A DNA stretch of 64,000 bases from Nesterenkonia sphaerica (GTDB taxonomy: Bacteria > Actinomycetota > Actinomycetes > Actinomycetales > Micrococcaceae), in assembly GCF_005771565.1 (NCBI RefSeq), contig NZ_VAWA01000010.1:326-64325 (forward strand), in the 5' to 3' direction. Below the pieces are notes generated by a model. The model had not been told where the DNA came from. It searched no databases and was given only the letters and a program-made list of their open reading frames with translations. Below are positions 1 through 64,000 of the stretch, piece by piece; positions within the stretch are counted from its first letter, which is position 1, and each line of letters starts with the position of its first letter. The translations under genes were made by a program, and so were the position numbers.

Positions 1-2
1 CC

Positions 3-578
3 GAAACCGATGAGCTGAACCAGCTGACCACCAACCGTGACCGACTCCAACACGAACAAGAACGCCTGCTGCAAGCCCACTACGCCGACGCCATCCCACT
101 CGCTCTACTCAAACGCGAACAAGACCGCATCCTGGGTGAACTAGACCAGGTCAACCGACGCATCGACGCCCACCACGGCGAGTACATCGAGGCCAGAAAC
201 CACCTCGAAGACGCCCTGACCCTGCTCGCCAACTGCGCTGACATCTACGCTCGATGCGACGACACCAACCGGCGACTATGCAACCAAGCCTTCTTCACCA
301 AGGTCTACATCGACGAAGACGACAAGCTCCGCGTCGAGCACCAACGCCCCTTCGAGATGCTGCTCGACCCCCAGATCAACGGCAACGCCCTCAACTGGAG
401 CCGAGACGACAACAAGGCCCGAACCCCCGCCAACGAATCGTTGGGCAAGGGTTCGAGCCTTGTGCGTAGGGTGGGCCCTGCGGGGCTCGAACCCGCGACC
501 AGCGGATTAACCTGCCACTTCGACTTTCGCCGCCGCCCCTTCGGGGCGTTCGTGGTCTGGACTGTCCCTTCACCGTAG
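3..578 (+). CDS. Large serine recombinase, C-terminal part (5' end outside window)
   Basis: The open frame enters from the left edge and continues for about 191 codons to a TAG. It shows the charged, coiled-coil-rich C-terminal region of large serine recombinases (many Q/E/R/L residues, then a segment around ADIYARCDDTNRRLCNQAFFTKVYID). The resolvase catalytic domain would lie upstream, outside the window. From about position 466 the frame runs antisense through the tRNA-Lys 3' half, giving the tRNA-derived peptide GPAGLEPATS, and stops inside the intron. The natural 3' end of the gene therefore abuts the tRNA, which suggests that a second mobile element lies to the left with its end at this tRNA. 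Family assignment is good; which element it belongs to is inference. Confidence 0.75.
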   Translation, partial: ETDELNQLTTNRDRLQHEQERLLQAHYADAIPLALLKREQDRILGELDQVNRRIDAHHGEYIEARNHLEDALTLLANCADIYARCDDTNRRLCNQAFFTKVYIDEDDKLRVEHQRPFEMLLDPQINGNALNWSRDDNKARTPANESLGKGSSLVRRVGPAGLEPATSGLTCHFDFRRRPFGAFVVWTVPSP

Positions 579-764
579 CTTGCGCCGTAGGTGCCACCCG
601 TCCAGTCTCTACACCTTCCAAGACGTGGTCTCGGCTTGGCTCGGGATTGCCATCTAGATTCCATCTAGGAAGGGTTCCCCGACTTTGAGTGGTGTCATCC
701 CCAGCGTTTCCACCGAGGCGCTCCTATTTGAAGTCCGATGCTCTACCAACTGAGCTAAAGGCCC
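472..764 (-). tRNA. tRNA-Lys(UUU), interrupted by a group I intron
   Basis: The 5' exon (764 to 731) starts GGGCCTTTAGCTCAG and ends in CGGACTT. The 3' exon (510 to 472) starts TTAATCCGC and contains the T-arm GGTTCGAGCC. Joined, they give a 73-nt cloverleaf: acceptor GGGCCTT/AGGGCCC with one G-U pair, D-arm GCTC/GAGC, anticodon loop CTTTTAA (anticodon TTT), T-stem GCGGG/CCCGC. CCA is not encoded. The two exons are separated by exactly 220 nt between anticodon positions 34 and 35, the same place as in intron-containing cyanobacterial tRNA-Leu. Without splicing the tRNA could not fold. The 3' exon overlaps the antisense serine recombinase frame. Confidence 0.93.
511..730 (-). ncRNA. Group I self-splicing intron (IC3-like) in the tRNA-Lys anticodon loop
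   Basis: Read on the minus strand, the 220-nt insert has the group I core in order: P element AAAGTCGGGGAACCC, Q element GCAATCCCGAGCC (P4 pairing CGGG/CCCG), R element GTGTAGAGACTGGACG and S element AAGGGACAGTCCAGA (P7 pairing GACTG/CAGTC). The 5' exon ends in U and can pair CUU with an internal GAG (three pairs with a terminal U-G wobble). The intron ends in G. P2 (CCTCGG/CTGGGG with a GGAAAC-type loop), a CTAGAT/ATCTAG hairpin and a CGCCCC/GGGGCG P9-type hairpin are visible. Long stretches closely resemble the Azoarcus tRNA-Ile(CAU) intron (GAGCCAAGC, GAAGGTGTAGAGACT). There is no homing endonuclease ORF. It should splice without proteins; that was not tested. Confidence 0.93.
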
Positions 765-857
765 ATGCAGCGCGCTGCGCTGCCTCCCACTATTCAGTTT
801 GGTTGCCTTCCAGGCTCAGGGGGCCGGAAGCCCTTTCTGCCCAGAACAGCATCCTCT

Positions 858-887
858 ATCATAGCCCATCTGACTCTTGCCGTTCAC
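858..887 (-). promoter_or_regulatory. Candidate promoter of the intron-containing tRNA-Lys
   Basis: On the minus strand a good -10 hexamer TATGAT (863-858) lies 18 nt from a weak -35 GTGAAC (887-882), about 95 nt upstream of the tRNA 5' end. It overlaps the stop codon of the truncated phosphatase, so it sits at a junction between sequences. The assignment rests on the hexamers and orientation only. Confidence 0.4.
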
Positions 888-1209
888 TTCGCCGCTGAAG
901 ATCTTCTCTCCGTGCTTCGAGTCCGAGGTGGCCTGCGGTCTGCCGGGTACGCACATAGGGCGAGCAGTAGAACCGGGTGGCCTCTTGTCCTCGCAGCTGG
1001 GTGTAGGCGGTGGGAAATTGGGCCTCTCGCAAGTGTTGGCCCACGATCTGGGCCTGCCTCTGCCCAGTCTGAGTCAGTTGCCACTCACGCCCAGGGGTGG
1101 TCACAGAGTCATCGGTGTAATGAGACTCCTCGCCCTGCCTGGCCAGGGCACCGGCAACGTTGCCCTCAGACTCTCCGTGTCGGATCAGGATCAGGTCCAG
1201 CGGCATCAT
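859..1209 (-). pseudogene. Histidine phosphatase (phosphoglycerate mutase-like), 3' truncated
   Basis: The start is the ATG at 1209, which has a strong Shine-Dalgarno AAGGAGG six bases upstream. The first 100 or so residues are clear: LILIRHGESEGN carries the catalytic RHG motif, and the YCSPYVRTRQTA segment is the second conserved block. The frame then becomes unrelated (RRSERQESDGL) and stops at about 116 residues, where family members usually have about 200 and need a later catalytic His. The 3' half has been lost at the junction with the tRNA-Lys flank. It is the last gene of the minus-strand operon and overlaps the preceding gene by 44 bp. Probably inactive. Confidence 0.75.
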
Positions 1210-2260
1210 CGTAGGCCTCCTTGTCATCCTCAGTCATGGCCGTGGTCTTTCGTCCAGGCAACGGTGTGGTGCCGGTTCTCCGTCGTGCGTTGTGTCTGGC
1301 TTCTCGGCCGGGTTCTTCATGCTCCAGCCAGATCCGTCGGATCGCGACCCGCAGGTCAGACAACCGCACCTCAGGGACCTCATCGGTTCCTGGATTCTCG
1401 TAGGAACCTGTGCGGCGGGGCGTATGGTCAGCATCGAGATAGACGTCCTGTCGGACATGGCAGTCCACCGCAGTAACCTCGGGCCTGCCGACGTAGCCTG
1501 CTGGCACGAAAGCCCCTGAGTACGGCTCATTGACCGCGGCCAGGCCCTCGATCCTCAGCCTCTCCAACACCCCTTCGATGCGTTGGCTGTGCTGCGCCCC
1601 GTCCACCCCGAGGCACCAGGCAGGCCCCTGGTGTTCACCTGGGGCCGGGGTGGGGGTTCCGTGGGCGTGGAGGTTGATGATCAGCACTTCAGCGAAGCGA
1701 TCCAGGATCCTCTCCAGGGTCTCGCAGAGCAACTGGTGGTAGGCCGCATGAAGCTTCTCGGTGGCACTCTCTGGGTGCTCGTAGGGGTCGAAGGTCAGCC
1801 GGGAGTGGAGGTTTTTGACCACATAGGGGGCGCCGTCGTTGGCTCGATTCCAGGCGCTCTGTACACAGTGATCCACGCCGTAGTCGGCGGCATCACGGAC
1901 CCGGGCCAGCAGACCAGGGTCTTCGGTGGCCCGCTCACCCTGGGATAGGTGCCCGTCCCGGGTGTACTCAGAGGGGACCCGAAGACCTGCATGCGGAATG
2001 TGCACCAGCACCGGGAGGTTGCCGTCCATCACCCGCGCCTGCAGATCCTCACACCCGGTCTGTGGAGCGCGCCCAAAGACTGCCAGATCCTCATAGATGT
2101 TCTCCGCGGTCTGGGCCTGGAAGTAGAAGTCCTTGACCCGGCGAAGCTCCTGATTCCGCCGGTGATACCAGGCCCATTTCCCCATGACCCCGCCCCCGGT
2201 GTTGAGCACCGGGGCAAGCTCAAAGTCCTGGGCAGTGCTGCGTGCTGGGTTCTGCGCCAT
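1166..2260 (-). CDS. N-formylglutamate amidohydrolase-family protein
   Basis: This 364-residue protein is predicted to be a metal-dependent amidohydrolase of the N-formylglutamate deformylase fold. The signature LPVLVHIPHAGLRVPSEY (residues 82-99) and later LIINLHAHGTPTP and DCHVRQDVYLD supply the expected His/Asp/Glu ligands. The start is the ATG at 2258-2260, which overlaps the stop of the upstream phosphoesterase by one base (TGATG). A longer in-frame extension exists but is arginine/glycine-rich and unlike protein. The context with a phosphoesterase and a histidine phosphatase suggests a small-molecule salvage or repair operon; the true substrate is unknown. The residues after the domain overlap the next gene. 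Confidence 0.8.
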   Translation of the reverse strand: MAQNPARSTAQDFELAPVLNTGGGVMGKWAWYHRRNQELRRVKDFYFQAQTAENIYEDLAVFGRAPQTGCEDLQARVMDGNLPVLVHIPHAGLRVPSEYTRDGHLSQGERATEDPGLLARVRDAADYGVDHCVQSAWNRANDGAPYVVKNLHSRLTFDPYEHPESATEKLHAAYHQLLCETLERILDRFAEVLIINLHAHGTPTPAPGEHQGPAWCLGVDGAQHSQRIEGVLERLRIEGLAAVNEPYSGAFVPAGYVGRPEVTAVDCHVRQDVYLDADHTPRRTGSYENPGTDEVPEVRLSDLRVAIRRIWLEHEEPGREARHNARRRTGTTPLPGRKTTAMTEDDKEAYDDAAGPDPDPTRRV

Positions 2261-3423
2261 CAGTGATCCCTCCTGTCTTCCGGCGGATCGGGCAGCAGGC
2301 CACCAGCCCGGGAGACCATGAACTCCCGGGCACGGGCGTTGGCACTCTGTTCCAGGGCCTCGACCATCCGACCGAGCCAGGCGCCCTGGGGCTCGTCCGC
2401 GGCTTCGGCGATGAGCTGGTTCCAGTGAGCCGAGCGGCCTTCGTCGAAGACCCGCAGGAAATCCTCGGTCTCCCAGACCCAGACCGGTTTCTCCGGCCAG
2501 ACTCCGAGCTGGCTGCGGTCCACCCCGGTGGTGACCGGTGGAAGCGGCACCCATTCCACGCGCGGCTCCGCTCCCTCCGCCTGGTCCTGCTCGTCGGGCA
2601 GGTGGAGGAGACCGAGGTTGGCATCGGGCATCTGATCACACTCGGTGGCGACCACAAGGGTCTGGTGATCGCAACCCTCGATCTGGACCAGTTTGGAGTC
2701 CTTGACGTGATAGTGCCCGTGCGCCAACACCCGAGGCTTCACGGCTTGGAAGGCTTCATCGAGGCGTCGGCGTCCTTCGGTGGCATAGGCCAACACCTCC
2801 GCTGAACGGCCGAGCGGGGTCTGGATGATCTTGGCGACCATGTCGGTGCCGTGCCAGGGCTCCGGGGCATCGTGGGTGAACATCACATCGGCCGTCCCAC
2901 CGGCGACGACGGTGGCGACGTCGTCGCCGGTGATCATCTCCTCGATCCACCACGACTGCCCGGTGATGCGGTGTTCGAAATCCACCGACGGCGCACCGCC
3001 CAGAGACACGAAACTCCACCCGCTACGTGTGAACCGGTGACCCCGGGGCAGCAACGCGATCCGCTCCCTGGCCCACATCACCGCACCCAGCGCCTCGAAA
3101 TCGGCATGGATGTCATGGTGGTCCCGGTTCTGGGCGGAGAGTTGGGAGATCTGGTGATAGTCCTCGTGGTTGCCCGGGGTGACGACTAGTCGCATGCCGA
3201 GCTCGTCCAGGACTTCCTGGAGGGCGTCGAGATACTCAGTGCCTTTCTGGCCGGGCCAGATCCCGAAGTCTCCGAGCTGGAAGACCTCTCGCACGCCCAG
3301 TGAATGCAGACGACGCAGGCATCGGATGGCCGAGGAGGTGTTGGCGTGCCAGTCCCCGGCGATCGCCACAGTGGCACCCCGGAGGGCTGTGTCAGTGTCC
3401 TGGGTAGGTTCGGGGCTGCTCAT
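2260..3423 (-). CDS. Calcineurin-like metallophosphoesterase
   Basis: The 387-residue protein has all the dimetal phosphoesterase blocks: GDWHAN (residues 23-28), GDFG (51-54), GNHED (84-88), a downstream MFTHDAPE block and HGHYHV. These residues bind two metal ions in this superfamily. The first two thirds form the catalytic domain; the C-terminal third (rich in W/E/R) is not recognised. The ATG at 3423 is preferred because it precedes the first beta strand; upstream in-frame codons give low-complexity residues. It is translationally coupled to the amidohydrolase downstream (TGATG). Substrate (nucleotide, phosphoprotein or lipid) cannot be told from sequence. Confidence 0.85.
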   Translation of the reverse strand: MSSPEPTQDTDTALRGATVAIAGDWHANTSSAIRCLRRLHSLGVREVFQLGDFGIWPGQKGTEYLDALQEVLDELGMRLVVTPGNHEDYHQISQLSAQNRDHHDIHADFEALGAVMWARERIALLPRGHRFTRSGWSFVSLGGAPSVDFEHRITGQSWWIEEMITGDDVATVVAGGTADVMFTHDAPEPWHGTDMVAKIIQTPLGRSAEVLAYATEGRRRLDEAFQAVKPRVLAHGHYHVKDSKLVQIEGCDHQTLVVATECDQMPDANLGLLHLPDEQDQAEGAEPRVEWVPLPPVTTGVDRSQLGVWPEKPVWVWETEDFLRVFDEGRSAHWNQLIAEAADEPQGAWLGRMVEALEQSANARAREFMVSRAGGLLPDPPEDRRDH

Positions 3424-3491
3424 GAATTTCAGCCTAGAGGGCCCCACCGACATGGAATCCGTGTGCTGCAGTCGATCTCGTGGCCCAGGGG

Positions 3492-3887
3492 TCATGACGG
3501 GTCCTCCGGATCAGTGGCGGCCCGGGTATCGGCTAGGCGCTCGATCTTCTGGACCTCCGAGCTGATCCGCCAATGCTCCCAAAACACTGGATCATCTGGA
3601 TCGTCGTACCAGAAGTAAGGACGCTCCCCAACTTTCGGCCACCAGACCACTCGGGTGAGCGGGACCGGTCTCTGGTCATGTCCCATAGACCCGGACTTCG
3701 ATGCTGCCGAAGGCATCCGCACGTAGGTCATCTGATCCAGATCCCAGAGATGGAGAGTGCCCTGAGTGGTGATCAGCCACCGGCCCGTGCTCTGTGGGGT
3801 GAGCTCATCGGCCTGTTCGCCGGTGGTCTCCCACTGGTGATCGCGTTGGTTCGCATCGTAGGTCTCTGTGGTGTCGTTGGTATCCAT
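3492..3887 (-). CDS. Hypothetical protein, first gene of the phosphoesterase operon
   Basis: A 131-residue acidic, soluble protein beginning MDTNDTTETYDAN. The middle carries an aromatic-rich segment (WLITTQGTLHLWDLDQMTYVRMP, then VVWWPKVGERPYFWYDDPDDPVFWEHW) that may form a small beta domain. No family was recognised. It lies 68 bp upstream of the phosphoesterase on the same strand. The ATG at 3887 was chosen because upstream in-frame sequence overlaps the conserved repeat at 3893-3928, which is probably the promoter region. Confidence 0.6.
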   Translation of the reverse strand: MDTNDTTETYDANQRDHQWETTGEQADELTPQSTGRWLITTQGTLHLWDLDQMTYVRMPSAASKSGSMGHDQRPVPLTRVVWWPKVGERPYFWYDDPDDPVFWEHWRISSEVQKIERLADTRAATDPEDPS

Positions 3888-3892
3888 GCCCT

Positions 3893-3928
3893 GTGAGTGT
3901 CCGGAAGCCCCAACAAGGTGCGCAGCAC
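3893..3928 (-). promoter_or_regulatory. Island repeat upstream of the phosphoesterase operon (copy 1)
   Basis: On the minus strand the block reads GTGCTGCGCA, ten unrelated bases, then GCTTCCGGACACTCAC, ending just before the ribosome-binding region of the gene at 3887. An identical two-part block with the same spacing lies at 29455-29490 upstream of the DUF6907 gene. Shared position and orientation suggest a promoter or operator used by both genes. Confidence 0.5.
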
Positions 3929-4004
3929 ACACACGAGGGGTCGAAGGGACCCCGCCGGACGGGCTGGCCCCCGTTGACGACCCCCGGCCGGGCGCTACCG
4001 GCAT

Positions 4005-4235
4005 ATGAGCACAGCAACTATGGAAACCAAGACAGAGGCGACGCCGACAATGCCGAAGCTATGGACCCGGCAGGAAGCTGCCGACTACCTCGGAGTCTCG
4101 GCCAAAACGCTGGCGAACTGGGCCTCCAACGGCATCGGCCCACCCTACTTATCCCTCTGCGGCGGGTCGGTGCGCTACGACCCTGAAACCCTCAGCGCCT
4201 GGTTACAAGACCAGCTCCAGAGCACACATGGCTGA
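4005..4235 (+). CDS. Helix-turn-helix (excisionase/MerR-like) DNA-binding protein
   Basis: A 76-residue protein with the short winged-helix motif WTRQEAADYLGVSAKTLANWASNGIGPPYLSLCGGSVRYDPETLSAWLQ, typical of HTH_17 excisionase or small regulator proteins. It diverges from the gene at 3887 with 117 bp between starts, so it could regulate that operon. The start at 4005 is an ATG; a second ATG at 4020 is possible. Whether it acts as an excisionase or as a repressor cannot be told; a better excisionase candidate lies at 22918-23136. Confidence 0.75.
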   Translation: MSTATMETKTEATPTMPKLWTRQEAADYLGVSAKTLANWASNGIGPPYLSLCGGSVRYDPETLSAWLQDQLQSTHG

Positions 4236-4354
4236 GCGCAACTGCGCATAGGCGCCATCTGGGACACCACAGCCCTGGAAGCCGTGCGCTGACAGTCCTC
4301 CTCGTCGTCGTCCAGTTTGAAATAATCCCTGGAGAGGATCTGAGGGAGGACAAG

Positions 4355-4945
4355 GTGACGATGCCGGAGAAGACAACAGGCAGCGAGCCGGTCAGTGACT
4401 ATGTGCAGGCCCGGCGACTGGGGGTTCCCTTCCGTAACGCAGACGGGGTGCTGGAGTACCCCACGATGCGCAGCCGTCCCCAGCCAGACTTCACCCTGGA
4501 CCAGTTTCACCGGTTTCTGCTGATCGGCAGTCTGCTGGTTGCGGTGCTCTATACCGTGTGGATGGTGGTGCGTATCCCCTCGATGCCGGATCAGGTGCCG
4601 ATGCACTTCACCGCCGACGGATCAGTCAATCGGTACGGCTCACCCTGGGAGATTCTGGGCATGGCTACGGTGATGCTCGCTGCGATCATCGGATGCGCGA
4701 TCCTCACCCGTTTCCCGCGGACCTATAACTACGGGCTGGGCAAAGTCACCGAGGGCAACATCCAGGCCCACTACAAAAACAGTGTCCAGATGATGATCTG
4801 GACCGTGGCCACCGTGACACTGATTTATGTGATCGCACTCGGCGGGATCGCCGGAGACTGGCCGATCAGCCCGTGGGTGTGGATCGGGCTGGCAGCAATG
4901 TTGGCCAGTCAGGGGTTCTTCATCTACCGGATGTCCAAACTCTGA
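4355..4945 (+). CDS. DUF1648 domain membrane protein
   Basis: The 196-residue protein has an N-terminal cytosolic segment of about 50 residues and four likely membrane helices. After the first helix comes RIPSMPDQVPMHFTADGSVNRYG, the hallmark of DUF1648 (also found in SdpI-type immunity proteins). A GTG at 4355 is placed five bases from a strong GGAGG; the ATG two codons later is an alternative. The gene stands alone, with minus-strand genes on both sides. Function is unknown; a role in envelope stress or immunity is only an analogy. Confidence 0.75.
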   Translation: MTMPEKTTGSEPVSDYVQARRLGVPFRNADGVLEYPTMRSRPQPDFTLDQFHRFLLIGSLLVAVLYTVWMVVRIPSMPDQVPMHFTADGSVNRYGSPWEILGMATVMLAAIIGCAILTRFPRTYNYGLGKVTEGNIQAHYKNSVQMMIWTVATVTLIYVIALGGIAGDWPISPWVWIGLAAMLASQGFFIYRMSKL

Positions 4946-4985
4946 ACCCATCACGCCTGCCCTGAACGGAGCCGGCCACCACGGC

Positions 4986-5252
4986 TCAGCGCCAGGTGCC
5001 GGTCCAGTCGTAAAGTTCCCCGTTGGTGCGGTACTCCCGCAGTGAGGTGATTAGACCTCCATCGACGGTAGCGATGCTGGTGCCTTCGAAAGAACGACGA
5101 CGCCCCTGCCAGGTGAAATCAAAGACCCACTCGGCTGCTTCTCTGCCCGGTGCGGTGAACGATGAGCTGGGGCCTGCTGAGTGCGCAGTGCGGGCCATGA
5201 CGCTTAGAGAGGACAGGTCGCCCCCGGCGGGGTGAGAGGGCTCAAGGGTCAA
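4986..5252 (-). pseudogene. SnoaL-like (NTF2-fold) protein, 5' truncated remnant
   Basis: The last 45 residues (WVFDFTWQGRRRSFEGTSIATV, then LREYRTNGELYDWTGTWR) match the C-terminal strands of SnoaL/NTF2-like proteins of about 120 residues. The preceding part of the frame (SHPAGGDLSSLSVMARTAHSAGP) does not resemble the first half of that fold, so the gene seems to have lost its 5' part. The 5' end overlaps the region upstream of the lipoprotein gene at 5274. Confidence 0.45.
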
Positions 5253-5273
5253 CGACTACACTTTTTACCTACT

Positions 5274-5642
5274 ATGCGGTGTAGAAGACTCGGTGTTGTC
5301 GGCCCGGTTCTCGTGCTGGCGGGATCGGTCACCGGTTGCTTCAGCGACACCGGTACTGATCTTCAGGAGCAGCCCTGGATAGTGGTCTCATCTAACGGAG
5401 AAGCCGGAGAGATGATCTTCACCAGCAGTACTATTCGTCATGACTCCAGCGAGTTCACCCGGGGCTACAGCTACACGCTGGAAGAAGACGTTCTCTCCCT
5501 CGAGATTGAAGACGCCACTGAGCCAGCAGAGCTGGTTTTCCAGGTCGAGCGTGAAGGACAGGACTACCATTTGGTCCCCGAGACGGAACAAACTCGAGAT
5601 GAGCTGGGATCACTAGTGCTTTCCCCAACCCAGGAGGACTAA
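5274..5642 (+). CDS. Small secreted lipoprotein
   Basis: The start at 5274 gives MRCRRLGVVGPVLVLAGSVTGC, a signal peptide with basic N-region, hydrophobic core and a lipobox (SVTGC). The mature part of about 100 residues is acidic and beta-rich (SSNGEAGEMIFTSSTI, ELVFQVEREGQDYHLVP). An upstream in-frame ATG at 5232 would bury the signal. No family was recognised. It converges on the LysR gene, with the two stop regions overlapping by four bases. Confidence 0.65.
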   Translation: MRCRRLGVVGPVLVLAGSVTGCFSDTGTDLQEQPWIVVSSNGEAGEMIFTSSTIRHDSSEFTRGYSYTLEEDVLSLEIEDATEPAELVFQVEREGQDYHLVPETEQTRDELGSLVLSPTQED

Positions 5643-6532
5643 GACAACGCACAGTCCTCCAGCTGTGCGGCCACCAGCCGGATCAGAGGAGCGTTCTCAC
5701 TGCCTGCTCGGGTGGCCAGGAGCAGCTGACGTGTAGGTGTCGGTTCTCCGGTCAGCGCTACTTGACGGGTGTTGGGGTGGTGGTAGGGGGCGAAGCGTGA
5801 GGTCAGGCTTACGGCTCCGGTGGCGTGGACCAGTGCGCCGACGGCAGCCCAGTCTCGGGCGTAGTGCACCACCGTGGGGGTAAAGCCCGCGGCGTGGCAG
5901 GCGGTCATGACTTCATGGTGACTGGCCTGCCCTGGGGCTGGCACTACCCAGGCCTCATCCGCCAGCTCGCGTAGGGACACTGTTGTCTTCTCGGCCAGCT
6001 GGTGGCCTACCGGGAGTAGCGCATCGATGGGTTCCTTGCCCAGGTCTGTCTGGTGGAAGCGGGAGTCGCCGCGTGCTGGGATTCCTTCTTCGACCACGGC
6101 CAGGCAGAGGTCGGCCTCACCGGTGGTGAGCCGGTGGAAGCTGCCCGGAGCCTGGTCTTCGATCACATGCAACTGCACCCCGGGATGTTCCTGAGCCAGC
6201 TGCGGCAACAACGGCGCGATGAGCGCGGTCACTGCTGAAGGGTGGGCGACAAGGGTGATGCTCCCGGCCGGCTCCTCTGTGGTGGTGAGTCTGGAGCGGG
6301 TGGCTTCCCAGCGGTGATGGGTCTCATCGGCATATTCCACCAACGCTTTACCTGCTGGGGTGAGTTTCACCCTGCGGCCCTCGGGCTGGAGAAGTTCCAC
6401 CCCGAGCTCTTTGGCCAGCTCCTGGATCTGGCGCGAGACCCCCGAGGGGCTGCGGTAGAGGGCGTGCGCAGCCTCGGTGACCGTGCCCAGGTGGGCGATC
6501 ATCCGAAGCAGCTCGATCCTCCGATCCAACAT
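5639..6532 (-). CDS. LysR-family transcriptional regulator
   Basis: A regulator of about 297 residues with an N-terminal winged HTH (MLDRRIELLRMIAHLGTVTEAAHALYRSPSGVSRQIQELAKELGVELLQPEGRRVKLTPAG) followed by a periplasmic-binding-like effector domain (SITLVAHPSAVTALIAPLLPQL). The ATG at 6532 places the HTH at residue 1 as usual. It is divergent from the EamA transporter at 6649 with about 116 bp between starts, so that transporter is the obvious target. The effector is unknown. Confidence 0.88.
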   Translation of the reverse strand: MLDRRIELLRMIAHLGTVTEAAHALYRSPSGVSRQIQELAKELGVELLQPEGRRVKLTPAGKALVEYADETHHRWEATRSRLTTTEEPAGSITLVAHPSAVTALIAPLLPQLAQEHPGVQLHVIEDQAPGSFHRLTTGEADLCLAVVEEGIPARGDSRFHQTDLGKEPIDALLPVGHQLAEKTTVSLRELADEAWVVPAPGQASHHEVMTACHAAGFTPTVVHYARDWAAVGALVHATGAVSLTSRFAPYHHPNTRQVALTGEPTPTRQLLLATRAGSENAPLIRLVAAQLEDCALS

Positions 6533-6648
6533 GCACTCAAGGTACATGGTTGCTGTGCATAAACGGAACTAGACCGCAACGCTCTCCTATCGAAACACTG
6601 AGAGCCAACACCAACCGAACCAGTACGCCTGAGGAAGAGAGGACAGTT

Positions 6649-7524
6649 GTGGGAGAGGCCCTTGGTATCGCAGCCGCGATCATGTTCGGGACATCTCATT
6701 TCTTCAACGGAGTTCTCTCCCGCCGAGCACCGGCACTGAGTATCGCGGTCTACTCCCAGGCTGGTGGTGCGGTGTTCTTCCTGGGCTGGGGGTTGGCTGT
6801 GTTCTGGGGCCGGGGTGAGCTTGAACCGATGGGCCAGGACGATGCTGGCTGGGCTGTGCTTTCAGGAGTAGGAGCCGCAGTCGGGGTGGCGGCTCTCTAT
6901 GAGGGGATGAGCAGGGCGCATATCGCGGTGATGGTCCCGGTGACCAGCATCGTCTCAGTGGCGGTGCCGTTCATCCTCTCAGTCACCCTTCTCCACGAGC
7001 CTCTGCAGCTGTATACGGCGGTAGCCGGAGTTATGCTGTTGCCCGCGATATGGCTGCTCAGCCGGCCTCCGCGCCACAGCATTGCTGATCAGGCCACACC
7101 GGATACCAGGCAAGGTGTGGAGGCTGTTGGCTTTGGGCTGGTGGCCGGTGCCGGTTATGCCACACAGCTCTTTGCCCTGAGCCAGGTCACCACTGCTGCC
7201 CCGGCTGAACCGTTGCTGACCGGACAACTGGTCAGCCTGGTCCTGCTGCTCGGCCTGGCATGGATCAGAGGCACATCCCTGAAGCTCCGCAGCAGTACCG
7301 GGTTGGGTGCTGCGGTAGGTGTGATGGCCGCGGTTGCCATGGCGTTCTACCTCTTCGCCACACGCCACGCGTTGTTGGGTCCGGTGATGATCGCCGTCGC
7401 CCTCTACCCAGCCCTGCCGGTGATTCTTGCTGTACTGCTGCTGAAAGAACGCCTCAGCCGCCCCCAAGCTGCAGGCCTGCTCATCGCAGCGATCGTGGTC
7501 CCGGTTGTTAGTCTGAGCAGCTAG
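6649..7524 (+). CDS. EamA-family (DMT superfamily) transporter
   Basis: A 291-residue inner-membrane protein with about ten hydrophobic helices arranged as two EamA repeats (GEALGIAAAIMFGTSHFFNGVLSR begins the first; VEAVGFGLVAGAGYATQLFALSQ begins the second). The GTG at 6649 is preferred: it follows GAGGAAGAGAGGA and starts at the first helix, whereas an upstream frame adds 33 non-conserved residues. Family members export amino acids, metabolites or drugs. The divergent LysR gene probably controls it. Substrate unknown. Confidence 0.85.
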   Translation: MGEALGIAAAIMFGTSHFFNGVLSRRAPALSIAVYSQAGGAVFFLGWGLAVFWGRGELEPMGQDDAGWAVLSGVGAAVGVAALYEGMSRAHIAVMVPVTSIVSVAVPFILSVTLLHEPLQLYTAVAGVMLLPAIWLLSRPPRHSIADQATPDTRQGVEAVGFGLVAGAGYATQLFALSQVTTAAPAEPLLTGQLVSLVLLLGLAWIRGTSLKLRSSTGLGAAVGVMAAVAMAFYLFATRHALLGPVMIAVALYPALPVILAVLLLKERLSRPQAAGLLIAAIVVPVVSLSS

Positions 7525-7583
7525 TGCCACCGGCCTCCGCCGAACCAGGTGGCACGCGTGAGTGAGAGGAACCCTGGACCCCG

Positions 7584-8231
7584 GTGATCGTTGAATGGCA
7601 CATCTTCCTGGCCCTGGTGCTGGTCAGTTACATCTCCCCGGGCCCGGACACGGTGATGATCCTGCGGGCCAGTGCCCGAGGGGCACGCGTGGGCCTCGCA
7701 GCGGCTGCAGGTGCCTTAGCCGGGTTGAGCGTGCACATGATCATCAGCGCAGTGGGACTCTCAGCACTGCTGGTCGCCGCCCCAGCCAGCCTCACCGTGC
7801 TGTCTGTGGGAGGCGCTATCTATCTGGCCTATCTCGGTGTGCGGGCCATCCTGGCCAGCCGGAAGATCCGCCGCCAACCGGCAGACCTGACAGAAACTGC
7901 GACCACACCCGGCCGCAGCGCTGCGGCACGTTCGGCCTTCCAACGCACCCTGTTGACCAACCTGATGAACCCGAAGGTCATCCTGTTCTTCGTCGCCGTG
8001 CTGCCCCAGTTCATCGACGAGGCCTCCGCCTGGCCAGTGTGGCTGCAGCTGGGCATCCTCGGAGCCGCTGATGTACTGGTCGGGGTGTTCTACCTGCCGG
8101 CCTTCGTGCTCTTCGGCGCCCGGGTCTTCCGCAGCATAGGCAACCGCGGCCTGGCCAACCTCGAGATCGGTGTCGGCCTATTGCTGCTGGTCTTCGCTTG
8201 CGCTCTTGTGATTGATGCAGTGTCCGGCTGA
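7584..8231 (+). CDS. LysE-family translocator (1)
   Basis: A 215-residue membrane protein with the LysE/RhtB signature SYISPGPDTVMILRASARGARVGLAAAAGALAG at the N terminus and about six helices. Members export amino acids or homoserine lactone-type solutes. GTG start at 7584. It follows the EamA gene by 59 bp on the same strand, so the two exporters may be cotranscribed. Confidence 0.87.
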   Translation: MIVEWHIFLALVLVSYISPGPDTVMILRASARGARVGLAAAAGALAGLSVHMIISAVGLSALLVAAPASLTVLSVGGAIYLAYLGVRAILASRKIRRQPADLTETATTPGRSAAARSAFQRTLLTNLMNPKVILFFVAVLPQFIDEASAWPVWLQLGILGAADVLVGVFYLPAFVLFGARVFRSIGNRGLANLEIGVGLLLLVFACALVIDAVSG

Positions 8232-8289
8232 CGGGTCCTGTTTCAGAAGGTGCTGATTACGGCTGCCCCACACTGGTCGCAGGTGATTA

Positions 8290-9708
8290 CTAGCGCTTCG
8301 TGGCAAGAATCTCTTGGATTTGCCCCAGCGCCTGACTCAGGTGAACGCTTGAGGTCTGGCCGTAGCCGATGACGAGTCCATCCTCTTCTTGGGGAAGGCC
8401 TTCTGCGTAGTAGGAGGAGAGCAAGGCCACCTCTGTTCCTCTGGCCCTGAGCTGGGCAGCTAATTGCGGTGCCTGGACCGGGGTGTGCAGCACCGCATGC
8501 AGGCCGCCGGAGGTTGCCGAGACCTGCACACCGGCTAGCCCGCTCAGCCGTCTTATCAGGAGATCTCTGCGATGTCGGTACTCTCGGCGCATCCTGGCGA
8601 TGTGACGGGCCAATCCGCCAGATTCAAGGTATTCGGCAAGAGCGACCTGCTGCAGATATGAGACCGACGCGCCGATACCCGCCCTGGTGCGGATCAGCTC
8701 ACGGCCGAGGGCACCGTCTGCGTAGATGTATCCGGTCCGGAGGGCGGGGGTGAGAACTTTTGAGAAGCTTCCTATAGTCATGACCCGCTCGCCTTGGGAG
8801 AGGGTGGACAGTGCTGGCAATGGTGGCCGGCCGTGCCGGAACTCGCTGTCGTAGTCATCTTCTACCACCACAGCCTCATGGCGTTCTGCCCAGCGCAGCA
8901 GCGCTAGCCGATCGTTGATGCTCATCAGCCCGCCCAACGGATACTGGTGGCTTGGGGTGGTAACTACGGCGTGAACCGATGTGGGGATTTTTTCCACCGC
9001 TATCCCGGCATCGGAGCCTGTGGGCACCGTCTGCACCCGAGCTCCGGCACCTTCCAGGGCTTGCCTCGCTGCTGGATAGCCAGGGTCCTCTACAGCGATC
9101 TGAGCGGTGCCATAGATGCGGTTCAGAGTCAGTGTGATGAGCACAAGGGCCTCTGCTGTCCCGCTCGTAATGTGAATACTCCCCGGGTGGGTGATGATGC
9201 CCCGGGCTCGTCGAAGATGTTCAGCAATGGCCACGCGCAGGCGCAGGCTTCCTGACGGTTCCTCCTCGTGAAGGGCGGCATCTGGAAGGTCGGCGGTAGC
9301 TTTTCGCCACGCTGACTTCCACAGCGGGTCCTGACCCAAACCTTGTGTCCAGGGGTAACCGGGGCGAAGATCCAGCACAGGCCGGGGGTGCTCTGGGACT
9401 GTTAGGACAGCAGGAGAAGTGCGGGATTCCTTTTCATTCTTCGACTGCCCGAGGTGGTCGAGTGCGGCGACGAAGTGCCCCTTGCCGGGGTGCGCCACGA
9501 GGTAACCTTCGCCCACCAGTTGCTCCATGACGCTGACTACTGTGCCCCGTGAGACACCCAACTGCTGTGCCAGAGGCCTGCTGGCTGGCACAGGATCTCC
9601 CGGGACTAATCGCTTCTGGAGAATGGCGCGCCTGAACTGACCAGCTAACTGTTCCTGAAGACTCGACTCAGCGTCACGGTCCAGGGTGATCGCAAGCTCG
9701 ACCTTCAT
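8290..9708 (-). CDS. MocR/PdxR-type regulator (GntR HTH fused to aminotransferase)
   Basis: The 472-residue protein has an N-terminal GntR winged HTH (SSLQEQLAGQFRRAILQKRLVPGDPVPASRPLAQQLGVSRGTVVSVMEQL) joined to a class I aminotransferase-fold domain. The PLP lysine lies in GSFSKVLTPALRTGYI, and VVVEDDYDSEFRH carries the Asp contacting the pyridine nitrogen. The ATG at 9708 follows GAAGGTG at good spacing. It is divergent from a pyridoxamine-oxidase-like gene, the classic arrangement for MocR proteins that sense pyridoxal phosphate. Direct repeats in the shared spacer fit MocR operators. Confidence 0.88.
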   Translation of the reverse strand: MKVELAITLDRDAESSLQEQLAGQFRRAILQKRLVPGDPVPASRPLAQQLGVSRGTVVSVMEQLVGEGYLVAHPGKGHFVAALDHLGQSKNEKESRTSPAVLTVPEHPRPVLDLRPGYPWTQGLGQDPLWKSAWRKATADLPDAALHEEEPSGSLRLRVAIAEHLRRARGIITHPGSIHITSGTAEALVLITLTLNRIYGTAQIAVEDPGYPAARQALEGAGARVQTVPTGSDAGIAVEKIPTSVHAVVTTPSHQYPLGGLMSINDRLALLRWAERHEAVVVEDDYDSEFRHGRPPLPALSTLSQGERVMTIGSFSKVLTPALRTGYIYADGALGRELIRTRAGIGASVSYLQQVALAEYLESGGLARHIARMRREYRHRRDLLIRRLSGLAGVQVSATSGGLHAVLHTPVQAPQLAAQLRARGTEVALLSSYYAEGLPQEEDGLVIGYGQTSSVHLSQALGQIQEILATKR

Positions 9709-9721
9709 AGACGGCACCTTC

Positions 9722-9762
9722 ACTGGTCTAGTGATTTTTTAAGAAACTGGCCTACTTAGTGA
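9722..9762. promoter_or_regulatory. Candidate MocR operator with direct repeats
   Basis: The spacer between the divergent genes holds ACTGGTCTAGTGA (9722-9734) and ACTGGCCTACTTAGTGA (9746-9762), two direct repeats 24 bp apart separated by an A/T tract. MocR regulators of the PdxR type typically bind direct repeats in such divergent spacers. The match to this mode is inferred from layout. Confidence 0.5.
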
Positions 9763-9789
9763 ACCAGATGATGGCTGATCATCGAAGAC

Positions 9790-10467
9790 ATGCCAGAGCT
9801 CCCAAAGTTGCCCGTCGATGATCAGACCCGCATCGGTCGCATGCCGCACTACCAGAAGACCGAGCGAGCAGATCTCTATGCGTTGCTAGACCAGGCGCTT
9901 GTCGCGCATGTTTCCATCACCCGTGATGGAGCCCCCATCGCATTACCCGTCGGTTTTGCCCGGGAGGGCGACTCGCTGTTGATTCACGGCTCCACCGGCA
10001 GCAGGTTCTTCCGAGAGATCGCCACCGGCAAAGAGGTTTGTGTCAATGTCACCCTCTTGGAAGGCATCGTCTATGCGCGATCGTTTTTCGACAGTTCAAT
10101 GCGCTATCGCGCAGCGGTGATTTACGGACAAGCCACGCCTGTGCCAACAGAAGAGAAAGAAGCTGCACTGCTGACACTGGCCGAGCACCTGATGCCTGGA
10201 CGATCTCAGGAAGTCCGTCCGATGACAAAGAAGGAACTGGCTGCCACCATGGTGCTGCGGATCCCGCTGGAGAAAGCCAGCGTGAAAGACAACAGCGCCT
10301 CCAGCGCGGATGAACCAGGCGATGATCCCACCATCTGGGCCGGGACCCTACCTTTGACCACAGTCGCCGGCGAACCCGAAACCTCCCCAGCCACGAACAG
10401 CGGGGTCCCCCTACCGCCCTCCGTGAGCACACTGAGAGAGCGCCTCCACGTACGCTCTGCGTCCTAG
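9790..10467 (+). CDS. Pyridoxamine 5'-phosphate oxidase-family (NimA-like) flavoprotein
   Basis: A 225-residue protein with a split-barrel FMN-binding fold. It begins with RIGRMPHYQKTERADLYALLDQALVAHVSITRDGAPIALPVGF and includes GSTGSRFFREIATGKEVCVNVTLLEGIVYARSFFDSSMRYRAAVIYG, the pattern of the NimA-like PNPOx subgroup. The C-terminal 30 residues are low-complexity (T/P/S). ATG at 9790. It is divergently paired with the MocR regulator, which probably activates or represses it. The precise reaction (flavin-dependent reduction or pyridoxine metabolism) is not known. Confidence 0.83.
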   Translation: MPELPKLPVDDQTRIGRMPHYQKTERADLYALLDQALVAHVSITRDGAPIALPVGFAREGDSLLIHGSTGSRFFREIATGKEVCVNVTLLEGIVYARSFFDSSMRYRAAVIYGQATPVPTEEKEAALLTLAEHLMPGRSQEVRPMTKKELAATMVLRIPLEKASVKDNSASSADEPGDDPTIWAGTLPLTTVAGEPETSPATNSGVPLPPSVSTLRERLHVRSAS

Positions 10468-10501
10468 GGGAGCATGGCAAGAAAGAAAGGCGCCGACCTG
10501 T

Positions 10502-11164
10502 TCAGCCTATTAGGTCTCTGACCTCGAAGAGTGAATCCACCACCACGTCCGCGCCTGCACCCACGAGCGCCTCAGGATCGACAGTAGTGGCCAGGGCGAC
10601 TACGTATGCGTTGGCGGCTTTGCCGGCTCTGACCCCGGAGGGTGAGTCCTCTAGGACGAGCGGTCGCTGCGCTACCGGCCCCATTGATTCTGCAGCGGCC
10701 AGATATACCGCAGGTGAGGGTTTCGCCGGCCCGGTCTCTGCTGCGCTGAAGATCTTGCCGTTGAAGTGCGCAAGCAGTCCTGTCTTCTCCAGTTGGAGCT
10801 CGACTTTGGCTCGCTCTGAGTTCGAAGCGCAGGCGATCCGCCCTTCAAAGGCATCCTCGGCATAAGTGACAAGTTCGGCAGCGCCGGGAATCGGTTGAAG
10901 CTGCTCGCGCAGGGCGGCGTCTCGGCGGCGGGTGAACTCCTCCACCCACCCTTCGCCTACGCTGCAGCCGGTGTGCTGTTCCACCCGTGCCTGGACTCCT
11001 TCCAGCGAGGAGCCGACAAAGGTCTGCAGGCACTGCTCGATGCTCATCTCCCACCCCAACGCGGCGACTTCATCACGGAGCACCTGATTCACGATGGGCT
11101 CAGAGTCCACCAGCACTCCATCACAGTCAAACAGCATCGCATCAATTCGGGATCTCAGTGGCAT
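10502..11164 (-). CDS. HAD-superfamily hydrolase (beta-phosphoglucomutase/phosphatase type)
   Basis: A 220-residue enzyme with all four HAD motifs: DAMLFDCDGVLVDSEP (nucleophile DCDG), ACASNSERAK (motif II Ser), AKPSP Lys, and PLVLEDSPSGVRAGKAAN (acidic motif IV). The helical cap lies between motifs I and II, as in subfamily I phosphatases acting on sugar phosphates. It stands alone on the minus strand, convergent with the flavoprotein gene. Substrate unknown. Confidence 0.88.
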   Translation of the reverse strand: MPLRSRIDAMLFDCDGVLVDSEPIVNQVLRDEVAALGWEMSIEQCLQTFVGSSLEGVQARVEQHTGCSVGEGWVEEFTRRRDAALREQLQPIPGAAELVTYAEDAFEGRIACASNSERAKVELQLEKTGLLAHFNGKIFSAAETGPAKPSPAVYLAAAESMGPVAQRPLVLEDSPSGVRAGKAANAYVVALATTVDPEALVGAGADVVVDSLFEVRDLIG

Positions 11165-11200
11165 GGGCGCTCCTTTGTCGCTGAGTGATCTGGTGAGGGT

Positions 11201-11683
11201 TTAGCCCATCGTCTCCAGGGCGATGACCGCGCCCATGTTCTTGTCGTGGAAACGCACCACGGCGCCGTCCTCGGCGATTTCGAGCAGCCGGTTGCGGGCG
11301 TTTCCTCTGTCATCGAAGTCCAACCGCGGGAACTTGGCTCGAAAGCTCTCGATCCCGGTGCGGGTCACGAACTGCAGGTGCCGGACACCCTCAGCCTCTG
11401 TGCCGGTCTTCGGCTGAGGCAGCTCCACGAAACTCACCGACCAACCGGATGACTTCAGCCGGCGATGAAGCTCGAAGACGGCAATCAGGCGTCCGTTGAC
11501 CTCGCTCTCGCTGATCAGCTCTCCCAGTTCCGAGAGTTCTGTCTTGACCTGGTCATAGCGCTCGTTACTGGGCACCTGGAGGCACAGGGTGTCATTCTGC
11601 ACCAGCTCATCACGCACCCCCAGGCGGTCGATCAAGGAATCGGCGTCGGCGATGGCGGTGTCGTAAAGCTGGGCGATATTCAC
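11201..11683 (-). CDS. YecM-like VOC-fold protein
   Basis: About 160 residues resembling E. coli YecM: the segment ELGELISESEVNGRLIAVFELHRRLKSSGWSVSFVELPQPKTG corresponds to the GELLSEN-type/NGRPI-type/SIVELPWP-type region of that family, followed by VRHLQFVTRTGIESFRAKFP. The family has a glyoxalase (VOC) fold with unknown reaction. The open frame extends further upstream, but the GTG at 11683 begins the first predicted helix; the start is uncertain. It is divergent from the Nudix gene at 11740, and its upstream extension overlaps that gene. Confidence 0.65.
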   Translation of the reverse strand: MNIAQLYDTAIADADSLIDRLGVRDELVQNDTLCLQVPSNERYDQVKTELSELGELISESEVNGRLIAVFELHRRLKSSGWSVSFVELPQPKTGTEAEGVRHLQFVTRTGIESFRAKFPRLDFDDRGNARNRLLEIAEDGAVVRFHDKNMGAVIALETMG

Positions 11684-11739
11684 AAGCAGATACGCTACAT
11701 GGGGCGAATCGGAGACCAAGGGATAGGGGCAGAACCAGC

Positions 11740-12231
11740 GTGGCGCTGATCGAGTACGCAACCGGGATGAAGAAGCAGTTCACCGCCACCGGATACGTGG
11801 TCAATCAGGACCGGACGCGGATGCTGATGATCTTCCACCAGGGCCTGCAGCGCTGGCTGCCACCTGGAGGCCATGTTGATCCCGATGAGTTCCCCTCGGA
11901 CACTGCATTGCGGGAAGTTGCTGAAGAGACTGGCATTCATGCCCGTCACACGAACGGCAACCCAATGGATATGGCCCTCAACGGCACCACCGAGTCCCAG
12001 CTGCCCACCCCCTTCGCGATGGCGGCCCAGCTGATCCCGGAATCCGCCAAGGACATTGAGCACATCCACATGGACATGATGTACCTGCTCGAAGCCGACG
12101 ACGCCGCACCCCTGACCGCCCAAGAACAAGAGGTCGACGACGTGGGCTGGTTCACCCGTAACGAGCTGGAGCAGCTGACCACCACGGACAGTGTGAGGGC
12201 TTTCGCCCGTGAACATCTGCGGGACCTCTAG
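11740..12231 (+). CDS. Nudix hydrolase (1)
   Basis: A 163-residue protein with the Nudix box GGHVDPDEFPSDTALREVAEETGI (residues 43-66 region), which matches the GX5EX7REUXEEXGU consensus except for an Asp in place of the first Glu. Nudix enzymes cleave nucleoside diphosphate-linked compounds using Mg ions. The GTG at 11740 follows GGATAGGGG; an ATG nine codons later is possible. It heads a short plus-strand run with a methyltransferase and a second Nudix gene. Confidence 0.85.
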   Translation: MALIEYATGMKKQFTATGYVVNQDRTRMLMIFHQGLQRWLPPGGHVDPDEFPSDTALREVAEETGIHARHTNGNPMDMALNGTTESQLPTPFAMAAQLIPESAKDIEHIHMDMMYLLEADDAAPLTAQEQEVDDVGWFTRNELEQLTTTDSVRAFAREHLRDL

Positions 12232-12240
12232 GTCCGGGCG

Positions 12241-12897
12241 GTGAGGGAAGGGGTTCGCTCCGCCTACCAGCATCGCGCTGGAGAGTACGTTCAGGCCCTG
12301 GGGTCCCTGGATGTCATGGCTTCCGATGATCGGCAGTTGATTTCTCAGTGGGCTGAGTCCCTCACCGGCTGTGTGGTTGATGCCGGATGCGGGCCAGGGC
12401 ACTGGACACAGCTGCTGTACGAGATCGGTGTGGACGTCGTCGGGATCGACATGGTCGCAGAGTTCGTCGAGTCGGCCAAAGAGCGGTTTCCGTCCACGCC
12501 CTTCGAAGTGGGTGACTTCAGGAGCCTGCCGTTTGAGGACATGCAGCTCGGAGGCATTCTGGCTTGGTACTCGACTATCCATATCCCACCAACAGAGATG
12601 CCTGCCGTTCTGGATGAGTTCGTCAGGTGCCTGCAGCCTGGCGGTTCACTGCTGATGGGATTCTTCAGCGGCGAGCATATCGAGAAGTTCAACCACGCGA
12701 TCGCCCCGGCCTACTTCTGGCCACCAGATCAACTGCGAGAGGAGCTTTCGCAGAGAGGACTATCAACCGGGAGAGTCCAGACGCGTCATGATCTGGGCAG
12801 CCGGCCCCACGGAGCATTGTGGGCAACGAAAAGCCCTCAGAAGAGCTGCCAGTTTCACACCAACCATCAGATCAAAGGAGCGAAGGCATGGTCCTGA
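12241..12897 (+). CDS. Class I SAM-dependent methyltransferase
   Basis: A 218-residue protein whose GCVVDAGCGPGHWTQLLYEIGVDVVGIDMVAEFVESAKER contains motif I (DAGCGPG, SAM binding) and the acidic residue after strand 2 (GID). Motif IV is in GGILAWYSTIHIPP and the motif VI-like LQPGGSLLMGF follows. GTG start at 12241, ten bases after the Nudix stop. It overlaps the next Nudix gene by 10 bp, so the three are likely one operon. The acceptor substrate is unknown. The last 25 residues look like read-through rather than fold. Confidence 0.85.
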   Translation: MREGVRSAYQHRAGEYVQALGSLDVMASDDRQLISQWAESLTGCVVDAGCGPGHWTQLLYEIGVDVVGIDMVAEFVESAKERFPSTPFEVGDFRSLPFEDMQLGGILAWYSTIHIPPTEMPAVLDEFVRCLQPGGSLLMGFFSGEHIEKFNHAIAPAYFWPPDQLREELSQRGLSTGRVQTRHDLGSRPHGALWATKSPQKSCQFHTNHQIKGAKAWS

Positions 12898-13337
12898 GTG
12901 AGGAACTACGAACCGCGGCAGAGGCTGAAGGCATCGAGAAGTTCGTTGTCGGTGCCGTCATCCACGACGTTGGGTGCGCGCTGGTGGTCACGCGCAGTCT
13001 GAGTGATGATTTCCTTCCGGGGCTTGAAGAAGTTCCCTCAGGGGGTGTGGACTCCGGGGAGGGTCTCTTAGAAGCGTTGAACCGTGAGCTGGCTGAAGAG
13101 GTTGGCTTCGCCGCTGAACATGTTGACCCCGGTTTCCTGGAATGGTTTGACTATGAGTCCCGATCCGGACGCCGAACCCGGCAGTTCACCGTCTCAGTGC
13201 CACTGACAGGTAGGCAGGTGAAGCTCTCTGAGGAGCACACCTCCTACCGATGGATCTCATCAGAGCAAGTAGACTCCACCAACGCCACCCCAGAGACGAA
13301 GAATCTACTCCGATCGTGGTTCACTGCAGCGCTCTAA
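12888..13337 (+). CDS. Nudix hydrolase (2)
   Basis: A 149-residue protein with the Nudix box GGVDSGEGLLEALNRELAEEVGF, matching the GX5EX7REUXEEXGU consensus apart from L for the residue between RE and EE. The ATG at 12888 follows AAAGGAG at eight bases and overlaps the methyltransferase end. It is unlike Nudix (1) outside the box, so they are probably not recent duplicates. Substrate unknown. Confidence 0.85.
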   Translation: MVLSEELRTAAEAEGIEKFVVGAVIHDVGCALVVTRSLSDDFLPGLEEVPSGGVDSGEGLLEALNRELAEEVGFAAEHVDPGFLEWFDYESRSGRRTRQFTVSVPLTGRQVKLSEEHTSYRWISSEQVDSTNATPETKNLLRSWFTAAL

Positions 13338-13338
13338 A

Positions 13339-13560
13339 GTTACTGTCTTCACCCAGCCACCGCTGCGGCGACTGCTCACCTCCCCGCAGAAGGGCGGGGC
13401 GAACCTGGTGCACTTCATCCTCGGCGAGCCCGGCGTCGACTGGATCTCAGGAGAGTTCTACGGCTCGAACCGGCGGCTGGCCCGTACCGCCCGTGCCGCC
13501 GGGAACCCGGAGATCGTGAACCGCCACTGGCAGCTCAGCGCGGAGGTGCTCGATCTGGAG
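13339..13560 (+). pseudogene. Short-chain dehydrogenase C-terminal remnant
   Basis: In one frame the DNA encodes the typical C-terminus of SDR oxidoreductases: RLLTSPQKGGANLVHFILGE, then DWISGEFYGSNRRLARTA and NRHWQLSAEVLDL. There is no N-terminal Rossmann part and no start codon; the upstream Nudix gene ends directly before it. The homology stops at about 13550, where AraC-like sequence in another frame begins. This looks like a deletion scar joining two broken genes. Confidence 0.6.
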
Positions 13561-13577
13561 GCAAGCCCCGATTCACC

Positions 13578-14210
13578 GTGGGGCCGGATGAGATTACGGT
13601 CTACAACCCTGGTCAGGTGCAGGCCTCCTGGGCCGAGACACAAGAAGACAGCCCGTGGGAGTGCTTCAGCATCCACATCAGTCCCGAGACGGCTGCGGCT
13701 GTGACCGGCGGGGATCCGGTGGAGGCTCACCGCTCTGCAGTGGGCGGTCCCGGGCTGGCTGGGGCCCTGCGCAGGGCTGCCATAGCCAAGGATGCCCAGG
13801 AGGCCGAGCAGATTACCCTATGGGTCGTCGGCGAAGTTCTGAGACTCAGCAGGGAGGGCGCCGGTGCTCCACCGGCTCTCGCTTCCGACCCGGCCCCCTC
13901 CGTTCTGGCCCCGGTGCTGCAGCAGATGCGCGATGACCTGGCCTCCCCGGTACGGGTCCCGGAGCTGGCCGCAGCGGTCTCACTGAGTCCGGACCACTTC
14001 ATCCGCGCCTTCGTCAAAGCCATGGGGGTGACCCCATACGCGTGGCACCTTCAGCTGCGCCTGCGGGAGGGCCGTCGTCGCCTGAAGGCCGGCCATCGGC
14101 CAGGGGTGGTCGCTGCCGAACTGGGCTTTAGCGACCAGGCGCACTTCCATCGGCACTTTCGGGCCGCCTACGCCCAGACGCCCGGCCAGCTCCAGAGGCA
14201 GCGGCCCTAG
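13578..14210 (+). CDS. AraC-family regulator, N-terminally truncated
   Basis: The C-terminal AraC DNA-binding domain is intact: LAAAVSLSPDHFIRAFVKAMGVTPYAWHLQLRLREGRRRLKAG, then VVAAELGFSDQAHFHRHFRAAYAQTPGQLQ, two HTH motifs. The N-terminal cupin-type sensing domain is only partly present; protein-like sequence begins at about 13557 (GKPRFTVGPDEITVYNPG), where full-length relatives have about 60 more residues. The GTG at 13578 is simply the first in-frame start. It may still bind DNA, but ligand control is probably lost. The neighbouring LysE exporter may have been its target. Confidence 0.7.
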   Translation: MGPDEITVYNPGQVQASWAETQEDSPWECFSIHISPETAAAVTGGDPVEAHRSAVGGPGLAGALRRAAIAKDAQEAEQITLWVVGEVLRLSREGAGAPPALASDPAPSVLAPVLQQMRDDLASPVRVPELAAAVSLSPDHFIRAFVKAMGVTPYAWHLQLRLREGRRRLKAGHRPGVVAAELGFSDQAHFHRHFRAAYAQTPGQLQRQRP

Positions 14211-14280
14211 CTCCGTGTCAGGCCGGACGAGGTCGGAATCGTTCAAGACCCGTCCGGCGGGCAGCAGGCACTGTGGTGGG

Positions 14281-14940
14281 ATGATCCAAATTGTTCTCAC
14301 CGGTTTGTGGCTGGGCCTGGTGTTCAACGCCGCACCCGGCCCGGTCTTTACAGAATCACTGCGGCGAGGGGTCCGCGGCGGGTTCCGCCCTGCCTTCGCG
14401 GTCCAGGTCGGCTCATTGGTCGGCGATGCCGCATGGGCCGTGCTCGGGCTGGCTGGGGCGGCCGCTCTGCTGACCCAGCCCCAGTGGCACATCCCGATCA
14501 CCCTGGCTGGCTGCCTGGTGCTTCTCTTCCTCGGGGCACAGGGCATCTATGCCGCAGTTAGGCCCGGTGCCACGCCCGTCGAGACTCCCTCCGAGGTCCT
14601 AGCGCAGGACACGCGGCCCGGTAGTACCAGGACGCTGCGTGGCCCGCTGGTGGCAGGGGCCCTGATGTCGCTGGGCAGCGTATGGAACGTCGTCTACTGG
14701 GGCGGTGCAGGTGGTGCGGTCGGTGGAGCGCTGGGGGAAGGTGCCCCCTTGGGTTCGCTGCTGGTCTTCTTCGCCGCGTTCATGGTCTCCTCCCTGCTGT
14801 GGTGCTTCATCTGCGCAGGCCTCATCGCAGGGCTCCGCCGGGCGATGAGCCAGCGGTGGACCAGGATCATCGAAGGCGGAGCCGGTGCAGCGCTGATCAT
14901 CATGGCCATAGCCCTGGCCCTCCAGACCTTCGGGGCATGA
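14281..14940 (+). CDS. LysE-family translocator (2)
   Basis: A 219-residue protein with LysE signature LGLVFNAAPGPVFTESLRRGVRGGFRPAFAVQVGSLVGDAAW and about six helices. The ATG at 14281 places the first helix at the N terminus; an upstream in-frame start adds non-conserved residues. It follows the truncated AraC gene on the same strand and is convergent with the hydrolase at 14961. It is not a close copy of the LysE gene at 7584. Substrate unknown. Confidence 0.85.
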   Translation: MIQIVLTGLWLGLVFNAAPGPVFTESLRRGVRGGFRPAFAVQVGSLVGDAAWAVLGLAGAAALLTQPQWHIPITLAGCLVLLFLGAQGIYAAVRPGATPVETPSEVLAQDTRPGSTRTLRGPLVAGALMSLGSVWNVVYWGGAGGAVGGALGEGAPLGSLLVFFAAFMVSSLLWCFICAGLIAGLRRAMSQRWTRIIEGGAGAALIIMAIALALQTFGA

Positions 14941-14960
14941 ACGACTCTGAGGCGATTGGT

Positions 14961-15593
14961 TCATTCCTGGCGGTTCAACAGGGCGCTCACCGCATCAGCG
15001 AACTCATCCGGGACGTCAGTAGCCAGTTCATGGCCGCCTCCGGTGATCAGGCGCAGTTCGGCCTCGGGAATCCGTCGGGCGAGTTGTTTCGCCGCACCGA
15101 GGTTAGCGCGGTCTTTGGTTCCGCATAGCACCAGCGTCGGCGCCTCGATGCGGGATAGGTCGTCGCTGAGGTCTGTGTGCGCTGCGGCATCGAGCAGCTG
15201 CAGGAATGCCGGTTTATCGAGTCCCTGGGGCAGGGGCAGCATACGGGCGGGGATCAGACGCATGATGCCTCGTTGGATGCTCATCAGTGTGGGATAGGGG
15301 CGGATCTGGCTGCCGCTGAGCAGCAGCCCGGCGAGCATCTCAGGATGTGTTGCGGCGTACCGGGTGGCGATCATTCCGCCCAGGGATAACCCGATCAGCG
15401 TCACGGACTCAGCACCGGTTTCGAGGATCTGCCGCTGCAGGCCCTCGACTGCGGCATCCATGCTGAAAGGGCCGTCGGTCAGGTCGGTAGCTGCCAGCGC
15501 CAGGCTCTGATACTTGGGAAGACGCTGAACCTGCTCATTCCATGCAGAGCTGGCTTGCCCTGCTCCGGCGAGGAAGACGATCAGATTGCCCAC
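14961..15593 (-). CDS. Alpha/beta-fold hydrolase
   Basis: A 210-residue protein with the nucleophile elbow GLSLGGM, an oxyanion segment FLAGAGQASSAW near the N terminus, an acidic residue in PTLVLCGTKDRAN and a terminal GGGHELATDVPDEFADAV containing the catalytic His. These make up a complete Ser-Asp-His triad. GTG start at 15593. Substrate unknown. It lies 41 bp upstream of the MerR gene stop on the same strand, so it may be transcribed from the MerR promoter. Confidence 0.82.
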   Translation of the reverse strand: MGNLIVFLAGAGQASSAWNEQVQRLPKYQSLALAATDLTDGPFSMDAAVEGLQRQILETGAESVTLIGLSLGGMIATRYAATHPEMLAGLLLSGSQIRPYPTLMSIQRGIMRLIPARMLPLPQGLDKPAFLQLLDAAAHTDLSDDLSRIEAPTLVLCGTKDRANLGAAKQLARRIPEAELRLITGGGHELATDVPDEFADAVSALLNRQE

Positions 15594-15633
15594 TTGATGA
15601 TTCTTGCATGAGGAAAGCCACTACCAGGGGTGC

Positions 15634-15978
15634 TCATCCTTGTTGGGAGGAGTCAATGAGTCCCTGAAGGGTCACCCGTGTGGTTTCGAGTTCGGCTAGC
15701 CGGCGGTCGTAGTCCTGGAGGTGTTCTACCAATGTTGGGACTGCACAGGGATCCAGACGACCGGGGTCGCGGATGCAGTCCATGAGTTCTGCGATGACTC
15801 GTGTAGGCAGCCCGGCATCGAGCAACATTCTGATATGGCGGACCTGGTGGGCGGCAGAGGCAGAGAACATCCGCTGCCCAGTAGGAGACCTCTGGGCGAT
15901 GATCAGGCCTTGATTCTCGTAGTGCCGAAGACTCCGAGTGCTTACCCCCGTCTGCTCAGCGAGTTCTCCGATACGCAA
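15634..15978 (-). CDS. MerR-family transcriptional regulator
   Basis: A protein of about 114 residues with the MerR HTH (RIGELAEQTGVSTRSLRHYENQGLI) and dimerisation helix (LVEHLQDYDRRLAELETTRVTLQGLIDSS). A TTG at 15978, preceded by GAGAAGG at six bases, gives the usual MerR start; a GTG at 16011 or TTG at 16020 would add up to 14 residues and run through the palindrome. No cysteine metal-binding pattern is obvious, so it is more likely a sensor of an organic ligand. It diverges from the aminotransferase at 16037. Confidence 0.85.
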   Translation of the reverse strand: MRIGELAEQTGVSTRSLRHYENQGLIIAQRSPTGQRMFSASAAHQVRHIRMLLDAGLPTRVIAELMDCIRDPGRLDPCAVPTLVEHLQDYDRRLAELETTRVTLQGLIDSSQQG

Positions 15979-16004
15979 CGGTGCCTTCTCTGGGGCGCTT
16001 GCCT

Positions 16005-16020
16005 TTGACACTAGTGTCAA
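16005..16020. promoter_or_regulatory. Perfect palindrome, candidate MerR operator
   Basis: TTGACACTAGTGTCAA is a perfect 16-bp inverted repeat. Both arms are -35-like TTGACA hexamers, one on each strand, between the divergent MerR and aminotransferase genes. MerR proteins bind palindromes in the -35/-10 spacer, so this site could control both directions. Confidence 0.6.
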
Positions 16021-16036
16021 CTCCTAGCTTTGCCTC

Positions 16037-16846
16037 ATGACGATTTCTCAGACCTTCTTCAATGACCGTACCGCTACCGTCGAAGACCTCTCTCCCCTGG
16101 CTTTCGCCGGCTACGCCCATTTCACCGCCATGCAGGTCAGGGACCACGCAGTGAAGGGACTGGACCTGCACCTGAGACGGCTAAGAGACGCCAGCACACA
16201 ACTCTTCGGCACGCATCTTCCAGACGAGCAGGTTCTTAGATATTTGCAGAACGCAGCTGCCCAAGGATCAGCTGATGCTTCCTTGATGTGTTTCATTACC
16301 TCTGAGCCTGGGGAGTTCATGCCCGCCCCCGGATCATTAGTCCTCAATGTCCTCATCAAACTGATGCCTGCTGCTGAGCCACCGGCCGGTCCTTTGGCGT
16401 TGGACCTGGTGGGCCACCAGCGCGACTTGCCTACAGTGAAGCACGTCGGCGAAGTCGCGAAAACTCACTACCTGCGCAAAGCCAACGCGAAAGGGTTCGA
16501 CGATGCAGCGTTCAGGGACAACAGCGGCAGGATCAGCGAAGCCACGATCTGGAACCTCGCATTCTGGGACGGCGAATCTGTCATCTGGCCCCAAGCCAAC
16601 ATCCTGCCCGGGGTCACGATGCAGATCCTCTCCCGGCAACTTGAAGCACTACAGATCCCCCAACGCACGGTGCCTATCACTGAGGACATGCTCACTGATG
16701 AGCTCTCCGCAGTGGTAATGAACTCCTGGACCCCAGGGATCGATGTCGCGCGTATTGGTGAACACGGACTTGCGAGTAGTTCCCGGTTGGTGGAGGTATT
16801 GCACCGGGCCTACGCCAACGAAGTAGGGACCGCTCTACTGCGCTGA
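16037..16846 (+). CDS. Aminotransferase class IV family protein
   Basis: A 269-residue protein of the branched-chain aminotransferase / D-amino acid transaminase / aminodeoxychorismate lyase fold. THYLRKANAKGFDDAAFRDNSGRISEATIWNLAFWDGESVIWP carries the PLP lysine region and the ISEATIWN motif. LPGVTMQILSRQLEAL is the phosphate-binding region. It has an ATG at 16037, 17 bp after the palindrome, so the transcript may be nearly leaderless. The partner MerR probably regulates it. Exact substrate unknown. Confidence 0.82.
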   Translation: MTISQTFFNDRTATVEDLSPLAFAGYAHFTAMQVRDHAVKGLDLHLRRLRDASTQLFGTHLPDEQVLRYLQNAAAQGSADASLMCFITSEPGEFMPAPGSLVLNVLIKLMPAAEPPAGPLALDLVGHQRDLPTVKHVGEVAKTHYLRKANAKGFDDAAFRDNSGRISEATIWNLAFWDGESVIWPQANILPGVTMQILSRQLEALQIPQRTVPITEDMLTDELSAVVMNSWTPGIDVARIGEHGLASSSRLVEVLHRAYANEVGTALLR

Positions 16847-17578
16847 CGGGTTCCTCCTCTAGCCTCACAGAGTTTCCTGCAGCCAAGCACTCACCTCAGG
16901 GTGAGGGCGCCGTCGGTCGATCCTCGCTGAAAAGGCCCCTGAGCACGAGCATCATGAGGATGCGAGGGTTCCAGGGCACGCATGTCTTCTCCGGTGACAG
17001 GCATGACACCTGTGACGTTGTGTCAGAGAACTCTCTGTTGACTAACCACCCCGGGCAGCTGGAAGGCAGATCCTTTAACCCCTCTTATTCACTACTTTTG
17101 AGAAAAAGTGTCACAAGTGTCATGAAGAGGTGGTGAGTAGGTGGCCTTCCCCGTGATGACGGGGATTCAGTGTGATGACATGTTCTGTGACATGTCTGCA
17201 GATGGAGCGTCATGCGGCCGGTGCTGTGTCACACCAGTACCGCATTTCCCCCAAAGCTGCTCTCCTCGGGATGCTTCATCCTCCTGCCGGGCGTCTTTTG
17301 GGAGTGGGCAGGAGGCAACCCATGACACTTCATGGGGAGACCAGCGGCGGGGCACCCTCCAGATCTGTCAGTTGACGTCTATCCCGTCACTCCGGCCGCT
17401 GCAGCGGCTTCACACATCAGTGGCGGCGGTACAAAAGAGATTGAGGAGCATTTCGGGGCCCTCGATGAGAGTGCACACTCCAGGTGTTCTTGAGTAACAC
17501 GACGGGTAGGGTTTACTCCGCGCTCGATCGCTCCTACAGGGCGCCCGGGAGCTTCAACGCAGTGAGCAACCCCTGACC
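16847..17578. other. Non-coding stretch with clustered TGACA/TGTCA motifs
   Basis: No protein-like frame or ribosome-binding site is evident in these 730 bp. Between about 16990 and 17330 the pentamers TGACA/TGTCA occur about ten times, often as GTGTCA or TGACAC (for example GTGTCACAAGTGTCATG near 17107 and TGATGACATGTTCTGTGACATG near 17173). They resemble half-sites of the palindrome at 16005. The stretch is bounded on the right by the IS. Confidence 0.45.
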
Positions 17579-17583
17579 TTTAG

Positions 17584-19303
17584 CCTCGATCCACCGATGA
17601 GTTCTTTGTTGGGTCATTGAGTTGGTGAATCTTGGCTGCGGGGGATGTGGGCAGCCGGTAGCGTCCCGGCCATGCTCCGGTCTGTTCCACTTCTGGTTTC
17701 CGAGGATCTCCTGTGTCCTGGGCCTGGTGCCCTGCAGGGCTGGGTGATCAGGTGCTCTTGGCCGCCGCTGCTGGTGGGCCCAGAGCTTTGGCCCAGAGTT
17801 CCTCGAAGGCGGCAGCCCATTTCCAGTCGGTGGGCAGATGCAGGATGAGTTTCCTGGCCCGGTGAGCGATCCGTGCGGGGATGCTGATGATCCGGCGCCG
17901 CAGGGTCAGTGCCCTTGCTCGGGCCATGGTCCCGCCGATGACAGCAGCAGTAGCACGCATCAGGTTATGGGCCATGGTGGTGATCGCCAGCCAGGCCGCG
18001 TTGGCCTGGAAGACCCCGGAGGGCATATGCGCCAGCGGGCCTGCTTTGAGTTCGGCGTTGACCTGCTCGATCACCGCATGGGCCCGGTGGACCCGGTCCG
18101 CGGCCGCAGTGTCGAGCGTTGAAGCATCGATGGTGGTGAAGACCCCATGATGCCGGTAGACATCGAAGATCGTGTCTTGGCCGGCGGCCAGTTTCTTGGC
18201 GTTCTTCTCAAGCACCCGGCGCACGATGAGCCGGCCAGTGACCTGCAGGGACTTCTTCTTTGAGGTGAACGCGGTGAAGGGCACTTCAACGACCTCAGCC
18301 TCAGAAATCCAGGTTTTGGTGGTCTCGTCATAGATGGAGTTCTTGTACTGGATCTTGGTCCACGCGTCCTCCTGGATGCCTGCGATGACGGTCTTGCCCC
18401 TCTTGTTCATCCGCACCGTCACCGAGAGTTTGGCCCCGCCATCGGCGGCGGCTTTGGCGACCTTGGCGTTGTAGTAGGCCGAATCGGCCCGGACCACCAC
18501 AGGCCCGCAGGTGCCCGGGATTTTGGCTGTGGCGGCCAGGGCGTCACCGACCATCCGGGAAGCACCGCGGGCTGAATAGGCCGAGCCTTCGCGCAACCTT
18601 TGGGCCACCACCACAGGAGAGGCCTCAGCGGTGGAAGCGGTGGCCAGCAGGGCATTAAGTCCCCGGGAACCCTGATAGCCGAACCCGGCTCCTTGCTTCT
18701 TGGCAGAGTGGACTTCGATGACGGTGTCATCGATATCCACAAACGTCATGGCCGCGGCCCCGGTGGCTGAAGGCGCTACCGGCAGCAGCGGCGCATACGA
18801 GCCCAACGAGGCCAGGAATCGGGTGCCGACCGCGTCGAGCTGGCGGACATGGCCGAAGGTGTAGGCCCGTAGATGAGACCCCAACGTGGAGGGCGCATAC
18901 ACCGAGTCGAACAAACTCTTCATCCCGCCGTGGCGCAGCACGTCCATGTCATCGATGCTGTCGGCACCGGCGACCATCCCGGCCACGATCGAGCTGACCT
19001 TCGCACCAGCGTTGGCGCCTTTATCGGCCCCAGTGCGGTGCACCGTGACCCTGTCTTGAGCCAACTCAGCCAGCCCAGCATTCTGGGCCAGAGCCATCAT
19101 CGGCGCCAGCCCAGCAGCCGACACGAGGTTGGGCTCATCGAAGGTATAGGAGACCCCAGCTGGGGCATGGTTGAATAGCACCTGAGAGGTGTGCCCTTCT
19201 GGTTGGGAACTTGTGACGTTAGACATCACCATTTTCCCAGGTCAGGCGGGCATTTCCTTGTTAACGCGCCGCTTCAGACACACCCCTCATCGGTGGATCG
19301 AGG
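17584..19303 (-). mobile_element. IS1380-family insertion sequence, complete
   Basis: A 1720-bp element with 18-bp perfect terminal inverted repeats, CCTCGATCCACCGATGAG at 17584-17601 and its complement at 19286-19303. It is flanked by the 5-bp direct repeat TTTAG (17579-17583 and 19304-19308). A single transposase gene fills it. Length, repeats and target duplication fit the IS1380 family. Perfect ends and an intact gene indicate recent insertion; joining the flanks restores the empty site. Confidence 0.93.
17748..19232 (-). CDS. IS1380-family DDE transposase
   Basis: A 494-residue transposase with DDE-type blocks: FVDIDDTVIEVHSAKKQGAGFGYQGSRGLNALLATAS, then VVVRADSAYYNAKVAKAA, and a C-terminal region with RVHRAHAVIEQVNAELKAGPLAHMPSGVFQANAAW that carries the conserved Glu/Asn of the family. 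The frame is uninterrupted and of full family length. It ends 147 bp inside the left inverted repeat. Confidence 0.92.
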   Translation of the reverse strand: MVMSNVTSSQPEGHTSQVLFNHAPAGVSYTFDEPNLVSAAGLAPMMALAQNAGLAELAQDRVTVHRTGADKGANAGAKVSSIVAGMVAGADSIDDMDVLRHGGMKSLFDSVYAPSTLGSHLRAYTFGHVRQLDAVGTRFLASLGSYAPLLPVAPSATGAAAMTFVDIDDTVIEVHSAKKQGAGFGYQGSRGLNALLATASTAEASPVVVAQRLREGSAYSARGASRMVGDALAATAKIPGTCGPVVVRADSAYYNAKVAKAAADGGAKLSVTVRMNKRGKTVIAGIQEDAWTKIQYKNSIYDETTKTWISEAEVVEVPFTAFTSKKKSLQVTGRLIVRRVLEKNAKKLAAGQDTIFDVYRHHGVFTTIDASTLDTAAADRVHRAHAVIEQVNAELKAGPLAHMPSGVFQANAAWLAITTMAHNLMRATAAVIGGTMARARALTLRRRIISIPARIAHRARKLILHLPTDWKWAAAFEELWAKALGPPAAAAKST

Positions 19304-19378
19304 TTTAGCAGAGCGCTACTTGGGGAGCCCCGGTATTCCGGCGCCCATGGGGTCAGGCATTATACGCCGGGATGCAGC

Positions 19379-22144
19379 TCAGCTGCGGCGTGGAGGGGTT
19401 CGACGAGGTGGGCGACGATGTGGTTTGCGCGGTTTCGGCGAGTCGTATTTCCGTTGCTGCTCGGCCGTCTTCTTGGATTTGGACTGCCGGGGTGTGGTGA
19501 GCGGGTCCTCGTCGTAACCCAGTTCCTGGTTGTGCTGTGCGGCCTGGGCTTTGCGTTCCTCATAGGAGAGTAGTTTCACGCCGCCATAGAGTCTTCCCTG
19601 AGCGGTCCTGGGTGCTTTGCTCCCGACTTTGACACCGTGGCGCTCCAATGCGTCTGCCACCCGCTTATCGCCCAGAGGCCGCAGTTGGCGCTGTTGGCAC
19701 CAGATCTCGTATGCGTCCCGGAATTCGGAGACGAGGACTGTTTCACCGTCAGCGAGCTTGCAACGCTCCTCGAGGAACTGGCCCACCGGGTTGGATTCTT
19801 CGGCGTAGTCGGAGGTTGTGGCCCTGACAAGGTCCGGTATTTCTCCGAGCCCTTCCTTGTGATATTCCACTGCTCCCTCAGCTGCCCATGCGAGGACAGC
19901 CGGCAGATTGCCGAAGATCTTCTCCTTAAGGTTGGGGATCTTCTGCTCATCAGGGATGTCCTCGTCGAAAGGGATTGTCCTCAACCTTCGAAGCATCGCG
20001 TCGTCGCTGCCGTCGAAGCCGGGGCGATGGTTGCCGACAAGGAAGTGTGTGTGACTCGGGGTGAAGTTGTGATGCTCTTGATACAGGTGCCGTGCTGAGA
20101 GGGTGTTTCCGCCCGAGAACTTCTTTACACGTTTTTCGTTGAGGCGGTCGGTGGCCTTGACCTCATCAATCAGGGCTAAACGTGTGCCCTTGAGTACCAC
20201 CGCCTTGGTTTCCTCATCGTCTGAGCCCTTGGTCTCCAGGAGGATGCCGTCGGGGACAACTGCTGCATAGTCACCCATGGCCGTCATGATGGATTCCACG
20301 AAGGTGGATTTTCCACGTCCGGACCGTCCTGTGATAAAGACGATGAGGTGCTCTCGGACTTCGCCAATAAGGGTCAAGCCGACCAGCCGCTTGAGGTACC
20401 TGCGCACCTCTGGGTCTGGGACTGAGGTGTGCAGGAAGTTCTCCCAGAGAGTGCGGTCTGCCTCGAAGTCAGGAGCGACGCCTGCAATTTTTACGTGCAG
20501 CTTGGTGGGATCATGAGGCAGCAGCTGTCCTGTCCGTAGATCCAGTATTCCACCGGGGGTGTTGAGCTCCCAGGGGTGGTTGTCGAACCTGTCGTCATCG
20601 ACTCGAAGCTGCGGCAAACTGTTGGCCATGGAGAGCATGTTGTTGATCCCTTGGCGCGACAGTGAATACTTTTTGTGCGCGGCGAGAGCGTTGGAGGCGC
20701 TCTGGTCAGGTTTGCCTTGGTTGTCGAACTCCTCTGTGGGCAGTGCTCGGGCAGTCTGTTTGGCAAGCTCGCGCTCGATCCCGCCTTTGCCAGGCTGAGG
20801 AACCCATCGCACGCCGTTCCAGTGCACCCATACCCCGTGGGCGGAGGAGAAACGGATGACCTCACAATGATCGGAAGCGAAACGGTTGGCATTTGCATCG
20901 TCAGTCCGCTCCAGAGTTGCCCCGTTGGTTTGCTGCCCCGGCACGGAGTCCTTCTCTGCTCGTTTGGCAGCCAGGTCAATGACGACTCCGTCAGTACCTG
21001 TCGCCGCGCCCTGCGGGGAGGCCGCAGGGTACTCCGCACGGGATGTGGAAGCAGCCTTCTTGCGTTCGCCGTACCCGAGCTCACTGAGTGCTTTTGCCGC
21101 AGCGGAGAAGTCCCCGCTGTGGCGAGAAAACGCATAGTATTCAAACTTTGTATAGGTTGTCTTTTCTTGCCCCTTCCCGTCCTCGGTAGGCAGGCCGAAC
21201 TGGGACAGCGCCCCTGCTGAGGGCACATACAGAAGTGAGAAGGTTTTCTCTTCGTCGTATTTGTCCGGGTGGGTGTAGACCGCAGCGTCGACACCATTGG
21301 TGGAAGCTCCAGGGCGTCGCCAGTGATCCTCGTTGCCGGTGGAACGCACATATTCCCACCCATCGGCATCCAAGATCTCCTGCCAGTCAGCACGCTGGTT
21401 ATAGTCATCGCCAGGCAGCTCTGGGTCACCGACGTTTCTCTCACGAGCTACTTGAAACCCCACCTCACGCTTGGGTTTGGCCGGGCGGCGATCGAGTTTC
21501 TGGAAGAGGGCGCGAAGAAGGTGCCGCTCATCCATCGTTATTTCGGCGATGGTATCCGGCCCGCCTGTCAGCGTCTTATAAGGTTTGCCCGTCGAGTGGG
21601 TGTGCCCATAGCTAGGAGCCATGGTGGAGTTTGCCTTGGCGGCTTTGACCTCAGCGATTTGAACTTTCTTATGCTCTGGGTCCTCCGCCAGGCTTTCGCT
21701 GCGCGGCATCTCCTCGCAATCGGTGATCCTGACCATCCAGTGATATCCGCCCGAAGGACTCTGTTCCATCCAGCCGGACCGGATGCGTCGCCAGACCTCT
21801 TCCGTTCGTTCGCCGTGCTCCTGGGCAAGCCTGTTGAGCTCTGAGACTTTGTCCCGGTGTGGGCCTTCCAGCTCCCACATCTCAACGAACCCTGAGGGTT
21901 CCCCCGTGACGATCGCGATGCCCTGCGCCGGCCCTGACGATTCCGGGTGACGCCCAGAGAGCCAATCATCATCCTGCTGGTCCTCACCGAACCACAACTC
22001 AATGGTCTCGTCGCCCTCAAACTTGTACTTGGCGTCTGACCATGGCGTCAGGGGCATTTTGTCCTTACCGAGAGGAAGGATCCGAAACCCGGCGGCGACC
22101 AGTTCATATGCTGTGTCTCGGAGAGCTTGTTGCTGCTCGTCCAT
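19379..22144 (-). CDS. PrimPol / D5-type primase-helicase (replication protein of the element)
   Basis: A 921-residue protein combining an N-terminal bifunctional primase-polymerase domain with a phage P4/D5-type superfamily 3 helicase. N-terminal signs are AYELVAAGFRILPLGKDKMPLTPW, GIAIVTGEPSGFVEMWELEG and SPSGGYHW. The helicase has Walker A GRSGRGKST (residues 606-614), Walker B-like RLALIDEV and a sensor block HFLVGNHRPGFDGSDDAMLRRLRTIPF. The ATG at 22144 follows GAAAGG at six bases. The primase acidic metal ligands, usually D-x-D, read E-x-W-x-L-E here, so primase activity is less sure than helicase. It is the likely initiator for an excised plasmid form, downstream of the hypothetical and excisionase genes. 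Confidence 0.87.
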   Translation of the reverse strand: MDEQQQALRDTAYELVAAGFRILPLGKDKMPLTPWSDAKYKFEGDETIELWFGEDQQDDDWLSGRHPESSGPAQGIAIVTGEPSGFVEMWELEGPHRDKVSELNRLAQEHGERTEEVWRRIRSGWMEQSPSGGYHWMVRITDCEEMPRSESLAEDPEHKKVQIAEVKAAKANSTMAPSYGHTHSTGKPYKTLTGGPDTIAEITMDERHLLRALFQKLDRRPAKPKREVGFQVARERNVGDPELPGDDYNQRADWQEILDADGWEYVRSTGNEDHWRRPGASTNGVDAAVYTHPDKYDEEKTFSLLYVPSAGALSQFGLPTEDGKGQEKTTYTKFEYYAFSRHSGDFSAAAKALSELGYGERKKAASTSRAEYPAASPQGAATGTDGVVIDLAAKRAEKDSVPGQQTNGATLERTDDANANRFASDHCEVIRFSSAHGVWVHWNGVRWVPQPGKGGIERELAKQTARALPTEEFDNQGKPDQSASNALAAHKKYSLSRQGINNMLSMANSLPQLRVDDDRFDNHPWELNTPGGILDLRTGQLLPHDPTKLHVKIAGVAPDFEADRTLWENFLHTSVPDPEVRRYLKRLVGLTLIGEVREHLIVFITGRSGRGKSTFVESIMTAMGDYAAVVPDGILLETKGSDDEETKAVVLKGTRLALIDEVKATDRLNEKRVKKFSGGNTLSARHLYQEHHNFTPSHTHFLVGNHRPGFDGSDDAMLRRLRTIPFDEDIPDEQKIPNLKEKIFGNLPAVLAWAAEGAVEYHKEGLGEIPDLVRATTSDYAEESNPVGQFLEERCKLADGETVLVSEFRDAYEIWCQQRQLRPLGDKRVADALERHGVKVGSKAPRTAQGRLYGGVKLLSYEERKAQAAQHNQELGYDEDPLTTPRQSKSKKTAEQQRKYDSPKPRKPHRRPPRRTPPRRS

Positions 22145-22283
22145 GCGGGGCCTTTCTGTACTTCTCATTTTCACAGGGGACGTTGACGCTGGGATTGGCA
22201 CTCGCGGCGAACGTCATTGCATCGCACTGCGGGTGTCTTCGGCGATCCCGCGACCGAAGGAAGCCTGGCGGCTTTCAAGAGCT

Positions 22284-22925
22284 TCACGGGACAGATCCCA
22301 GCACTCGTTCGACTTCCTTGCGGCTGGCCCCTGTGATACTCGCGATCTCCTCAATTTCCACTGCGGAGTCACGAAGGTTCTGTATCTCGGCGACAAGAGC
22401 ATCCTCGAGCGCTCCCGTGGACGGGCCTTCCGGAGCTCCCTGATCCTCCGGCTCGTCCTCGTCCTCCCAGTCGTAGCGGTAGTTAAACCTGCCGGCCCCG
22501 ATCCTGCGCTTTGTTTCCATCAGGGCATACATTTTGTGGAAGAGCGCCAGCTCTAGGCCTTGTCGCCACTCCTTCATGGAGCGCGTATCAGCGTCGCCTG
22601 CGATTGGGTTTTCCGCGGCATACCGGACGGCTGTCCGGGTCAGCAATCGAAAACCTTCGTCCTGAGACGGATAGGTCATTCCTGTGTATTCGATCTCCAG
22701 GCATTCACCGATCACCCTGAGGTGGACCGCTGCTTCCGGACCATCGTGGCTATGGGTATCAGTGATGGCCGCCAGAACATCGAAGACCGTATCCCGGATG
22801 CGCTCATTCCTTATACCGGCGTCGAGGAGAGCGTCATCCAACTGCAGGTACGCAGCATCACTGATGGGACGAACGATGTTGACAGCCTTCTGGACAAAAG
22901 GCCTCCCGTCGGCTTCCTCAGTCAT
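22284..22925 (-). CDS. Hypothetical protein in the replication module, C-terminal HTH
   Basis: A 213-residue acidic protein. The ATG at 22925 overlaps the end of the excisionase gene by eight bases, indicating translational coupling. The C terminus ends in DSAVEIEEIASITGASRKEVERVLG, a sigma-like or HTH_23-like DNA-binding helix pair. The central part has an alternation of charged helices (KEWRQGLELALFHKMYALMETKRR). No family was recognised. Its place between excisionase and primase suggests a replication or copy-control accessory role; this is inference. Confidence 0.65.
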   Translation of the reverse strand: MTEEADGRPFVQKAVNIVRPISDAAYLQLDDALLDAGIRNERIRDTVFDVLAAITDTHSHDGPEAAVHLRVIGECLEIEYTGMTYPSQDEGFRLLTRTAVRYAAENPIAGDADTRSMKEWRQGLELALFHKMYALMETKRRIGAGRFNYRYDWEDEDEPEDQGAPEGPSTGALEDALVAEIQNLRDSAVEIEEIASITGASRKEVERVLGSVP

Positions 22926-23136
22926 CGTGCGCCCCACCTTCGAGGCGACGAGAGTCAATAAAGCGCTGCAGGTCGGATGGGCGCACGCGCATGACGGGCC
23001 GAGAGCCTCGGCCCAGGTAGATGACTGGGAGGTCGCCGTCTCGGATGACGGCGTAGACGTAGTCTTTCTTCACACCGAGGGCAGTGGCCGCTTCGGTCAC
23101 GGTGAAGAGTGTTTGCGGAGACGCTTGACTCTGCAT
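22918..23136 (-). CDS. xis: Excisionase-type helix-turn-helix protein
   Basis: A 72-residue protein with LFTVTEAATALGVKKDYVYAVIRDGDLPVIYLGRGSRPVMRVRPSDLQRFIDSRR, the full excisionase winged-HTH motif. The ATG at 23136 follows AAAGG at about eight bases. It is the first gene of the replication operon (excisionase, hypothetical, primase) and lies in front of the repeat-rich region 23137-23243. Excisionases of this size direct integrase toward excision and can also control transcription. The gene name reflects the likely role only. Confidence 0.75.
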   Translation of the reverse strand: MQSQASPQTLFTVTEAATALGVKKDYVYAVIRDGDLPVIYLGRGSRPVMRVRPSDLQRFIDSRRLEGGAHDD

Positions 23137-23243
23137 CCCACGAACCTTTCGTTCTGATCTTCTCTTTGCGGCAAAACCGCAAAGAACGGTCGCGGGGTAT
23201 GAAGATCAGTTCGTGGGGTCGAGTCGAGAAGTCGGTTCGTGGG
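23137..23243. promoter_or_regulatory. Control region of the replication operon: hairpin and GTTCGTGGG repeats
   Basis: CCCACGAAC (23137-23145) is complementary to GTTCGTGGG at 23209-23217 and again at 23235-23243; the last two are direct repeats 26 bp apart. Between them is a perfect hairpin CTTTGCGG-CAAAA-CCGCAAAG (23164-23184). This is the spacer between the excisionase gene (minus) and the gene at 23411 (plus). Repeats of this type are usual for binding of excisionase, replication or copy-control protein. Confidence 0.5.
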
Positions 23244-23410
23244 GGTCACCCCGCAGTCGATTGTCGATAGTAGTCGGCTCGCGACGCCCTTCGACGATCA
23301 ACGTGCCGTCCACTATATGGACATCTGTCGGCAAGGTCAAGAGTCTTGTGGGGCGGCGTGTCGCATGCTCATCAGCGCAAGGTTGCTCTGGTTCCGGACA
23401 CTCACTGGTC

Positions 23411-23932
23411 ATGGATAACGACAGAAGACTCCATCTCAACCGACATGTACAGGCACAGTTGCTCAGTGTGACCACCGCCGGACTGCTGGATGTCGAGGAG
23501 GATGTCGCCCACATGTACCTTGACACGGCGAACGGCTTGCTTTTGGACACTTTGGCCGATGCCGACCCATGGCACGCACTCCATGGGCCCGAGGACCGCA
23601 CTCTGGACGGTGACAGGTTCGGTCACCCAGAAGCTTTTGCCGACGTTCTCCGCCCCGGTCCGGTCATGAAAGCCGCACGGGATTTCGGGGAAGTCAAACG
23701 CGACGCCATCACCCTGGACGAAAAGAACCGCTTGTTCTCATGGCTCGCACTGCGTCATCGGATTATCGCCACCTGGTGCGGACGCTTCGATGAGGTCTAT
23801 GCCATCGCTGACCAGGCTTCTCGGATCGCTTCCGGGTTGAACTCGGATTTCACCCGTCGGCAGATGATCGCCCTACACCGGATCGAGGACGATGAGTATA
23901 TCTATGCCCGGAATCTGATCCACCATCAGTAA
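23411..23932 (+). CDS. Hypothetical protein, divergent from the replication operon
   Basis: A 173-residue soluble protein starting MDNDRRLHLNRHVQAQLLSVTTAGLLDVEEDVAHMYLDTANGLLLD. The fold seems all-helical, and the C-terminal IADQASRIASGLNSDFTRRQMIALHRIEDDEYIYARNLIHHQ is strongly amphipathic. The frame is open further upstream, but that part has unlike composition and overlaps the control repeats. No family was recognised. The divergent layout with the excisionase gene suggests it belongs to the element. Confidence 0.5.
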   Translation: MDNDRRLHLNRHVQAQLLSVTTAGLLDVEEDVAHMYLDTANGLLLDTLADADPWHALHGPEDRTLDGDRFGHPEAFADVLRPGPVMKAARDFGEVKRDAITLDEKNRLFSWLALRHRIIATWCGRFDEVYAIADQASRIASGLNSDFTRRQMIALHRIEDDEYIYARNLIHHQ

Positions 23933-24482
23933 AACGGCTTCGACCTATCGCGCAGTTGAACGGTATATCTGAGTGCCGGCCGATGAGGGCTGGTATGGCA
24001 AATGACCTCATACAACTAGAGCCCGTGGCTGAGGCTCCTCTAGGAACGCCAACCGGTGGAGAACGTCAGAGCGGCGTTGGGCCAGTATGGAGGGGCAGCC
24101 TGCTGGAAGAAAAGCCGCGAATGAGTCCTAAGCAGATTGCTGTCCTGCTGGATACTCCCGGGCGACGGTGAGTTGGAATATCGTCGCTGGAGTGATTTCC
24201 CGTTGGCCCACCCCGGGGTCCTCGAAGGCTACACCGGCATCATGCCGGCACCTTCATCCCGGACCCACCGCTGTAAGAACCCGGAAGGCGAATATCAGGG
24301 CAATGCCCGGCTGCGAATCACAGGGGCCGCACGGCCCCTGCGCCGGCAGGCGCGCCCACCCCGCGACAGCGGAGATACACCGGAAACCCCCACGGGGAGT
24401 GTGAGGGGACGAAGCCCCTCACAAAAAATAGAGACGACTACTCTCGCCCCCGATCCGAAGACCAGCCAGTGGCCGTGATCTC
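23933..24482. other. Non-coding stretch with a hairpin cluster; candidate origin or transfer site
   Basis: No convincing gene is present. Within 190 bp there are four near-perfect hairpins: CCGGCAT-C-ATGCCGG (24234-24248), CAGGGGCCG-CA-CGGCCCCTG (24321-24340), GCGCC-GGCA-GGCGC (24340-24353) and GTGAGGGG-ACGAAG-CCCCTCAC (24401-24422), the last followed by AAAAAATA. A dense series of strong hairpins beside a replication gene is typical of plasmid single- or double-strand origins or oriT. This role is inference. Confidence 0.4.
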
Positions 24483-24998
24483 TCAGCTGCGTTGCACACT
24501 CCGGCCCCCTTCACGCAACCAGAGGATGCTGATGACACAGTGCCCCAGGAGTGCGGCAACGGTGAGACCGGTCAGCAGCAGCACTCCGAAGGTGCTGGCC
24601 GGGGTGTAGTCGCTGCCGTAAAGGTCGCCCAGCACAGTGAACAGCGCCCCGTTCAGGAACCCGCCGGCAAAGATCATCAGCACGAACCCCACCAGCGCCC
24701 CAGCGGTGCCCAGACTCACTCCCCATCGACGGCGCATCTTCAGCCCGATGGCCACCACACCGTAGGCCAAGGCTGCGGCTGCACCGAGGATCACTCCGTA
24801 GACCGTCACGATCGCTGCAGCCAGACCTGCACCTTCACCATGATGAGTGATCTGCGGATCTGCGTGATACATCTCATCCAGAGCACCGATACCGGCATGC
24901 ATCCCGATAAGACCCAACACGATCGCCCCCAGAAAGCACAGCAGACTGAGCCCCAGCAACTTTCGGTACTGGCCGTAGTCGGTCGCCCCGTCGGTCAT
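24483..24998 (-). CDS. Four-helix membrane protein, hypothetical
   Basis: A 171-residue protein with four hydrophobic helices (LLGLSLLCFLGAIVLGLIGM; GLAAAIVTVYGVILGAAAAL; VSLGTAGALVGFVLMIFAGG; FGVLLLTGLTVAALLGHCVI) and short polar termini. No family was recognised. A perfect palindrome immediately upstream (25007-25021) suggests repressor control. It starts a minus-strand series of membrane and lipoprotein genes that look like cargo of the element. Confidence 0.65.
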   Translation of the reverse strand: MTDGATDYGQYRKLLGLSLLCFLGAIVLGLIGMHAGIGALDEMYHADPQITHHGEGAGLAAAIVTVYGVILGAAAALAYGVVAIGLKMRRRWGVSLGTAGALVGFVLMIFAGGFLNGALFTVLGDLYGSDYTPASTFGVLLLTGLTVAALLGHCVISILWLREGGRSVQRS

Positions 24999-25006
24999 GA
25001 CCCCAC

Positions 25007-25021
25007 TGTAGCGACGCTACA
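25007..25021. promoter_or_regulatory. Perfect palindrome TGTAGCG-A-CGCTACA, candidate operator
   Basis: A 15-bp perfect inverted repeat with a single central base, nine bases upstream of the start codon at 24998. Its position fits an operator for a TetR- or GntR-type repressor of the membrane protein gene. No such regulator is adjacent. Confidence 0.45.
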
Positions 25022-25227
25022 CTATGACCAAACGCAGGCCGGTTTCTACGCGCGCGATTCCGATTCAACTCCCAGCCGACGCGCACCCTCAGGCCCTCAC
25101 CCAATCTGCTCGCCCGCCTACCTGGTGAGCGACAAGAAAAACAACCCCCGCACACCTCGCCACGTACCCGAGGTAAGCGATCAGACCAGCCCGCAATGTA
25201 GGGCAGTTGCCTTCTTGGAGAGAAAGC

Positions 25228-25368
25228 ATGTGGAAGTGGCACGGCGAGGGCGAATCGCCCCGCAAAGATGTCAGCCTGAAGCACACTCTCTGGAAGACCG
25301 CAGGGGGCCTCGTAGCGGAGACCGGAGTGCCTCAATATTTGGTTCTCGAGCGGAGCTGGGAGAAGTAG
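25228..25368 (+). CDS. Small hypothetical protein, 46 residues
   Basis: The reading frame MWKWHGEGESPRKDVSLKHT... ends in LERSWEK. It is preceded by a good GGAG Shine-Dalgarno seven bases from the ATG. Composition is protein-like (two W-rich ends, mixed charge) and the frame ends cleanly. No family was recognised. The ribosome-binding site is the main support. Confidence 0.4.
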   Translation: MWKWHGEGESPRKDVSLKHTLWKTAGGLVAETGVPQYLVLERSWEK

Positions 25369-25850
25369 TGGTCTGGAGGTTTTATGTCATGGAGGCCCTG
25401 CGGGGTACTTCTGCCGGGATTGGGGGTCTATACGGGTATGTGGAAATGCCGGCAGATGAACCGAAGCTGACACACAGTCGGCGGGGGCTCCTCTCAACGT
25501 ATGACGATCCCGGCTCGCGGTCGCGTCGAGGGGGTCTCGGCTGAGACTGTGATCGCAAGTGGCCAGCTGTGGAAGTAGGGGGTTCGGAGGCTATAGGAGA
25601 TGGGGGTCTGGGAGGGTACTTCTGCGGGGAGATAAGGGGCAGGTACGGCACTCGAGCCGCCCAGGGATCAGCCGTCCAACGTCGAGAGCACACAACCGGC
25701 CGTGACGCACCTTGTGAGCGGCTAAGCGCACAGGCTCATAGGCACATAAGTGGGGCGAATAATCTGGCCTTCAGGTCACCGGGTAGCGCGGTGGCGCAGT
25801 AGTTTCTGCAGCTGAATCTTGCCCTGTTCGCAGCGCCCGGAGCGGTCCGC
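25369..25850. other. Stretch without a supported gene; short degenerate duplication
   Basis: No reliable gene was seen. GGGTACTTCTGC occurs at 25403-25414 and 25614-25625 with similar flanks (G-rich, then GGGGTCT or GGGAGATA), suggesting an old tandem duplication 211 bp long. A short frame (28 codons from ATG 25384) has a GGAGG, but with only four bases of spacing. Confidence 0.3.
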
Positions 25851-26069
25851 TCACTGGTCTTCGATCTGATCGAATCGCTGGTGGAGCCGAGTGTGAATCC
25901 TGCGCCGCTCTTGGCGGTTCTCCCGCTTCTTGTACTGGCGTCTCTTGCCAGGGCGTTCCATGCCCGCAATCCACTTCCGTTCGGAGGTGAACGCGACGTC
26001 GTCGCCGATGGATTTGCGTCGATAGAACCCAGTGAAAGATGGAAGGTCCTCGGGTTCATTCTGAGCCAT
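25851..26069 (-). CDS. Small basic hypothetical protein
   Basis: A 72-residue protein starting MAQNEPEDLPSFTGFYRRKSIGDDVAFTSERKWIAGMERPG and ending in a highly basic helix (KRRQYKKRENRQERRRIHTRLHQRFDQIEDQ). GAGGAGG lies about nine bases upstream of the ATG, strong support for translation. The basic tail may bind nucleic acid; no family was recognised. It lies 81 bp downstream of the membrane protein gene at 26151 on the same strand. Confidence 0.5.
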   Translation of the reverse strand: MAQNEPEDLPSFTGFYRRKSIGDDVAFTSERKWIAGMERPGKRRQYKKRENRQERRRIHTRLHQRFDQIEDQ

Positions 26070-26150
26070 CGGGGGAGCCTCCTCCTCATCGAATGTGGTC
26101 AGTGTTCGGTCCGCCTCAACATCAGCGCTGAGGCGGACCGAACAGCCGAA

Positions 26151-26711
26151 TCAGACGAAGACAACGTCTGCGTCAGTGAGGTTGTTCAGTGTCTGTCCGC
26201 TGGCGAATCGCACCGTGTAATAGTCGGTGCCCAAGCCCTCGTCGAAGCCGACCACAGTGCCCAATGTTCCGGCCTTGATCTCTTGTGGTGACAGCGGATG
26301 CAGCTCGCGGCGGGCAGCGACCCGTTGCCCCAGCTTGGTGGAACCCGGACCGGGCTCTGCACCGGCACCCACGGCGGGGGATGGTTCGTGGGTCACGATG
26401 TCGAAGAACCCTGCCCTGGTGAGCACCTTGTCGAAGAGATTATAGCCCTTGAATATCAGCAGCAGAAGTCCGACGAATATCAACAGTGCCACCACGACGA
26501 TAACCAGAGCTGCCGCGGCAAGGAAGGGACTGAGGACGAGCTCGAAGATGTACTCCGGCCACCCTCCCATGGACCGGTTCTCCATCCTGTCGGGAGTCAG
26601 GCCGAAGAGCAGCATCAGCACCCATCCGGCCGCGTAGACGACCGCGGTGAAGATGAGCAGGAAGCGGAAGAACTTCCGGGCGTTGAAACGACGAGTCCGG
26701 GCCACCATCAA
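26151..26711 (-). CDS. Two-helix membrane protein with soluble C-terminal domain
   Basis: A 186-residue protein: basic N terminus, helix FLLIFTAVVYAAGWVLMLLFG, loop, long hydrophobic segment (LVLSPFLAAAALVIVVVALLIFVGLLLLIF), then about 80 soluble residues ending in a small beta domain (AGTLGTVVGFDEGLGTDYYTVRFASGQTLNNLTDADVVFV), reminiscent of a KOW/SH3-like barrel. No family was recognised. It precedes the small basic gene and follows the lipoprotein at 26763 in the same direction. Confidence 0.65.
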   Translation of the reverse strand: MMVARTRRFNARKFFRFLLIFTAVVYAAGWVLMLLFGLTPDRMENRSMGGWPEYIFELVLSPFLAAAALVIVVVALLIFVGLLLLIFKGYNLFDKVLTRAGFFDIVTHEPSPAVGAGAEPGPGSTKLGQRVAARRELHPLSPQEIKAGTLGTVVGFDEGLGTDYYTVRFASGQTLNNLTDADVVFV

Positions 26712-26762
26712 CCCCCGACTATGATGCTGCTGATAGGGACGAATACCGGTGCGCGGTGGTGA

Positions 26763-27104
26763 TCAGCCATCCTCGAACTCCTGCTCTACTTCGTCGCGAA
26801 TCTCTTCCCATTCGTCGATGTCGACCCAGATCTCGCCCCAGCCTCCGACGAAGCGAATACTGTGAGCGCCTTCCTCATCGGTATAGCTGGCATCCAGTGA
26901 GATTCCCTCCTCGAATCTGCAGGAAGTCGCGTCTGCTTTTTCGTAGCTGAGGCCTTCTTCACAGGTGATGTCATCTGGGTGCTCTCCTTCTTCCCAGGCG
27001 AGCATCATCTCCAGGTCTTCCTGGGGGACGTCGTCGCCTCCGCAGGCAGTCAGCAGCAGTGCTGCCGCAGGGATAACGGTTAGGGCTTTCACGCGCTGGT
27101 TCAT
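26763..27104 (-). CDS. Small acidic lipoprotein
   Basis: A 113-residue protein with signal peptide MNQRVKALTVIPAAALLLTAC and lipobox LLTAC. The mature part is strongly acidic (EDLEMMLAWEEGEHPDDITC) with two further cysteines that could form a disulphide, and resembles DUF4333-like small lipoproteins in layout. No confident family. It may be cotranscribed with the large lipoprotein upstream (54-bp gap). Confidence 0.65.
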   Translation of the reverse strand: MNQRVKALTVIPAAALLLTACGGDDVPQEDLEMMLAWEEGEHPDDITCEEGLSYEKADATSCRFEEGISLDASYTDEEGAHSIRFVGGWGEIWVDIDEWEEIRDEVEQEFEDG

Positions 27105-27158
27105 GGTCGTTGTTCCTCTCGTACGTGGTGGCGGCGGGATACAGGTTGGTGGGTGTCT

Positions 27159-28712
27159 TTACCAGCCGGTGTTCTCGTCCTCATCGAGCGGGCCGTCTTC
27201 ATCGACCTCACCCTCGTCTTCCGAGTCGTGGGTTTCGTCGAAGGGCAGCTCGGCGCCTTCATGCTCGACAGTCACCGGCTGTTCATCCCAATGGCTGGTG
27301 ATCTCTGCATCCAGGGAGATGTTCTCGAAGTCCGCCGGGATAGCGATCACGCTGACTTCTCCAAAGCTGTTGCCACCGTTGCGTCCGGCGTCAGTGGATT
27401 CGTAGCGCTCCTCGATGGTGGTGTCATCGACGGTGATGCTCCAGTCCACAACGCTGGGCTGATCATCGCTGGCCCGGTAGTAACCGGCCCGGGCATCACC
27501 ATCACGACTGACCGAGGCCTCCCAGTTCAACTCCAGCCAGGCCTCGCCCTCACTGGCCCAGCCCATCATCGGGTTCCATGCGGTGATGGTGTAGGACTCA
27601 ACGACTGCCTCAGTGGAGATGGTCAGGTCCCCGGCCTGGCTGGGAGAGCCGACTTCTTCTTCAGTGATGGTGTCTTCGAAGTCCGGGAAGTCCAGAGTGA
27701 TGTCGGCCTCGGGCTGGTGGCGGTTCTCGACATAGAACCCGTCAGTGACGGGGTCGCTGTCGCGCTGGCCAGTGAGAAGGTCATAGCGCTGCTCGGTGTC
27801 CTCACCAGTGGTCACCACCAGCTCAGCACCACTATCGGGCACCGAGACCAAGGCGCCGCCCTCGAGGTCGCTGAGCTCGATCTGCTCATCACCCAGGTCC
27901 AGATAGGCGTTGTTCTCCGGGGCCTCGGGGAGCTCGTTGGCTGCAAACGACGCCCAGACGTAGCGGAAGGTCTCTCCTTCAGCCGAGGCATGGGGGACTG
28001 CGGACTGATCATCCTCGACACCGCGCTGGCCAGGGACGCCTTCGACGGTGACCGTCTCTGCCGCCCCGAGCTCCTCGATTGTGGCGACCCCAGCCGGGGT
28101 GACGATTTCAGAATCCTGTGGGTCTGTCTCCTCGCTGACGGTGTAGGCGCCATCGGAGACCTCCTCCCCTTCAACGAGACTGCCACCGGAGGTATCGACA
28201 GCGTCATCCTCCTGGTCCTGTGGGCTGGGGGCCACAATCAGACCCGAGTCAGCTTCAGGGCGAGACGGGGCCTCGATCTCATCCAATGCCTCCGGGGCAT
28301 CGTCACCGTCAGCATCGACGATGTTGCCTTCAGGGCGAGAGACTTCCATCTCCGCTTCGGCGAGGATGGACTCGTCGAACTCAGCAACCATCTCGCCGTC
28401 GGAGTCCTCGGAGTAATCAAAAGTGGTGAGGTCCCAAACCTCGCCGTCCTCGGCGAACAGGGTCCGGGCGCCGCCGCAGGCCAGCTCACCGGTGACCTCG
28501 CCCTCGCCGTCGACCACAAAGAAGCACCCGGCCTCGTCATGGACCGCGACATTGTCGCTGGGCAGCGAATCTAGCCACGCGCTGGTGGCGTCCTCGAGGA
28601 ACTCTTCGGCGTTGTCGAGACCGACGTCGCTGCCTCCGCAGCTGGTTAGTACCAAGGCGGCACCACCCATCAGAGCTACCCCGTAAAACCGTCGTTGTCG
28701 CTGGTTGTCCAT
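27159..28712 (-). CDS. Large acidic surface lipoprotein, hypothetical
   Basis: A 517-residue protein with signal peptide and lipobox (GGAALVLTSC). The mature part is very acidic with D/E-rich linkers (about residues 140-200 and the C-terminal 25), separating beta-rich segments such as YTITAWNPMMGWASEGEAWLELNWE and VDWSITVDDTTIEERYES. Two cysteines near the N terminus may pair. No family was recognised. Strong acidity suits a salt-tolerant cell surface. It is divergent from the XRE gene at 28806. Confidence 0.65.
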   Translation of the reverse strand: MDNQRQRRFYGVALMGGAALVLTSCGGSDVGLDNAEEFLEDATSAWLDSLPSDNVAVHDEAGCFFVVDGEGEVTGELACGGARTLFAEDGEVWDLTTFDYSEDSDGEMVAEFDESILAEAEMEVSRPEGNIVDADGDDAPEALDEIEAPSRPEADSGLIVAPSPQDQEDDAVDTSGGSLVEGEEVSDGAYTVSEETDPQDSEIVTPAGVATIEELGAAETVTVEGVPGQRGVEDDQSAVPHASAEGETFRYVWASFAANELPEAPENNAYLDLGDEQIELSDLEGGALVSVPDSGAELVVTTGEDTEQRYDLLTGQRDSDPVTDGFYVENRHQPEADITLDFPDFEDTITEEEVGSPSQAGDLTISTEAVVESYTITAWNPMMGWASEGEAWLELNWEASVSRDGDARAGYYRASDDQPSVVDWSITVDDTTIEERYESTDAGRNGGNSFGEVSVIAIPADFENISLDAEITSHWDEQPVTVEHEGAELPFDETHDSEDEGEVDEDGPLDEDENTGW

Positions 28713-28805
28713 GTTTCTCCCGTCGTTGAGGTCTGAGCCCCGATCATTCTTGCAGAGTTATAACACTGTCGACTTTCTGTGACACTCCACGCAGTCTGAG
28801 AAGTT

Positions 28806-29063
28806 GTGGCTATAGGCGAACTTCATCGGCGCGTGGGCGCGAATCTGCGGCGGATTCGCCAAGAACGTGGTCTCTCCCAGGCCCGGTTCGCCGAGGAGGC
28901 ACTCGATGGCCTTCACCGGGTGTACTACGGGCACGTCGAGCGCGGAGACCAGAACCTGAGTCTCTCTGCGATCGAGGACTACGCGAGCCGGCTCGGCATC
29001 GACCCCCTGGAGCTATTCCGTAATTCCGAGGACGCCGAACAAGCGCCGCCTGCCGCGGATTGA
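28806..29063 (+). CDS. XRE-family transcriptional regulator
   Basis: An 85-residue protein with a Cro/C1-type HTH: VGANLRRIRQERGLSQARFAEEALDGLHRVYYGHVERGDQNLSLSAIEDYASRLGIDPLELF. GTG start at 28806. It is divergent from the large lipoprotein, with GTTATAAC, a perfect 8-bp palindrome near 28759, in the spacer. Probably a local repressor. The gene ends five bases from the stop of the DUF6907 gene on the other strand. Confidence 0.82.
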   Translation: MAIGELHRRVGANLRRIRQERGLSQARFAEEALDGLHRVYYGHVERGDQNLSLSAIEDYASRLGIDPLELFRNSEDAEQAPPAAD

Positions 29064-29067
29064 AACC

Positions 29068-29415
29068 TTAGGCGCCTTTGCGCCGGGTGATGCTCAGCAG
29101 GTCTCCCAGTGCCTGGTGTACTCGTTGGGCGCTTTCCAGGGATAGGTCCATGCCCCGGCCATCGACTCCGAGGCCGACCCATACATCTGGCTCACCCAGT
29201 TGCTGGTGGACCACCAAAAAGACTTCTGTTGAGTCCGGTCGTCTATGCACCGCGCCGTTGCCAGCTGGCGCGGATGTCCGCGCGTTTTCCGCCACCGGCA
29301 CCACCACGATCTCGCTTTCGTGGCGGCGGTCATCAGGATGAATCTCGTCACCGTGCTGGGCACGGCACCATCCGGGACACTGCAGGTCAAAATCTGATGC
29401 ACTGTGGTCACTCAT
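29068..29415 (-). CDS. DUF6907-type actinobacterial protein
   Basis: A 115-residue protein with the N-terminal CPGWCRAQHGDEIHPDDRRHESE motif (two Cys and two or more His, possibly metal binding) and SLESAQRVHQALGDLL at the C-terminus. This layout is that of the DUF6907 family, common in actinobacterial mobile elements. The ATG at 29415 follows a 45-bp leader after the shared island repeat at 29455-29490. Function unknown. Confidence 0.65.
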   Translation of the reverse strand: MSDHSASDFDLQCPGWCRAQHGDEIHPDDRRHESEIVVVPVAENARTSAPAGNGAVHRRPDSTEVFLVVHQQLGEPDVWVGLGVDGRGMDLSLESAQRVHQALGDLLSITRRKGA

Positions 29416-29454
29416 AAAAAGGGTCCTCTCGAGGGGGCGCTTCGTTGGTGACCA

Positions 29455-29490
29455 GTGAGTGTCCGGAAGCAACACCTGCCTGCGCAGCAC
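29455..29490 (-). promoter_or_regulatory. Island repeat upstream of the DUF6907 gene (copy 2)
   Basis: GTGCTGCGCA, ten unrelated bases, then GCTTCCGGACACTCAC on the minus strand, as in the copy at 3893-3928. Here it lies about 40 bp before the start codon. Confidence 0.5.
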
Positions 29491-29817
29491 CGTACAGCCC
29501 TCTCTGAGGAAACGTGAGCTGTGTGTTCTTAGCTTCTACTCCAACCGGGCTGTAGCGAGACTGTTCACTCATGAACCGCGATGGGCCCCGCCCTTCTCGG
29601 CGCGCAATCTTCCCTAAGGCGGTTCGACGGGCAGGCGAACGCACTTCGGCAGCTCTATCGATTCTCTGACTTGGTCGAGCGTTGTGCTCCTTGACCCCCT
29701 GGGCACCACGTATCGTGCATCGGGACGAAGTGTGGGCTTGGGGCTGCTTGCAGCAACAGGTGCCAGTTCTCGAGCCTCTCACTGACTTATGAGCTGACTG
29801 AAGGGGCTTAGCTACCC
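29491..29817. other. Intergenic stretch, no gene seen
   Basis: A minus-strand frame passes through but lacks protein-like composition or a ribosome-binding site. No repeats or terminator were recognised. It separates the DUF6907 gene from the divergent membrane protein gene and probably holds their promoters. Confidence 0.4.
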
Positions 29818-31182
29818 ATGGAATTGCTTGAACTGATACTTGGGTTCTTCGAGCGGCCGAGAGCGGTTTTATCGAATGCCAGTGGCTCGGATGGAAACCT
29901 CGCAACGTTCATCTCGAGCATTCTCGTCTACACCCCGTTGGTACTCGCCGGCGGGCTACTCCTCCACGGCTTAATGCGCGCGGCCGCCGAAGCCACTCGA
30001 GGATGCGCGAGACGTCTGGCTTCCAACGCGTCACTGGCAACTGTCATCCGGCTGGAGTCGAGTAGTGCCAGGGTCGAATCGGCGCTCCGATGGATTGGAT
30101 CCCGAATCGTGCGTACCGGCATCGCACAGCCCAAACGTCGGATGTTTCTTCCCGCCCTAACTCCGAGAGAGCATCTCACACTTCGTATAGGACGATGGTG
30201 TCTGCGCAAGGTTTGGCTGATTGCCTGGGGGATTGTCGCAGCTGTCGCATCCGTGCCGAGACTTGCTAGGACAGGGGCCGGAATCGCAGTGTTACTCGCC
30301 TCCGTGCTCACTGCGTTTCCGGAAGAGGTCCAGAGCGTTACCGGTGCCGTGCAAGAGGTACTGCAGATTATGTCACTCCCGGAAGCCACGCTGACTACGA
30401 TTCTTGTTGCAGTCATCCCGCTGATGCTTGTCGTTCTGAGGTTCCTAATTCGGGAACGCACCGTCACCCGCCGAACGTTCCGACGGGAACGTCACGTCGC
30501 AGCCCTGCACAGGCTTTACCAAGCTACACCCGCCATCGAGAACCTCTCGCACGTGTTTGAAGATCAAATGCACGAGACGATCCGCGCATTCACAGTCGAG
30601 AAGCACCATGCGCAAGAGTGGCACGCATGGGCACACCGTACAGATCCACCGTCGCGGTCGTCGCGCTATGACCAGAACGATCACATCGAGTGCGATCGCA
30701 GTTGTCTCGAAAACCGGGCAGCCAAAAGCCCAGATCGCGTCTCTACGGAAGAAGTCAGGACAGCAATCTGCGAAGTAGAACTCCACTGGCAATACCTGCG
30801 TGACTACTACCGGAACTTCGCTGACCTCCTACCACAGCGCGGATGGTCAGGACTCGTAGGCCTGCGGTTCTGCTTCTCCGGGTCAGGAGAATTCCGAGCC
30901 CATAAAGTCCCAGCGCACGATGAATGGCGACGTCGCAGAATCTCCTGGCAGCACGGCCAACTCACATGGGCTGACATCACAGCAGAAGACGAGGCAGCTG
31001 GGAGGAGCGTATCGGTCGAGCTCACGCAATCGCCGAAGGAGGCATGGCTGGAGGAAGAACTCCAGGACCTTGTCTGGGACCTCGCCGAACTATCGCGAGA
31101 GCTTAGAGATCTAGCTCATGCCGCCCACGATCTTCTACGACCGCGCCGAATCGAACGACTGGCACAACTCGCCGAGAGCTGA
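29818..31182 (+). CDS. Membrane-anchored hypothetical protein in the element
   Basis: A 454-residue protein with three likely membrane segments (ISSILVYTPLVLAGGLLLHGLM; VWLIAWGIVAAVASVPRLARTGAGIAVLLASVL; TTILVAVIPLMLVVLRFLI) and a soluble, helical C-terminal half with a possible coiled coil (EELQDLVWDLAELSRELRDLAHAAHDLL). No enzyme motif or family was recognised. Codon use is less GC-biased than that of the chromosomal part. Position next to the integrase suggests cargo; a defence or conjugation role is possible but not shown. Confidence 0.6.
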   Translation: MELLELILGFFERPRAVLSNASGSDGNLATFISSILVYTPLVLAGGLLLHGLMRAAAEATRGCARRLASNASLATVIRLESSSARVESALRWIGSRIVRTGIAQPKRRMFLPALTPREHLTLRIGRWCLRKVWLIAWGIVAAVASVPRLARTGAGIAVLLASVLTAFPEEVQSVTGAVQEVLQIMSLPEATLTTILVAVIPLMLVVLRFLIRERTVTRRTFRRERHVAALHRLYQATPAIENLSHVFEDQMHETIRAFTVEKHHAQEWHAWAHRTDPPSRSSRYDQNDHIECDRSCLENRAAKSPDRVSTEEVRTAICEVELHWQYLRDYYRNFADLLPQRGWSGLVGLRFCFSGSGEFRAHKVPAHDEWRRRRISWQHGQLTWADITAEDEAAGRSVSVELTQSPKEAWLEEELQDLVWDLAELSRELRDLAHAAHDLLRPRRIERLAQLAES

Positions 31183-31536
31183 GGACCCACGTGGGGGAAG
31201 TTCGCGAACTCCGAGTCCCCTCAGAACTCGCCCCTGACTGCTGGTCCGGCAGAGACAACTGGGCCATTTCAATCTTCCTCTCCAGCGATGAATGCCGCCA
31301 GTCACGCACTGAAGCAACGCTATAGATGTAGTGCCCGCCCTGTTGTCTGATCCACTGCGTGCTCCATGCAGTGGAGCCCCGCACCCACTGACGCAATTGG
31401 GCACTTTTGGCGTCACGCCAGGATGCCCGGACGTGACATGAGTACCTTGTTTCACTAGTAAGTGTCCGGTTGAGTACAAATATTGCCTTGCACTTTCTGC
31501 TGCCAAATGGCTGCAGAGCCCATTACAGTGGAATCC
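31183..31536. other. Intergenic stretch, no gene seen
   Basis: About 350 bp between the membrane protein and the regulator-integrase pair. No protein-like frame or strong repeat was found. AGTGTCCGG near 31460 resembles part of the island repeat at 3893 and 29455 but without the second half. Confidence 0.35.
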
Positions 31537-31926
31537 ATGAAGTCGAGACCATCGTTGCCCCCAGGGCCGCTGTCGAAGGCCGTGTCGAAGCTTGTCCGCT
31601 CAGAAATCAACGACCGGAAGATCACCCAAGGCGAGCTCGCAGAGCGTCTAGGCAAGTCACGCAGTTATGTCTCTGAACGCTTAAATGACGCCGTCACTTG
31701 GAACGTGAACGATCTCGAGGAAGTGGGAGATGTTCTCAGCCTGGGAGCACACGGGCTTTTCCTTCGTGCACTGCAGATTTACGAGACAGAGAAGCACCTC
31801 GAGCGCTTCGCTTCAGACTTCGTCGTCCAGTTCCTTCGTGACATGACTCCTCCGTCCGAAGAATCTCCCGATGAAGCAGAAATCCGAGAGATCTACCGCC
31901 AGTGGGTTCAGCAGCGAGGTGAGTGA
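31537..31926 (+). CDS. XRE-family regulator coupled to the integrase
   Basis: A 129-residue protein with an N-terminal HTH (LVRSEINDRKITQGELAERLGKSRSYVSERLNDAVTWNVNDLEEVGDVLSLG) and a helical acidic C-terminus. The stop overlaps the integrase start by one base (TGATG), so the two are cotranslated. It likely controls integrase expression and maintenance of the integrated state. The ATG at 31537 is chosen; an ATG at 31507 would add ten residues but has no better ribosome-binding site. Confidence 0.78.
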   Translation: MKSRPSLPPGPLSKAVSKLVRSEINDRKITQGELAERLGKSRSYVSERLNDAVTWNVNDLEEVGDVLSLGAHGLFLRALQIYETEKHLERFASDFVVQFLRDMTPPSEESPDEAEIREIYRQWVQQRGE

Positions 31927-33287
31927 TGGGACGTCGAGCAAACGGGGAGGGCTCTAAGCCTTACCAAGTCAGCAAAGGACGCTGGAGGGCTGATGTCACC
32001 GTCGGGACTGACCCGATTACCGGAAAGCGCATCCGCAAGCCGGTCTATGGCCGATCCCAGGCTCTCTGTGCGGCTGCCCGTCGCGACCTCATCCGTCAAG
32101 TCGAAGACGGCGCCGTCACCATCGGTTCCGCCCCCACTCTCCAAGAATGGCTGGACCATTGGCTCTACGTCATCAAGAAGGAGACGTTGAGGGACAGCAC
32201 CCTGGAGGGCTACGAGGCGAAGATCGCCTGGCTGAAAAACACAAAACTGGCCCGAACCAAGCTGGACAAGCTCAACCCTGAGCATATTGAGACTTTCTAC
32301 GCACGTAAGCGGGCTGAGGGAAGGGCCGTTGCTTCAGTGCTCCAGCTTCACCGCATCCTCAACGGCGCTTTCAAAGCAGCAGTGAAGCGGGGAAGGCTCG
32401 GCTCCAATCCCCTGCTGAAGGTTGATGCACCTTCGGGCCGCTCCGACGAGGCCTTTGTGCCGCCAACCTTCACCCCAGAAGATGCTCGGAAGATCATCGC
32501 TCATGCAGAGACATTGCCGCCATCTGAGGCCGCACGCTGGATGATGGCGCTCACCTATGGGCCCCGGCAAGGTGAAATTCTGGGGTTGGGCTGGGATGCA
32601 GTGGACCTTGACAGCGGTCAAATTGACCTTCGTCGGACTCTCTACCCCAAGAAATGGCGGCACGGATGTGATGACCGTAGCCGCTGCCCCGCGAAGGGAC
32701 CGCACCTCTGCCCATCCAGGCATGGTGGCGGCCTCTTCTTTGGAACTCCTAAGTCGCAGGCTGGGCGACGGAGTGTCCCCGTCCCCAAGCAGGTGCTGAA
32801 GCACCTGAAGAAACTTCATGCAGAGCATCTGGCCCTGAATGCAGCTGAGGGTGAACGACGTCAGCAATATACAGATCCGAACGGCGTCACCGTTGACCTT
32901 GTCTTCTGCCAGCTCAACGGTCGTCCGCACCGCCCTGAAAGTGATTGGAGGCGGTGGGAAGCACTCCTGGAGGAGTGCGGAGTTGGCCACCGCCGGCTTC
33001 ATGACGCACGGCACGTCTCGGCCACAATGATGCTGACGCTCGGCATCGATGCCCGTGTCGTGATGGACCTCATGGGCTGGAGCCAGCGGGCCATGTTGGA
33101 CCGGTACCAGCACGTGCTCGACGACATGAAGCGTGACGTCGCAGCGCAGGTCGGAAATGCCCTCTGGGCTCATCCGAAATCCCCAGAAGACCCCAACCCG
33201 GAGCCAGGCGACGACATCAAAGAAGGGCCTTCCAGTGACACGACCGTCATTAACTTCGACGAGTGGAAACAGCGTCGCACGGGCTAA
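31926..33287 (+). CDS. int: Tyrosine recombinase (site-specific integrase)
   Basis: A 453-residue phage-type integrase. The N terminus (GRRANGEGSKPYQVSKGRWRADVTVGTDPITGKR) is an AP2-like arm-binding domain, followed by a SAM-like core-binding domain (TLQEWLDHWLYVIKKETLRDSTLEGYEAKI) and the catalytic domain. Catalytic residues are visible in order: Arg in YGPRQGEILGLGWD, His and Arg in LHDARHVSA, the Trp of GWSQRAMLD, and the nucleophile Tyr in DRYQHV. A Cys-rich insertion (GCDDRSRCPAKGPHLCPSRH) in the catalytic domain occurs in related actinobacterial integrases. It lies about 1.5 kb from the tRNA-Lys fragment at 34771, the probable att site. Confidence 0.92.
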   Translation: MGRRANGEGSKPYQVSKGRWRADVTVGTDPITGKRIRKPVYGRSQALCAAARRDLIRQVEDGAVTIGSAPTLQEWLDHWLYVIKKETLRDSTLEGYEAKIAWLKNTKLARTKLDKLNPEHIETFYARKRAEGRAVASVLQLHRILNGAFKAAVKRGRLGSNPLLKVDAPSGRSDEAFVPPTFTPEDARKIIAHAETLPPSEAARWMMALTYGPRQGEILGLGWDAVDLDSGQIDLRRTLYPKKWRHGCDDRSRCPAKGPHLCPSRHGGGLFFGTPKSQAGRRSVPVPKQVLKHLKKLHAEHLALNAAEGERRQQYTDPNGVTVDLVFCQLNGRPHRPESDWRRWEALLEECGVGHRRLHDARHVSATMMLTLGIDARVVMDLMGWSQRAMLDRYQHVLDDMKRDVAAQVGNALWAHPKSPEDPNPEPGDDIKEGPSSDTTVINFDEWKQRRTG

Positions 33288-33307
33288 CTGAACCCAGGTT
33301 GGTTCAG
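33288..33307 (+). terminator. Hairpin directly after the integrase stop
   Basis: CTGAACC-CAGGTT-GGTTCAG forms a perfect 7-bp stem with a 6-base loop right after the TAA. There is no T-run, so it may be an intrinsic-like or stabilising structure rather than a classic terminator. Confidence 0.4.
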
Positions 33308-33355
33308 GGCCTCATCGCCGTTCTACACCAATCGTGATAGTGGGAGAATCAGCAC

Positions 33356-33646
33356 ATGGACCTCGACAATGCAAAGTGCATCCGATGCAGCAGAGTGGTG
33401 AGCGTCGAAAGCGATGAGTTTGACGAGGGTGAGGCTACGATAGACGGCTCATATATCTGTAGGCACTGCACCACGCGAGCTGAAGAACAAGCTGCTGTCG
33501 AAGATGCATGGCGTCTCAATAATGCCCTTGCTGACGCAGGACTACTAGGTGCTGAGGTGGACACTGAGACCATGGGTGAGCAGGAGTACGAGATGCGTGA
33601 GGATCTCACGCAGTTGTTCTACGAGGCTGACACTGACGCTCAATAG
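33356..33646 (+). CDS. Small zinc-ribbon-like protein
   Basis: A 96-residue protein with CIRC (residues 8-11) and CRHC (36-39), two CxxC pairs that would bind one zinc ion, followed by an acidic helical tail. No family was recognised. The region upstream has no clear Shine-Dalgarno; the ATG at 33356 is used. Its position between integrase and att site marks it as part of the element. Confidence 0.55.
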   Translation: MDLDNAKCIRCSRVVSVESDEFDEGEATIDGSYICRHCTTRAEEQAAVEDAWRLNNALADAGLLGAEVDTETMGEQEYEMREDLTQLFYEADTDAQ

Positions 33647-33791
33647 GCGCCTCACCTCGTCGTCAGCTGATGGCCGCCGATTTGATGGCGCGGGCACCGC
33701 ACACCTGAGGCGCTAGGAAAACAGTAGGGCCCGGTCAGCCTGAAGATCTGAGCTAGAAGTAGCTACGAAACAGTTGCTGCTGGCTACAGGA

Positions 33792-34517
33792 TCACCTGCT
33801 CAGCCGGGACTCGGCGATGTCCAGGCGGCGATGGAGGAGGCTGGCCAGCGCGAGCGTCTCCAGCGCCTCATTCGGGTCGTCGCCGTGGGCAAGCTCGTGT
33901 GCCTTCGGATTTCGGATCCCTACCATAGCGCCCCGGAACAGGTGGAAGAAACCATCGCGCTCGTCCTCGCCACTGCGCCCTTCCTCGACTCCCACATCGA
34001 GTTTGAACCCCTGGGGCTTGAACGCCTCCTGCATGAGTGGCGCTCCCGACAGCTCCAAACCGGTTAGTCGTCGCACCCGGACTTCGACCGACTTCATAGC
34101 CTCAGTGATAGCTGAGTCATACTGACCGTCCGCGAATAGCGTGCTTGCTGAGGAGATGACCTCCGAATGCAGTAGTTCAAGATTTAGTCGCCGCACCGGA
34201 GCCTGGCGCACAGGCTGGGCCTGGCCCCATTTTACCTTTGCGTAACCGTTGGAGCGGCCGAATGATGCTTTCATGCTGGCGGGCATCGGGTTCTGCTCGA
34301 TTTCAGCCGCGACCTTGAGTATCGTCCCGCCCCTGGGGTCTGGCATCTCGACGTGGTCACCTTCATAGAGAGGGTCCTCGAGAGCGAAGTAGGCCTCATT
34401 CGAGTTCAGCAGTTGGGCCTCAGTCTCCACTCGCTCTTCGTCAGCGGTTCCATAGTTCTTAACGATCGTCACAAGAGTCATGCCTTGACGGCGTATCAGG
34501 GGCGGAAGAGGTGTCAT
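33792..34517 (-). CDS. TIGR02391 (Ymh)-family protein
   Basis: The 241-residue protein has a C-terminal Ymh-type domain: LHSEVISSASTLFADGQYDSAITEAMKSVEVRVRRLTG, APLMQEAFKP and FHLFRGAMVGIRNPKAHELAHGDDPNEALETLALASLLHR. The N-terminal 100 residues form a separate beta-rich part (EAYFALEDPLYEGDHVEMPDPRGG). The family is frequent in mobile elements and often near defence genes; its biochemistry is unknown. The start (34517 or 34481) is uncertain. It faces the integrase across a 145-bp gap after the zinc-ribbon gene. Confidence 0.75.
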   Translation of the reverse strand: MTPLPPLIRRQGMTLVTIVKNYGTADEERVETEAQLLNSNEAYFALEDPLYEGDHVEMPDPRGGTILKVAAEIEQNPMPASMKASFGRSNGYAKVKWGQAQPVRQAPVRRLNLELLHSEVISSASTLFADGQYDSAITEAMKSVEVRVRRLTGLELSGAPLMQEAFKPQGFKLDVGVEEGRSGEDERDGFFHLFRGAMVGIRNPKAHELAHGDDPNEALETLALASLLHRRLDIAESRLSR

Positions 34518-34643
34518 AGATCAAGCCTATAGGGCGTCGCGGGACACGGCTTGGGCCGAACTGCGCATCCGGCAGAGAGCGGTGAGCTTGCCAACCTTGC
34601 GCAAAGCCTAGCTGATTACTGCTGTGGGCGATTAGCGCTCGGA

Positions 34644-34678
34644 AAAATGGCCACCAAAATGGCCACCAGACGGCCATT
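34644..34678. repeat. AAAATGGCCACCA tandem repeats, candidate integrase arm sites
   Basis: AAAATGGCCACCA occurs at 34644-34656 and 34656-34668 (12-bp period), followed by the inverted GGCCATT at 34672-34678. It lies about 100 bp from the tRNA-Lys fragment, where integrase arm-type sites usually lie. Functional role inferred from position. Confidence 0.45.
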
Positions 34679-34770
34679 GGGCACTCACTAAGCAAGCTGT
34701 CGATGGCCTGGGATCGCTGATATGGCGGGGATCTAGTGACTCACTGCCAGGCTGGCCTATCGCCTTCGCA

Positions 34771-34814
34771 AGCGGATTAAAAGTCCGATGCTCTACCAGC
34801 TGAGCTAAAGGCCC
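34771..34814 (-). repeat. tRNA-Lys 5' fragment, probable attachment site
   Basis: Reading from 34814 to 34771, the sequence is that of tRNA-Lys(UUU) from its first base through the D-arm, anticodon stem-loop (CGGACTTTTAATCCG) and one further base, 44 nt, with no intron. It then departs completely from the tRNA. It differs from the left copy by one base in the D-loop (AGCTGG instead of AGTTGG). Upstream, TTGTGG and TAGTTT with 17-bp spacing could be the old tRNA promoter. This looks like the chromosomal 5' half left behind when the element integrated in the anticodon loop. Confidence 0.8.
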
Positions 34815-34936
34815 TGGTCGTGTTGGATCTGGCCGTCAAAAAGGCCAGAAACTATGGTATCCCACACCGCGCCACAACCATACTCGAGCCGGTCCTCTGC
34901 GAATGCAGCGGCGAGTCCAGCTATCATGGCGGTCCC

Positions 34937-35563
34937 ATGAAACATGCCCCGCGTTACCGCCGTCCCGCGTACTCAGACCCCGCGTCGTTCGACCGACGCG
35001 AGGGTGGAGCTGACCCGGCCGACATCTCCCAAGCCGCGCATGACACCGCCCACGCGCTGATCAATCAGGGGCGGCACGCGGCGGACCCGGAGGCCACTGC
35101 GCGGTTCGTTCGACTCGCGGAAACAGAGGGTATTGAAGCGATTGCCGAGTTGTGGGCACACTCCCCTGCCCGGTCACTGGCCGGAGCGCTGTGGCGGATC
35201 TATGCGCTGCGAGCTGCCATTCAGAAGTCCCCGGAACGGATGAGTGAGTTCTACCGGCTCGGACGCAGCCACTCTGCCCCCTCCGCCATTGCGGGAGTCG
35301 CCGAACCACCGACCGCAGAAGAGATGAACCGACTCACCGACCACCTTCTTGCCGGGATGTACTCCGGAGACATTGACGTCGCCTTCGACCGTGCGGGTGC
35401 TTTCTGCCGAGTCATCGCCCGAGGCCAGGCTCTCTGGGCCGACAGGGCACACGTGAGCGCCCGCGAAGCCCAGGTGCTCACCGAGCGAGCGAACCGGCTG
35501 GTAACTACGGCCGAGGAACTTGAATCCTCAGCTCGAGCCTTCCGCACCGGCGCTCTCGACTGA
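34937..35563 (+). CDS. Conserved actinobacterial hypothetical protein
   Basis: A 208-residue helical protein starting MKHAPRYRRPAYSDPASFDRREGGADPADISQAAHDTAHALINQG. It resembles a family in Micrococcales that is sometimes (probably wrongly) labelled RNA polymerase subunit beta, from memory of the pattern YRRPxYxxPxxFxR. The ATG at 34937 starts this conserved part; an upstream extension overlaps the tRNA promoter. It is the first chromosomal-looking gene right of the element. Confidence 0.65.
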   Translation: MKHAPRYRRPAYSDPASFDRREGGADPADISQAAHDTAHALINQGRHAADPEATARFVRLAETEGIEAIAELWAHSPARSLAGALWRIYALRAAIQKSPERMSEFYRLGRSHSAPSAIAGVAEPPTAEEMNRLTDHLLAGMYSGDIDVAFDRAGAFCRVIARGQALWADRAHVSAREAQVLTERANRLVTTAEELESSARAFRTGALD

Positions 35564-35629
35564 GGACTGTAATATGGCCCCACTGCGCCACATCGGCGCT
35601 CGCATCACTCACACCACAGGAGATCCACG

Positions 35630-36724
35630 ATGAGGTCTTTCAAGCCCAAAACACTTTTCAGCCTGGCTGCCGTCGGCGTGCTCGCCCTCTCCGCCTGCGG
35701 CGAAGCCCCCGACGATGAGCCCGATACAGACGAGGAGAACGGCGAAGCCCAAGCCGAAGACAACCCCGACTACACTGCCTGTCTCGTCTCCGACGAAGGC
35801 GGGTGGGACGATCAGTCCTTCAACGAGTCTGCTTACACCGGCCTCCAGAACGCCATCGACGACTTCGGCATCAACTCCTCCACTGCTGAGTCCTCCTCCG
35901 AAGCTGACTTCGGACCCAACGTCGATGCCATGGTCCAGCAGGGCTGCGATCTGACCTTCGGGGTGGGCTTCCTGCTAGAGGACGCCATCAACGACGCCGC
36001 TCTGGACAACCCAGATCTCAACTTCGGCATCATCGACTCCACCCTTCCCGACGAACCCGATAACGGTAAGCCACTGGTGTTCAACACCTCAGAAGCCTCC
36101 TACCTGGCGGGATACCTGGCCGCTTCTATGACCGAGACCGACACCGTCGCGACCTTTGGCGGACTCCAGATCCCCTCGGTCACCGTGTTCATGGACGGAT
36201 TCGCCGACGGCGTGGAGCGCTACAACGAGGACCACGACGCTGAGGTCAGCCTGCTCGGCTGGGACAAGGACGCACAGGACGGCTCCTTCTCCGGCGGATT
36301 CGACGACCAGAGCGCCGGACGCGCGCTCACCGAGCAGTTCCTGGCCCAGGACGCCGACATCATCATGCCCGTGGCAGGTCCGGTGGGCCTCGGCGCTGCA
36401 GGCGCCATCGAAGATGACGGGGAAGCCAAGCTGATCTGGGTGGACACCGACGGATACGAGTCCACCGACTACGGGGACATCATTCTCACCTCAGTGCTGA
36501 AGCAGATCTCTCAGGCGGTCTACGATACGGTCGAAGAAGGCGTCGCCGGAGACTTCACCTCCGAGCCATATGTGGGCGACCTGGAGAACGAAGGTGTGGG
36601 CCTGGCCCCGTTCCACGACTTCGAGGACGAGGTCCCGGATGAGGTCAAGGACAAGCTCTCCGAGCTGACCGAGGAAATCATCAGCGGCGAGACCGTCGTC
36701 GAGTCTGAGAACGCTCCACAGTAG
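35630..36724 (+). CDS. BMP-family substrate-binding lipoprotein of a nucleoside ABC transporter
   Basis: A 364-residue lipoprotein: signal peptide and lipobox LALSAC, a D/E-rich linker, then a Med/BmpA (PnrA-like) domain with CLVSDEGGWDDQSFNESAYTGL, the conserved GFLLEDAINDAALDNPDLNFGIID block, and GGFDDQSAGRALTEQFLAQDADIIMPVAGPVGLGA. AGGAG precedes the ATG at 35630. Homologues bind purine nucleosides. It begins a four-gene operon with an ATPase and two permeases. Confidence 0.9.
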   Translation: MRSFKPKTLFSLAAVGVLALSACGEAPDDEPDTDEENGEAQAEDNPDYTACLVSDEGGWDDQSFNESAYTGLQNAIDDFGINSSTAESSSEADFGPNVDAMVQQGCDLTFGVGFLLEDAINDAALDNPDLNFGIIDSTLPDEPDNGKPLVFNTSEASYLAGYLAASMTETDTVATFGGLQIPSVTVFMDGFADGVERYNEDHDAEVSLLGWDKDAQDGSFSGGFDDQSAGRALTEQFLAQDADIIMPVAGPVGLGAAGAIEDDGEAKLIWVDTDGYESTDYGDIILTSVLKQISQAVYDTVEEGVAGDFTSEPYVGDLENEGVGLAPFHDFEDEVPDEVKDKLSELTEEIISGETVVESENAPQ

Positions 36725-36767
36725 TACCCATCCCCACAGCGCAACCCGTCTGAGGAGAACTAGTGGC

Positions 36768-38332
<1,565 letters not shown>

Positions 38333-38336
<4 letters not shown>

Positions 38337-39637
38337 GCACGCAGCAGACCAGCGACGACGCCCGCACCCCCGGGGGCGCTCTGAAGGAGGCCGAGTCCCG
38401 CCTGCACTACGCAGTGCGCGAGCTCTCCCAAGCCTCCTGGGTGATCACCCTGCTCTCGGTACTGGTGGCCCTTGTAGTGGGTGCGCTGCTCATCCTGGCC
38501 ACCAACCCGCAGGTGCAGGCCACCATGGGGTACTTCTTCGCCCGGCCCGGAGACTTCTTCCTCACCAGCTTTGAGGTGATCCGAGATGCGTACTCGGCAC
38601 TGTTCCGAGGTGCAGTCTACGACTGGCAGGCGGCCACCCCGCAGCGAGCGATCCGACCCATCACCGAGACCCTGGTCAACGCGGTGCCGCTGATCCTGGC
38701 CGGGCTGGGCATCGCCATCGGGTTCCGCTCGGGAATGCTCAACATCGGGGGTCAGGGCCAGATCATTCTGGGCGCCACCTGCGCAGCCTTCATCGGTTAC
38801 GCCTTCCAGCTTCCCCTGGGCGCGCACCTGCTGCTCGCACTCGTCGGCGGGGCCCTCGGCGGCGCCATCTGGGGAGGCATCGCAGGTGTCCTGAAGGCCA
38901 AGACCGGTGCCAATGAGGTGATCGTCACGATCATGCTCAACAACATTGCGCTGTACCTGATTGCTTGGCTGCTGCGCCAGCAGTGGTTTGTTCAGACCGG
39001 ATCCAATCAGCCCATCTCCGCCTCGGTCGACGAATCCGCCCGGCTCTTCGGCATCCTGGGCACTGGGTTCCGACTCCACGCCGGTATCCTCCTGGCCATT
39101 GCGGCCACCATCTTCGTCTGGTGGCTGCTCGAGCGCTCCACCCTCGGCTTTGAAATGCGCGCCATCGGTGAGAATCCGGAGGCTGCGCGTACCGCCGGGG
39201 TCAATGTTCCGAAGGCCACCGCCTTGGTGCTGATTATCGGTGGTGCGCTCTGCGGGCTCGGCGGTGCGGCCCACCTCTTGGGCACCGAGTACCGCCTGGC
39301 GGCCGGAATCGCCGGGACGCTCGGCTTCGACGCGATCACCGTAGCCCTGCTGGGACGCTCCAGACCCCTGGGCACCTTCCTGGCCGGGGTGCTCTTCGGC
39401 GGACTCCGCGCAGGCGGTGTGCTGATGCAGGCGCAGACCGGCACCCCCATCGACATTGTGCTGGTGCTGCAGTCGGTGATCGTGCTGCTGATCGCCGCTC
39501 CGCCGCTGGTGCGCGCCATCTTCTTCCTGCCCCACCCGGACGGCAGTCCGCGAGTCCGCCGGCGACGCCGACTCCGAGACCAACAGGCCGCAGAAGCTGC
39601 CTCTGAGCCCGCGCCGACGCAGGAGGTGAGCAAATGA
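38333..39637 (+). CDS. Nucleoside ABC transporter permease (1)
   Basis: A 434-residue permease of the branched-chain/ribose/nucleoside family (BPD_transp_2), with about ten helices and the conserved RSGMLNIGGQGQIILGATCAAF and FEMRAIGENPEAARTAGVNVPKA loops. ATGA overlaps on both sides couple it to the ATPase and to permease 2. The N-terminal 40 residues and C-terminal 30 residues are cytosolic. Confidence 0.9.
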
Positions 39638-40944
39638 GTGAACAGCCCACCCAGGAGTCAGTTGCCGCGGTCAGAGCGGAGCCCCGCCACGAGGCAGATA
39701 CACATCTGCAGCCCATCAAGTGGAAGTTCCCCATCACCTATGTGCTGCTGGCACTGCTGTCACTGGGAGCGTTCACGTTCCTGACCCCCAGCGGAGCGGT
39801 GACACAGTTCCGGCTGGCTACCGCAACAGATATTGTCACCCTCCCCGCGGCGAACCTGCCCTCATTTGCCACGGCCCTGGTGCTCAGTCTGCTCCAGCTC
39901 GGTCTGGGCGTATTGGCCGTCGTCGCCGCCGCGCGCCGGATCAAGCTCGGGCTCTGGCACCCCATGCTGTTCGGCCTGCTGTTCGTGCTGGCGTTCCTGG
40001 TCTACGCGGGGGCCGGCCGGGGTGCTTTCATCCCAGTGGTCACCCTGCTCGCCGGGGCCCTGATGCTGTCGGTGCCGTTGATCTTCGGGGCCATGTGCGG
40101 TCTGGTGGGTGAACGCTCGGGCATCATCAACATTGCAATCGAGGGCCAGCTGCTGGCTGGGGCGTTCCTTGCTGCAGTGGCGGCGTCGTTCTTCACCTCC
40201 GCCTATGTGGGACTGCTCGCCGCACCGTTTGCCGGTGCGGCCGTGGGCGGGCTGCTGGTGTGGTTCGCCGTGAAGTACCACGTGAACCAGATCATCGTTG
40301 GGGTGGTGCTCAATGTGCTGGTGATCGGCTTGACCAGCTTCCTGTACTCCACCGTGCTGACACAGAACGCAGAGATGTGGAACGCCCGTCAGCAGCTGCC
40401 ACGGCTGCCGATCCCGGGCCTGAGCCAGATCCCGATCATCGGTCCGGTGCTGTTTAACCAGACCATCCTTGTGTACCTGATGTATGTCATCGTGTTCGCC
40501 CTTCACATCCTGGTCTTCAAGTCCCGGTGGGGGCTGCGCATGCGTGCCGTAGGTGAACACCCCAAGGCCGCCGACACCGTTGGCATCAATGTCCCACGCA
40601 CCCGGGTCTTCAACACCGTGCTGGCCGGCGGCATCGCTGGCCTGGGCGGCGCCTACTTCACGGTGGGTCAGGGATTGGCGTTCGGCCAAGAAATGTCAGC
40701 CGGACAAGGGTTCATCGCCTTGGCCGCCATGATTCTGGGGCGTTGGAATCCTAAGGGTGCGCTGTTGGCCGCCCTGCTTTTCGGGTTCTCCACCTCCGTA
40801 GGTCAGGTGCTCTCCACCATCGGCACACCGGTCCCCTCAGAGATGCTGCTGATGCTGCCCTACGTCATCACGATCTTCGCCGTCGCCGGTTTCGTCGGAC
40901 GGGTGCGTCCACCGGCAGCCGAAGGTGTGCCCTACATCAAGTGA
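39634..40944 (+). CDS. Nucleoside ABC transporter permease (2)
   Basis: A 436-residue permease paralogous to the preceding one: GERSGIINIAIEGQLLAGAFLAAVAASF and LRMRAVGEHPKAADTVGINVPRTRVFNTVLAGGIAGLGGAY are the conserved loops. Start ATG overlaps the previous stop (ATGA). With permease 1 it forms the heterodimeric membrane channel. Last gene of the operon. Confidence 0.9.
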   Translation: MSEQPTQESVAAVRAEPRHEADTHLQPIKWKFPITYVLLALLSLGAFTFLTPSGAVTQFRLATATDIVTLPAANLPSFATALVLSLLQLGLGVLAVVAAARRIKLGLWHPMLFGLLFVLAFLVYAGAGRGAFIPVVTLLAGALMLSVPLIFGAMCGLVGERSGIINIAIEGQLLAGAFLAAVAASFFTSAYVGLLAAPFAGAAVGGLLVWFAVKYHVNQIIVGVVLNVLVIGLTSFLYSTVLTQNAEMWNARQQLPRLPIPGLSQIPIIGPVLFNQTILVYLMYVIVFALHILVFKSRWGLRMRAVGEHPKAADTVGINVPRTRVFNTVLAGGIAGLGGAYFTVGQGLAFGQEMSAGQGFIALAAMILGRWNPKGALLAALLFGFSTSVGQVLSTIGTPVPSEMLLMLPYVITIFAVAGFVGRVRPPAAEGVPYIK

Positions 40945-41427
40945 CCCCGGGGGTGCGCCTCCCCGGCGCGTGCGGGGCGCCATGGCCGCGTCCTGCTCGC
41001 GTGGTGCCGCCTCGCTCGTTCTACCCCGCCTTGCCCGTTCTACCCAGCCTTGCTCGCATGACCCTGCGCTATAGCGTGAGGTGTTAACGAAGAGTCGGGG
41101 TAGATCCACCGGGGGCGGTCTGCTGCAGCGCTCCGCCAGCCCACGCCGCCGCCGGGCCACCGTCCACACGCGCGGCTTGACCGAGTCCCGGGTGCAGCGG
41201 CACACTGGTCTTCAGGTGTCGGGCTGCAGGTAACCCCCGGGCTCCAACCTTTAGCCGCTACGAGCGGCCACGCGCCGTGAGGCGTTCCCAGCCCGACACC
41301 CACCCCCTTTGAACGGCTAGCTGGTCCGCAGCTGTTCACCCGGTGGATATACACTCACCATCTGTCACATACCTGCCGTTTACCTTCAGCGGCAGGACGC
41401 ATCGCATTGACCAGGGGCCGGGACCGC
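40945..41427. other. Intergenic region with a tandem repeat
   Basis: About 480 bp with no gene seen. CGTTCTACCCNGCCTTGCY (19 bp) is repeated in tandem at 41017-41035 and 41036-41054. CCGGGGGTGCGCCTCCCCGG, directly after the permease stop, is an imperfect hairpin and may terminate the nucleoside operon. GTTCACC near 41335, upstream of the phosphate gene pair, resembles a PHO-box unit but has no clear second copy. Confidence 0.4.
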
Positions 41428-42045
41428 ATGAAAGCTCTCAACCGCCATCGGAAGCACCAATCAGCAGAGCTGCTGATCAGTATCACAGCCGAGCTGCGCT
41501 CCGGCCTGAGCCTACTTGCCCAGCTGCTGGGTACACCTGCCGGGGAGCTATCCTCCCACCAGGAGGAGCTGCTGGGCCTGGAGGGCCGCACCATGGACCT
41601 CCACTTCAACCTCATGACCCATATTCGCAGCGTTTTCCTCACCCCGCTTCCGCGCCAAGACATCTTCGCCATCTCCCAGCAGCTGAACCGCACTATGGAG
41701 CATGTGGTGGCGGCCGGGGACCTCATTCTGCGTCGAAAAGGCCTCGAGCTGCCCAAAGAGGCTGCCGAAATGCTTGAATCCCTCACCCGCCAGGCGGAGC
41801 TGACCGGCGAAGCGATGGGCCGGCTGGAGGACTTTGACCACCTGGAGGAGTACTGGGTGCAGCTGCAGCGGCTGAGCAAGCAGGCCAACAGGCGACACCG
41901 CGATTGGGTCACCTCCACGGATTCGGCCTTCCAGCCCAATATTGCTCAGCAGCAGGCACAGTTGGCGGACCAGATCCTGGCGGCTGTCCATTCGCTGAGG
42001 CAGGTTGCTGCGATCTGCGGGTCGATCATCGTCCGGGAATCCTGA
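41428..42045 (+). CDS. DUF47 (PhoU-like) protein, Pit partner
   Basis: A 205-residue all-helical protein of the DUF47/Pit-accessory type, with the repeated E-x-x-x-D/H patterns in ELLGLEGRTMDLHFNLMTHIRSVFLTPLPRQDIFAISQQLNRTMEHVVAAGDLI that bind metal clusters in PhoU relatives. The LTPLPRQDI motif is characteristic. The ATG at 41428 begins the first helix. The gene ends one base before the start of the phosphate transporter, and such pairs are usually one operon. Confidence 0.88.
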   Translation: MKALNRHRKHQSAELLISITAELRSGLSLLAQLLGTPAGELSSHQEELLGLEGRTMDLHFNLMTHIRSVFLTPLPRQDIFAISQQLNRTMEHVVAAGDLILRRKGLELPKEAAEMLESLTRQAELTGEAMGRLEDFDHLEEYWVQLQRLSKQANRRHRDWVTSTDSAFQPNIAQQQAQLADQILAAVHSLRQVAAICGSIIVRES

Positions 42046-42046
42046 G

Positions 42047-43060
42047 GTGGAAGTTCTGCTGTTGGCGCTGATCGTCGCCATCATGGCGCCGACCCTGTAC
42101 CTCGCAGGCCTTCATGACGTCCCCAACTCCATCGCGATCCCGGTGCGCACCCGTGCGCTGACCCCGGGCATGGCCGTGCGTGCAGCGGCGTCGTTCAATG
42201 CCCTGGGCGTACTGCTGGCAATGCCTCTGGGCCTCTACCTCTTCTCCTGGTTCGAGTTCCCCGACATGGAGGCCGCCATGGCGCTCAGCGTGGTGGCCTC
42301 AGCATTGGCGGCGATCTTCGGGTGGAACCTGTTCACCTATTTCCGGGGCATGCCGACCTCGCTCACCCACGGCCTGCTGGCGGCCCTGCTCGGTGGCACG
42401 CTTGCTGCAGTGTCCATAGGGGACGTCAGCACCCAGAGCGTGTGGGCGCTGCCGTGGCTGACGCCGCTGCTGACGCTGTTGATCTCGCCGCTGGTGGCCG
42501 TCGGGCTGGCTTATGTGTTGGTCTTTGCCGCCGTGCGAATCGCGCGCGGTGAGGACCCGCACGATGTCAACCGCATCGCCCGAGGCCTGCAGTCAGTCTC
42601 TGTGGGCGTGACGTCCCTGGGTACGGGCCTGCAGCAGGGACAGCGGTTTGCCTTTGTGCTGCTGATTGCCCTGGGGGCCGCAGGTATCGCCGATCCTGAG
42701 GGGTGGATGGGCCCGGCCTATGTGGTCTTCGCTGTGCTGATTGGCGCGGGAGCGTTGCACGGAGGCTGGCGGATCGGGCATGTGCTGGCCCACCGTCTGG
42801 TGGTTATCGACCCGCTGCGCGGGATGGTTGCGACGACGGCCACCTCGGGACTGCTGTTCATGGGGTCCCTGGGATTGGCGCTGCCATTGTCGACATCACT
42901 GACAGCGGCGAGCGCGATCATTGGCGCCGGGTCAAACCAGCGGTTTGCCACGGTGAACTGGCGGCAGTGCAGGCGCATCGCCCTCTACTGGGCTGCCACC
43001 CCGGTGGTGACGGGAGCCGGAGCCGCCGTTCTCACTCTGGCGCTGAGCCCACTGCTGTGA
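42047..43060 (+). CDS. pit: Low-affinity inorganic phosphate transporter, Pit family
   Basis: A 337-residue membrane protein with the PHO4 family signature GLHDVPNSIAIPVRTRALTPGMAVRAAASFNALGVLLA and the second half repeat (GAGSNQRFATVNWRQCRRIALYWAATPVVTGAGAA). The GTG at 42047 directly follows the DUF47 stop. The canonical GANDxAN-type motif is altered to GLHDVPN, a variant seen in actinobacteria. Its stop codon is directly adjacent to the pstB stop on the opposite strand with no gap. Confidence 0.85.
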   Translation: MEVLLLALIVAIMAPTLYLAGLHDVPNSIAIPVRTRALTPGMAVRAAASFNALGVLLAMPLGLYLFSWFEFPDMEAAMALSVVASALAAIFGWNLFTYFRGMPTSLTHGLLAALLGGTLAAVSIGDVSTQSVWALPWLTPLLTLLISPLVAVGLAYVLVFAAVRIARGEDPHDVNRIARGLQSVSVGVTSLGTGLQQGQRFAFVLLIALGAAGIADPEGWMGPAYVVFAVLIGAGALHGGWRIGHVLAHRLVVIDPLRGMVATTATSGLLFMGSLGLALPLSTSLTAASAIIGAGSNQRFATVNWRQCRRIALYWAATPVVTGAGAAVLTLALSPLL

Positions 43061-43840
43061 TCACCCAAATTTTCCAGAGACGTACCGCTCGGTCTGCTGA
43101 TTGCTGGGGTTGTTGAAGATCGTAGAGGTCTCGGCATACTCGATCATCCTGCCCGGCTTCCCGGAGCCTGCAATGTTGAAGAACGCGGTGTTCTGACTCA
43201 CACGGGCTGCCTGCTGCATATTGTGAGTGACGATCACAATCGTGTACTCCTGCTGCAGCTCAGCGATCAGGTCCTCGATGGCGAGAGTGGAGATGGGGTC
43301 CAGCGCAGAACACGGTTCGTCCATCAGGATGACCTCGGGCTTCACCGCAACGGTCCGGGCGATGCAGAGGCGCTGCTGCTGTCCACCGGAGAGACCGGAA
43401 CCGGGCCGGTCAAGCCGGTCTTTGACCTCGTTCCACAAGTTGGCCCCGCGCAGCGCGCTCTCCACGATCCCGTCGGCGTCCGACCTCGACATCCGCGCAC
43501 CATTGAGCTTGTAGCCAGCCAGCACGTTCTCCCGAATGCTCATGGTGGGAAACGGATTGGGGCGTTGAAAGACCATACCGACCATCGCCCGCACTGAGAC
43601 GGGGTCCACCCCAGGGGCGTAGATGTCATCGTCATCCAGCAGCAGCTGGCCCTCCACACGTGCGCCGGGAAGGACCTCATGCATCCGGTTCAGGCTGCGC
43701 AGAAAGGTGGTCTTGCCGCACCCGGAAGGCCCGATGAACGCGGTGACCGACCGTGCGGCGATCTCAATGTTCACCCCTTCCACGGCGAGAAAGTCGCCGT
43801 AGTACACGTTGAGGTCTTTGGCGGTGATGCTCTTGGACAT
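43061..43840 (-). CDS. pstB: Phosphate ABC transporter ATPase PstB
   Basis: A 259-residue ATPase with Walker [11 protein letters not shown], signature [16 protein letters not shown], Walker [14 protein letters not shown] and the PstB-type [18 protein letters not shown] start. Last gene of pstSCAB; 39 bp after pstA. The C-terminus ends in [10 protein letters not shown], typical of PstB. Confidence 0.95.
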
Positions 43841-43879
43841 TGCTTCAACACATGCTTTCTTGAGGATGATTAAGGGAAG

Positions 43880-45088
43880 TCAGCGGCCGGTGTTCTTCGG
43901 CGCAAGAAACGTGGCAATCAGACGTGCGGTGAGATTCAGGCCCATCACGATGATGATCAGCACCAGAGCCGCTGCCCACGCCCGCTGGTGGGACGGGTCG
44001 GAGAAATTGGGCGACGTCGGGTTCTGAAACTGCCGGAAGATAAACACCGGCAGCGCTGTCATCCAACCCTGGAACATGTTCCAGTTGTTGCTGACGATGA
44101 ACCCTGCGGTCACCAGGATGGGCGCGGTCTCACCGATGACTCGAGCAATGGCCAGAGTGACCCCGGCAGCAATCCCGGAGATTGCGGTGGGAATCACGAC
44201 CTTCAGGATCGTCCGCCACTTCCGCACACCCAGTGCATAGGAAGCTTCGCGGAGCTCATTGGGCACCACTCTCAGCATCTCTTCGGTGGTGCGAACGACC
44301 ACCGGGATCATTAGCACCGACAACGCAATCGCGGCTGTAATTCCCATGGTGGAGCGCGTCGGCAGCCCCAGACCCAGGCTGTTTCCGACCCCGAGGAACC
44401 ACCCCACCGCTGCCGCTCCGAACAGACCGGCAACAATGGAGGGAATCCCGGTCATCACATCTACAAAGAACGTGATGGCCCGCGCCAGCGGCCCTCCACG
44501 GGCGTATTCGACCAGGTAGATCGAGGTCATCAGGCCGATCGGCACGGAGATGAAGGTGGCGCTGAGGGTGATCAGCAGCGAACCCACCAATGCGTGCCGG
44601 ATCCCACCCAGGACCGGCTCACCCTCTTCCTGGCTTCTGCGGTCAATGGTGCCGTCGATGCCCCGCATATCTGAGGCGAGGAAACCAGGTTCAAGCAGGC
44701 CGGGGATGCCGATCGAGGTGACCGACCAGATCACCGAGACCAGCGGCAGCAGTGCGATGATGAAAGCCAGGTACACCAGGTGCTTCCACAGCGTGTCTGT
44801 GGCCTTGCGCCTGCTCACCTTCGCCCGGGTGACTCCGTAGCTGATGATCACGTAGAGCACTGCCGTGAGGATGAACCAGATCGCCATATTGAAGGTCATC
44901 AGCGCGCTCAGAGCCGCCCCGAGCACTGCCGAGACCGCCAAGATCACCAGGCTGACCCACCAGGGCATGTGACGCTGCGTCAGCGACCTGGGCCGGGGGG
45001 TGCTGGCCGGGGCCGGGGCATGCTGGTTCGCGGGACCGGCAGGTCCCTGCACGGAGGTAGGCATCGGTTGCTGCTGTGTCTGAGTCAT
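43880..45088 (-). CDS. pstA: Phosphate ABC transporter permease PstA
   Basis: A 402-residue permease with the PstA/BPD_transp_1 fold: GIRHALVGSLLITLSATFISVPIGLMTSIYLVEYA, TGIPSIVAGLF and the EAA-type loop YALGVRKWRTILKVVIPTAISGIAAGVTLAIARVIGETAP. It is longer than usual because of an N-terminal extension with an extra hydrophobic segment and a proline-rich start. Start and pstC stop overlap by one base (TGATG). Confidence 0.92.
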   Translation of the reverse strand: MTQTQQQPMPTSVQGPAGPANQHAPAPASTPRPRSLTQRHMPWWVSLVILAVSAVLGAALSALMTFNMAIWFILTAVLYVIISYGVTRAKVSRRKATDTLWKHLVYLAFIIALLPLVSVIWSVTSIGIPGLLEPGFLASDMRGIDGTIDRRSQEEGEPVLGGIRHALVGSLLITLSATFISVPIGLMTSIYLVEYARGGPLARAITFFVDVMTGIPSIVAGLFGAAAVGWFLGVGNSLGLGLPTRSTMGITAAIALSVLMIPVVVRTTEEMLRVVPNELREASYALGVRKWRTILKVVIPTAISGIAAGVTLAIARVIGETAPILVTAGFIVSNNWNMFQGWMTALPVFIFRQFQNPTSPNFSDPSHQRAWAAALVLIIIVMGLNLTARLIATFLAPKNTGR

Positions 45089-46047
45089 CAGTTCGCTCCG
45101 GAGAATTCTTTGTGGCGGCTGACAATCCAGCGTGCGGTCATGTTGACGATCAGCGTGATGATGAACAGGACCAGCCCGATGGCGATCAGCTGAGCCTGGC
45201 GCTCCGATCCGGGCGGCGCCTCAGGGAAGCCCAGGGCTATCTCCGCGGGTATGGTGCTGTTTCCTGCAGAGATCAGCGAGGCGGTCAGGAGGCCCGGGGA
45301 CAGGACCAGCGCGACCGCCATGGTCTCCCCCAGCGCACGACCCAGACCGAGCATGACCCCGGAGATGATGCCGGCTCGGGCGAAGGGGAAGACCGCCATG
45401 GTGATCATCTCCCAGCGTGTCGCCCCGAGCGCCAAGGCCGCCTCCTCATGAAGCTTGGGCGTCTGGATGAAGATCTCCCGGCAGACCGAGGTGATGATCG
45501 GCAGGATCATCACCGCCAGCACCACACCCGCAGTGAAAATAGTCCTGCCCGTCTGCGAGGGGCTGCCAGCAAAGAGCGGAATGAAGCTCAGGTGCTGGTG
45601 TAGCCATCCGTACAAAGGCACCAACGTGGGGCCGAGGAAGCTCATCCCCCAGGCGCCGTAGACCACCGACGGGATCGCCGCGAGCAGGTCGATGACGTAC
45701 CCGATGGACTTGCTCAGCCGGGGCGGGGCGAAGTGGGAAATGTAGAGGGCCACGCCCACAGCCACTGGTGTCGCCAGCAGCAGCGCGATCAGTGAGGCGA
45801 TCAAAGTCCCGATCACCAGCGGATACGCATACTGCAGGAACTGGCGGATGATCAGGCCCTCTTCCTCCCGATACACCGCTCCGACGGAGTTGAAGCTGAG
45901 GAACACCGCGACGAACACCAGGGTGGCCAGAATTGCCACCCCAGCCAGCAGAGCGAGCCCCGAGAACACCTTGTCACCCATGACTCCCCCGGAGTCAGAG
46001 GTGACAAGCGTGTTGCGGGCGCTGGGCGACTGAGCTCGCGTGGTCAC
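45088..46047 (-). CDS. pstC: Phosphate ABC transporter permease PstC
   Basis: A 319-residue permease with PstC features: YAYPLVIGTLIASLIALLLATPVAVGVALYISHF, DLLAAIPSVVYGAWG and ALGATRWEMITMAVFPFARAGIISGVMLGLGRALGETMAVALV. GTG start at 46047 overlapping the pstS stop (GTGA). It forms the membrane channel with PstA. Confidence 0.93.
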   Translation of the reverse strand: MTTRAQSPSARNTLVTSDSGGVMGDKVFSGLALLAGVAILATLVFVAVFLSFNSVGAVYREEEGLIIRQFLQYAYPLVIGTLIASLIALLLATPVAVGVALYISHFAPPRLSKSIGYVIDLLAAIPSVVYGAWGMSFLGPTLVPLYGWLHQHLSFIPLFAGSPSQTGRTIFTAGVVLAVMILPIITSVCREIFIQTPKLHEEAALALGATRWEMITMAVFPFARAGIISGVMLGLGRALGETMAVALVLSPGLLTASLISAGNSTIPAEIALGFPEAPPGSERQAQLIAIGLVLFIITLIVNMTARWIVSRHKEFSGAN

Positions 46048-47171
46048 TGTGCGCTGATCTGCGAAATCGCATCCATGGCAGTGCTGCGCAGATCCTCCGA
46101 CATCGGGGCATTGCCAGCTGCAGCCTCGGCTGTCTGCTGGCCCTCCTCGGAGACGAGGTACTCCGCAAAGGCGACCGCCAGATCAGCTGTCTGCTGGTCT
46201 GGGTACTCATTGCAGAAGATGTTGTACGCGGCCAGGACTATCGGGTAGGCGCCTGCTTCCTCGGTGTCGCGGTCCAGCTCCACTGCCATGTTGTTCGGCG
46301 CCTGGCCCTCGACCGGTGTGGAGGAGGCGACCGCCTGCGAGGCCGCCTCTGCGTTGTGCTCGACGTAGTCCTCGCCGACCAAGACCGCAACAGAGTTCAA
46401 TCCGCCGATCTGTGAAGCGTCCGCGTAGGTGATGGCACCGTCGGTCTGTGAAGTGAGATCCACTACGCCCGAGTTCTGCTGAGCGGACTCCGCCGAAATC
46501 TCTGAGGGCCAGGCGTCACTGGCCTCCCACTCCCAGGTGCTGGCGGCCGCTTCCAAGTACTCAGTGAAGTTGTCCGTGGTGCCGGAATCATCGGCGCGGT
46601 GGACCACGGTGATGGGTGTGTCCGGCAGGTCCACATCCTCATTGTGCTCGGCGATGGCGTCGTCGTCCCAGGACGTGACCTCCCCGGAGAAGATGCTCGC
46701 GATAGTGTCGGCGTCGAGATTGAGGGTCTCGTCGATGCCTTCAACATTGAATGCCACAGCGATCGGCGAAATGTAGGCGGGGATGTGGAACGCGCCATCG
46801 GGACCGCAGATTTCCTTCGACTGCTCCCACTCTTCGTCTTCCATGGCTGAGTCGGAGCCAGCCCAGTCATACTCACCGCCGAGGAATCCGTCCCTCCCGG
46901 CTCCCGATCCGACCGAGGCGTAATTCACCTGCGCCTCGGGTGCCACTGAGGTGAACCCATTTGTCCAGGCGGTCATGGCAGCCTCCTGCGAGGAAGCGCC
47001 CCCGCCGACAAGAGTGCCTTGGACCTCGCTGGTCTCACCGCCGCCGTTCTCCCCGTTTCCGTTCTCATCGCCGTTTTCGGCCACCGGGTTGTTGGCCTCA
47101 CCGCAGGCCACGAGCACGAATGATGCGAGGGACAGGAGGGCCGCCGTGCGGCCGAAACTTGCTGCGTTCAC
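46044..47171 (-). CDS. pstS: Phosphate-binding lipoprotein PstS
   Basis: A 375-residue lipoprotein. Signal peptide with lipobox FVLVAC, then a N/G/E-rich linker and the PstS domain: GTLVGGGASSQEAAMTAW and YASVGSGAGRDGFLGGEYDWAGSDSAM, which contact phosphate, later VHRADDSGTTDNFTEYL. GTG at 47171 is preferred over the upstream start because GAGAGG lies before it and the signal begins there. The PHO box about 155 bp upstream marks it as PhoP-regulated. Confidence 0.93.
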   Translation of the reverse strand: MNAASFGRTAALLSLASFVLVACGEANNPVAENGDENGNGENGGGETSEVQGTLVGGGASSQEAAMTAWTNGFTSVAPEAQVNYASVGSGAGRDGFLGGEYDWAGSDSAMEDEEWEQSKEICGPDGAFHIPAYISPIAVAFNVEGIDETLNLDADTIASIFSGEVTSWDDDAIAEHNEDVDLPDTPITVVHRADDSGTTDNFTEYLEAAASTWEWEASDAWPSEISAESAQQNSGVVDLTSQTDGAITYADASQIGGLNSVAVLVGEDYVEHNAEAASQAVASSTPVEGQAPNNMAVELDRDTEEAGAYPIVLAAYNIFCNEYPDQQTADLAVAFAEYLVSEEGQQTAEAAAGNAPMSEDLRSTAMDAISQISAQ

Positions 47172-47327
47172 GTTTGTGCCTCTCTGAGGATTGAGCGTTG
47201 GCGTCTGCGCGCAGCCGCCAAGTTCCATAGGGTTGTGGCATTTACCGGCAAGTGCTCCTGACCTCAGGCGCGCTTGCTCAGCCGGATGCCACGCTAAGAA
47301 CCTCAGGTGACCAGAAGTTGCTGCCGG

Positions 47328-47345
47328 GGTGAACTCAGAGTGAAC
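47328..47345 (-). promoter_or_regulatory. PHO box upstream of pstSCAB
   Basis: On the minus strand GTTCACT (47345-47339) and GTTCACC (47334-47328) are direct repeats exactly 11 bp apart. This is the structure of actinobacterial PhoP binding sites (11-bp units with GTTCACC). It sits upstream of pstS and next to the end of the acetyltransferase gene. Confidence 0.75.
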
Positions 47346-47348
47346 AGC

Positions 47349-47900
47349 TCAGGACGACTCGGTATCCAGATCCAGGATCATGCGTGTATTGCCCAAAGTG
47401 TTGGGCTTCACCCGGGCGAGGTCGAGGAACTCCGCGACACCCTCGTCCGGCGAGCGCAGCAGCTCGACGTACACCTCAGGGTCCACCGGGGCCTGGTCCG
47501 CCATGATGCGAAAGTTCTGCCGGAGAAAGAACTCCACCTCAAACGTCAGACAGAAGACACGGGACACCCCCAGGTCAGTGGCACGGGCCAGCAGCTGGTG
47601 CAGCAGCCCGGATCCGACGCCGTGGCCTCGCCAGGAGTCCAGGGTCGCCAGCGTGCGGACCTCAGCGAGGTCCTCCCACATCACGTGCAGCGCGCCGAAC
47701 CCTATGAGGTGGCCGTGGGAGTCCTCCGCCACCAGAAATTCCTGGATGGACTCGTAGTACGTCACCCGCTCCTTGGGTACCAGCACCCGCTTCTCCACCA
47801 GTGGCTGCGCCATCTCCACGATGCGCGCCACATCGGAGGTCCGCGCCGGTCTGATCTGGAACTGGGCTTCTGCGGAGCTGGTGCTGGGGTTGTGGCTCAT
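47349..47900 (-). CDS. Amino-acid N-acetyltransferase (GNAT)
   Basis: A 183-residue single-domain acetyltransferase: FQIRPARTSDVARIVEMAQPLVEKRVLVPKERVTYYESIQEFLVAED, with the acetyl-CoA loop TLDSWRGHGVGSGLLHQLLARATDLGVSRVFCLTFEVEFF. This layout is that of actinobacterial ArgA-type glutamate N-acetyltransferases (as in Mycobacterium Rv2747), a role in arginine biosynthesis being likely. The ATG at 47900 overlaps the preceding stop (ATGA). Confidence 0.8.
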   Translation of the reverse strand: MSHNPSTSSAEAQFQIRPARTSDVARIVEMAQPLVEKRVLVPKERVTYYESIQEFLVAEDSHGHLIGFGALHVMWEDLAEVRTLATLDSWRGHGVGSGLLHQLLARATDLGVSRVFCLTFEVEFFLRQNFRIMADQAPVDPEVYVELLRSPDEGVAEFLDLARVKPNTLGNTRMILDLDTESS

Positions 47901-48562
47901 TCCGATCTCCCGCTCATCTGAAAAGTATGTGGCTCGCTGGTGATCCCGGAGACCGCCACCGTGAGCTGATATTCCGCAGTGGCCAGATCCGCCGGTTCGG
48001 AGCAGTCCACCGAGGAGTCGGAGCGTGGCCACAGCATATTGGCACGTTCGGCCTGGCCCGGCTCAAGCTCCATCTCCAGGGACTCCCCGCGAAGGTCGCA
48101 TTGCGCGGTGGTGAAGATTTCCCGGCCGCCGGTAGAGACCCGGTATTCCTGTTCTTCAGTGCCCACATCCAGCGTGCACTCTGAGGTGCCGACGTGCTCG
48201 ATCTCCATCATCAGCAGCGGTGCGGTGCTGGCGTCGTAGGACTCATGGCTGGTCCGAGCCCGCACTTCGATGTCCTCAGCGGTGCAGACGCCCTCCTCCA
48301 CCGTCTCCTCCTCTTCGGGTTCCTGCTCTGCGGCCTCAGTCTCCTGGTCCTGGGTCGGTTCCGGGGTGGCAGCGGCGTCGTCGTTCTGGTTCTCCGTCCC
48401 GTTCAGGGGGCTGGCACCGGGCTGGTCGGATTCCTCGGTCAGTGCATCGAAGAGCAGGCGTGCGCCCCACACCGCCAGGGCCAGGGCGAGGACCGCCAGC
48501 AGCGCCGCAGCCAGCCGCCGGCGGCGATACACGGCGGGGGAAGGACGACGGCGCTGAGTCAT
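47897..48562 (-). CDS. Secreted or membrane-anchored acidic protein, hypothetical
   Basis: A 221-residue protein: arginine-rich N terminus, one helix (LAAALLAVLALALAVWGARLLF), a long D/E/Q/P linker (residues 43-90) and a beta-sandwich-like extracellular domain with four cysteines (GVCTAEDIEVRARTSHESYDASTAP, TSECTLDVGTEEQEYRVSTGGREIF). It resembles DUF4232-like extracellular domains in length and spacing, without certainty. Coupled to the acetyltransferase gene. Confidence 0.65.
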   Translation of the reverse strand: MTQRRRPSPAVYRRRRLAAALLAVLALALAVWGARLLFDALTEESDQPGASPLNGTENQNDDAAATPEPTQDQETEAAEQEPEEEETVEEGVCTAEDIEVRARTSHESYDASTAPLLMMEIEHVGTSECTLDVGTEEQEYRVSTGGREIFTTAQCDLRGESLEMELEPGQAERANMLWPRSDSSVDCSEPADLATAEYQLTVAVSGITSEPHTFQMSGRSE

Positions 48563-48614
48563 AGTCCTCTAGGGTAACGAGGGCGGCCCTCAGTTCAGCG
48601 CACCGGCGCGGACT

Positions 48615-49853
48615 CTAGAGGGCGAGCCAGCCCAACACCCCGGCGACGAGCACCACAGCCCAGGCGGGGGCTTTCCAACTGTTCAGCGCGGTGAATGCTC
48701 CGATGGCCAGCAGCAGCGCACCGAGGCCGACGTCGAGCACTCCTGCGGTGAAAACTGGGTCGTAGAGCGCCGCAGCGAGGATACCGACCACTCCGGCGTT
48801 GACCCCCATCAGGGCACGCCGGACCTGGGTGTGGCTGCGCAGGGCCTCCCAGAACGGCAGCGCTCCGAGCACCAGCAGCGCTGCGGGCAGGAAGATCGCC
48901 GCGATGGCGATCACCGCTCCCGGAATGCCGCCGGGCCCCTCAAGTGTGGACGCACCCAGGAACCCGGCGAAGGTGAACAGCGGACCGGGAACTGCCTGGG
49001 CCGCACCATAGCCGGCCAAGAAGGTGTCAGCCTCCACCAGGCCGGTGGTGACCGTCTCGGCCTGCAGCAGCGGAAGCACCACATGGCCTCCGCCGAAGAC
49101 CAGTGACCCGGCGCGGTAGAAGAGATCCACCAGTGCTGCGTAGGCGTTGCCGGTCAGCCCCACCAGCAGGGGAAGCCCGGCCAGCAGAAGGGCGAAGAGT
49201 CCCAGACATCCGGCTGCGAGCCGCTTAGAGACCCGGACTCTGAACTCATCACCCTCGGTAAAGGTCTCCGCCGCAGGTTTCAGCCACACCAGTCCGATGA
49301 GCCCTGCCACGGCGATGGCCGCCACCAGGATGAAGGGTGTGGGAAGCAGCAGCACGATGATCATGGTCAACGCGGCGATCGTCGCCCGCGGCGCATCCGG
49401 AGTCAGCGTCCGGGACATTCCGAGGACTGCGTGGGCGACGACGGCCACTGCCGCGGCTTTCAGCCCGTGGACCCATCCCGCTTCAGAGAGGTCTCCAGCA
49501 CCGGCCACGCCATAGGCGAAGGCCACCAGCAGAATGACCGAAGGCATGGTGAAGGCGAACCACGCCGCACACATTCCCCAGAGCCCGGCGCGCTGCAGGC
49601 CCAGGGCCATGCCTACTTGGCTGGATGCTGGCCCCGGCAGGAATTGGCACAGCGCCACGAGATCTGCATAGGCACGCTCACTGACCCAGCGGCGACGTTC
49701 TACCAGCGCTTCACGAAAGTAGGCCAGGTGCGCCACGGGCCCGCCGAAACTGGTCAGCCCGAGTCGGAGGAAGACGAGAAAAACCTCGGTCACTGTGCCC
49801 GGGGGCGCGTTCCGCGGGGCAGGCTCGGGCGGGGAGGAACTCACACCCGTCAT
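48615..49853 (-). CDS. chrA: Chromate transporter ChrA
   Basis: A 412-residue membrane protein with two homologous halves, the long-chain ChrA type. The first half has FGGPVAHLAYFREALVERRRWVSERAYADLVALCQFLPGPASSQ; the second half FGGGHVVLPLLQAETVTTGLVEADTFLAGYGAAQAVPGPLFTFA. These motifs define the CHR family, which exports chromate or related oxyanions. Start near 49853; an ATG start is present. No regulator is adjacent. Confidence 0.9.
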   Translation of the reverse strand: MTGVSSSPPEPAPRNAPPGTVTEVFLVFLRLGLTSFGGPVAHLAYFREALVERRRWVSERAYADLVALCQFLPGPASSQVGMALGLQRAGLWGMCAAWFAFTMPSVILLVAFAYGVAGAGDLSEAGWVHGLKAAAVAVVAHAVLGMSRTLTPDAPRATIAALTMIIVLLLPTPFILVAAIAVAGLIGLVWLKPAAETFTEGDEFRVRVSKRLAAGCLGLFALLLAGLPLLVGLTGNAYAALVDLFYRAGSLVFGGGHVVLPLLQAETVTTGLVEADTFLAGYGAAQAVPGPLFTFAGFLGASTLEGPGGIPGAVIAIAAIFLPAALLVLGALPFWEALRSHTQVRRALMGVNAGVVGILAAALYDPVFTAGVLDVGLGALLLAIGAFTALNSWKAPAWAVVLVAGVLGWLAL

Positions 49854-49897
49854 CCTGTGCGGTTATCGGACCGCGGTCAACTGCCGCGGCGGACCGG

Positions 49898-50992
49898 TCA
49901 GCGGGGGCGGAACTGCGAGGTGACGGGGCAGTCCATGGGGTCGGCGTAACCGAGTCCGACTCGGTTGAGGTAGCGGATGACAATCCCCCACGATTCGATG
50001 AGACCGGTTTCGGTGTAGGTGATGCCGCGCTCTGCGCAGAACTGCCGGACCAGCGGCTGGACCTTGCGCAGATTGGGACTGGCCATGCGGGGAAAGAGGT
50101 GGTGCTCGATCTGGTAGTTCAGCCCGCCCATGGCGGCGTTCATCACCCGACCGCCGCGGATATTGCGGGAGGTCAGGATCTGACGTTGCATGAAGTCCAC
50201 TTTGGCGTCCTTGGGGATCAGCGGCATGCCTTTGTGGTTTGGGGCGAAGGTGGCGCCCATGTAGACGCCGAACACTGCGACCTGCACGGCAATGAACACG
50301 GCACCGAGGACTGGGCCGAGCAGCAGGATGATCAGTGCGGGGTAACCGATGAGTCGAACCGCGAGGAAGGCACCTTCGGTCTTCCGGTGCTTGACCTTCT
50401 CGGAGGTCAGGACAACATGCACCGCATGGTAGTGGAGCACAAAGCCGAAGAACATGAGGATGGGGAAGAAGAACCAACCCTGCCGTTTGACGAACCATCC
50501 AGCCAGCCCGGTGCGGCCCTCGGCGTCCTCCGGGACAAAGGCGAGTGTGCCTGGAGAGATGTCGCCGTCTTTGCCGATGACATTGGGGTGGGCGTGGTGG
50601 GTTCCGTGTTTTTTCGCCCACCAGGCGTAGGACATGCCCACCACGAGATTGCCGACTATCCGGGAGAGCCGGTCATTGCGCCGACCGCTGTTGAAAACCT
50701 GTTGATGGGCGGCGTCGTGGGCCAGGAAGGCCACTTGCGTGAAGAGAATACCGAAGAGCGCCGCCACGGCAAGCTGCCACCAGGAGTCGCCCACGGCCAC
50801 CAGCAATGCCCCAGCACCGATGAAGCTCAGAGCCAGCACAATGACCCGGCCGATATAGCTCTCAGCACTGCGGTCCATCAACCCTGCCTCCTTGACCCGC
50901 TGGGCGAGTTCAAAGAAGTCGTTGGTCTGCCGGTTCCTGACCGGCCTGCGCTCAGACCTGATCGCCGGTGCAGTGTCCTGGGTGATCGTCAT
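49898..50992 (-). CDS. Membrane fatty-acid desaturase
   Basis: A 364-residue membrane enzyme with the three histidine boxes: HDAAHQQ, KKHGTHHAHPN and QIEHHLFP, which bind the diiron centre. Hydrophobic segments lie between boxes. The ATG at 50992 starts the aligned region; an upstream frame adds 36 arginine-rich residues. The adjacent kinase/regulator pair resembles DesK/DesR, which controls membrane fluidity, so it probably introduces a double bond into membrane acyl chains at low temperature. Confidence 0.9.
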   Translation of the reverse strand: MTITQDTAPAIRSERRPVRNRQTNDFFELAQRVKEAGLMDRSAESYIGRVIVLALSFIGAGALLVAVGDSWWQLAVAALFGILFTQVAFLAHDAAHQQVFNSGRRNDRLSRIVGNLVVGMSYAWWAKKHGTHHAHPNVIGKDGDISPGTLAFVPEDAEGRTGLAGWFVKRQGWFFFPILMFFGFVLHYHAVHVVLTSEKVKHRKTEGAFLAVRLIGYPALIILLLGPVLGAVFIAVQVAVFGVYMGATFAPNHKGMPLIPKDAKVDFMQRQILTSRNIRGGRVMNAAMGGLNYQIEHHLFPRMASPNLRKVQPLVRQFCAERGITYTETGLIESWGIVIRYLNRVGLGYADPMDCPVTSQFRPR

Positions 50993-51060
50993 TATCGGGT
51001 GGAATCCCTTCCTCACACGGCCGTGGCGAACTGGTGACCGTCCGCTCTTGCTTTCACGGT

Positions 51061-51088
51061 ACGTCACCGGAGCCTGTGGCACGTCACC
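51061..51088. promoter_or_regulatory. ACGTCACC direct repeats upstream of the desaturase
   Basis: ACGTCACC at 51061-51068 and 51081-51088 are direct repeats 20 bp apart (two helical turns), about 70-95 bp before the desaturase start. Spacing and position suit a dimeric response-regulator site. Which regulator binds is inferred from gene neighbourhood. Confidence 0.45.
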
Positions 51089-51123
51089 CGGTGGAGCCAA
51101 TCTGACCCCCTACCGGGGTACTG

Positions 51124-52989
51124 TCACAGCGGCAAGTGCGCCCGGAGGGCGAATCCCCCCGCGGCAGTATGCTCCGTGGTCACACTCCCGCCGACGGCAG
51201 AAGCCCGTTCCCGAATACCGCTCAACCCCAACCCCGCCCCAGGAGCAGGATCCACCACCCCATCGGGCGAAGGACCATTCACCACCGCAATGCGCAGGCT
51301 CCTCACCTGGTGGTGAACCTCGGCAGTGACATCTACGTCGACGGTGGCGGAGGGGGCGTGTCGCAGCGCATTGCTCAGCGCTTCCTGAACTATCCGGTAG
51401 GCGGCCAGTCCCGTCGCCGCAGGCGCGTGGACATCCTCACCCAGATTCAGGCCGCTATAGGTAATCGTGGTCCCAGAGGCGCGGGTGGATTCGATGAGCC
51501 GGTCGATGTCATCCAATCCCGGCTCCGGGGCGGTGGGGACGTCGTCGTCGCCGCGGAGGATGCTCAGCAGCATGCGCATTTCACTCAGCGCCTGCCGGGA
51601 GGATTCCGCGATGTCATCGAACTCACGCAGTGCGGCGGCGCTCATCCCCGGGATGCGGTACTGCGCAGTCGCCGCCTGCACGCTGATCACAGACATGGAG
51701 TGTGCGACGACGTCGTGGAGCTCACGGGCAATCCGGTTACGCTCCTGGAGCTCCTTGCGCCGACGGTCCTGCTGCGCGCTGGTGCGTTGCGCTTCCTCCA
51801 ACCGCCCCGCGTTGAGTATCCAGATCCGAACCAGGATCCCGATCACGACGACGCCGGCCGTCAAGGAGGCGTAGACCACACTATTGGCCATGGCCCCGGC
51901 GGGCACTTCGGAGACGCTGACCAGGGCCACGAGCGTCAGCACAACCCCGGCACACCAGGCTGAGACTGCGTGGTACCAGGGCCGCGCCAGAGCTGCGACC
52001 ATCAGAACCGCAGACTGCGTGATCATCGCGGTGACCGGCCACGGCCAGGGCGCGGGGGAAGAGCTGACGGTAGCGATCATGATGCCCCCGGCCGCGCCCA
52101 CTGACAGCGCAAGGCCTGTCCAGGGGCGGGTGAGCGTGAGCACCGCGGCCCCGCAGTGCACCAGCACCAGCAGCAGCGCGAGGACCACATTGACCGAATG
52201 CACCGCGACGGTGACCGGCCAGGCGACCGAAAACAGCACCAGGGCCGCAAACCCGGTGCCGATCCAGGACCAGGCAGCACAGCTGAAGGAAGCGGTCCGA
52301 TACCTGGTATCTGGGCGGGACCCCCCGGCGTGCGCACGTTCTCCTGAAGTCAGCAGCGCCGTGCTCAACGAAGCGTCTGCAGCCGCCAGCGCGTGGATCA
52401 CCGCCGGCAGGGTCGCTATGAACGCCAGGCCCAGCAGAAAAAGCACTCCCGCGTCCAAGACGTACTGCCCAATGGCTGACAGCGGCACCAACACCGGGTT
52501 GATCAAGCCGAGCAGCTGGATCAGCACACCCGGGGTCGGCAGGAACAGCGACCAGAAGAAGTAGGTCACCGCCGCCGGCCCGGCGAGCGACCACAGCACC
52601 GCCACGGTGAAGGTCACCGCCCGCAGCGCAATCGTAATGAACGTCTCAAAGACGAGGTCCAACCACCGCCGCGGGTCCGCTAAGACTCGGAGTCTCCCCC
52701 ACACCCCCGTGCCCAGGGGCTGGTAGACGACCGCCGGGGCAGTGGCTCCCCAAATGCGCAGTCGGGTCCGGTCCAGTTCCGCGAAGCCTGAGGCCACCAC
52801 CAGAGTCAGTGGCATAAGCAGCGCCCCGACCCAGATGATGGCCGTCACCGCCGAAACCACCGTCATCACCAGCAACAGGCTGAAGCTGAACACCGCGATC
52901 GGAAAGCCCGGCACCACGTAGGTGTAGTCACGTGCCAACCGGGAGGCGATCCCTCGCGTGTGCTCAGCGTGCAGCCATGGGGAGGTCAT
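51124..52989 (-). CDS. DesK-like sensor histidine kinase
   Basis: A 621-residue kinase with about ten hydrophobic helices in the N-terminal half, the HisKA_3 dimerisation block ERNRIARELHDVVAHSMSVISVQAATAQYR (phospho-accepting His) and a HATPase domain (VQEALSNALRHAPSATVDVDV, GLGLSGIRERASAVGGSVTTE). The ATG at 52989 is preferred over the TTG at 52998. It is divergent from the response regulator and upstream of the desaturase on the same strand, a membrane-fluidity sensing arrangement. Confidence 0.85.
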   Translation of the reverse strand: MTSPWLHAEHTRGIASRLARDYTYVVPGFPIAVFSFSLLLVMTVVSAVTAIIWVGALLMPLTLVVASGFAELDRTRLRIWGATAPAVVYQPLGTGVWGRLRVLADPRRWLDLVFETFITIALRAVTFTVAVLWSLAGPAAVTYFFWSLFLPTPGVLIQLLGLINPVLVPLSAIGQYVLDAGVLFLLGLAFIATLPAVIHALAAADASLSTALLTSGERAHAGGSRPDTRYRTASFSCAAWSWIGTGFAALVLFSVAWPVTVAVHSVNVVLALLLVLVHCGAAVLTLTRPWTGLALSVGAAGGIMIATVSSSPAPWPWPVTAMITQSAVLMVAALARPWYHAVSAWCAGVVLTLVALVSVSEVPAGAMANSVVYASLTAGVVVIGILVRIWILNAGRLEEAQRTSAQQDRRRKELQERNRIARELHDVVAHSMSVISVQAATAQYRIPGMSAAALREFDDIAESSRQALSEMRMLLSILRGDDDVPTAPEPGLDDIDRLIESTRASGTTITYSGLNLGEDVHAPAATGLAAYRIVQEALSNALRHAPSATVDVDVTAEVHHQVRSLRIAVVNGPSPDGVVDPAPGAGLGLSGIRERASAVGGSVTTEHTAAGGFALRAHLPL

Positions 52990-53056
52990 AGAGTACAACA
53001 GTACGTAACCGCTGCAGGCTCCCGCGCCCTGCGGCGGCCTGCTGTACCGTGAACCC

Positions 53057-53740
53057 GTGACAACCTCACCTGTTGCTGACGATGTGCGCGTACTCGTCGT
53101 GGACGATCAGCACATGATCCGCGCCGGATTCGCCGCACTGTTGGACGCCCAGCCCGGGATCCACGTGGTGGGCACCGCGGAGGACGGCGCCGGGATTCTG
53201 GAGATCGTGGAAAGCACCCAGCCCGATGTGGTGCTGATGGACATCCGCATGCCCGGAGTCAATGGCCTCGAGGCCACACGTACCGTGCTGAGCGAGGCAG
53301 CCAGTCCGCCGCGGATTCTGATGCTCACCACCTTCGACGCCGACGAGTACGTCTTCGCCGCCCTGCGCGCAGGTGCCAGCGGATTCCTCCTCAAAGACGC
53401 CACCCCGGAGGAGCTCATACACGCAGTACGCGTAGTGGCACAAGGGGAGGCGCTGTTGTCGCCGCGGATCACCCGCACCCTCATCGCTGACTACGCCGAG
53501 AGACCTCCCTCTCCCGTGCAAAACACAGCACTTCTGGAAGGACTCACCGAGCGCGAGTTGGATGTCATGCGGCTGATCTCCCGGGGCCTGGCCAATGCGG
53601 AAATCGCCGCCAGCCTCTTCTTGGCTGAGCAGACGGTGAAGACCCACGTCTCACGGATCCTGAGCAAGCTCCAGCTGCGTGATCGGACGCAGATTGTGGT
53701 CATAGCGTATGAATCAGGGCTGATCCGCCCGGGCGAATGA
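53057..53740 (+). CDS. NarL/LuxR-family response regulator (DesR-like)
   Basis: A 227-residue regulator with a receiver domain (VRVLVVDDQHMIRAGFAALLD, phospho-Asp in DVVLMDIRMPGVNG, Lys in FLLKDATPEEL) and a C-terminal LuxR HTH (LTERELDVMRLISRGLANAEIAASLFLAEQTVKTHVSRILSKLQLRDRTQ). GTG start at 53057. Partner of the divergent kinase; probably binds near the desaturase promoter. Confidence 0.9.
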   Translation: MTTSPVADDVRVLVVDDQHMIRAGFAALLDAQPGIHVVGTAEDGAGILEIVESTQPDVVLMDIRMPGVNGLEATRTVLSEAASPPRILMLTTFDADEYVFAALRAGASGFLLKDATPEELIHAVRVVAQGEALLSPRITRTLIADYAERPPSPVQNTALLEGLTERELDVMRLISRGLANAEIAASLFLAEQTVKTHVSRILSKLQLRDRTQIVVIAYESGLIRPGE

Positions 53741-53780
53741 CTCCGCCGGGAGCGGCTGCAGCCTCTGATTGAATGGTCCC

Positions 53781-55949
53781 ATGACCACCCCTTCTCCGCC
53801 CCTTGCCAAGAAGATCCCCACCCAGCGCACCCGCCACGGCGACACCTTCTGCGATCCGTACGAATGGATGCGCGATAAGGACGATCCGCAGGTGCTGGAG
53901 CACCTTGCCGCCGAGAACGCCTACACTGAGGCCGTCGCCGCGGAGCAGGAGCCGTTGCGCAGCGCCATCTATGCGGAGATCAAGCGGCGGACTGTGGAGA
54001 CTGACCTCTCAGTGCCGGCCCGCCGGGGCAGCTGGTGGTACTTCCTCAGGACTATCGAGGGTGAGCAGCACCCGGTGTTCTGTCGCGTCCCGGCCTCTGC
54101 GGAGGCGTCGTCGTTGTCCGCATGGACACCCCCGGAGGTCACCGCAGGGGAAACGCTGCCCGGGGAGGAAACCTACTTCAACACGAATGCCGAAGCATCC
54201 GCCCACCCCTTCTACTCCCTGGGCGGTATGGCGGTCAGCGAGGACGGGACGCTGCTGGCCTATGTGGAGGACACCTCCGGGGACGAACACTTCACCCTGC
54301 GGCTGCGGAACCTGCAGACCGGTCAGGCGTTGCCGGAGTCGGTGGAGAACGTCCACTACGGGGTGCATCTGTCTCCCGACGGGAAGCGCGCCTACTACCT
54401 GACCGCCGACGCTGCGTGGCGGCCGCACCGGTTGTGGCAGCACACCGTGGGGACGCCCGCGACCCAGGACCGGCTTCTGCTGGAGATCACGGATGTCACC
54501 CAGTGGCTGGGCGCCGGACTCTCAGCCGATCGGCGGCAGCTGGTGATCGAATCCGGCAATTCGGAGTGGAACGCCACCCGGCTGCTGGACCTCACCGACC
54601 CCGCCGCTGAGCCGCAGCTCCTTGTGCCAGCCGAGCGCAGGGTGTTGAACTCGGTGGCACCATGTGAGGTCGACGGTGAGGCGATGCTGCTGATCACCCA
54701 TAACCAGCAGGGCCCCAACAACGCAGTGTCGCTGACCACCGCTGAGGCGCTGCTGGGCCAGGCCGGCAGTGACCAGCTGGACCTGGGGCCCACTGTGATC
54801 CAGCACGACGACGCCGTGAAGCTGGACGACAGCGTCATCGTCACTGCCGCTCAGGTGCTGGTGGAGGCCCGCATCAGCGCCAATCCCTCGGTGCGGATGC
54901 TGTCTTGGGACACCGTCCGGCAGGTGCGTGACGGCGCGGCCGGTGTGAAGGCGGCGTCGCTCCCCGGCCCGGTGTTCGAAGACACGATGCACACCATCAG
55001 CGTGGAACAGGCCAGCTATGACGCCCCCCTGTTCCGAGTCCGCTACTCCTCCTGGCTGGTGCCCGACCGGATCTATGACATTCCTCATCAGGATCCCGTG
55101 CCGATCCTGCGCCGGGAGACTCCAGTCAACGACTACCACCGGGAGGACTACCGGGCGGTGCGGGAGTGGGCGACTGCCCCCGACGGGACCGAGGTTCCGG
55201 TGACGGTGCTGCATCACAAGGACCTCAGGCGCGACGGCACCCACCCGGCGGTGATCTACGGCTACGGCTCCTATGAGATCTCCAATGACCCGGGCTTCGC
55301 CGTGCCACGGCTGAGCCTGCTGGACCGCGGGATTGTCTACGCCATTGCCCATGTCCGCGGCGGCGGTGAACTGGGGCGGCTCTGGTACCAGAACGGGAAG
55401 AAGCTGCACAAGAAGAACACCTTCACCGACTTCCTGGCCGTCACCGATCACCTGGTGGACAGCGGGTGGGCGGACGCCACACGGCTGGCGGCGATGGGCG
55501 GGTCCGCCGGCGGCCTGCTGATGGGGGCGGTGGCCAACCTGGCTCCAGAGAAGTACCGAGCGATTGTGGCGCAGGTGCCGTTCGTGGACAGCTTGACCAC
55601 CATCCTGGACCCGGAGATGCCGCTGTCGGCCGGGGAGTGGGAGGAATGGGGCAACCCGATCGAGGACCCCGAGGTCTACCGCTACATGAAGTCCTACTCG
55701 CCCTACGAGAACGTCCGCCCAGCACGCTACCCGGCCATTGCCGCAGTGACGTCTCTGCACGACACGCGGGTGATGTACGTGGAGCCCGCCAAGTGGGTTC
55801 CTGTGCTGCGCGAACACCAGCTGGGCCAAGCCCCGATTGTGCTGAAGACCGAGCTGGATGGCGGTCACGGCGGGGCCTCGGGGCGGTACGAGAAGTGGAA
55901 GGACCGCGCATGGGACTACGCCTGGGTGGCCAGCTTTATCAGCGCCTGA
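53781..55949 (+). CDS. ptrB: Oligopeptidase B (S9A serine peptidase)
   Basis: A 722-residue cytosolic peptidase. The N-terminal beta-propeller (RTRHGDTFCDPYEWMRDKDDPQVLEHLAAENAYTEAV) precedes the catalytic alpha/beta domain with GGSAGGLLMG (nucleophile Ser), and a His in DGGHGGASGRYEKWKDRAW. An Asp follows in SLHDTRVMYVEPAKWV. Full length for the family. The ATG at 53781 is chosen. It cleaves short peptides after basic residues in known members. Confidence 0.92.
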   Translation: MTTPSPPLAKKIPTQRTRHGDTFCDPYEWMRDKDDPQVLEHLAAENAYTEAVAAEQEPLRSAIYAEIKRRTVETDLSVPARRGSWWYFLRTIEGEQHPVFCRVPASAEASSLSAWTPPEVTAGETLPGEETYFNTNAEASAHPFYSLGGMAVSEDGTLLAYVEDTSGDEHFTLRLRNLQTGQALPESVENVHYGVHLSPDGKRAYYLTADAAWRPHRLWQHTVGTPATQDRLLLEITDVTQWLGAGLSADRRQLVIESGNSEWNATRLLDLTDPAAEPQLLVPAERRVLNSVAPCEVDGEAMLLITHNQQGPNNAVSLTTAEALLGQAGSDQLDLGPTVIQHDDAVKLDDSVIVTAAQVLVEARISANPSVRMLSWDTVRQVRDGAAGVKAASLPGPVFEDTMHTISVEQASYDAPLFRVRYSSWLVPDRIYDIPHQDPVPILRRETPVNDYHREDYRAVREWATAPDGTEVPVTVLHHKDLRRDGTHPAVIYGYGSYEISNDPGFAVPRLSLLDRGIVYAIAHVRGGGELGRLWYQNGKKLHKKNTFTDFLAVTDHLVDSGWADATRLAAMGGSAGGLLMGAVANLAPEKYRAIVAQVPFVDSLTTILDPEMPLSAGEWEEWGNPIEDPEVYRYMKSYSPYENVRPARYPAIAAVTSLHDTRVMYVEPAKWVPVLREHQLGQAPIVLKTELDGGHGGASGRYEKWKDRAWDYAWVASFISA

Positions 55950-56023
55950 GGCTCGCGGTCTCCGCAGGGGTCGGCCTGGTGCACCTGGCCATACCAGTGA
56001 GAGCCGGCTCAGCCGGGAGCGGC

Positions 56024-56073
56024 ACATCCGATGGGACGGACCGTCATGCTCTGACGGAAGTCCCATCGCATGT
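56024..56073. repeat. Palindromic repeat unit 1
   Basis: Arms ACATCCGATGGGAC and GTCCCATCGCATGT enclose an inner hairpin CCGTCA-TGCTC-TGACGG. Total length 50 bp. It lies in the spacer after oligopeptidase B and has a structural twin 83 bp further on. It could act as a terminator or be a mobile palindromic unit. Confidence 0.7.
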
Positions 56074-56106
56074 AGCGCAAGCGGCCCACACGGAGGATTA
56101 AATGCC

Positions 56107-56156
56107 ACATCCGGTAGGACATTCGGGGTTCTGCCCCGGGGTGTCCCACCGGATGT
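56107..56156. repeat. Palindromic repeat unit 2
   Basis: Arms ACATCCGGTAGGAC and GTCCCACCGGATGT enclose CGGGG-TTCTG-CCCCG; total 50 bp, the same arm and loop lengths as unit 1 and closely similar arm sequence. It lies directly before the pyrophosphatase stop codon and could terminate both convergent genes. Confidence 0.7.
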
Positions 56157-56175
56157 TGCAGTCGCAGCTGTCTGG

Positions 56176-56661
56176 TCAGGCGGTGAACCGCTCGATGGAG
56201 CGCGTCAGCTCGGCCTCGGCCTCTTCGCGGCCCTGCCAGCCTTCAATCTTGACCCATTTGCCTGGCTCCAGGTCCTTGTAGCGAGTGAAGAAGTGCTCGA
56301 TCTCCTGGATCAGGTGCTCGCCCAGGTCGCCGATCTCCTGGATGTGGTCGAAGCGCTTGTCATCCGGGACACACACCAGCTTGGCGTCGCCACCGCCGTC
56401 GTCGGTCATGTTCAGCACACCCACCGGGCGGGCCTCCACCACCACTCCGGGAATCAGGTCCACGCCGGGGAGGTAGACGAGGGCGTCCAGCGGGTCGCCG
56501 TCCTCGCCGAGCGTGTCATCGAAATAGCCGTAGTGGGTCGGGTACTGCATGGGGGTGAACAGCACTCGGTCCAGCCGCAGCCGGTGCGTCTGGTGGTCGA
56601 TCTCGTACTTCACACGGGACCCCGTGGGGATTTCGATGGTGACGTCGCGGACAATGGCCAC
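56176..56661 (-). CDS. ppa: Inorganic pyrophosphatase (family I)
   Basis: A 161-residue enzyme with the family I signature [57 protein letters not shown] and later [21 protein letters not shown], giving the Asp/Glu/Lys residues that bind metals and pyrophosphate. Hydrolyses pyrophosphate made in biosynthesis. Essential housekeeping gene. Confidence 0.95.
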
Positions 56662-56729
56662 AGTTCCTCCTAGCGGTTCAGGTCAGTTCTCAGTGCTCAG
56701 CGTATAACGCCCGCAGCTGCCGGCGCTGT

Positions 56730-57902
56730 TCAGCCTTCGAGCAGGCGCAGCTGGGTTCCCAGCTGGCGGGACAGTGTGCCTGCGGCAGATCTCGCCCGGG
56801 CGACGACGCTGCGCGCCGGGGTGCCGGGCTCGGGAAACACACGGTGGAGGACCAACTCGTCCTTGCTCCGCCACAGGTCCACCCGGCCGATCAGCTCGGA
56901 TCCAGAGAGCACACCCATGACATAGTGTCCGTAGACGCGCTTACTCTTGGGCACATATGCCTCGAAGGTGTAGTCGAAGCCGAAGACCCGCTGAGCCCGG
57001 CGCCGGTCGCGCAGCAGCGGGTCGAAGGGGCCGATCAGCCTCGCCTGACGGATCGGCCCGGGGCCAGCGTCGCGGGAGGGGGGACTCAGCGGCGAGGCAT
57101 CCAATGCCTCGGCCGGCACATACGCGGTGTCCTTCCAACCCTCGACCTCAATGGGGACCAGGCCTGCCCGGCGGATCCCGTCCGCGGCGTCGCGCCTGCT
57201 CAGGTGGTAGTGGTGTGCGAAGTCCCCTGCGGTCATCACCCCGAGGCTGCTGACCGCGCGGGCGGCCAACTGCGCCCGCAGCTGCTCCGCGGGGAGCTCT
57301 TCTGCGTGGCGGATCTCGGCGGGCAGTGCACGCTCGGGCAGGTCGAAGAGCCGGACCACGCCCTCACGTGCGGTGATGACCAGTTCGCCGGTGCGCACCA
57401 TCAGCTCTGCAGCGCGCTTGACCTCGGACCAGTTCCAGCCTGTGGTCCGCGCAGAGCTCAACGCTTTTTCCAGCGTGCCGATCTTCACTCCGCCGGGTGC
57501 GGCGGCCACCACCTCCCGGATCTGGTGGCGCAGATGGTCCGGCAGCGATCCGGCGTAGGTGTCGCGGACATGCTGACGCCGCAGCTCCAGCAGCGCCCAG
57601 TCCTGAAGCGGGAAGAGGCATGCCACTTTGGTGAAGGATTCGAAGGCGACCGGGCGGTGTCCGGGCCAGAGCGCGGCGTCGACCTGCTCTGCACGGTGGG
57701 TCCGGGGCAGCCGGGTCAGGCACGTCAGGCGCTGCGCGGTGGAGACTCGCGTCAGCGGATCCAGCTGGATCAGGCCGATGCCGCGCAGCACGTCCGCGGC
57801 GTCAGCATACGGACCCGGGGTTCCGGGGGCGGGTATGTGCTGCGCCTCGACGACTGTGCGGCGTGCCCATGCTGCGGACACCTTGAAGGGCTGCTCAGGC
57901 AT
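56730..57902 (-). CDS. YcaQ-like winged-helix protein (DNA crosslink glycosylase family)
   Basis: A 390-residue protein of the HTH_42/YcaQ family. It has RRTVVEAQHIPAPGTPGPYADAADVLRGIGLIQLDPLTRVSTAQRLTCLTRLPRTHRAEQVDAALW in the N-terminal part, later GPFDPLLRDRRRAQRVFGFDYTFEAYVPKSKRVYGHYVMGVLSGSELIGRVDLWRSKDELVLHRVFPE. E. coli YcaQ and Streptomyces AlkZ excise crosslinked or alkylated bases. The catalytic QxQ motif of that family reads differently here (IQLDP), as in some other members, so activity is uncertain. Confidence 0.8.
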   Translation of the reverse strand: MPEQPFKVSAAWARRTVVEAQHIPAPGTPGPYADAADVLRGIGLIQLDPLTRVSTAQRLTCLTRLPRTHRAEQVDAALWPGHRPVAFESFTKVACLFPLQDWALLELRRQHVRDTYAGSLPDHLRHQIREVVAAAPGGVKIGTLEKALSSARTTGWNWSEVKRAAELMVRTGELVITAREGVVRLFDLPERALPAEIRHAEELPAEQLRAQLAARAVSSLGVMTAGDFAHHYHLSRRDAADGIRRAGLVPIEVEGWKDTAYVPAEALDASPLSPPSRDAGPGPIRQARLIGPFDPLLRDRRRAQRVFGFDYTFEAYVPKSKRVYGHYVMGVLSGSELIGRVDLWRSKDELVLHRVFPEPGTPARSVVARARSAAGTLSRQLGTQLRLLEG

Positions 57903-58644
57903 GCTGCTCGGGGGCGGGGTTCTGCTGAGCCCGGTGCCGACTGCTCAGCAGCATGAAGTCCTGCAGCAGCTCGTTGCCTTCGACCTGGACCGACCAGCTG
58001 GGGCGCAGGAAATCATTCTTGGCCATCCGGTACTGGATCTCCCACTCCGGCTGGCGGCCGTGGGCATCGGTCACTCGGCGGGTTCCGCATTGGAAGTAGC
58101 CCAGCGATTCGGAGACCCGCTTGGAGGGCTCGTTCCAGTCATATGCTCCTGATTCGGCGTACTCGGCACCAAAATGGTCGAAGGCCCACATCAGCATCGC
58201 CGCGCGCTGCTCCTTGCCGTAGCCTTTGCCCTGCGCATCGGCACGTAGCCAGCTGGCTGACTGCACTGTCCGCAGCACGCGGTAGTCCTCAGCCCAGACG
58301 TCCTGCATGCCGATCAGCGAATCCTCGGTGCCGTCATCGTGGCGGGTGAAGACAGCAAGCATGAGATACCAGGAATCCGGGCCGATCGCGGGGCGTTTGG
58401 ACCACAGCCAGGTCAGGGAGTTCTTGGCGATGTCTTCCGGGGAATTCTCGTCCCAGGGGGAGGCGAAGGAATTCCGGCCGGTGGTCATGATCCCCGAGGA
58501 TGCCGCCGCTACGTAGGCTGGGAAGTCCGATTCCCGCACCTGGCGCAGCACCAGCTGCGGGGACTCGATGCGCAGGCCGAACGGCGGCCACACCTGCGCC
58601 AGAGCGTGCGTAGGGTCATCTCGATTGACCCGAAACTCAGTCAT
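57895..58644 (-). CDS. GNAT-family N-acetyltransferase
   Basis: A 249-residue acetyltransferase of the RimJ/RimL type. LVLRQVRESDFPAYVAAASSGI starts the fold; SASWLRADAQGKGYGKEQRAAMLMWAFDHFGAEYAESGAYDWNEPSKRVSESLGYFQCG contains the acetyl-CoA loop and the C-terminal N-x-x-S-x-R/V-x-x-S-LGY motif. ATG at 58644. It overlaps the YcaQ-like gene by eight bases, so they are cotranscribed. Substrate unknown. Confidence 0.85.
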   Translation of the reverse strand: MTEFRVNRDDPTHALAQVWPPFGLRIESPQLVLRQVRESDFPAYVAAASSGIMTTGRNSFASPWDENSPEDIAKNSLTWLWSKRPAIGPDSWYLMLAVFTRHDDGTEDSLIGMQDVWAEDYRVLRTVQSASWLRADAQGKGYGKEQRAAMLMWAFDHFGAEYAESGAYDWNEPSKRVSESLGYFQCGTRRVTDAHGRQPEWEIQYRMAKNDFLRPSWSVQVEGNELLQDFMLLSSRHRAQQNPAPEQHA

Positions 58645-58660
58645 ATGCCGAGCCTAACGG

Positions 58661-60067
58661 TCACCGTTCCGAGAGGTGGAACTTCAGGGAGAAGTTGTTC
58701 AGCAGTGCGGGCAGACGGCCGGGTTCAAGGTCATGGCTGAGCAGATCAATGCTGCGCTGACCCACAATTTCTGCCATGAAGTTCGACGTCAGCAGCTGCA
58801 CCAGGTTCCGGCCCGGGCACACCGCGGGGCCTGAGCTGAAGGGCACCAGCGGCCATTCCTCGCGAGTTCGCTCGTGGTTCCACACCTCCGGGGAGAAGGT
58901 GTGCGCATAGTCGAGGTTCTTCTCATCGCGGTGGAAGAACGGGGCGAAGATCAGCACTGTGGTGCCCTCAGGCATCACTCCATTTTCGAATTCCACCTCC
59001 CGGGTGGTTTCCCGCAAGATCATGGGGGTAGTGGCCCAGAGCCGGAGAGACTCCAGCACTGTGGCACGCAGCAGCGGCAGCAGCGGAGCGTGCTGCTGTG
59101 CTTCCTGGTCGATCTGCTGCCGCACCGCCTCGAGCTGGTCGGGGTGGGACGCCAGCAGCGCCAGCCCCCGGTAGCTGGACATCCCGGCCGGGTCGAATGC
59201 GAACAGCCACTGGGGGATCTGCTGCGCATCCTCGTCAGGGGAGGTCGCAGACTCACCGCGGTCTTGCATCTGGGCCATGTAGGCGGCGATGCTGCCTGGC
59301 TCAGCCTTGGCCACCGCCTGCTTGATCCGGGTGTGGATGTCATCCCGAGCCTCGGTGTCGACCGGACGCAGAAAGGCCCAGTTGCCGCGGGCCCGCTGGG
59401 TTTCCATCAGCTCCAGAAGTTCGGTGTCGTCCCGGTAGGAATCCCCCAGCACCACCCGGTTGACCACCCGGAACCACGCTTTGTAATAGCTGCTGTAGTC
59501 CAAGGTGCCGCCCGCGGCGTCGACCTGCTTCAGCAAGGTCTGCGCCTCTTCACGGACTGCTGGCAGGAACTGCTCCGCCATGTGGTGAATTGCTTGTTGG
59601 TGATCCAGCACCTTTTCGTTGGTCTCACGCCGCCGGGACCGCTCGGCGCCGTGGGAGACCAGTGCCACCTGAGGCTCGAAGTGTTTCAGCGCATGCCGTT
59701 TGAGCGTCTCCGCGGTGGCGAACGGTTCGGGGGACTCCTCCAGAATCCGGTGCACGTGTTCGGGGTGCAGCACCAGGGCCATCTTTCGGCCGGGCATAGC
59801 CAGCATCACCGGACCCCTGCCGTATTTCTCGGCCAAGGTCTGCACTCTGGCCACAGCCCGAGCCTCCAAGCCCAGATTCTCCACTGCGGCGACCACGCGG
59901 GGACGGCGGATGATGGGCCCCTTGGAGATGGTCGGCAGCTCTACTTCCGCGAGCACCTTCGCCGTTTCCACGGCGGTGGCGCTGGGCAACGGATTCTGCA
60001 CTGAGTCAGCGGAAGGCCCGGCATACACAGTGCTCACCGGGGAACTCTGCTGCTTTGCTGGTGTCAT
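58661..60067 (-). CDS. Cytochrome P450
   Basis: A 468-residue haem monooxygenase. The haem-ligand Cys lies in FSSGPAVCPGRNLVQLL; the I-helix is less canonical (FAFDPAGMSSYRGLALLASHP, lacking the usual AGxxT) and the ExxR motif is in ATVLESLRLWATTPMILRE. The altered I-helix suggests a peroxygenase- or isomerase-type P450 or unusual oxygen activation. No ferredoxin or reductase gene is nearby. The ATG at 60067 is used. Confidence 0.85.
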   Translation of the reverse strand: MTPAKQQSSPVSTVYAGPSADSVQNPLPSATAVETAKVLAEVELPTISKGPIIRRPRVVAAVENLGLEARAVARVQTLAEKYGRGPVMLAMPGRKMALVLHPEHVHRILEESPEPFATAETLKRHALKHFEPQVALVSHGAERSRRRETNEKVLDHQQAIHHMAEQFLPAVREEAQTLLKQVDAAGGTLDYSSYYKAWFRVVNRVVLGDSYRDDTELLELMETQRARGNWAFLRPVDTEARDDIHTRIKQAVAKAEPGSIAAYMAQMQDRGESATSPDEDAQQIPQWLFAFDPAGMSSYRGLALLASHPDQLEAVRQQIDQEAQQHAPLLPLLRATVLESLRLWATTPMILRETTREVEFENGVMPEGTTVLIFAPFFHRDEKNLDYAHTFSPEVWNHERTREEWPLVPFSSGPAVCPGRNLVQLLTSNFMAEIVGQRSIDLLSHDLEPGRLPALLNNFSLKFHLSER

Positions 60068-60293
60068 GAATATCGCTCTCCCTCAGCTGGTGGCGTGCCC
60101 CTAGTCAGTCTTTCCAACACATCACGGGGACCTGAGAGCCGGCTGGCAGTTCCGTGGGTCTGGCCAATGCACAGCCTGTGCGCATGGAGGCGCATAGCCC
60201 ATATACTGGCATCCTGAGGCCTCACAGTGGGGTGGGTCACGTCCTGCCATGCTGAGACCGAGGTCGCTACCCATCGCACCCTGAGGAGTCACC

Positions 60294-62015
60294 ATGGACG
60301 CCCCCAATTCGCTGGTGCTGGCCATCATTGGCGTCGGAATGATGCTGGCCGGCTACTTCCTCTACTCGCGCTTCTTAGCCAAGAAGGTCTATAAGCTCAA
60401 CGCTGAGTTCAAGACACCCGCGCATCAGTTCACCGACGGCGTGGACTTCCTTCCCACCAACCGCTACATCCTCTGGGGGCACCACTTCACCTCGGTCGCC
60501 GGTGCCGCCCCGATTGTGGGCCCGGCCATCGCGGTGATCTGGGGCTGGCTGCCGGCCTTCATCTGGGTGACCCTCGGCACGGTGTTCATGGCGGGCATGC
60601 ATGATTTCGGAGCGCTCTGGGCGTCGACCCGCAACAAGGGCACGTCAATGGGCGCACTCTCCGGCACCTACATCGGTGCCCGCGGGCGCAACCTTTTCCT
60701 GGTGGTCATCCTGCTTCTGCTGCTGATGGTGCTGGCCGCATTCGCGGTGGTCATCTCAGGCCTGCTGGTGGCTCAGCCCGGCGCGGTCATCCCCACCTGG
60801 GGCGCACTGGTGGTCGCCGTGTTCGTCGGCCAAGCCATCTACCGGTTCAAGTGGAACCTGCTTGCCGTCACCGCCGTCGGTGTGGTCCTGCTCTACGCCC
60901 TCATCCTGCTGGGCGACGCCTACCCCGTCTCCCTGCCTGAAGAGGGAATGTTCGGTCTCACGCCGGAGGGCGTCTGGATCGTGCTGCTGTTCATCTACTC
61001 CGGCATCGCCTCCATGCTGCCGGTCTGGGTGCTGCTGCAGCCACGCGACTTCATCAACGGTATCCAGTTGTTCATCGGCCTGGGCATCATCTACGGCGCA
61101 GTGCTGCTGGCCACGCCCACCGTGGTCGCACCTGCGGTGAATGACGCTCTCCCGGACGACACTCCCCCGCTGGTTCCGCTGCTGTTCGTCACCATCGCCT
61201 GTGGTGCGATCTCCGGGTTCCACGGCCTCGTGTCCTCCGGCACCTCGTCGAAACAGCTCGATCGCGAGACCGACGCCCGGTTCGTCGGGTACTTCGGGGC
61301 GGTCGGTGAGGGTCTGTTGGCGCTGGGTGCGATTATCGCCACCACCGCAGGCTTCCAGACCGCGGCACAGTGGAGCGACTTCTACAACTCCTTCTCCTCC
61401 GGCGGAGTCCCGGTCTTCGTGGAAGGCGGCGCCTCCATCATCAACGCCGGCCTGGCCATCCCCTCGGGACTCTCGGCCACCATTCTGGCCACCATGGTGG
61501 TCCTCTTCGCAGCAACCACTTTGGACACCGGCACCAGGCTCATGCGATTCGTGGTGCAGGAGGTCGGCGAGATTGCAGGCGTGAAGATCAAGACCTGGCT
61601 CGCGACCCTGATCGTGGTGGCGCTGGCCTTCGGTCTGACCTTCTCCCAGGGCGCCGACGGCGCTGGCGGTATGGCCCTGTGGCCGCTGTTCGGCACCACC
61701 AACCAGCTGCTGGCAGGCCTGACGCTGACCATTCTGACCATCATCCTCATCCGCAAGGGACGTCCGTTCCTGCCGGTGCTCCTCCCAGCGGCGTTCGTGC
61801 TGTTCATGACGATCTACGCAGCAATGGTGCAGCTGGTGAACCTCTACAACGCCGGCGACTGGCTGCTGCTGGTCATCGACATCATCATCATCATCGCCGC
61901 CACCTGGGTCCTGGTGGAGGCAGTCATCGCCATGCTGGCCGCCCGCAAGGCTCCCAAGGAGCCGGAGGACGACGTCGCCCTGACCGAGGATCAGAAGCTT
62001 CCTCGGTCGGTCTGA
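60294..62015 (+). CDS. cstA: CstA-family pyruvate/peptide transporter
   Basis: A 573-residue membrane protein of the carbon-starvation CstA family with many helices: GMMLAGYFLYSRFLAKKVYKL, GVDFLPTNRYILWGHHFTSVAGAAPIVGPAIAVIWGWLPAFIWVTLGTVFMAGMHDFGALWASTRNKG, and SGTSSKQLDRETDARFVGYFG. Members take up pyruvate or peptides under carbon limitation. AGGAG precedes the ATG at 60294. Followed 35 bp later by the cory-CC-star gene. Confidence 0.92.
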   Translation: MDAPNSLVLAIIGVGMMLAGYFLYSRFLAKKVYKLNAEFKTPAHQFTDGVDFLPTNRYILWGHHFTSVAGAAPIVGPAIAVIWGWLPAFIWVTLGTVFMAGMHDFGALWASTRNKGTSMGALSGTYIGARGRNLFLVVILLLLLMVLAAFAVVISGLLVAQPGAVIPTWGALVVAVFVGQAIYRFKWNLLAVTAVGVVLLYALILLGDAYPVSLPEEGMFGLTPEGVWIVLLFIYSGIASMLPVWVLLQPRDFINGIQLFIGLGIIYGAVLLATPTVVAPAVNDALPDDTPPLVPLLFVTIACGAISGFHGLVSSGTSSKQLDRETDARFVGYFGAVGEGLLALGAIIATTAGFQTAAQWSDFYNSFSSGGVPVFVEGGASIINAGLAIPSGLSATILATMVVLFAATTLDTGTRLMRFVVQEVGEIAGVKIKTWLATLIVVALAFGLTFSQGADGAGGMALWPLFGTTNQLLAGLTLTILTIILIRKGRPFLPVLLPAAFVLFMTIYAAMVQLVNLYNAGDWLLLVIDIIIIIAATWVLVEAVIAMLAARKAPKEPEDDVALTEDQKLPRSV

Positions 62016-62050
62016 GCGCACCTGCACCACGAGACAGTGAGCCTCGGGCG

Positions 62051-62305
62051 ATGAGTTGGTTTGACCGGGCCGAGCGGGGGCTGCGTGAGTTCTACGTAGC
62101 CCCCTACCGGCGCGTGTTCGCCCGCGCCAAACGCGATGAAGAGGATCTGTTCATGATGCTGGTGCTCTCCGAGGCGCTAGGGGTCCCCAATCCGGCCTCC
62201 GGAGCCACGCTGGAACTGCTGCCGGAGATGCTGGATCGCATGCACGACTGGCACATCCGCCAAGGCCTCGACCAGTCCCCGCTCGATGGCATGCAATGCT
62301 GCTAG
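62051..62305 (+). CDS. cory-CC-star protein
   Basis: An 84-residue protein, MSWFDRAERGLREFYVAPYRRVFARAKRDEEDLFMMLVLSEALGVPNPASGATLELLPEMLDRMHDW, ending in Cys-Cys directly before the stop. This terminal CC and the family length define the cory-CC-star proteins of actinobacteria. The gene overlaps the ArsA-like gene by 10 bp. Function unknown; the CC may bind metal or be lipid-modified. Confidence 0.85.
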   Translation: MSWFDRAERGLREFYVAPYRRVFARAKRDEEDLFMMLVLSEALGVPNPASGATLELLPEMLDRMHDWHIRQGLDQSPLDGMQCC

Positions 62306-63270
62306 AGCTGGCCGCTGACCGGAAGGTCCTCTTCATCGGCGGCAAAGGCGGTGTGGGGAAGACCTCCATCGCCTCTGCCGTGGGTCTGCAGCAGGCCCGC
62401 AGCGGGCGGCGTGTGCTGCTCGTCTCCACGGACCCTGCACATAATCTGGGGCACCTGTGGGAACGTCCGGTGGGGGACGAGCCGGTCCTGCTGGCCGATG
62501 ACGGCGGCTCCGGTGTGCTGGCCGGGTTGGAAATCGACCCGCACGCGACCATCGAACGTCACCTGGAGCAGGTGGGCCAGACCCTGCGTGACTTCATGCC
62601 GGAGCACCTGCACAAACAGGTCGACGCTCACCTGCAGCTGGCACGCCAATCCCCCGGCACCCATGAGGCGGCCATCCTGGAGCGCATTGCTGAGGTGGTG
62701 GAGCTGGCCGAGCGGGACTACGACCTGATCATCTTTGACACCGCACCCTCCGGGCACACTGCCCGGCTGCTGGCGCTGCCGGAAATCATGGCCGCCTGGA
62801 CTGAGGGGCTGCTCAACCGCAGAACGAAGGCGGAGAAGTTCGGTGCGGCCATCCGGGCCCTGGACAACGATGACCCCAGCTCCTCCCGCGGAGCCAACCG
62901 GGATCGCCGTATACGTCAGGTGCTCACCCAACGCCGGAACACCTTCGAGAAGCTGCGTGGGCTGGTCACCGATCCCGCCGCCTGCAGCTTCATCATTGTC
63001 GTCAACGCAGAGCGGGTCCCGGTCCTGGAGTCCGCCGAGCTCTTCCACGAGCTGGAGCGGCTGGGTGTCGAGGTCGGCGGCGTCGTCGTCAACCGGCTCT
63101 CCCCCACTGACCAGGGCGAGTTCCTGGCTGCCCGACGCACCCAGGAAGAGGCCCAGCTGGCCACGCTGCGGGAGCTTCTGCCCCGGGTGGCGGTGGACAC
63201 GCTGCCGATGCTGCCGGCGGACCTGATGGGCGAGCCAGCCGTGGAGCAGCTGGCCCAACGGCTGAGGTGA
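62296..63270 (+). CDS. ArsA/GET3-type ATPase
   Basis: A 324-residue P-loop ATPase with deviant Walker A GKGGVGKTS (signature Lys), STDPAHN (switch I), FDTAPSGHTARLLALP (switch II) and a C-terminal IVVNRLSP-type block (VVVNRLSPTDQGEFLAARR). It contains one ArsA domain and so would dimerise like Get3. No arsenic genes are near; its overlap with the cory-CC-star gene and position behind cstA suggest a partner role in membrane protein or metal handling. Confidence 0.87.
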   Translation: MLLELAADRKVLFIGGKGGVGKTSIASAVGLQQARSGRRVLLVSTDPAHNLGHLWERPVGDEPVLLADDGGSGVLAGLEIDPHATIERHLEQVGQTLRDFMPEHLHKQVDAHLQLARQSPGTHEAAILERIAEVVELAERDYDLIIFDTAPSGHTARLLALPEIMAAWTEGLLNRRTKAEKFGAAIRALDNDDPSSSRGANRDRRIRQVLTQRRNTFEKLRGLVTDPAACSFIIVVNAERVPVLESAELFHELERLGVEVGGVVVNRLSPTDQGEFLAARRTQEEAQLATLRELLPRVAVDTLPMLPADLMGEPAVEQLAQRLR

Positions 63271-63314
63271 CGGCCCAGGAGTGCGGCTGCGGCTGCGCGC
63301 AGTCCTGAACCTGC

Positions 63315-64000
63315 TCAGCGCTGCAGAATGCTGCGCAGCACGGTGACCAGGCCGTCCTCATCCACGGTGCCGGTAATCTCATCAGCGGCTTTCTTGACCT
63401 CACGCACCGCCTGACCCATCGCCACTCCCCGGTGGGCCCACTGCAGCATCTCAATGTCGTTCCGGCCATCACCGCAGGCCACGGTGGCACTGTGCGGAGC
63501 ACCCAGCTTGACCCGCAGCTCCTCCAGGGAGGACCCCTTGGTCACCCCCTCGGCGGCGATGTCCAGCCACGCCGACCATCCCACCGAATAAGTGACCCCG
63601 TGAAGGCCAATGTCTCTGACGGTCCGGGCAAATTGACGGGCGGTGGCGTCGTCGGAATTGACCACCAGGCGCACCGCTTCAGCGCTCTTCATGTCTTTCA
63701 GACTCACCGGCTCCGGGATCAGCCCAAAGGTGAGGTCCTCAAACCGCTCCGTGGCCAAGAAGTGCCCAGCCGAGGTCTCGATCGCATAGCGGGCGGTGGG
63801 AAGCTTCTGCTGCAGCGCTTCCAACGCGGGGGCTGGGTCGAAGACCTGCTGGTCCAGGATCTGGTAGCCGTCCTCCAGCGCGGTATCGATCCGCAGCGTC
63901 ACACCACCGTTGGAGCAGACCGCATAGCCCTGCGTAATGCCGAAGGTCTCAATCACCGGCAGGGTGGCCGGCAGCGAGCGGCCGGTGGAGACCACCACAG
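63315..64000 (-). CDS. HAD-superfamily phosphatase (Cof-type), start outside window
   Basis: A Cof/YbiV-type HAD phosphatase without its N terminus: VVSTGRSLPATLPVIETFGITQGYAVCSNGG is the motif II region, KGSSLEELRVKLG motif III Lys, and VACGDGRNDIEMLQWAHRGVAMGQAVREVKKAADEITGTVDEDGL motif IV with the cap between. The first DxD motif lies beyond position 64000. Members dephosphorylate sugar phosphates or cofactors. It converges on the ArsA-like gene. Confidence 0.87.
   Translation of the reverse strand, partial: VVVSTGRSLPATLPVIETFGITQGYAVCSNGGVTLRIDTALEDGYQILDQQVFDPAPALEALQQKLPTARYAIETSAGHFLATERFEDLTFGLIPEPVSLKDMKSAEAVRLVVNSDDATARQFARTVRDIGLHGVTYSVGWSAWLDIAAEGVTKGSSLEELRVKLGAPHSATVACGDGRNDIEMLQWAHRGVAMGQAVREVKKAADEITGTVDEDGLVTVLRSILQR

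Follow-up and report, generated by a model that had tools for sequence, protein, structure and literature searches.

An Intron-Bearing Replacement tRNA-Lys(UUU) Gene on an Integrated Element That Splits the Host tRNA-Lys Gene of Nesterenkonia sphaerica

The Intron-Bearing tRNA-Lys(UUU) Gene

A tRNA-Lys(UUU) gene interrupted by a 220-nt group I intron lies at 764-472 on the minus strand of the window, the whole stretch of 64,000 nucleotides of Nesterenkonia sphaerica DNA analysed here. The 5′ exon (731..764, minus) is 34 nt long and its last bases are CGGACTT (U34). The IC3-like intron (511..730, minus) is too small for an endonuclease gene, and the 3′ exon (472..510, minus) starts with TTAATCCGCT. 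An earlier, sequence-only reading of this DNA had described two tRNA halves exactly 220 nt apart, a terminal G and a U-G splice pair. All of this can be read off the sequence: the intron is exactly 220 nt, its final base is G (window minus strand, 730-511), and P1 is formed by exon CUU with the IGS GAG, with a U-G pair at the splice site. ARAGORN reports zero tRNAs in the window as it stands and calls a complete tRNA-Lys(ttt) once the exons are joined in silico, as that reading had anticipated for the spliced sequence. It had also proposed a covariance search with the intron model RF00028, which matches at 740-533 (minus) with 29.1 bits (E 1.9e-5, in a search of 651 bases). The score falls below the gathering score of 50 and hence an ordinary Rfam scan is silent on the window intron. 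Three relatives and phage Daredevil have introns that likewise escape the gathering-threshold scan.

The fold was scored in an alignment of 29 introns (from the window, relatives, a phage, viral contigs, a plasmid and other bacteria) over eight helices of the group I structure, the P3/P7 pseudoknot included. Pairing is found in 95.4% of 1192 cells and falls to 26-45% of cells when the partners are slid by 1-3 columns. Two-sided changes occur in 26 of the 42 pairs, and 0 of 500 shuffles attain any of five measures. P3, P4, P7 and P8 are paired in 100% of cells and P6 in 92.3%; two of the four P3 pairs and one of the five P7 pairs covary. These patterns show a conserved group I core in the window intron, with the P3/P7 pseudoknot, P4, P6 and P8. 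The transcript would splice itself with GTP, restoring the anticodon loop CUUUUAA.

The sequence-only reading had further proposed looking for relatives of the intron, and eight other copies were found in seven other genomes among 395 of the family; chance is therefore excluded for the window intron. The exons are conserved across the nine copies. With exons that join to a tRNA-Lys(ttt) and an eight-helix fold that covaries, the central claim of that reading, that an actinobacterial tRNA-Lys(UUU) is interrupted by a group I intron, is borne out. The bacterial tRNAs known to host group I introns include tRNA-Leu(UAA), tRNA-Arg(CCU), tRNA-Ile(CAU) and tRNA-fMet (PMC8450103 for part of the list), and matches to the intron model occur in many bacterial tRNAs of these types. 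Titles and abstracts, mostly of non-subscription literature, treat no group I intron in an actinobacterial tRNA-Lys or in an element-carried tRNA. Introns of 22-49 nt in cyanobacterial tRNAs, tRNA-Lys included, have been described as 'group I' (PMC5733544); in our view, they are too short to hold a group I core.

The Split Host Gene and the Integrated Element

The intron-bearing gene is not the host's own tRNA-Lys(UUU). A weak Rfam tRNA match at 34813-34753 (minus) is a second half-tRNA, intact as far as the end of CTTTTAATCCGCT and unrelated beyond. This half forms attL (34771..34814, minus): it covers nt 1-44 of the native tRNA-Lys(UUU) gene, severed by the element, and has host-type upstream sequence. 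A host marker gene (about 34937..35563, plus), which lies divergently upstream of tRNA-Lys in relatives, adjoins it. The 13-bp core CTTTTAATCCGCT (34771..34783, minus) corresponds to tRNA nt 32-44 in the anticodon arm, and is common to attL, to attR (contig C14, L039 8531-8543) and to intact tRNA-Lys genes. The host 3′ part lies on contig C14, from CTTTTAATCCGCT onward, behind an Abi_2 gene. When attL and attR are joined in silico, ARAGORN calls a tRNA-Lys(ttt) in 6/6 such sites. It finds no tRNA at either junction, and the junctions consist of host halves only in 5/5 att pairs. The attL half, the C14 half, their shared core and the rejoined tRNA together show that the anticodon arm is where the host gene was severed, and neither of the two halves is a tRNA. 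The sequence upstream of the attL half resembles that of intact tRNA-Lys genes in intronless relatives, whereas the sequence upstream of the intron copy does not; the latter is common to other element-borne copies and unlike that of intact host genes.

A tyrosine integrase of 454 aa (31923..33287, plus; PF00589, E 1.3e-17) is encoded about 1.5 kb from attL. It is preceded by a small HTH protein (31483..31926, plus; PF13412 and PF01381), and a Hypoth_Ymh protein (33792..34517, minus; PF09509, E 4e-33) marks the left end of the element. A tandem GGTGGCCATTTT repeat (34643..34667, minus), 116 bp from the core, likely provides arm-type integrase sites. In N. sphaerica, the distance of the tandem GGTGGCCATT repeats from the core is 116 bp at attL and 137 bp at attR. 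They flank both sides in genomes G165, G290 and G283 as well, and a search for the pattern in G228 found it absent. We infer that an integrated tyrosine-integrase element has its left part in the window; the integrase is assigned to this element through proximity. The cargo includes a D5_N protein of primase/helicase type (19379..22201, minus; PF08706, E 2.9e-25). Among 20 window proteins scanned against Pfam or read, a subset of the ORFs, there are no phage structural genes; these proteins are the integrase, D5_N, Ymh, and mostly metabolic or unknown ones. The cargo varies, from about 34 kb in N. sphaerica to about 80 kb ahead of the intron tRNA in G290. In G165 it has AAA_26, two aminotransferase, P450-type and BATS/radical-SAM domains, a set suggestive of biotin synthesis.

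The window and G290 have integrases that are 99.8% identical, and the left end of the element is 100% identical over 700 bp, against 84.6% for the neighbouring host marker gene. These identities support a recent horizontal transfer of the whole element. Horizontal movement had been suggested by the sequence-only reading for the intron; the movement is supported, but the mover is the element. That reading had missed that the gene is element cargo, that the host tRNA-Lys is split and that the intron sits on the integrase core. A different delimitation, in which the element spans 764-34781 and its attP holds the 5′ half and the intron with crossover in TTAATCCGCT, was rejected because G165 shows the intron tRNA inside a longer element with attR beyond it.

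A further element is present at the start of the window, where the C-terminal part of a large serine integrase (3..509, plus) abuts the 3′ end of the intron tRNA. It was recognized by tblastn with the serine integrase of contig C14 (78% over 169 aa), and a full-length relative has Resolvase, Recombinase and Zn_ribbon domains. Large serine integrases (window 3-509; L039:8478-10226) end tail-to-tail at the tRNA-Lys 3′ end, where one adjoins the intron copy and another the host 3′ half. In N. sphaerica, tRNA-Lys is a stacked integration hot spot, and the serine integrases probably use the tRNA 3′ end. A serine integrase as the splitter of the host gene was considered and rejected: in G290 and G283, the intron tRNA that abuts a serine integrase keeps a variant 3′ half, and this half is the same in G165 and G245a, where no serine integrase was found. 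Just before the first base of the window (L040:280-370), contig C2 has an N and then a repeat of ~45 bases, which looks like an assembly join.

Distribution in Nesterenkonia

Among 30 Nesterenkonia genomes drawn, the layout of attL and attR is found in five of the seven that bear the intron (N. sphaerica, G165, G283, G290 and G228). In these five, attL is tRNA nt 1-44 and attR runs from nt 31 or 32 to the end. The assembly of G165 has two contigs, and one of them contains the host 5′ half, 11.2 kb, the intron tRNA-Lys, about 16.5 kb, and the host 3′ half. Each of the remaining four has attL, the intron tRNA and attR spread over two or three contigs. The draw included 23 intronless genomes, and a contiguous tRNA-Lys was found in all 15 that were fetched; two intronless genomes (G153 and G304) have an additional 3′ half besides the contiguous tRNA. 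For the association of intron and split tRNA, we give counts only and no statistics because Nesterenkonia genomes are related. No downstream gene is shared among the intron genomes compared.

Two further candidates for a split gene were not confirmed. In G218, the intron tRNA lies 1157 bp from the host marker gene and there is no split copy. In G245, one copy of the element is joined to CTTTTAATACGCA and its left junction was not found. At this second copy of the right end of the element (L076:11661), the CTTTTAATACGCA junction stands beside methyltransferase-like sequence and is perhaps a secondary attB. G228 has a second, decayed tRNA-Lys 3′ half 0.9 kb past attR (L078:3961-4000), which is likely a relic of an earlier insertion.

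The Intron Copy as the Sole tRNA-Lys(UUU) Gene

The N. sphaerica assembly (a draft of 86 contigs, completeness 99.27%) has 45 matches to RF00005. One is the split half, and the other 44 were typed with ARAGORN. Another intact tRNA-Lys(UUU), a possibility raised in the sequence-only reading, does not exist among these 44 genes, where the lone lysine tRNA has the anticodon CUU. Under the decoding rules, a CUU anticodon does not serve AAA. The intron copy, the only UUU gene found in the assembly, should therefore be essential and should require splicing. Provided that the gene is essential and that the assembly lacks no part of the genome, it would have to be spliced in the cell. For ten other intron genomes, 20 of the best remaining tRNA-Lys matches were typed and 0 were UUU; they are Lys(CUU), Val, Met, Thr or Asp. 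The same typing gave tRNA-Lys(ttt) for two intronless control loci. In the near-complete genomes G165 and G218, none of the matches listed or typed is a further UUU copy. That no second UUU gene was found in N. sphaerica suggests that the carried tRNA is needed for stable integration.

Recurrence of the Arrangement and Relationships of the Introns

The arrangement is repeated in G175, a genome of another genus of the family, with other recombinases than those of the window element. There, the 5′ fragment of the host gene (nt 1-25) is about 150 bp away from an intron tRNA, the rest of that gene (nt 25-75) is about 24 kb away from it, and the rebuilt site is a tRNA-Lys(ttt) by ARAGORN. The island (L081:10719-18270; L115:11285-14379) encodes SMODS, Sa_NUDIX, SIR2, HsdM and two tyrosine recombinases, which we take to be Tn554-like. 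It is a defence island that splits tRNA-Lys, with CBASS-type, SIR2 and type I modification proteins next to the tyrosine recombinase pair.

Gordonia phage Daredevil is the third case. The intron gene finds some match in 119 of 50,697 phage records, with coverage of at least 80% only in two Daredevil records. The match (NC_048021.1, 41843-42128, minus; L377:3001-3310) is an unannotated, intron-bearing tRNA-Lys(UUU). It is located between the integrase and gene 53, and an attP with CGGACTTTTAATCCGC lies in the same gap. ARAGORN finds zero tRNAs over 41 kb of Daredevil. According to PMC10865867, Daredevil integrates at tRNA-Lys-TTT with no rebuilding, is listed without a tRNA and forms clear plaques. 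Contrary to that listing, Daredevil carries a tRNA-Lys gene. Its T-loop is ATCGAAA, with which the spare tRNA may be non-functional, and the clear plaques also speak against a working spare. Six phages with related integrases (BrutonGaster, Bantam, SpeedDemon, DatBoi, Mollymur and Cain) have one cargo tRNA each by ARAGORN, on the opposite strand and immediately upstream of the integrase; of the seven phages, Daredevil alone gives an intron with the intron model. The cargo tRNA-Lys(ttt) of BrutonGaster (L414:3603-3676, NC_048169.1) is unannotated in the stretch of the record examined. The window integrase is 26% identical to that of Daredevil over 454 aa (E 4e-31).

A tree of 46 introns places the 23 actinobacterial Lys introns in a single clade (100/99), next to which stand alphaproteobacterial tRNA-Arg(CCU) and tRNA-Leu(UAA) introns. 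Five Lys introns from viral contigs group apart (93/93), and Daredevil and one viral row have long branches and unsure positions. The sequence-only reading saw a close resemblance to the Azoarcus tRNA-Ile intron. The tree does not favour this: the two sampled CAU-type introns (betaproteobacteria) are distant, Azoarcus itself being outside the set. The IMG/VR viral contigs (L262, L311, L317, L331 and L361) have group I introns in tRNA-Lys(UUU) with a separate origin in the tree. Additionally, 1272 of 72,556 plasmid records (mostly of enteric bacteria) match the intron, mostly at 60-80% identity, and the one record examined (NC_004464.2, L378:1360-1571) has an intron in a tRNA-Leu(UAA)-like gene. 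Host tRNAs were assigned by trying 143 of 252 intron-model matches with varied boundaries, near-identical and cut-off ones being omitted. Each match gives several registers, many of them wrong, and only an exon CTT at offset 1 was kept for Lys and Leu; 16 of the 143 gave no tRNA.

A Proposed Mask for the Attachment Core

The published system closest to this locus is tRNA-dependent lysogeny (Guerrero-Bustamante and Hatfull, 2024; PMC10865867), and the arrangement in the window is that system plus an intron in the spare tRNA. In the mechanism we propose, the integrase would recombine at the 13-bp core in the anticodon arm of the host tRNA-Lys(UUU) and split the gene, so that neither junction would encode a tRNA after integration. 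The complete replacement tRNA-Lys(UUU) of the element, with its own upstream sequence, would make integration survivable. In PMC10865867 it is speculated that a second insertion may use the carried tRNA gene as its attB. In the spare gene of the window, the core reads CTT, intron, TTAATCCGCT, with the intron after the third base of the core. With the core broken in the DNA, neither its own integrase nor other anticodon-loop integrases should use the spare gene as attB. The intron would hide the att core in the DNA, and splicing would restore the tRNA. The longest word shared with the rebuilt attP is 10 unspliced and 13 spliced in the window, and 9 and 16 in Daredevil. An intron at the core should prevent a second insertion without harm to the RNA.

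Good support exists for a group I intron in a replacement tRNA-Lys(UUU), on an element that splits the host gene; that this intron masks the att core is plausible and unproven. Taken as a whole, an element that splits the host gene, an intron-bearing replacement tRNA and a core broken in the DNA form the best explanation, one that we consider reasonably probable. The shielding role of the intron, taken alone, is tentative and comes slightly short of even confidence. The intron of G218 without a split copy and the one G245 element located elsewhere stand against this explanation, as does the spread of attL, intron tRNA and attR over more than one contig in every split genome but G165. The cargo tRNAs of Cain, Bantam, SpeedDemon, DatBoi and Mollymur, which have no intron, match attP over 11, 9, 10, 9 and 9 bp, respectively, and the core lengths given in PMC10865867 are 11 for Cain and 9 for Mollymur. 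Because intronless cargo tRNAs keep a match to attP of about core length, the intron is not required. The intronless phage cargo tRNAs, the clear plaques of Daredevil and the native intron of Microbacterium all speak against a strict need for it.

Alternative Explanations

The intron may instead be a passenger. The element would have picked up a tRNA-Lys that already bore an intron, the intron would splice, and its place on the att core would be a coincidence, since group I introns and integrases both favour the anticodon loop. Microbacterium speaks for this explanation. There, the intron occurs in 11 of 149 genomes drawn, and 13 intron genomes (the 11 of Microbacterium, Tsukamurella sp. 8F and an actinomycete MAG) have no split or second UUU copy; the control genome G493 has an intact gene. 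An 'orphan half' in G403 was considered as an att site and rejected as decayed tRNA-like sequence. Ten Microbacterium intron loci, compared with six intronless loci, share neighbourhood clusters with them, on both sides in nine (G398 downstream only), and the Microbacterium intron therefore resides in a native gene. In many bacteria, tRNA-Leu(UAA) has a related intron at this position, and cargo tRNAs without an intron exist. Coincidence has to contend with the presence of the intron in the cargo tRNAs of three different integrating elements (the window type, the G175 island and Daredevil), each of which targets the anticodon arm or nearby. We regard the passenger explanation as possible and rather doubtful. 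On the favoured explanation, in which the intron masks the att core, the mask might be used by several unrelated elements, and the native tRNA-Lys introns of Microbacterium might immunize their hosts against anticodon-loop integrases; this extension is speculative, though worth entertaining.

Alternatively, the intron might have entered the spare gene after integration, by homing or reverse splicing, and never have been part of a moving element. Its insertion between U34 and U35 matches the site used in tRNA-Leu(UAA), so that another tRNA could in principle have supplied it by reverse splicing. However, element-type upstream sequence accompanies the intron in 8/8 Nesterenkonia copies (in G218 partly) and host-type sequence never does, the intron tRNA of G165 is a complete gene well inside the element, and the phage genome of Daredevil has its intron tRNA before integration. 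Late entry is thus improbable. That the intron gene is a dead copy, another tRNA-Lys(UUU) having been missed in an incomplete assembly, draws on the 86-contig draft state and is very improbable given the 99.27% completeness, the exons conserved in nine copies, the covarying intron core, and the near-complete G165 and G218 without another UUU copy among the matches listed or typed.

Significance and Comparison With Known Systems

Bacterial tRNA introns are usually seen as neutral passengers. If the proposal is true, they gain a use, that of guarding a spare essential gene from a recombinase. It would join tRNA-dependent lysogeny and group I introns, and it predicts where further tRNA introns should occur. 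It also adds to a published case, in that the tRNA-Lys of Daredevil was concealed by its intron. Programs that find tRNAs miss such genes, and genomes or phages seemingly without a tRNA-Lys(UUU) may have one.

In canonical integration at tRNA genes, attL or attR rebuilds the tRNA, whereas the element studied here has a shared core of 13 bp and leaves no tRNA at either junction. Many related integrases, at 37-52% identity, lie beside an intact tRNA. The likeness to tRNA-dependent lysogeny is closer: the window element has a tyrosine integrase (PF00589), as in that system, and likewise a short (13-bp) core within a host tRNA gene that integration does not restore. It also carries a complete tRNA, whose spliced form is called by ARAGORN and which lies inside the element in G165. 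Unlike the phages of that system, it has no structural genes among the window proteins scanned, and a group I intron interrupts its spare tRNA at the core; the accessible part of PMC10865867 reports no intron. With other bacterial tRNA group I introns, the window intron shares a small IC3-type core and has no endonuclease gene, and with the tRNA-Leu(UAA) intron it shares the insertion point after U34. It differs from the known bacterial tRNA introns in that it interrupts another tRNA, and does so in the spare gene of a mobile element, on the core of the integrase.
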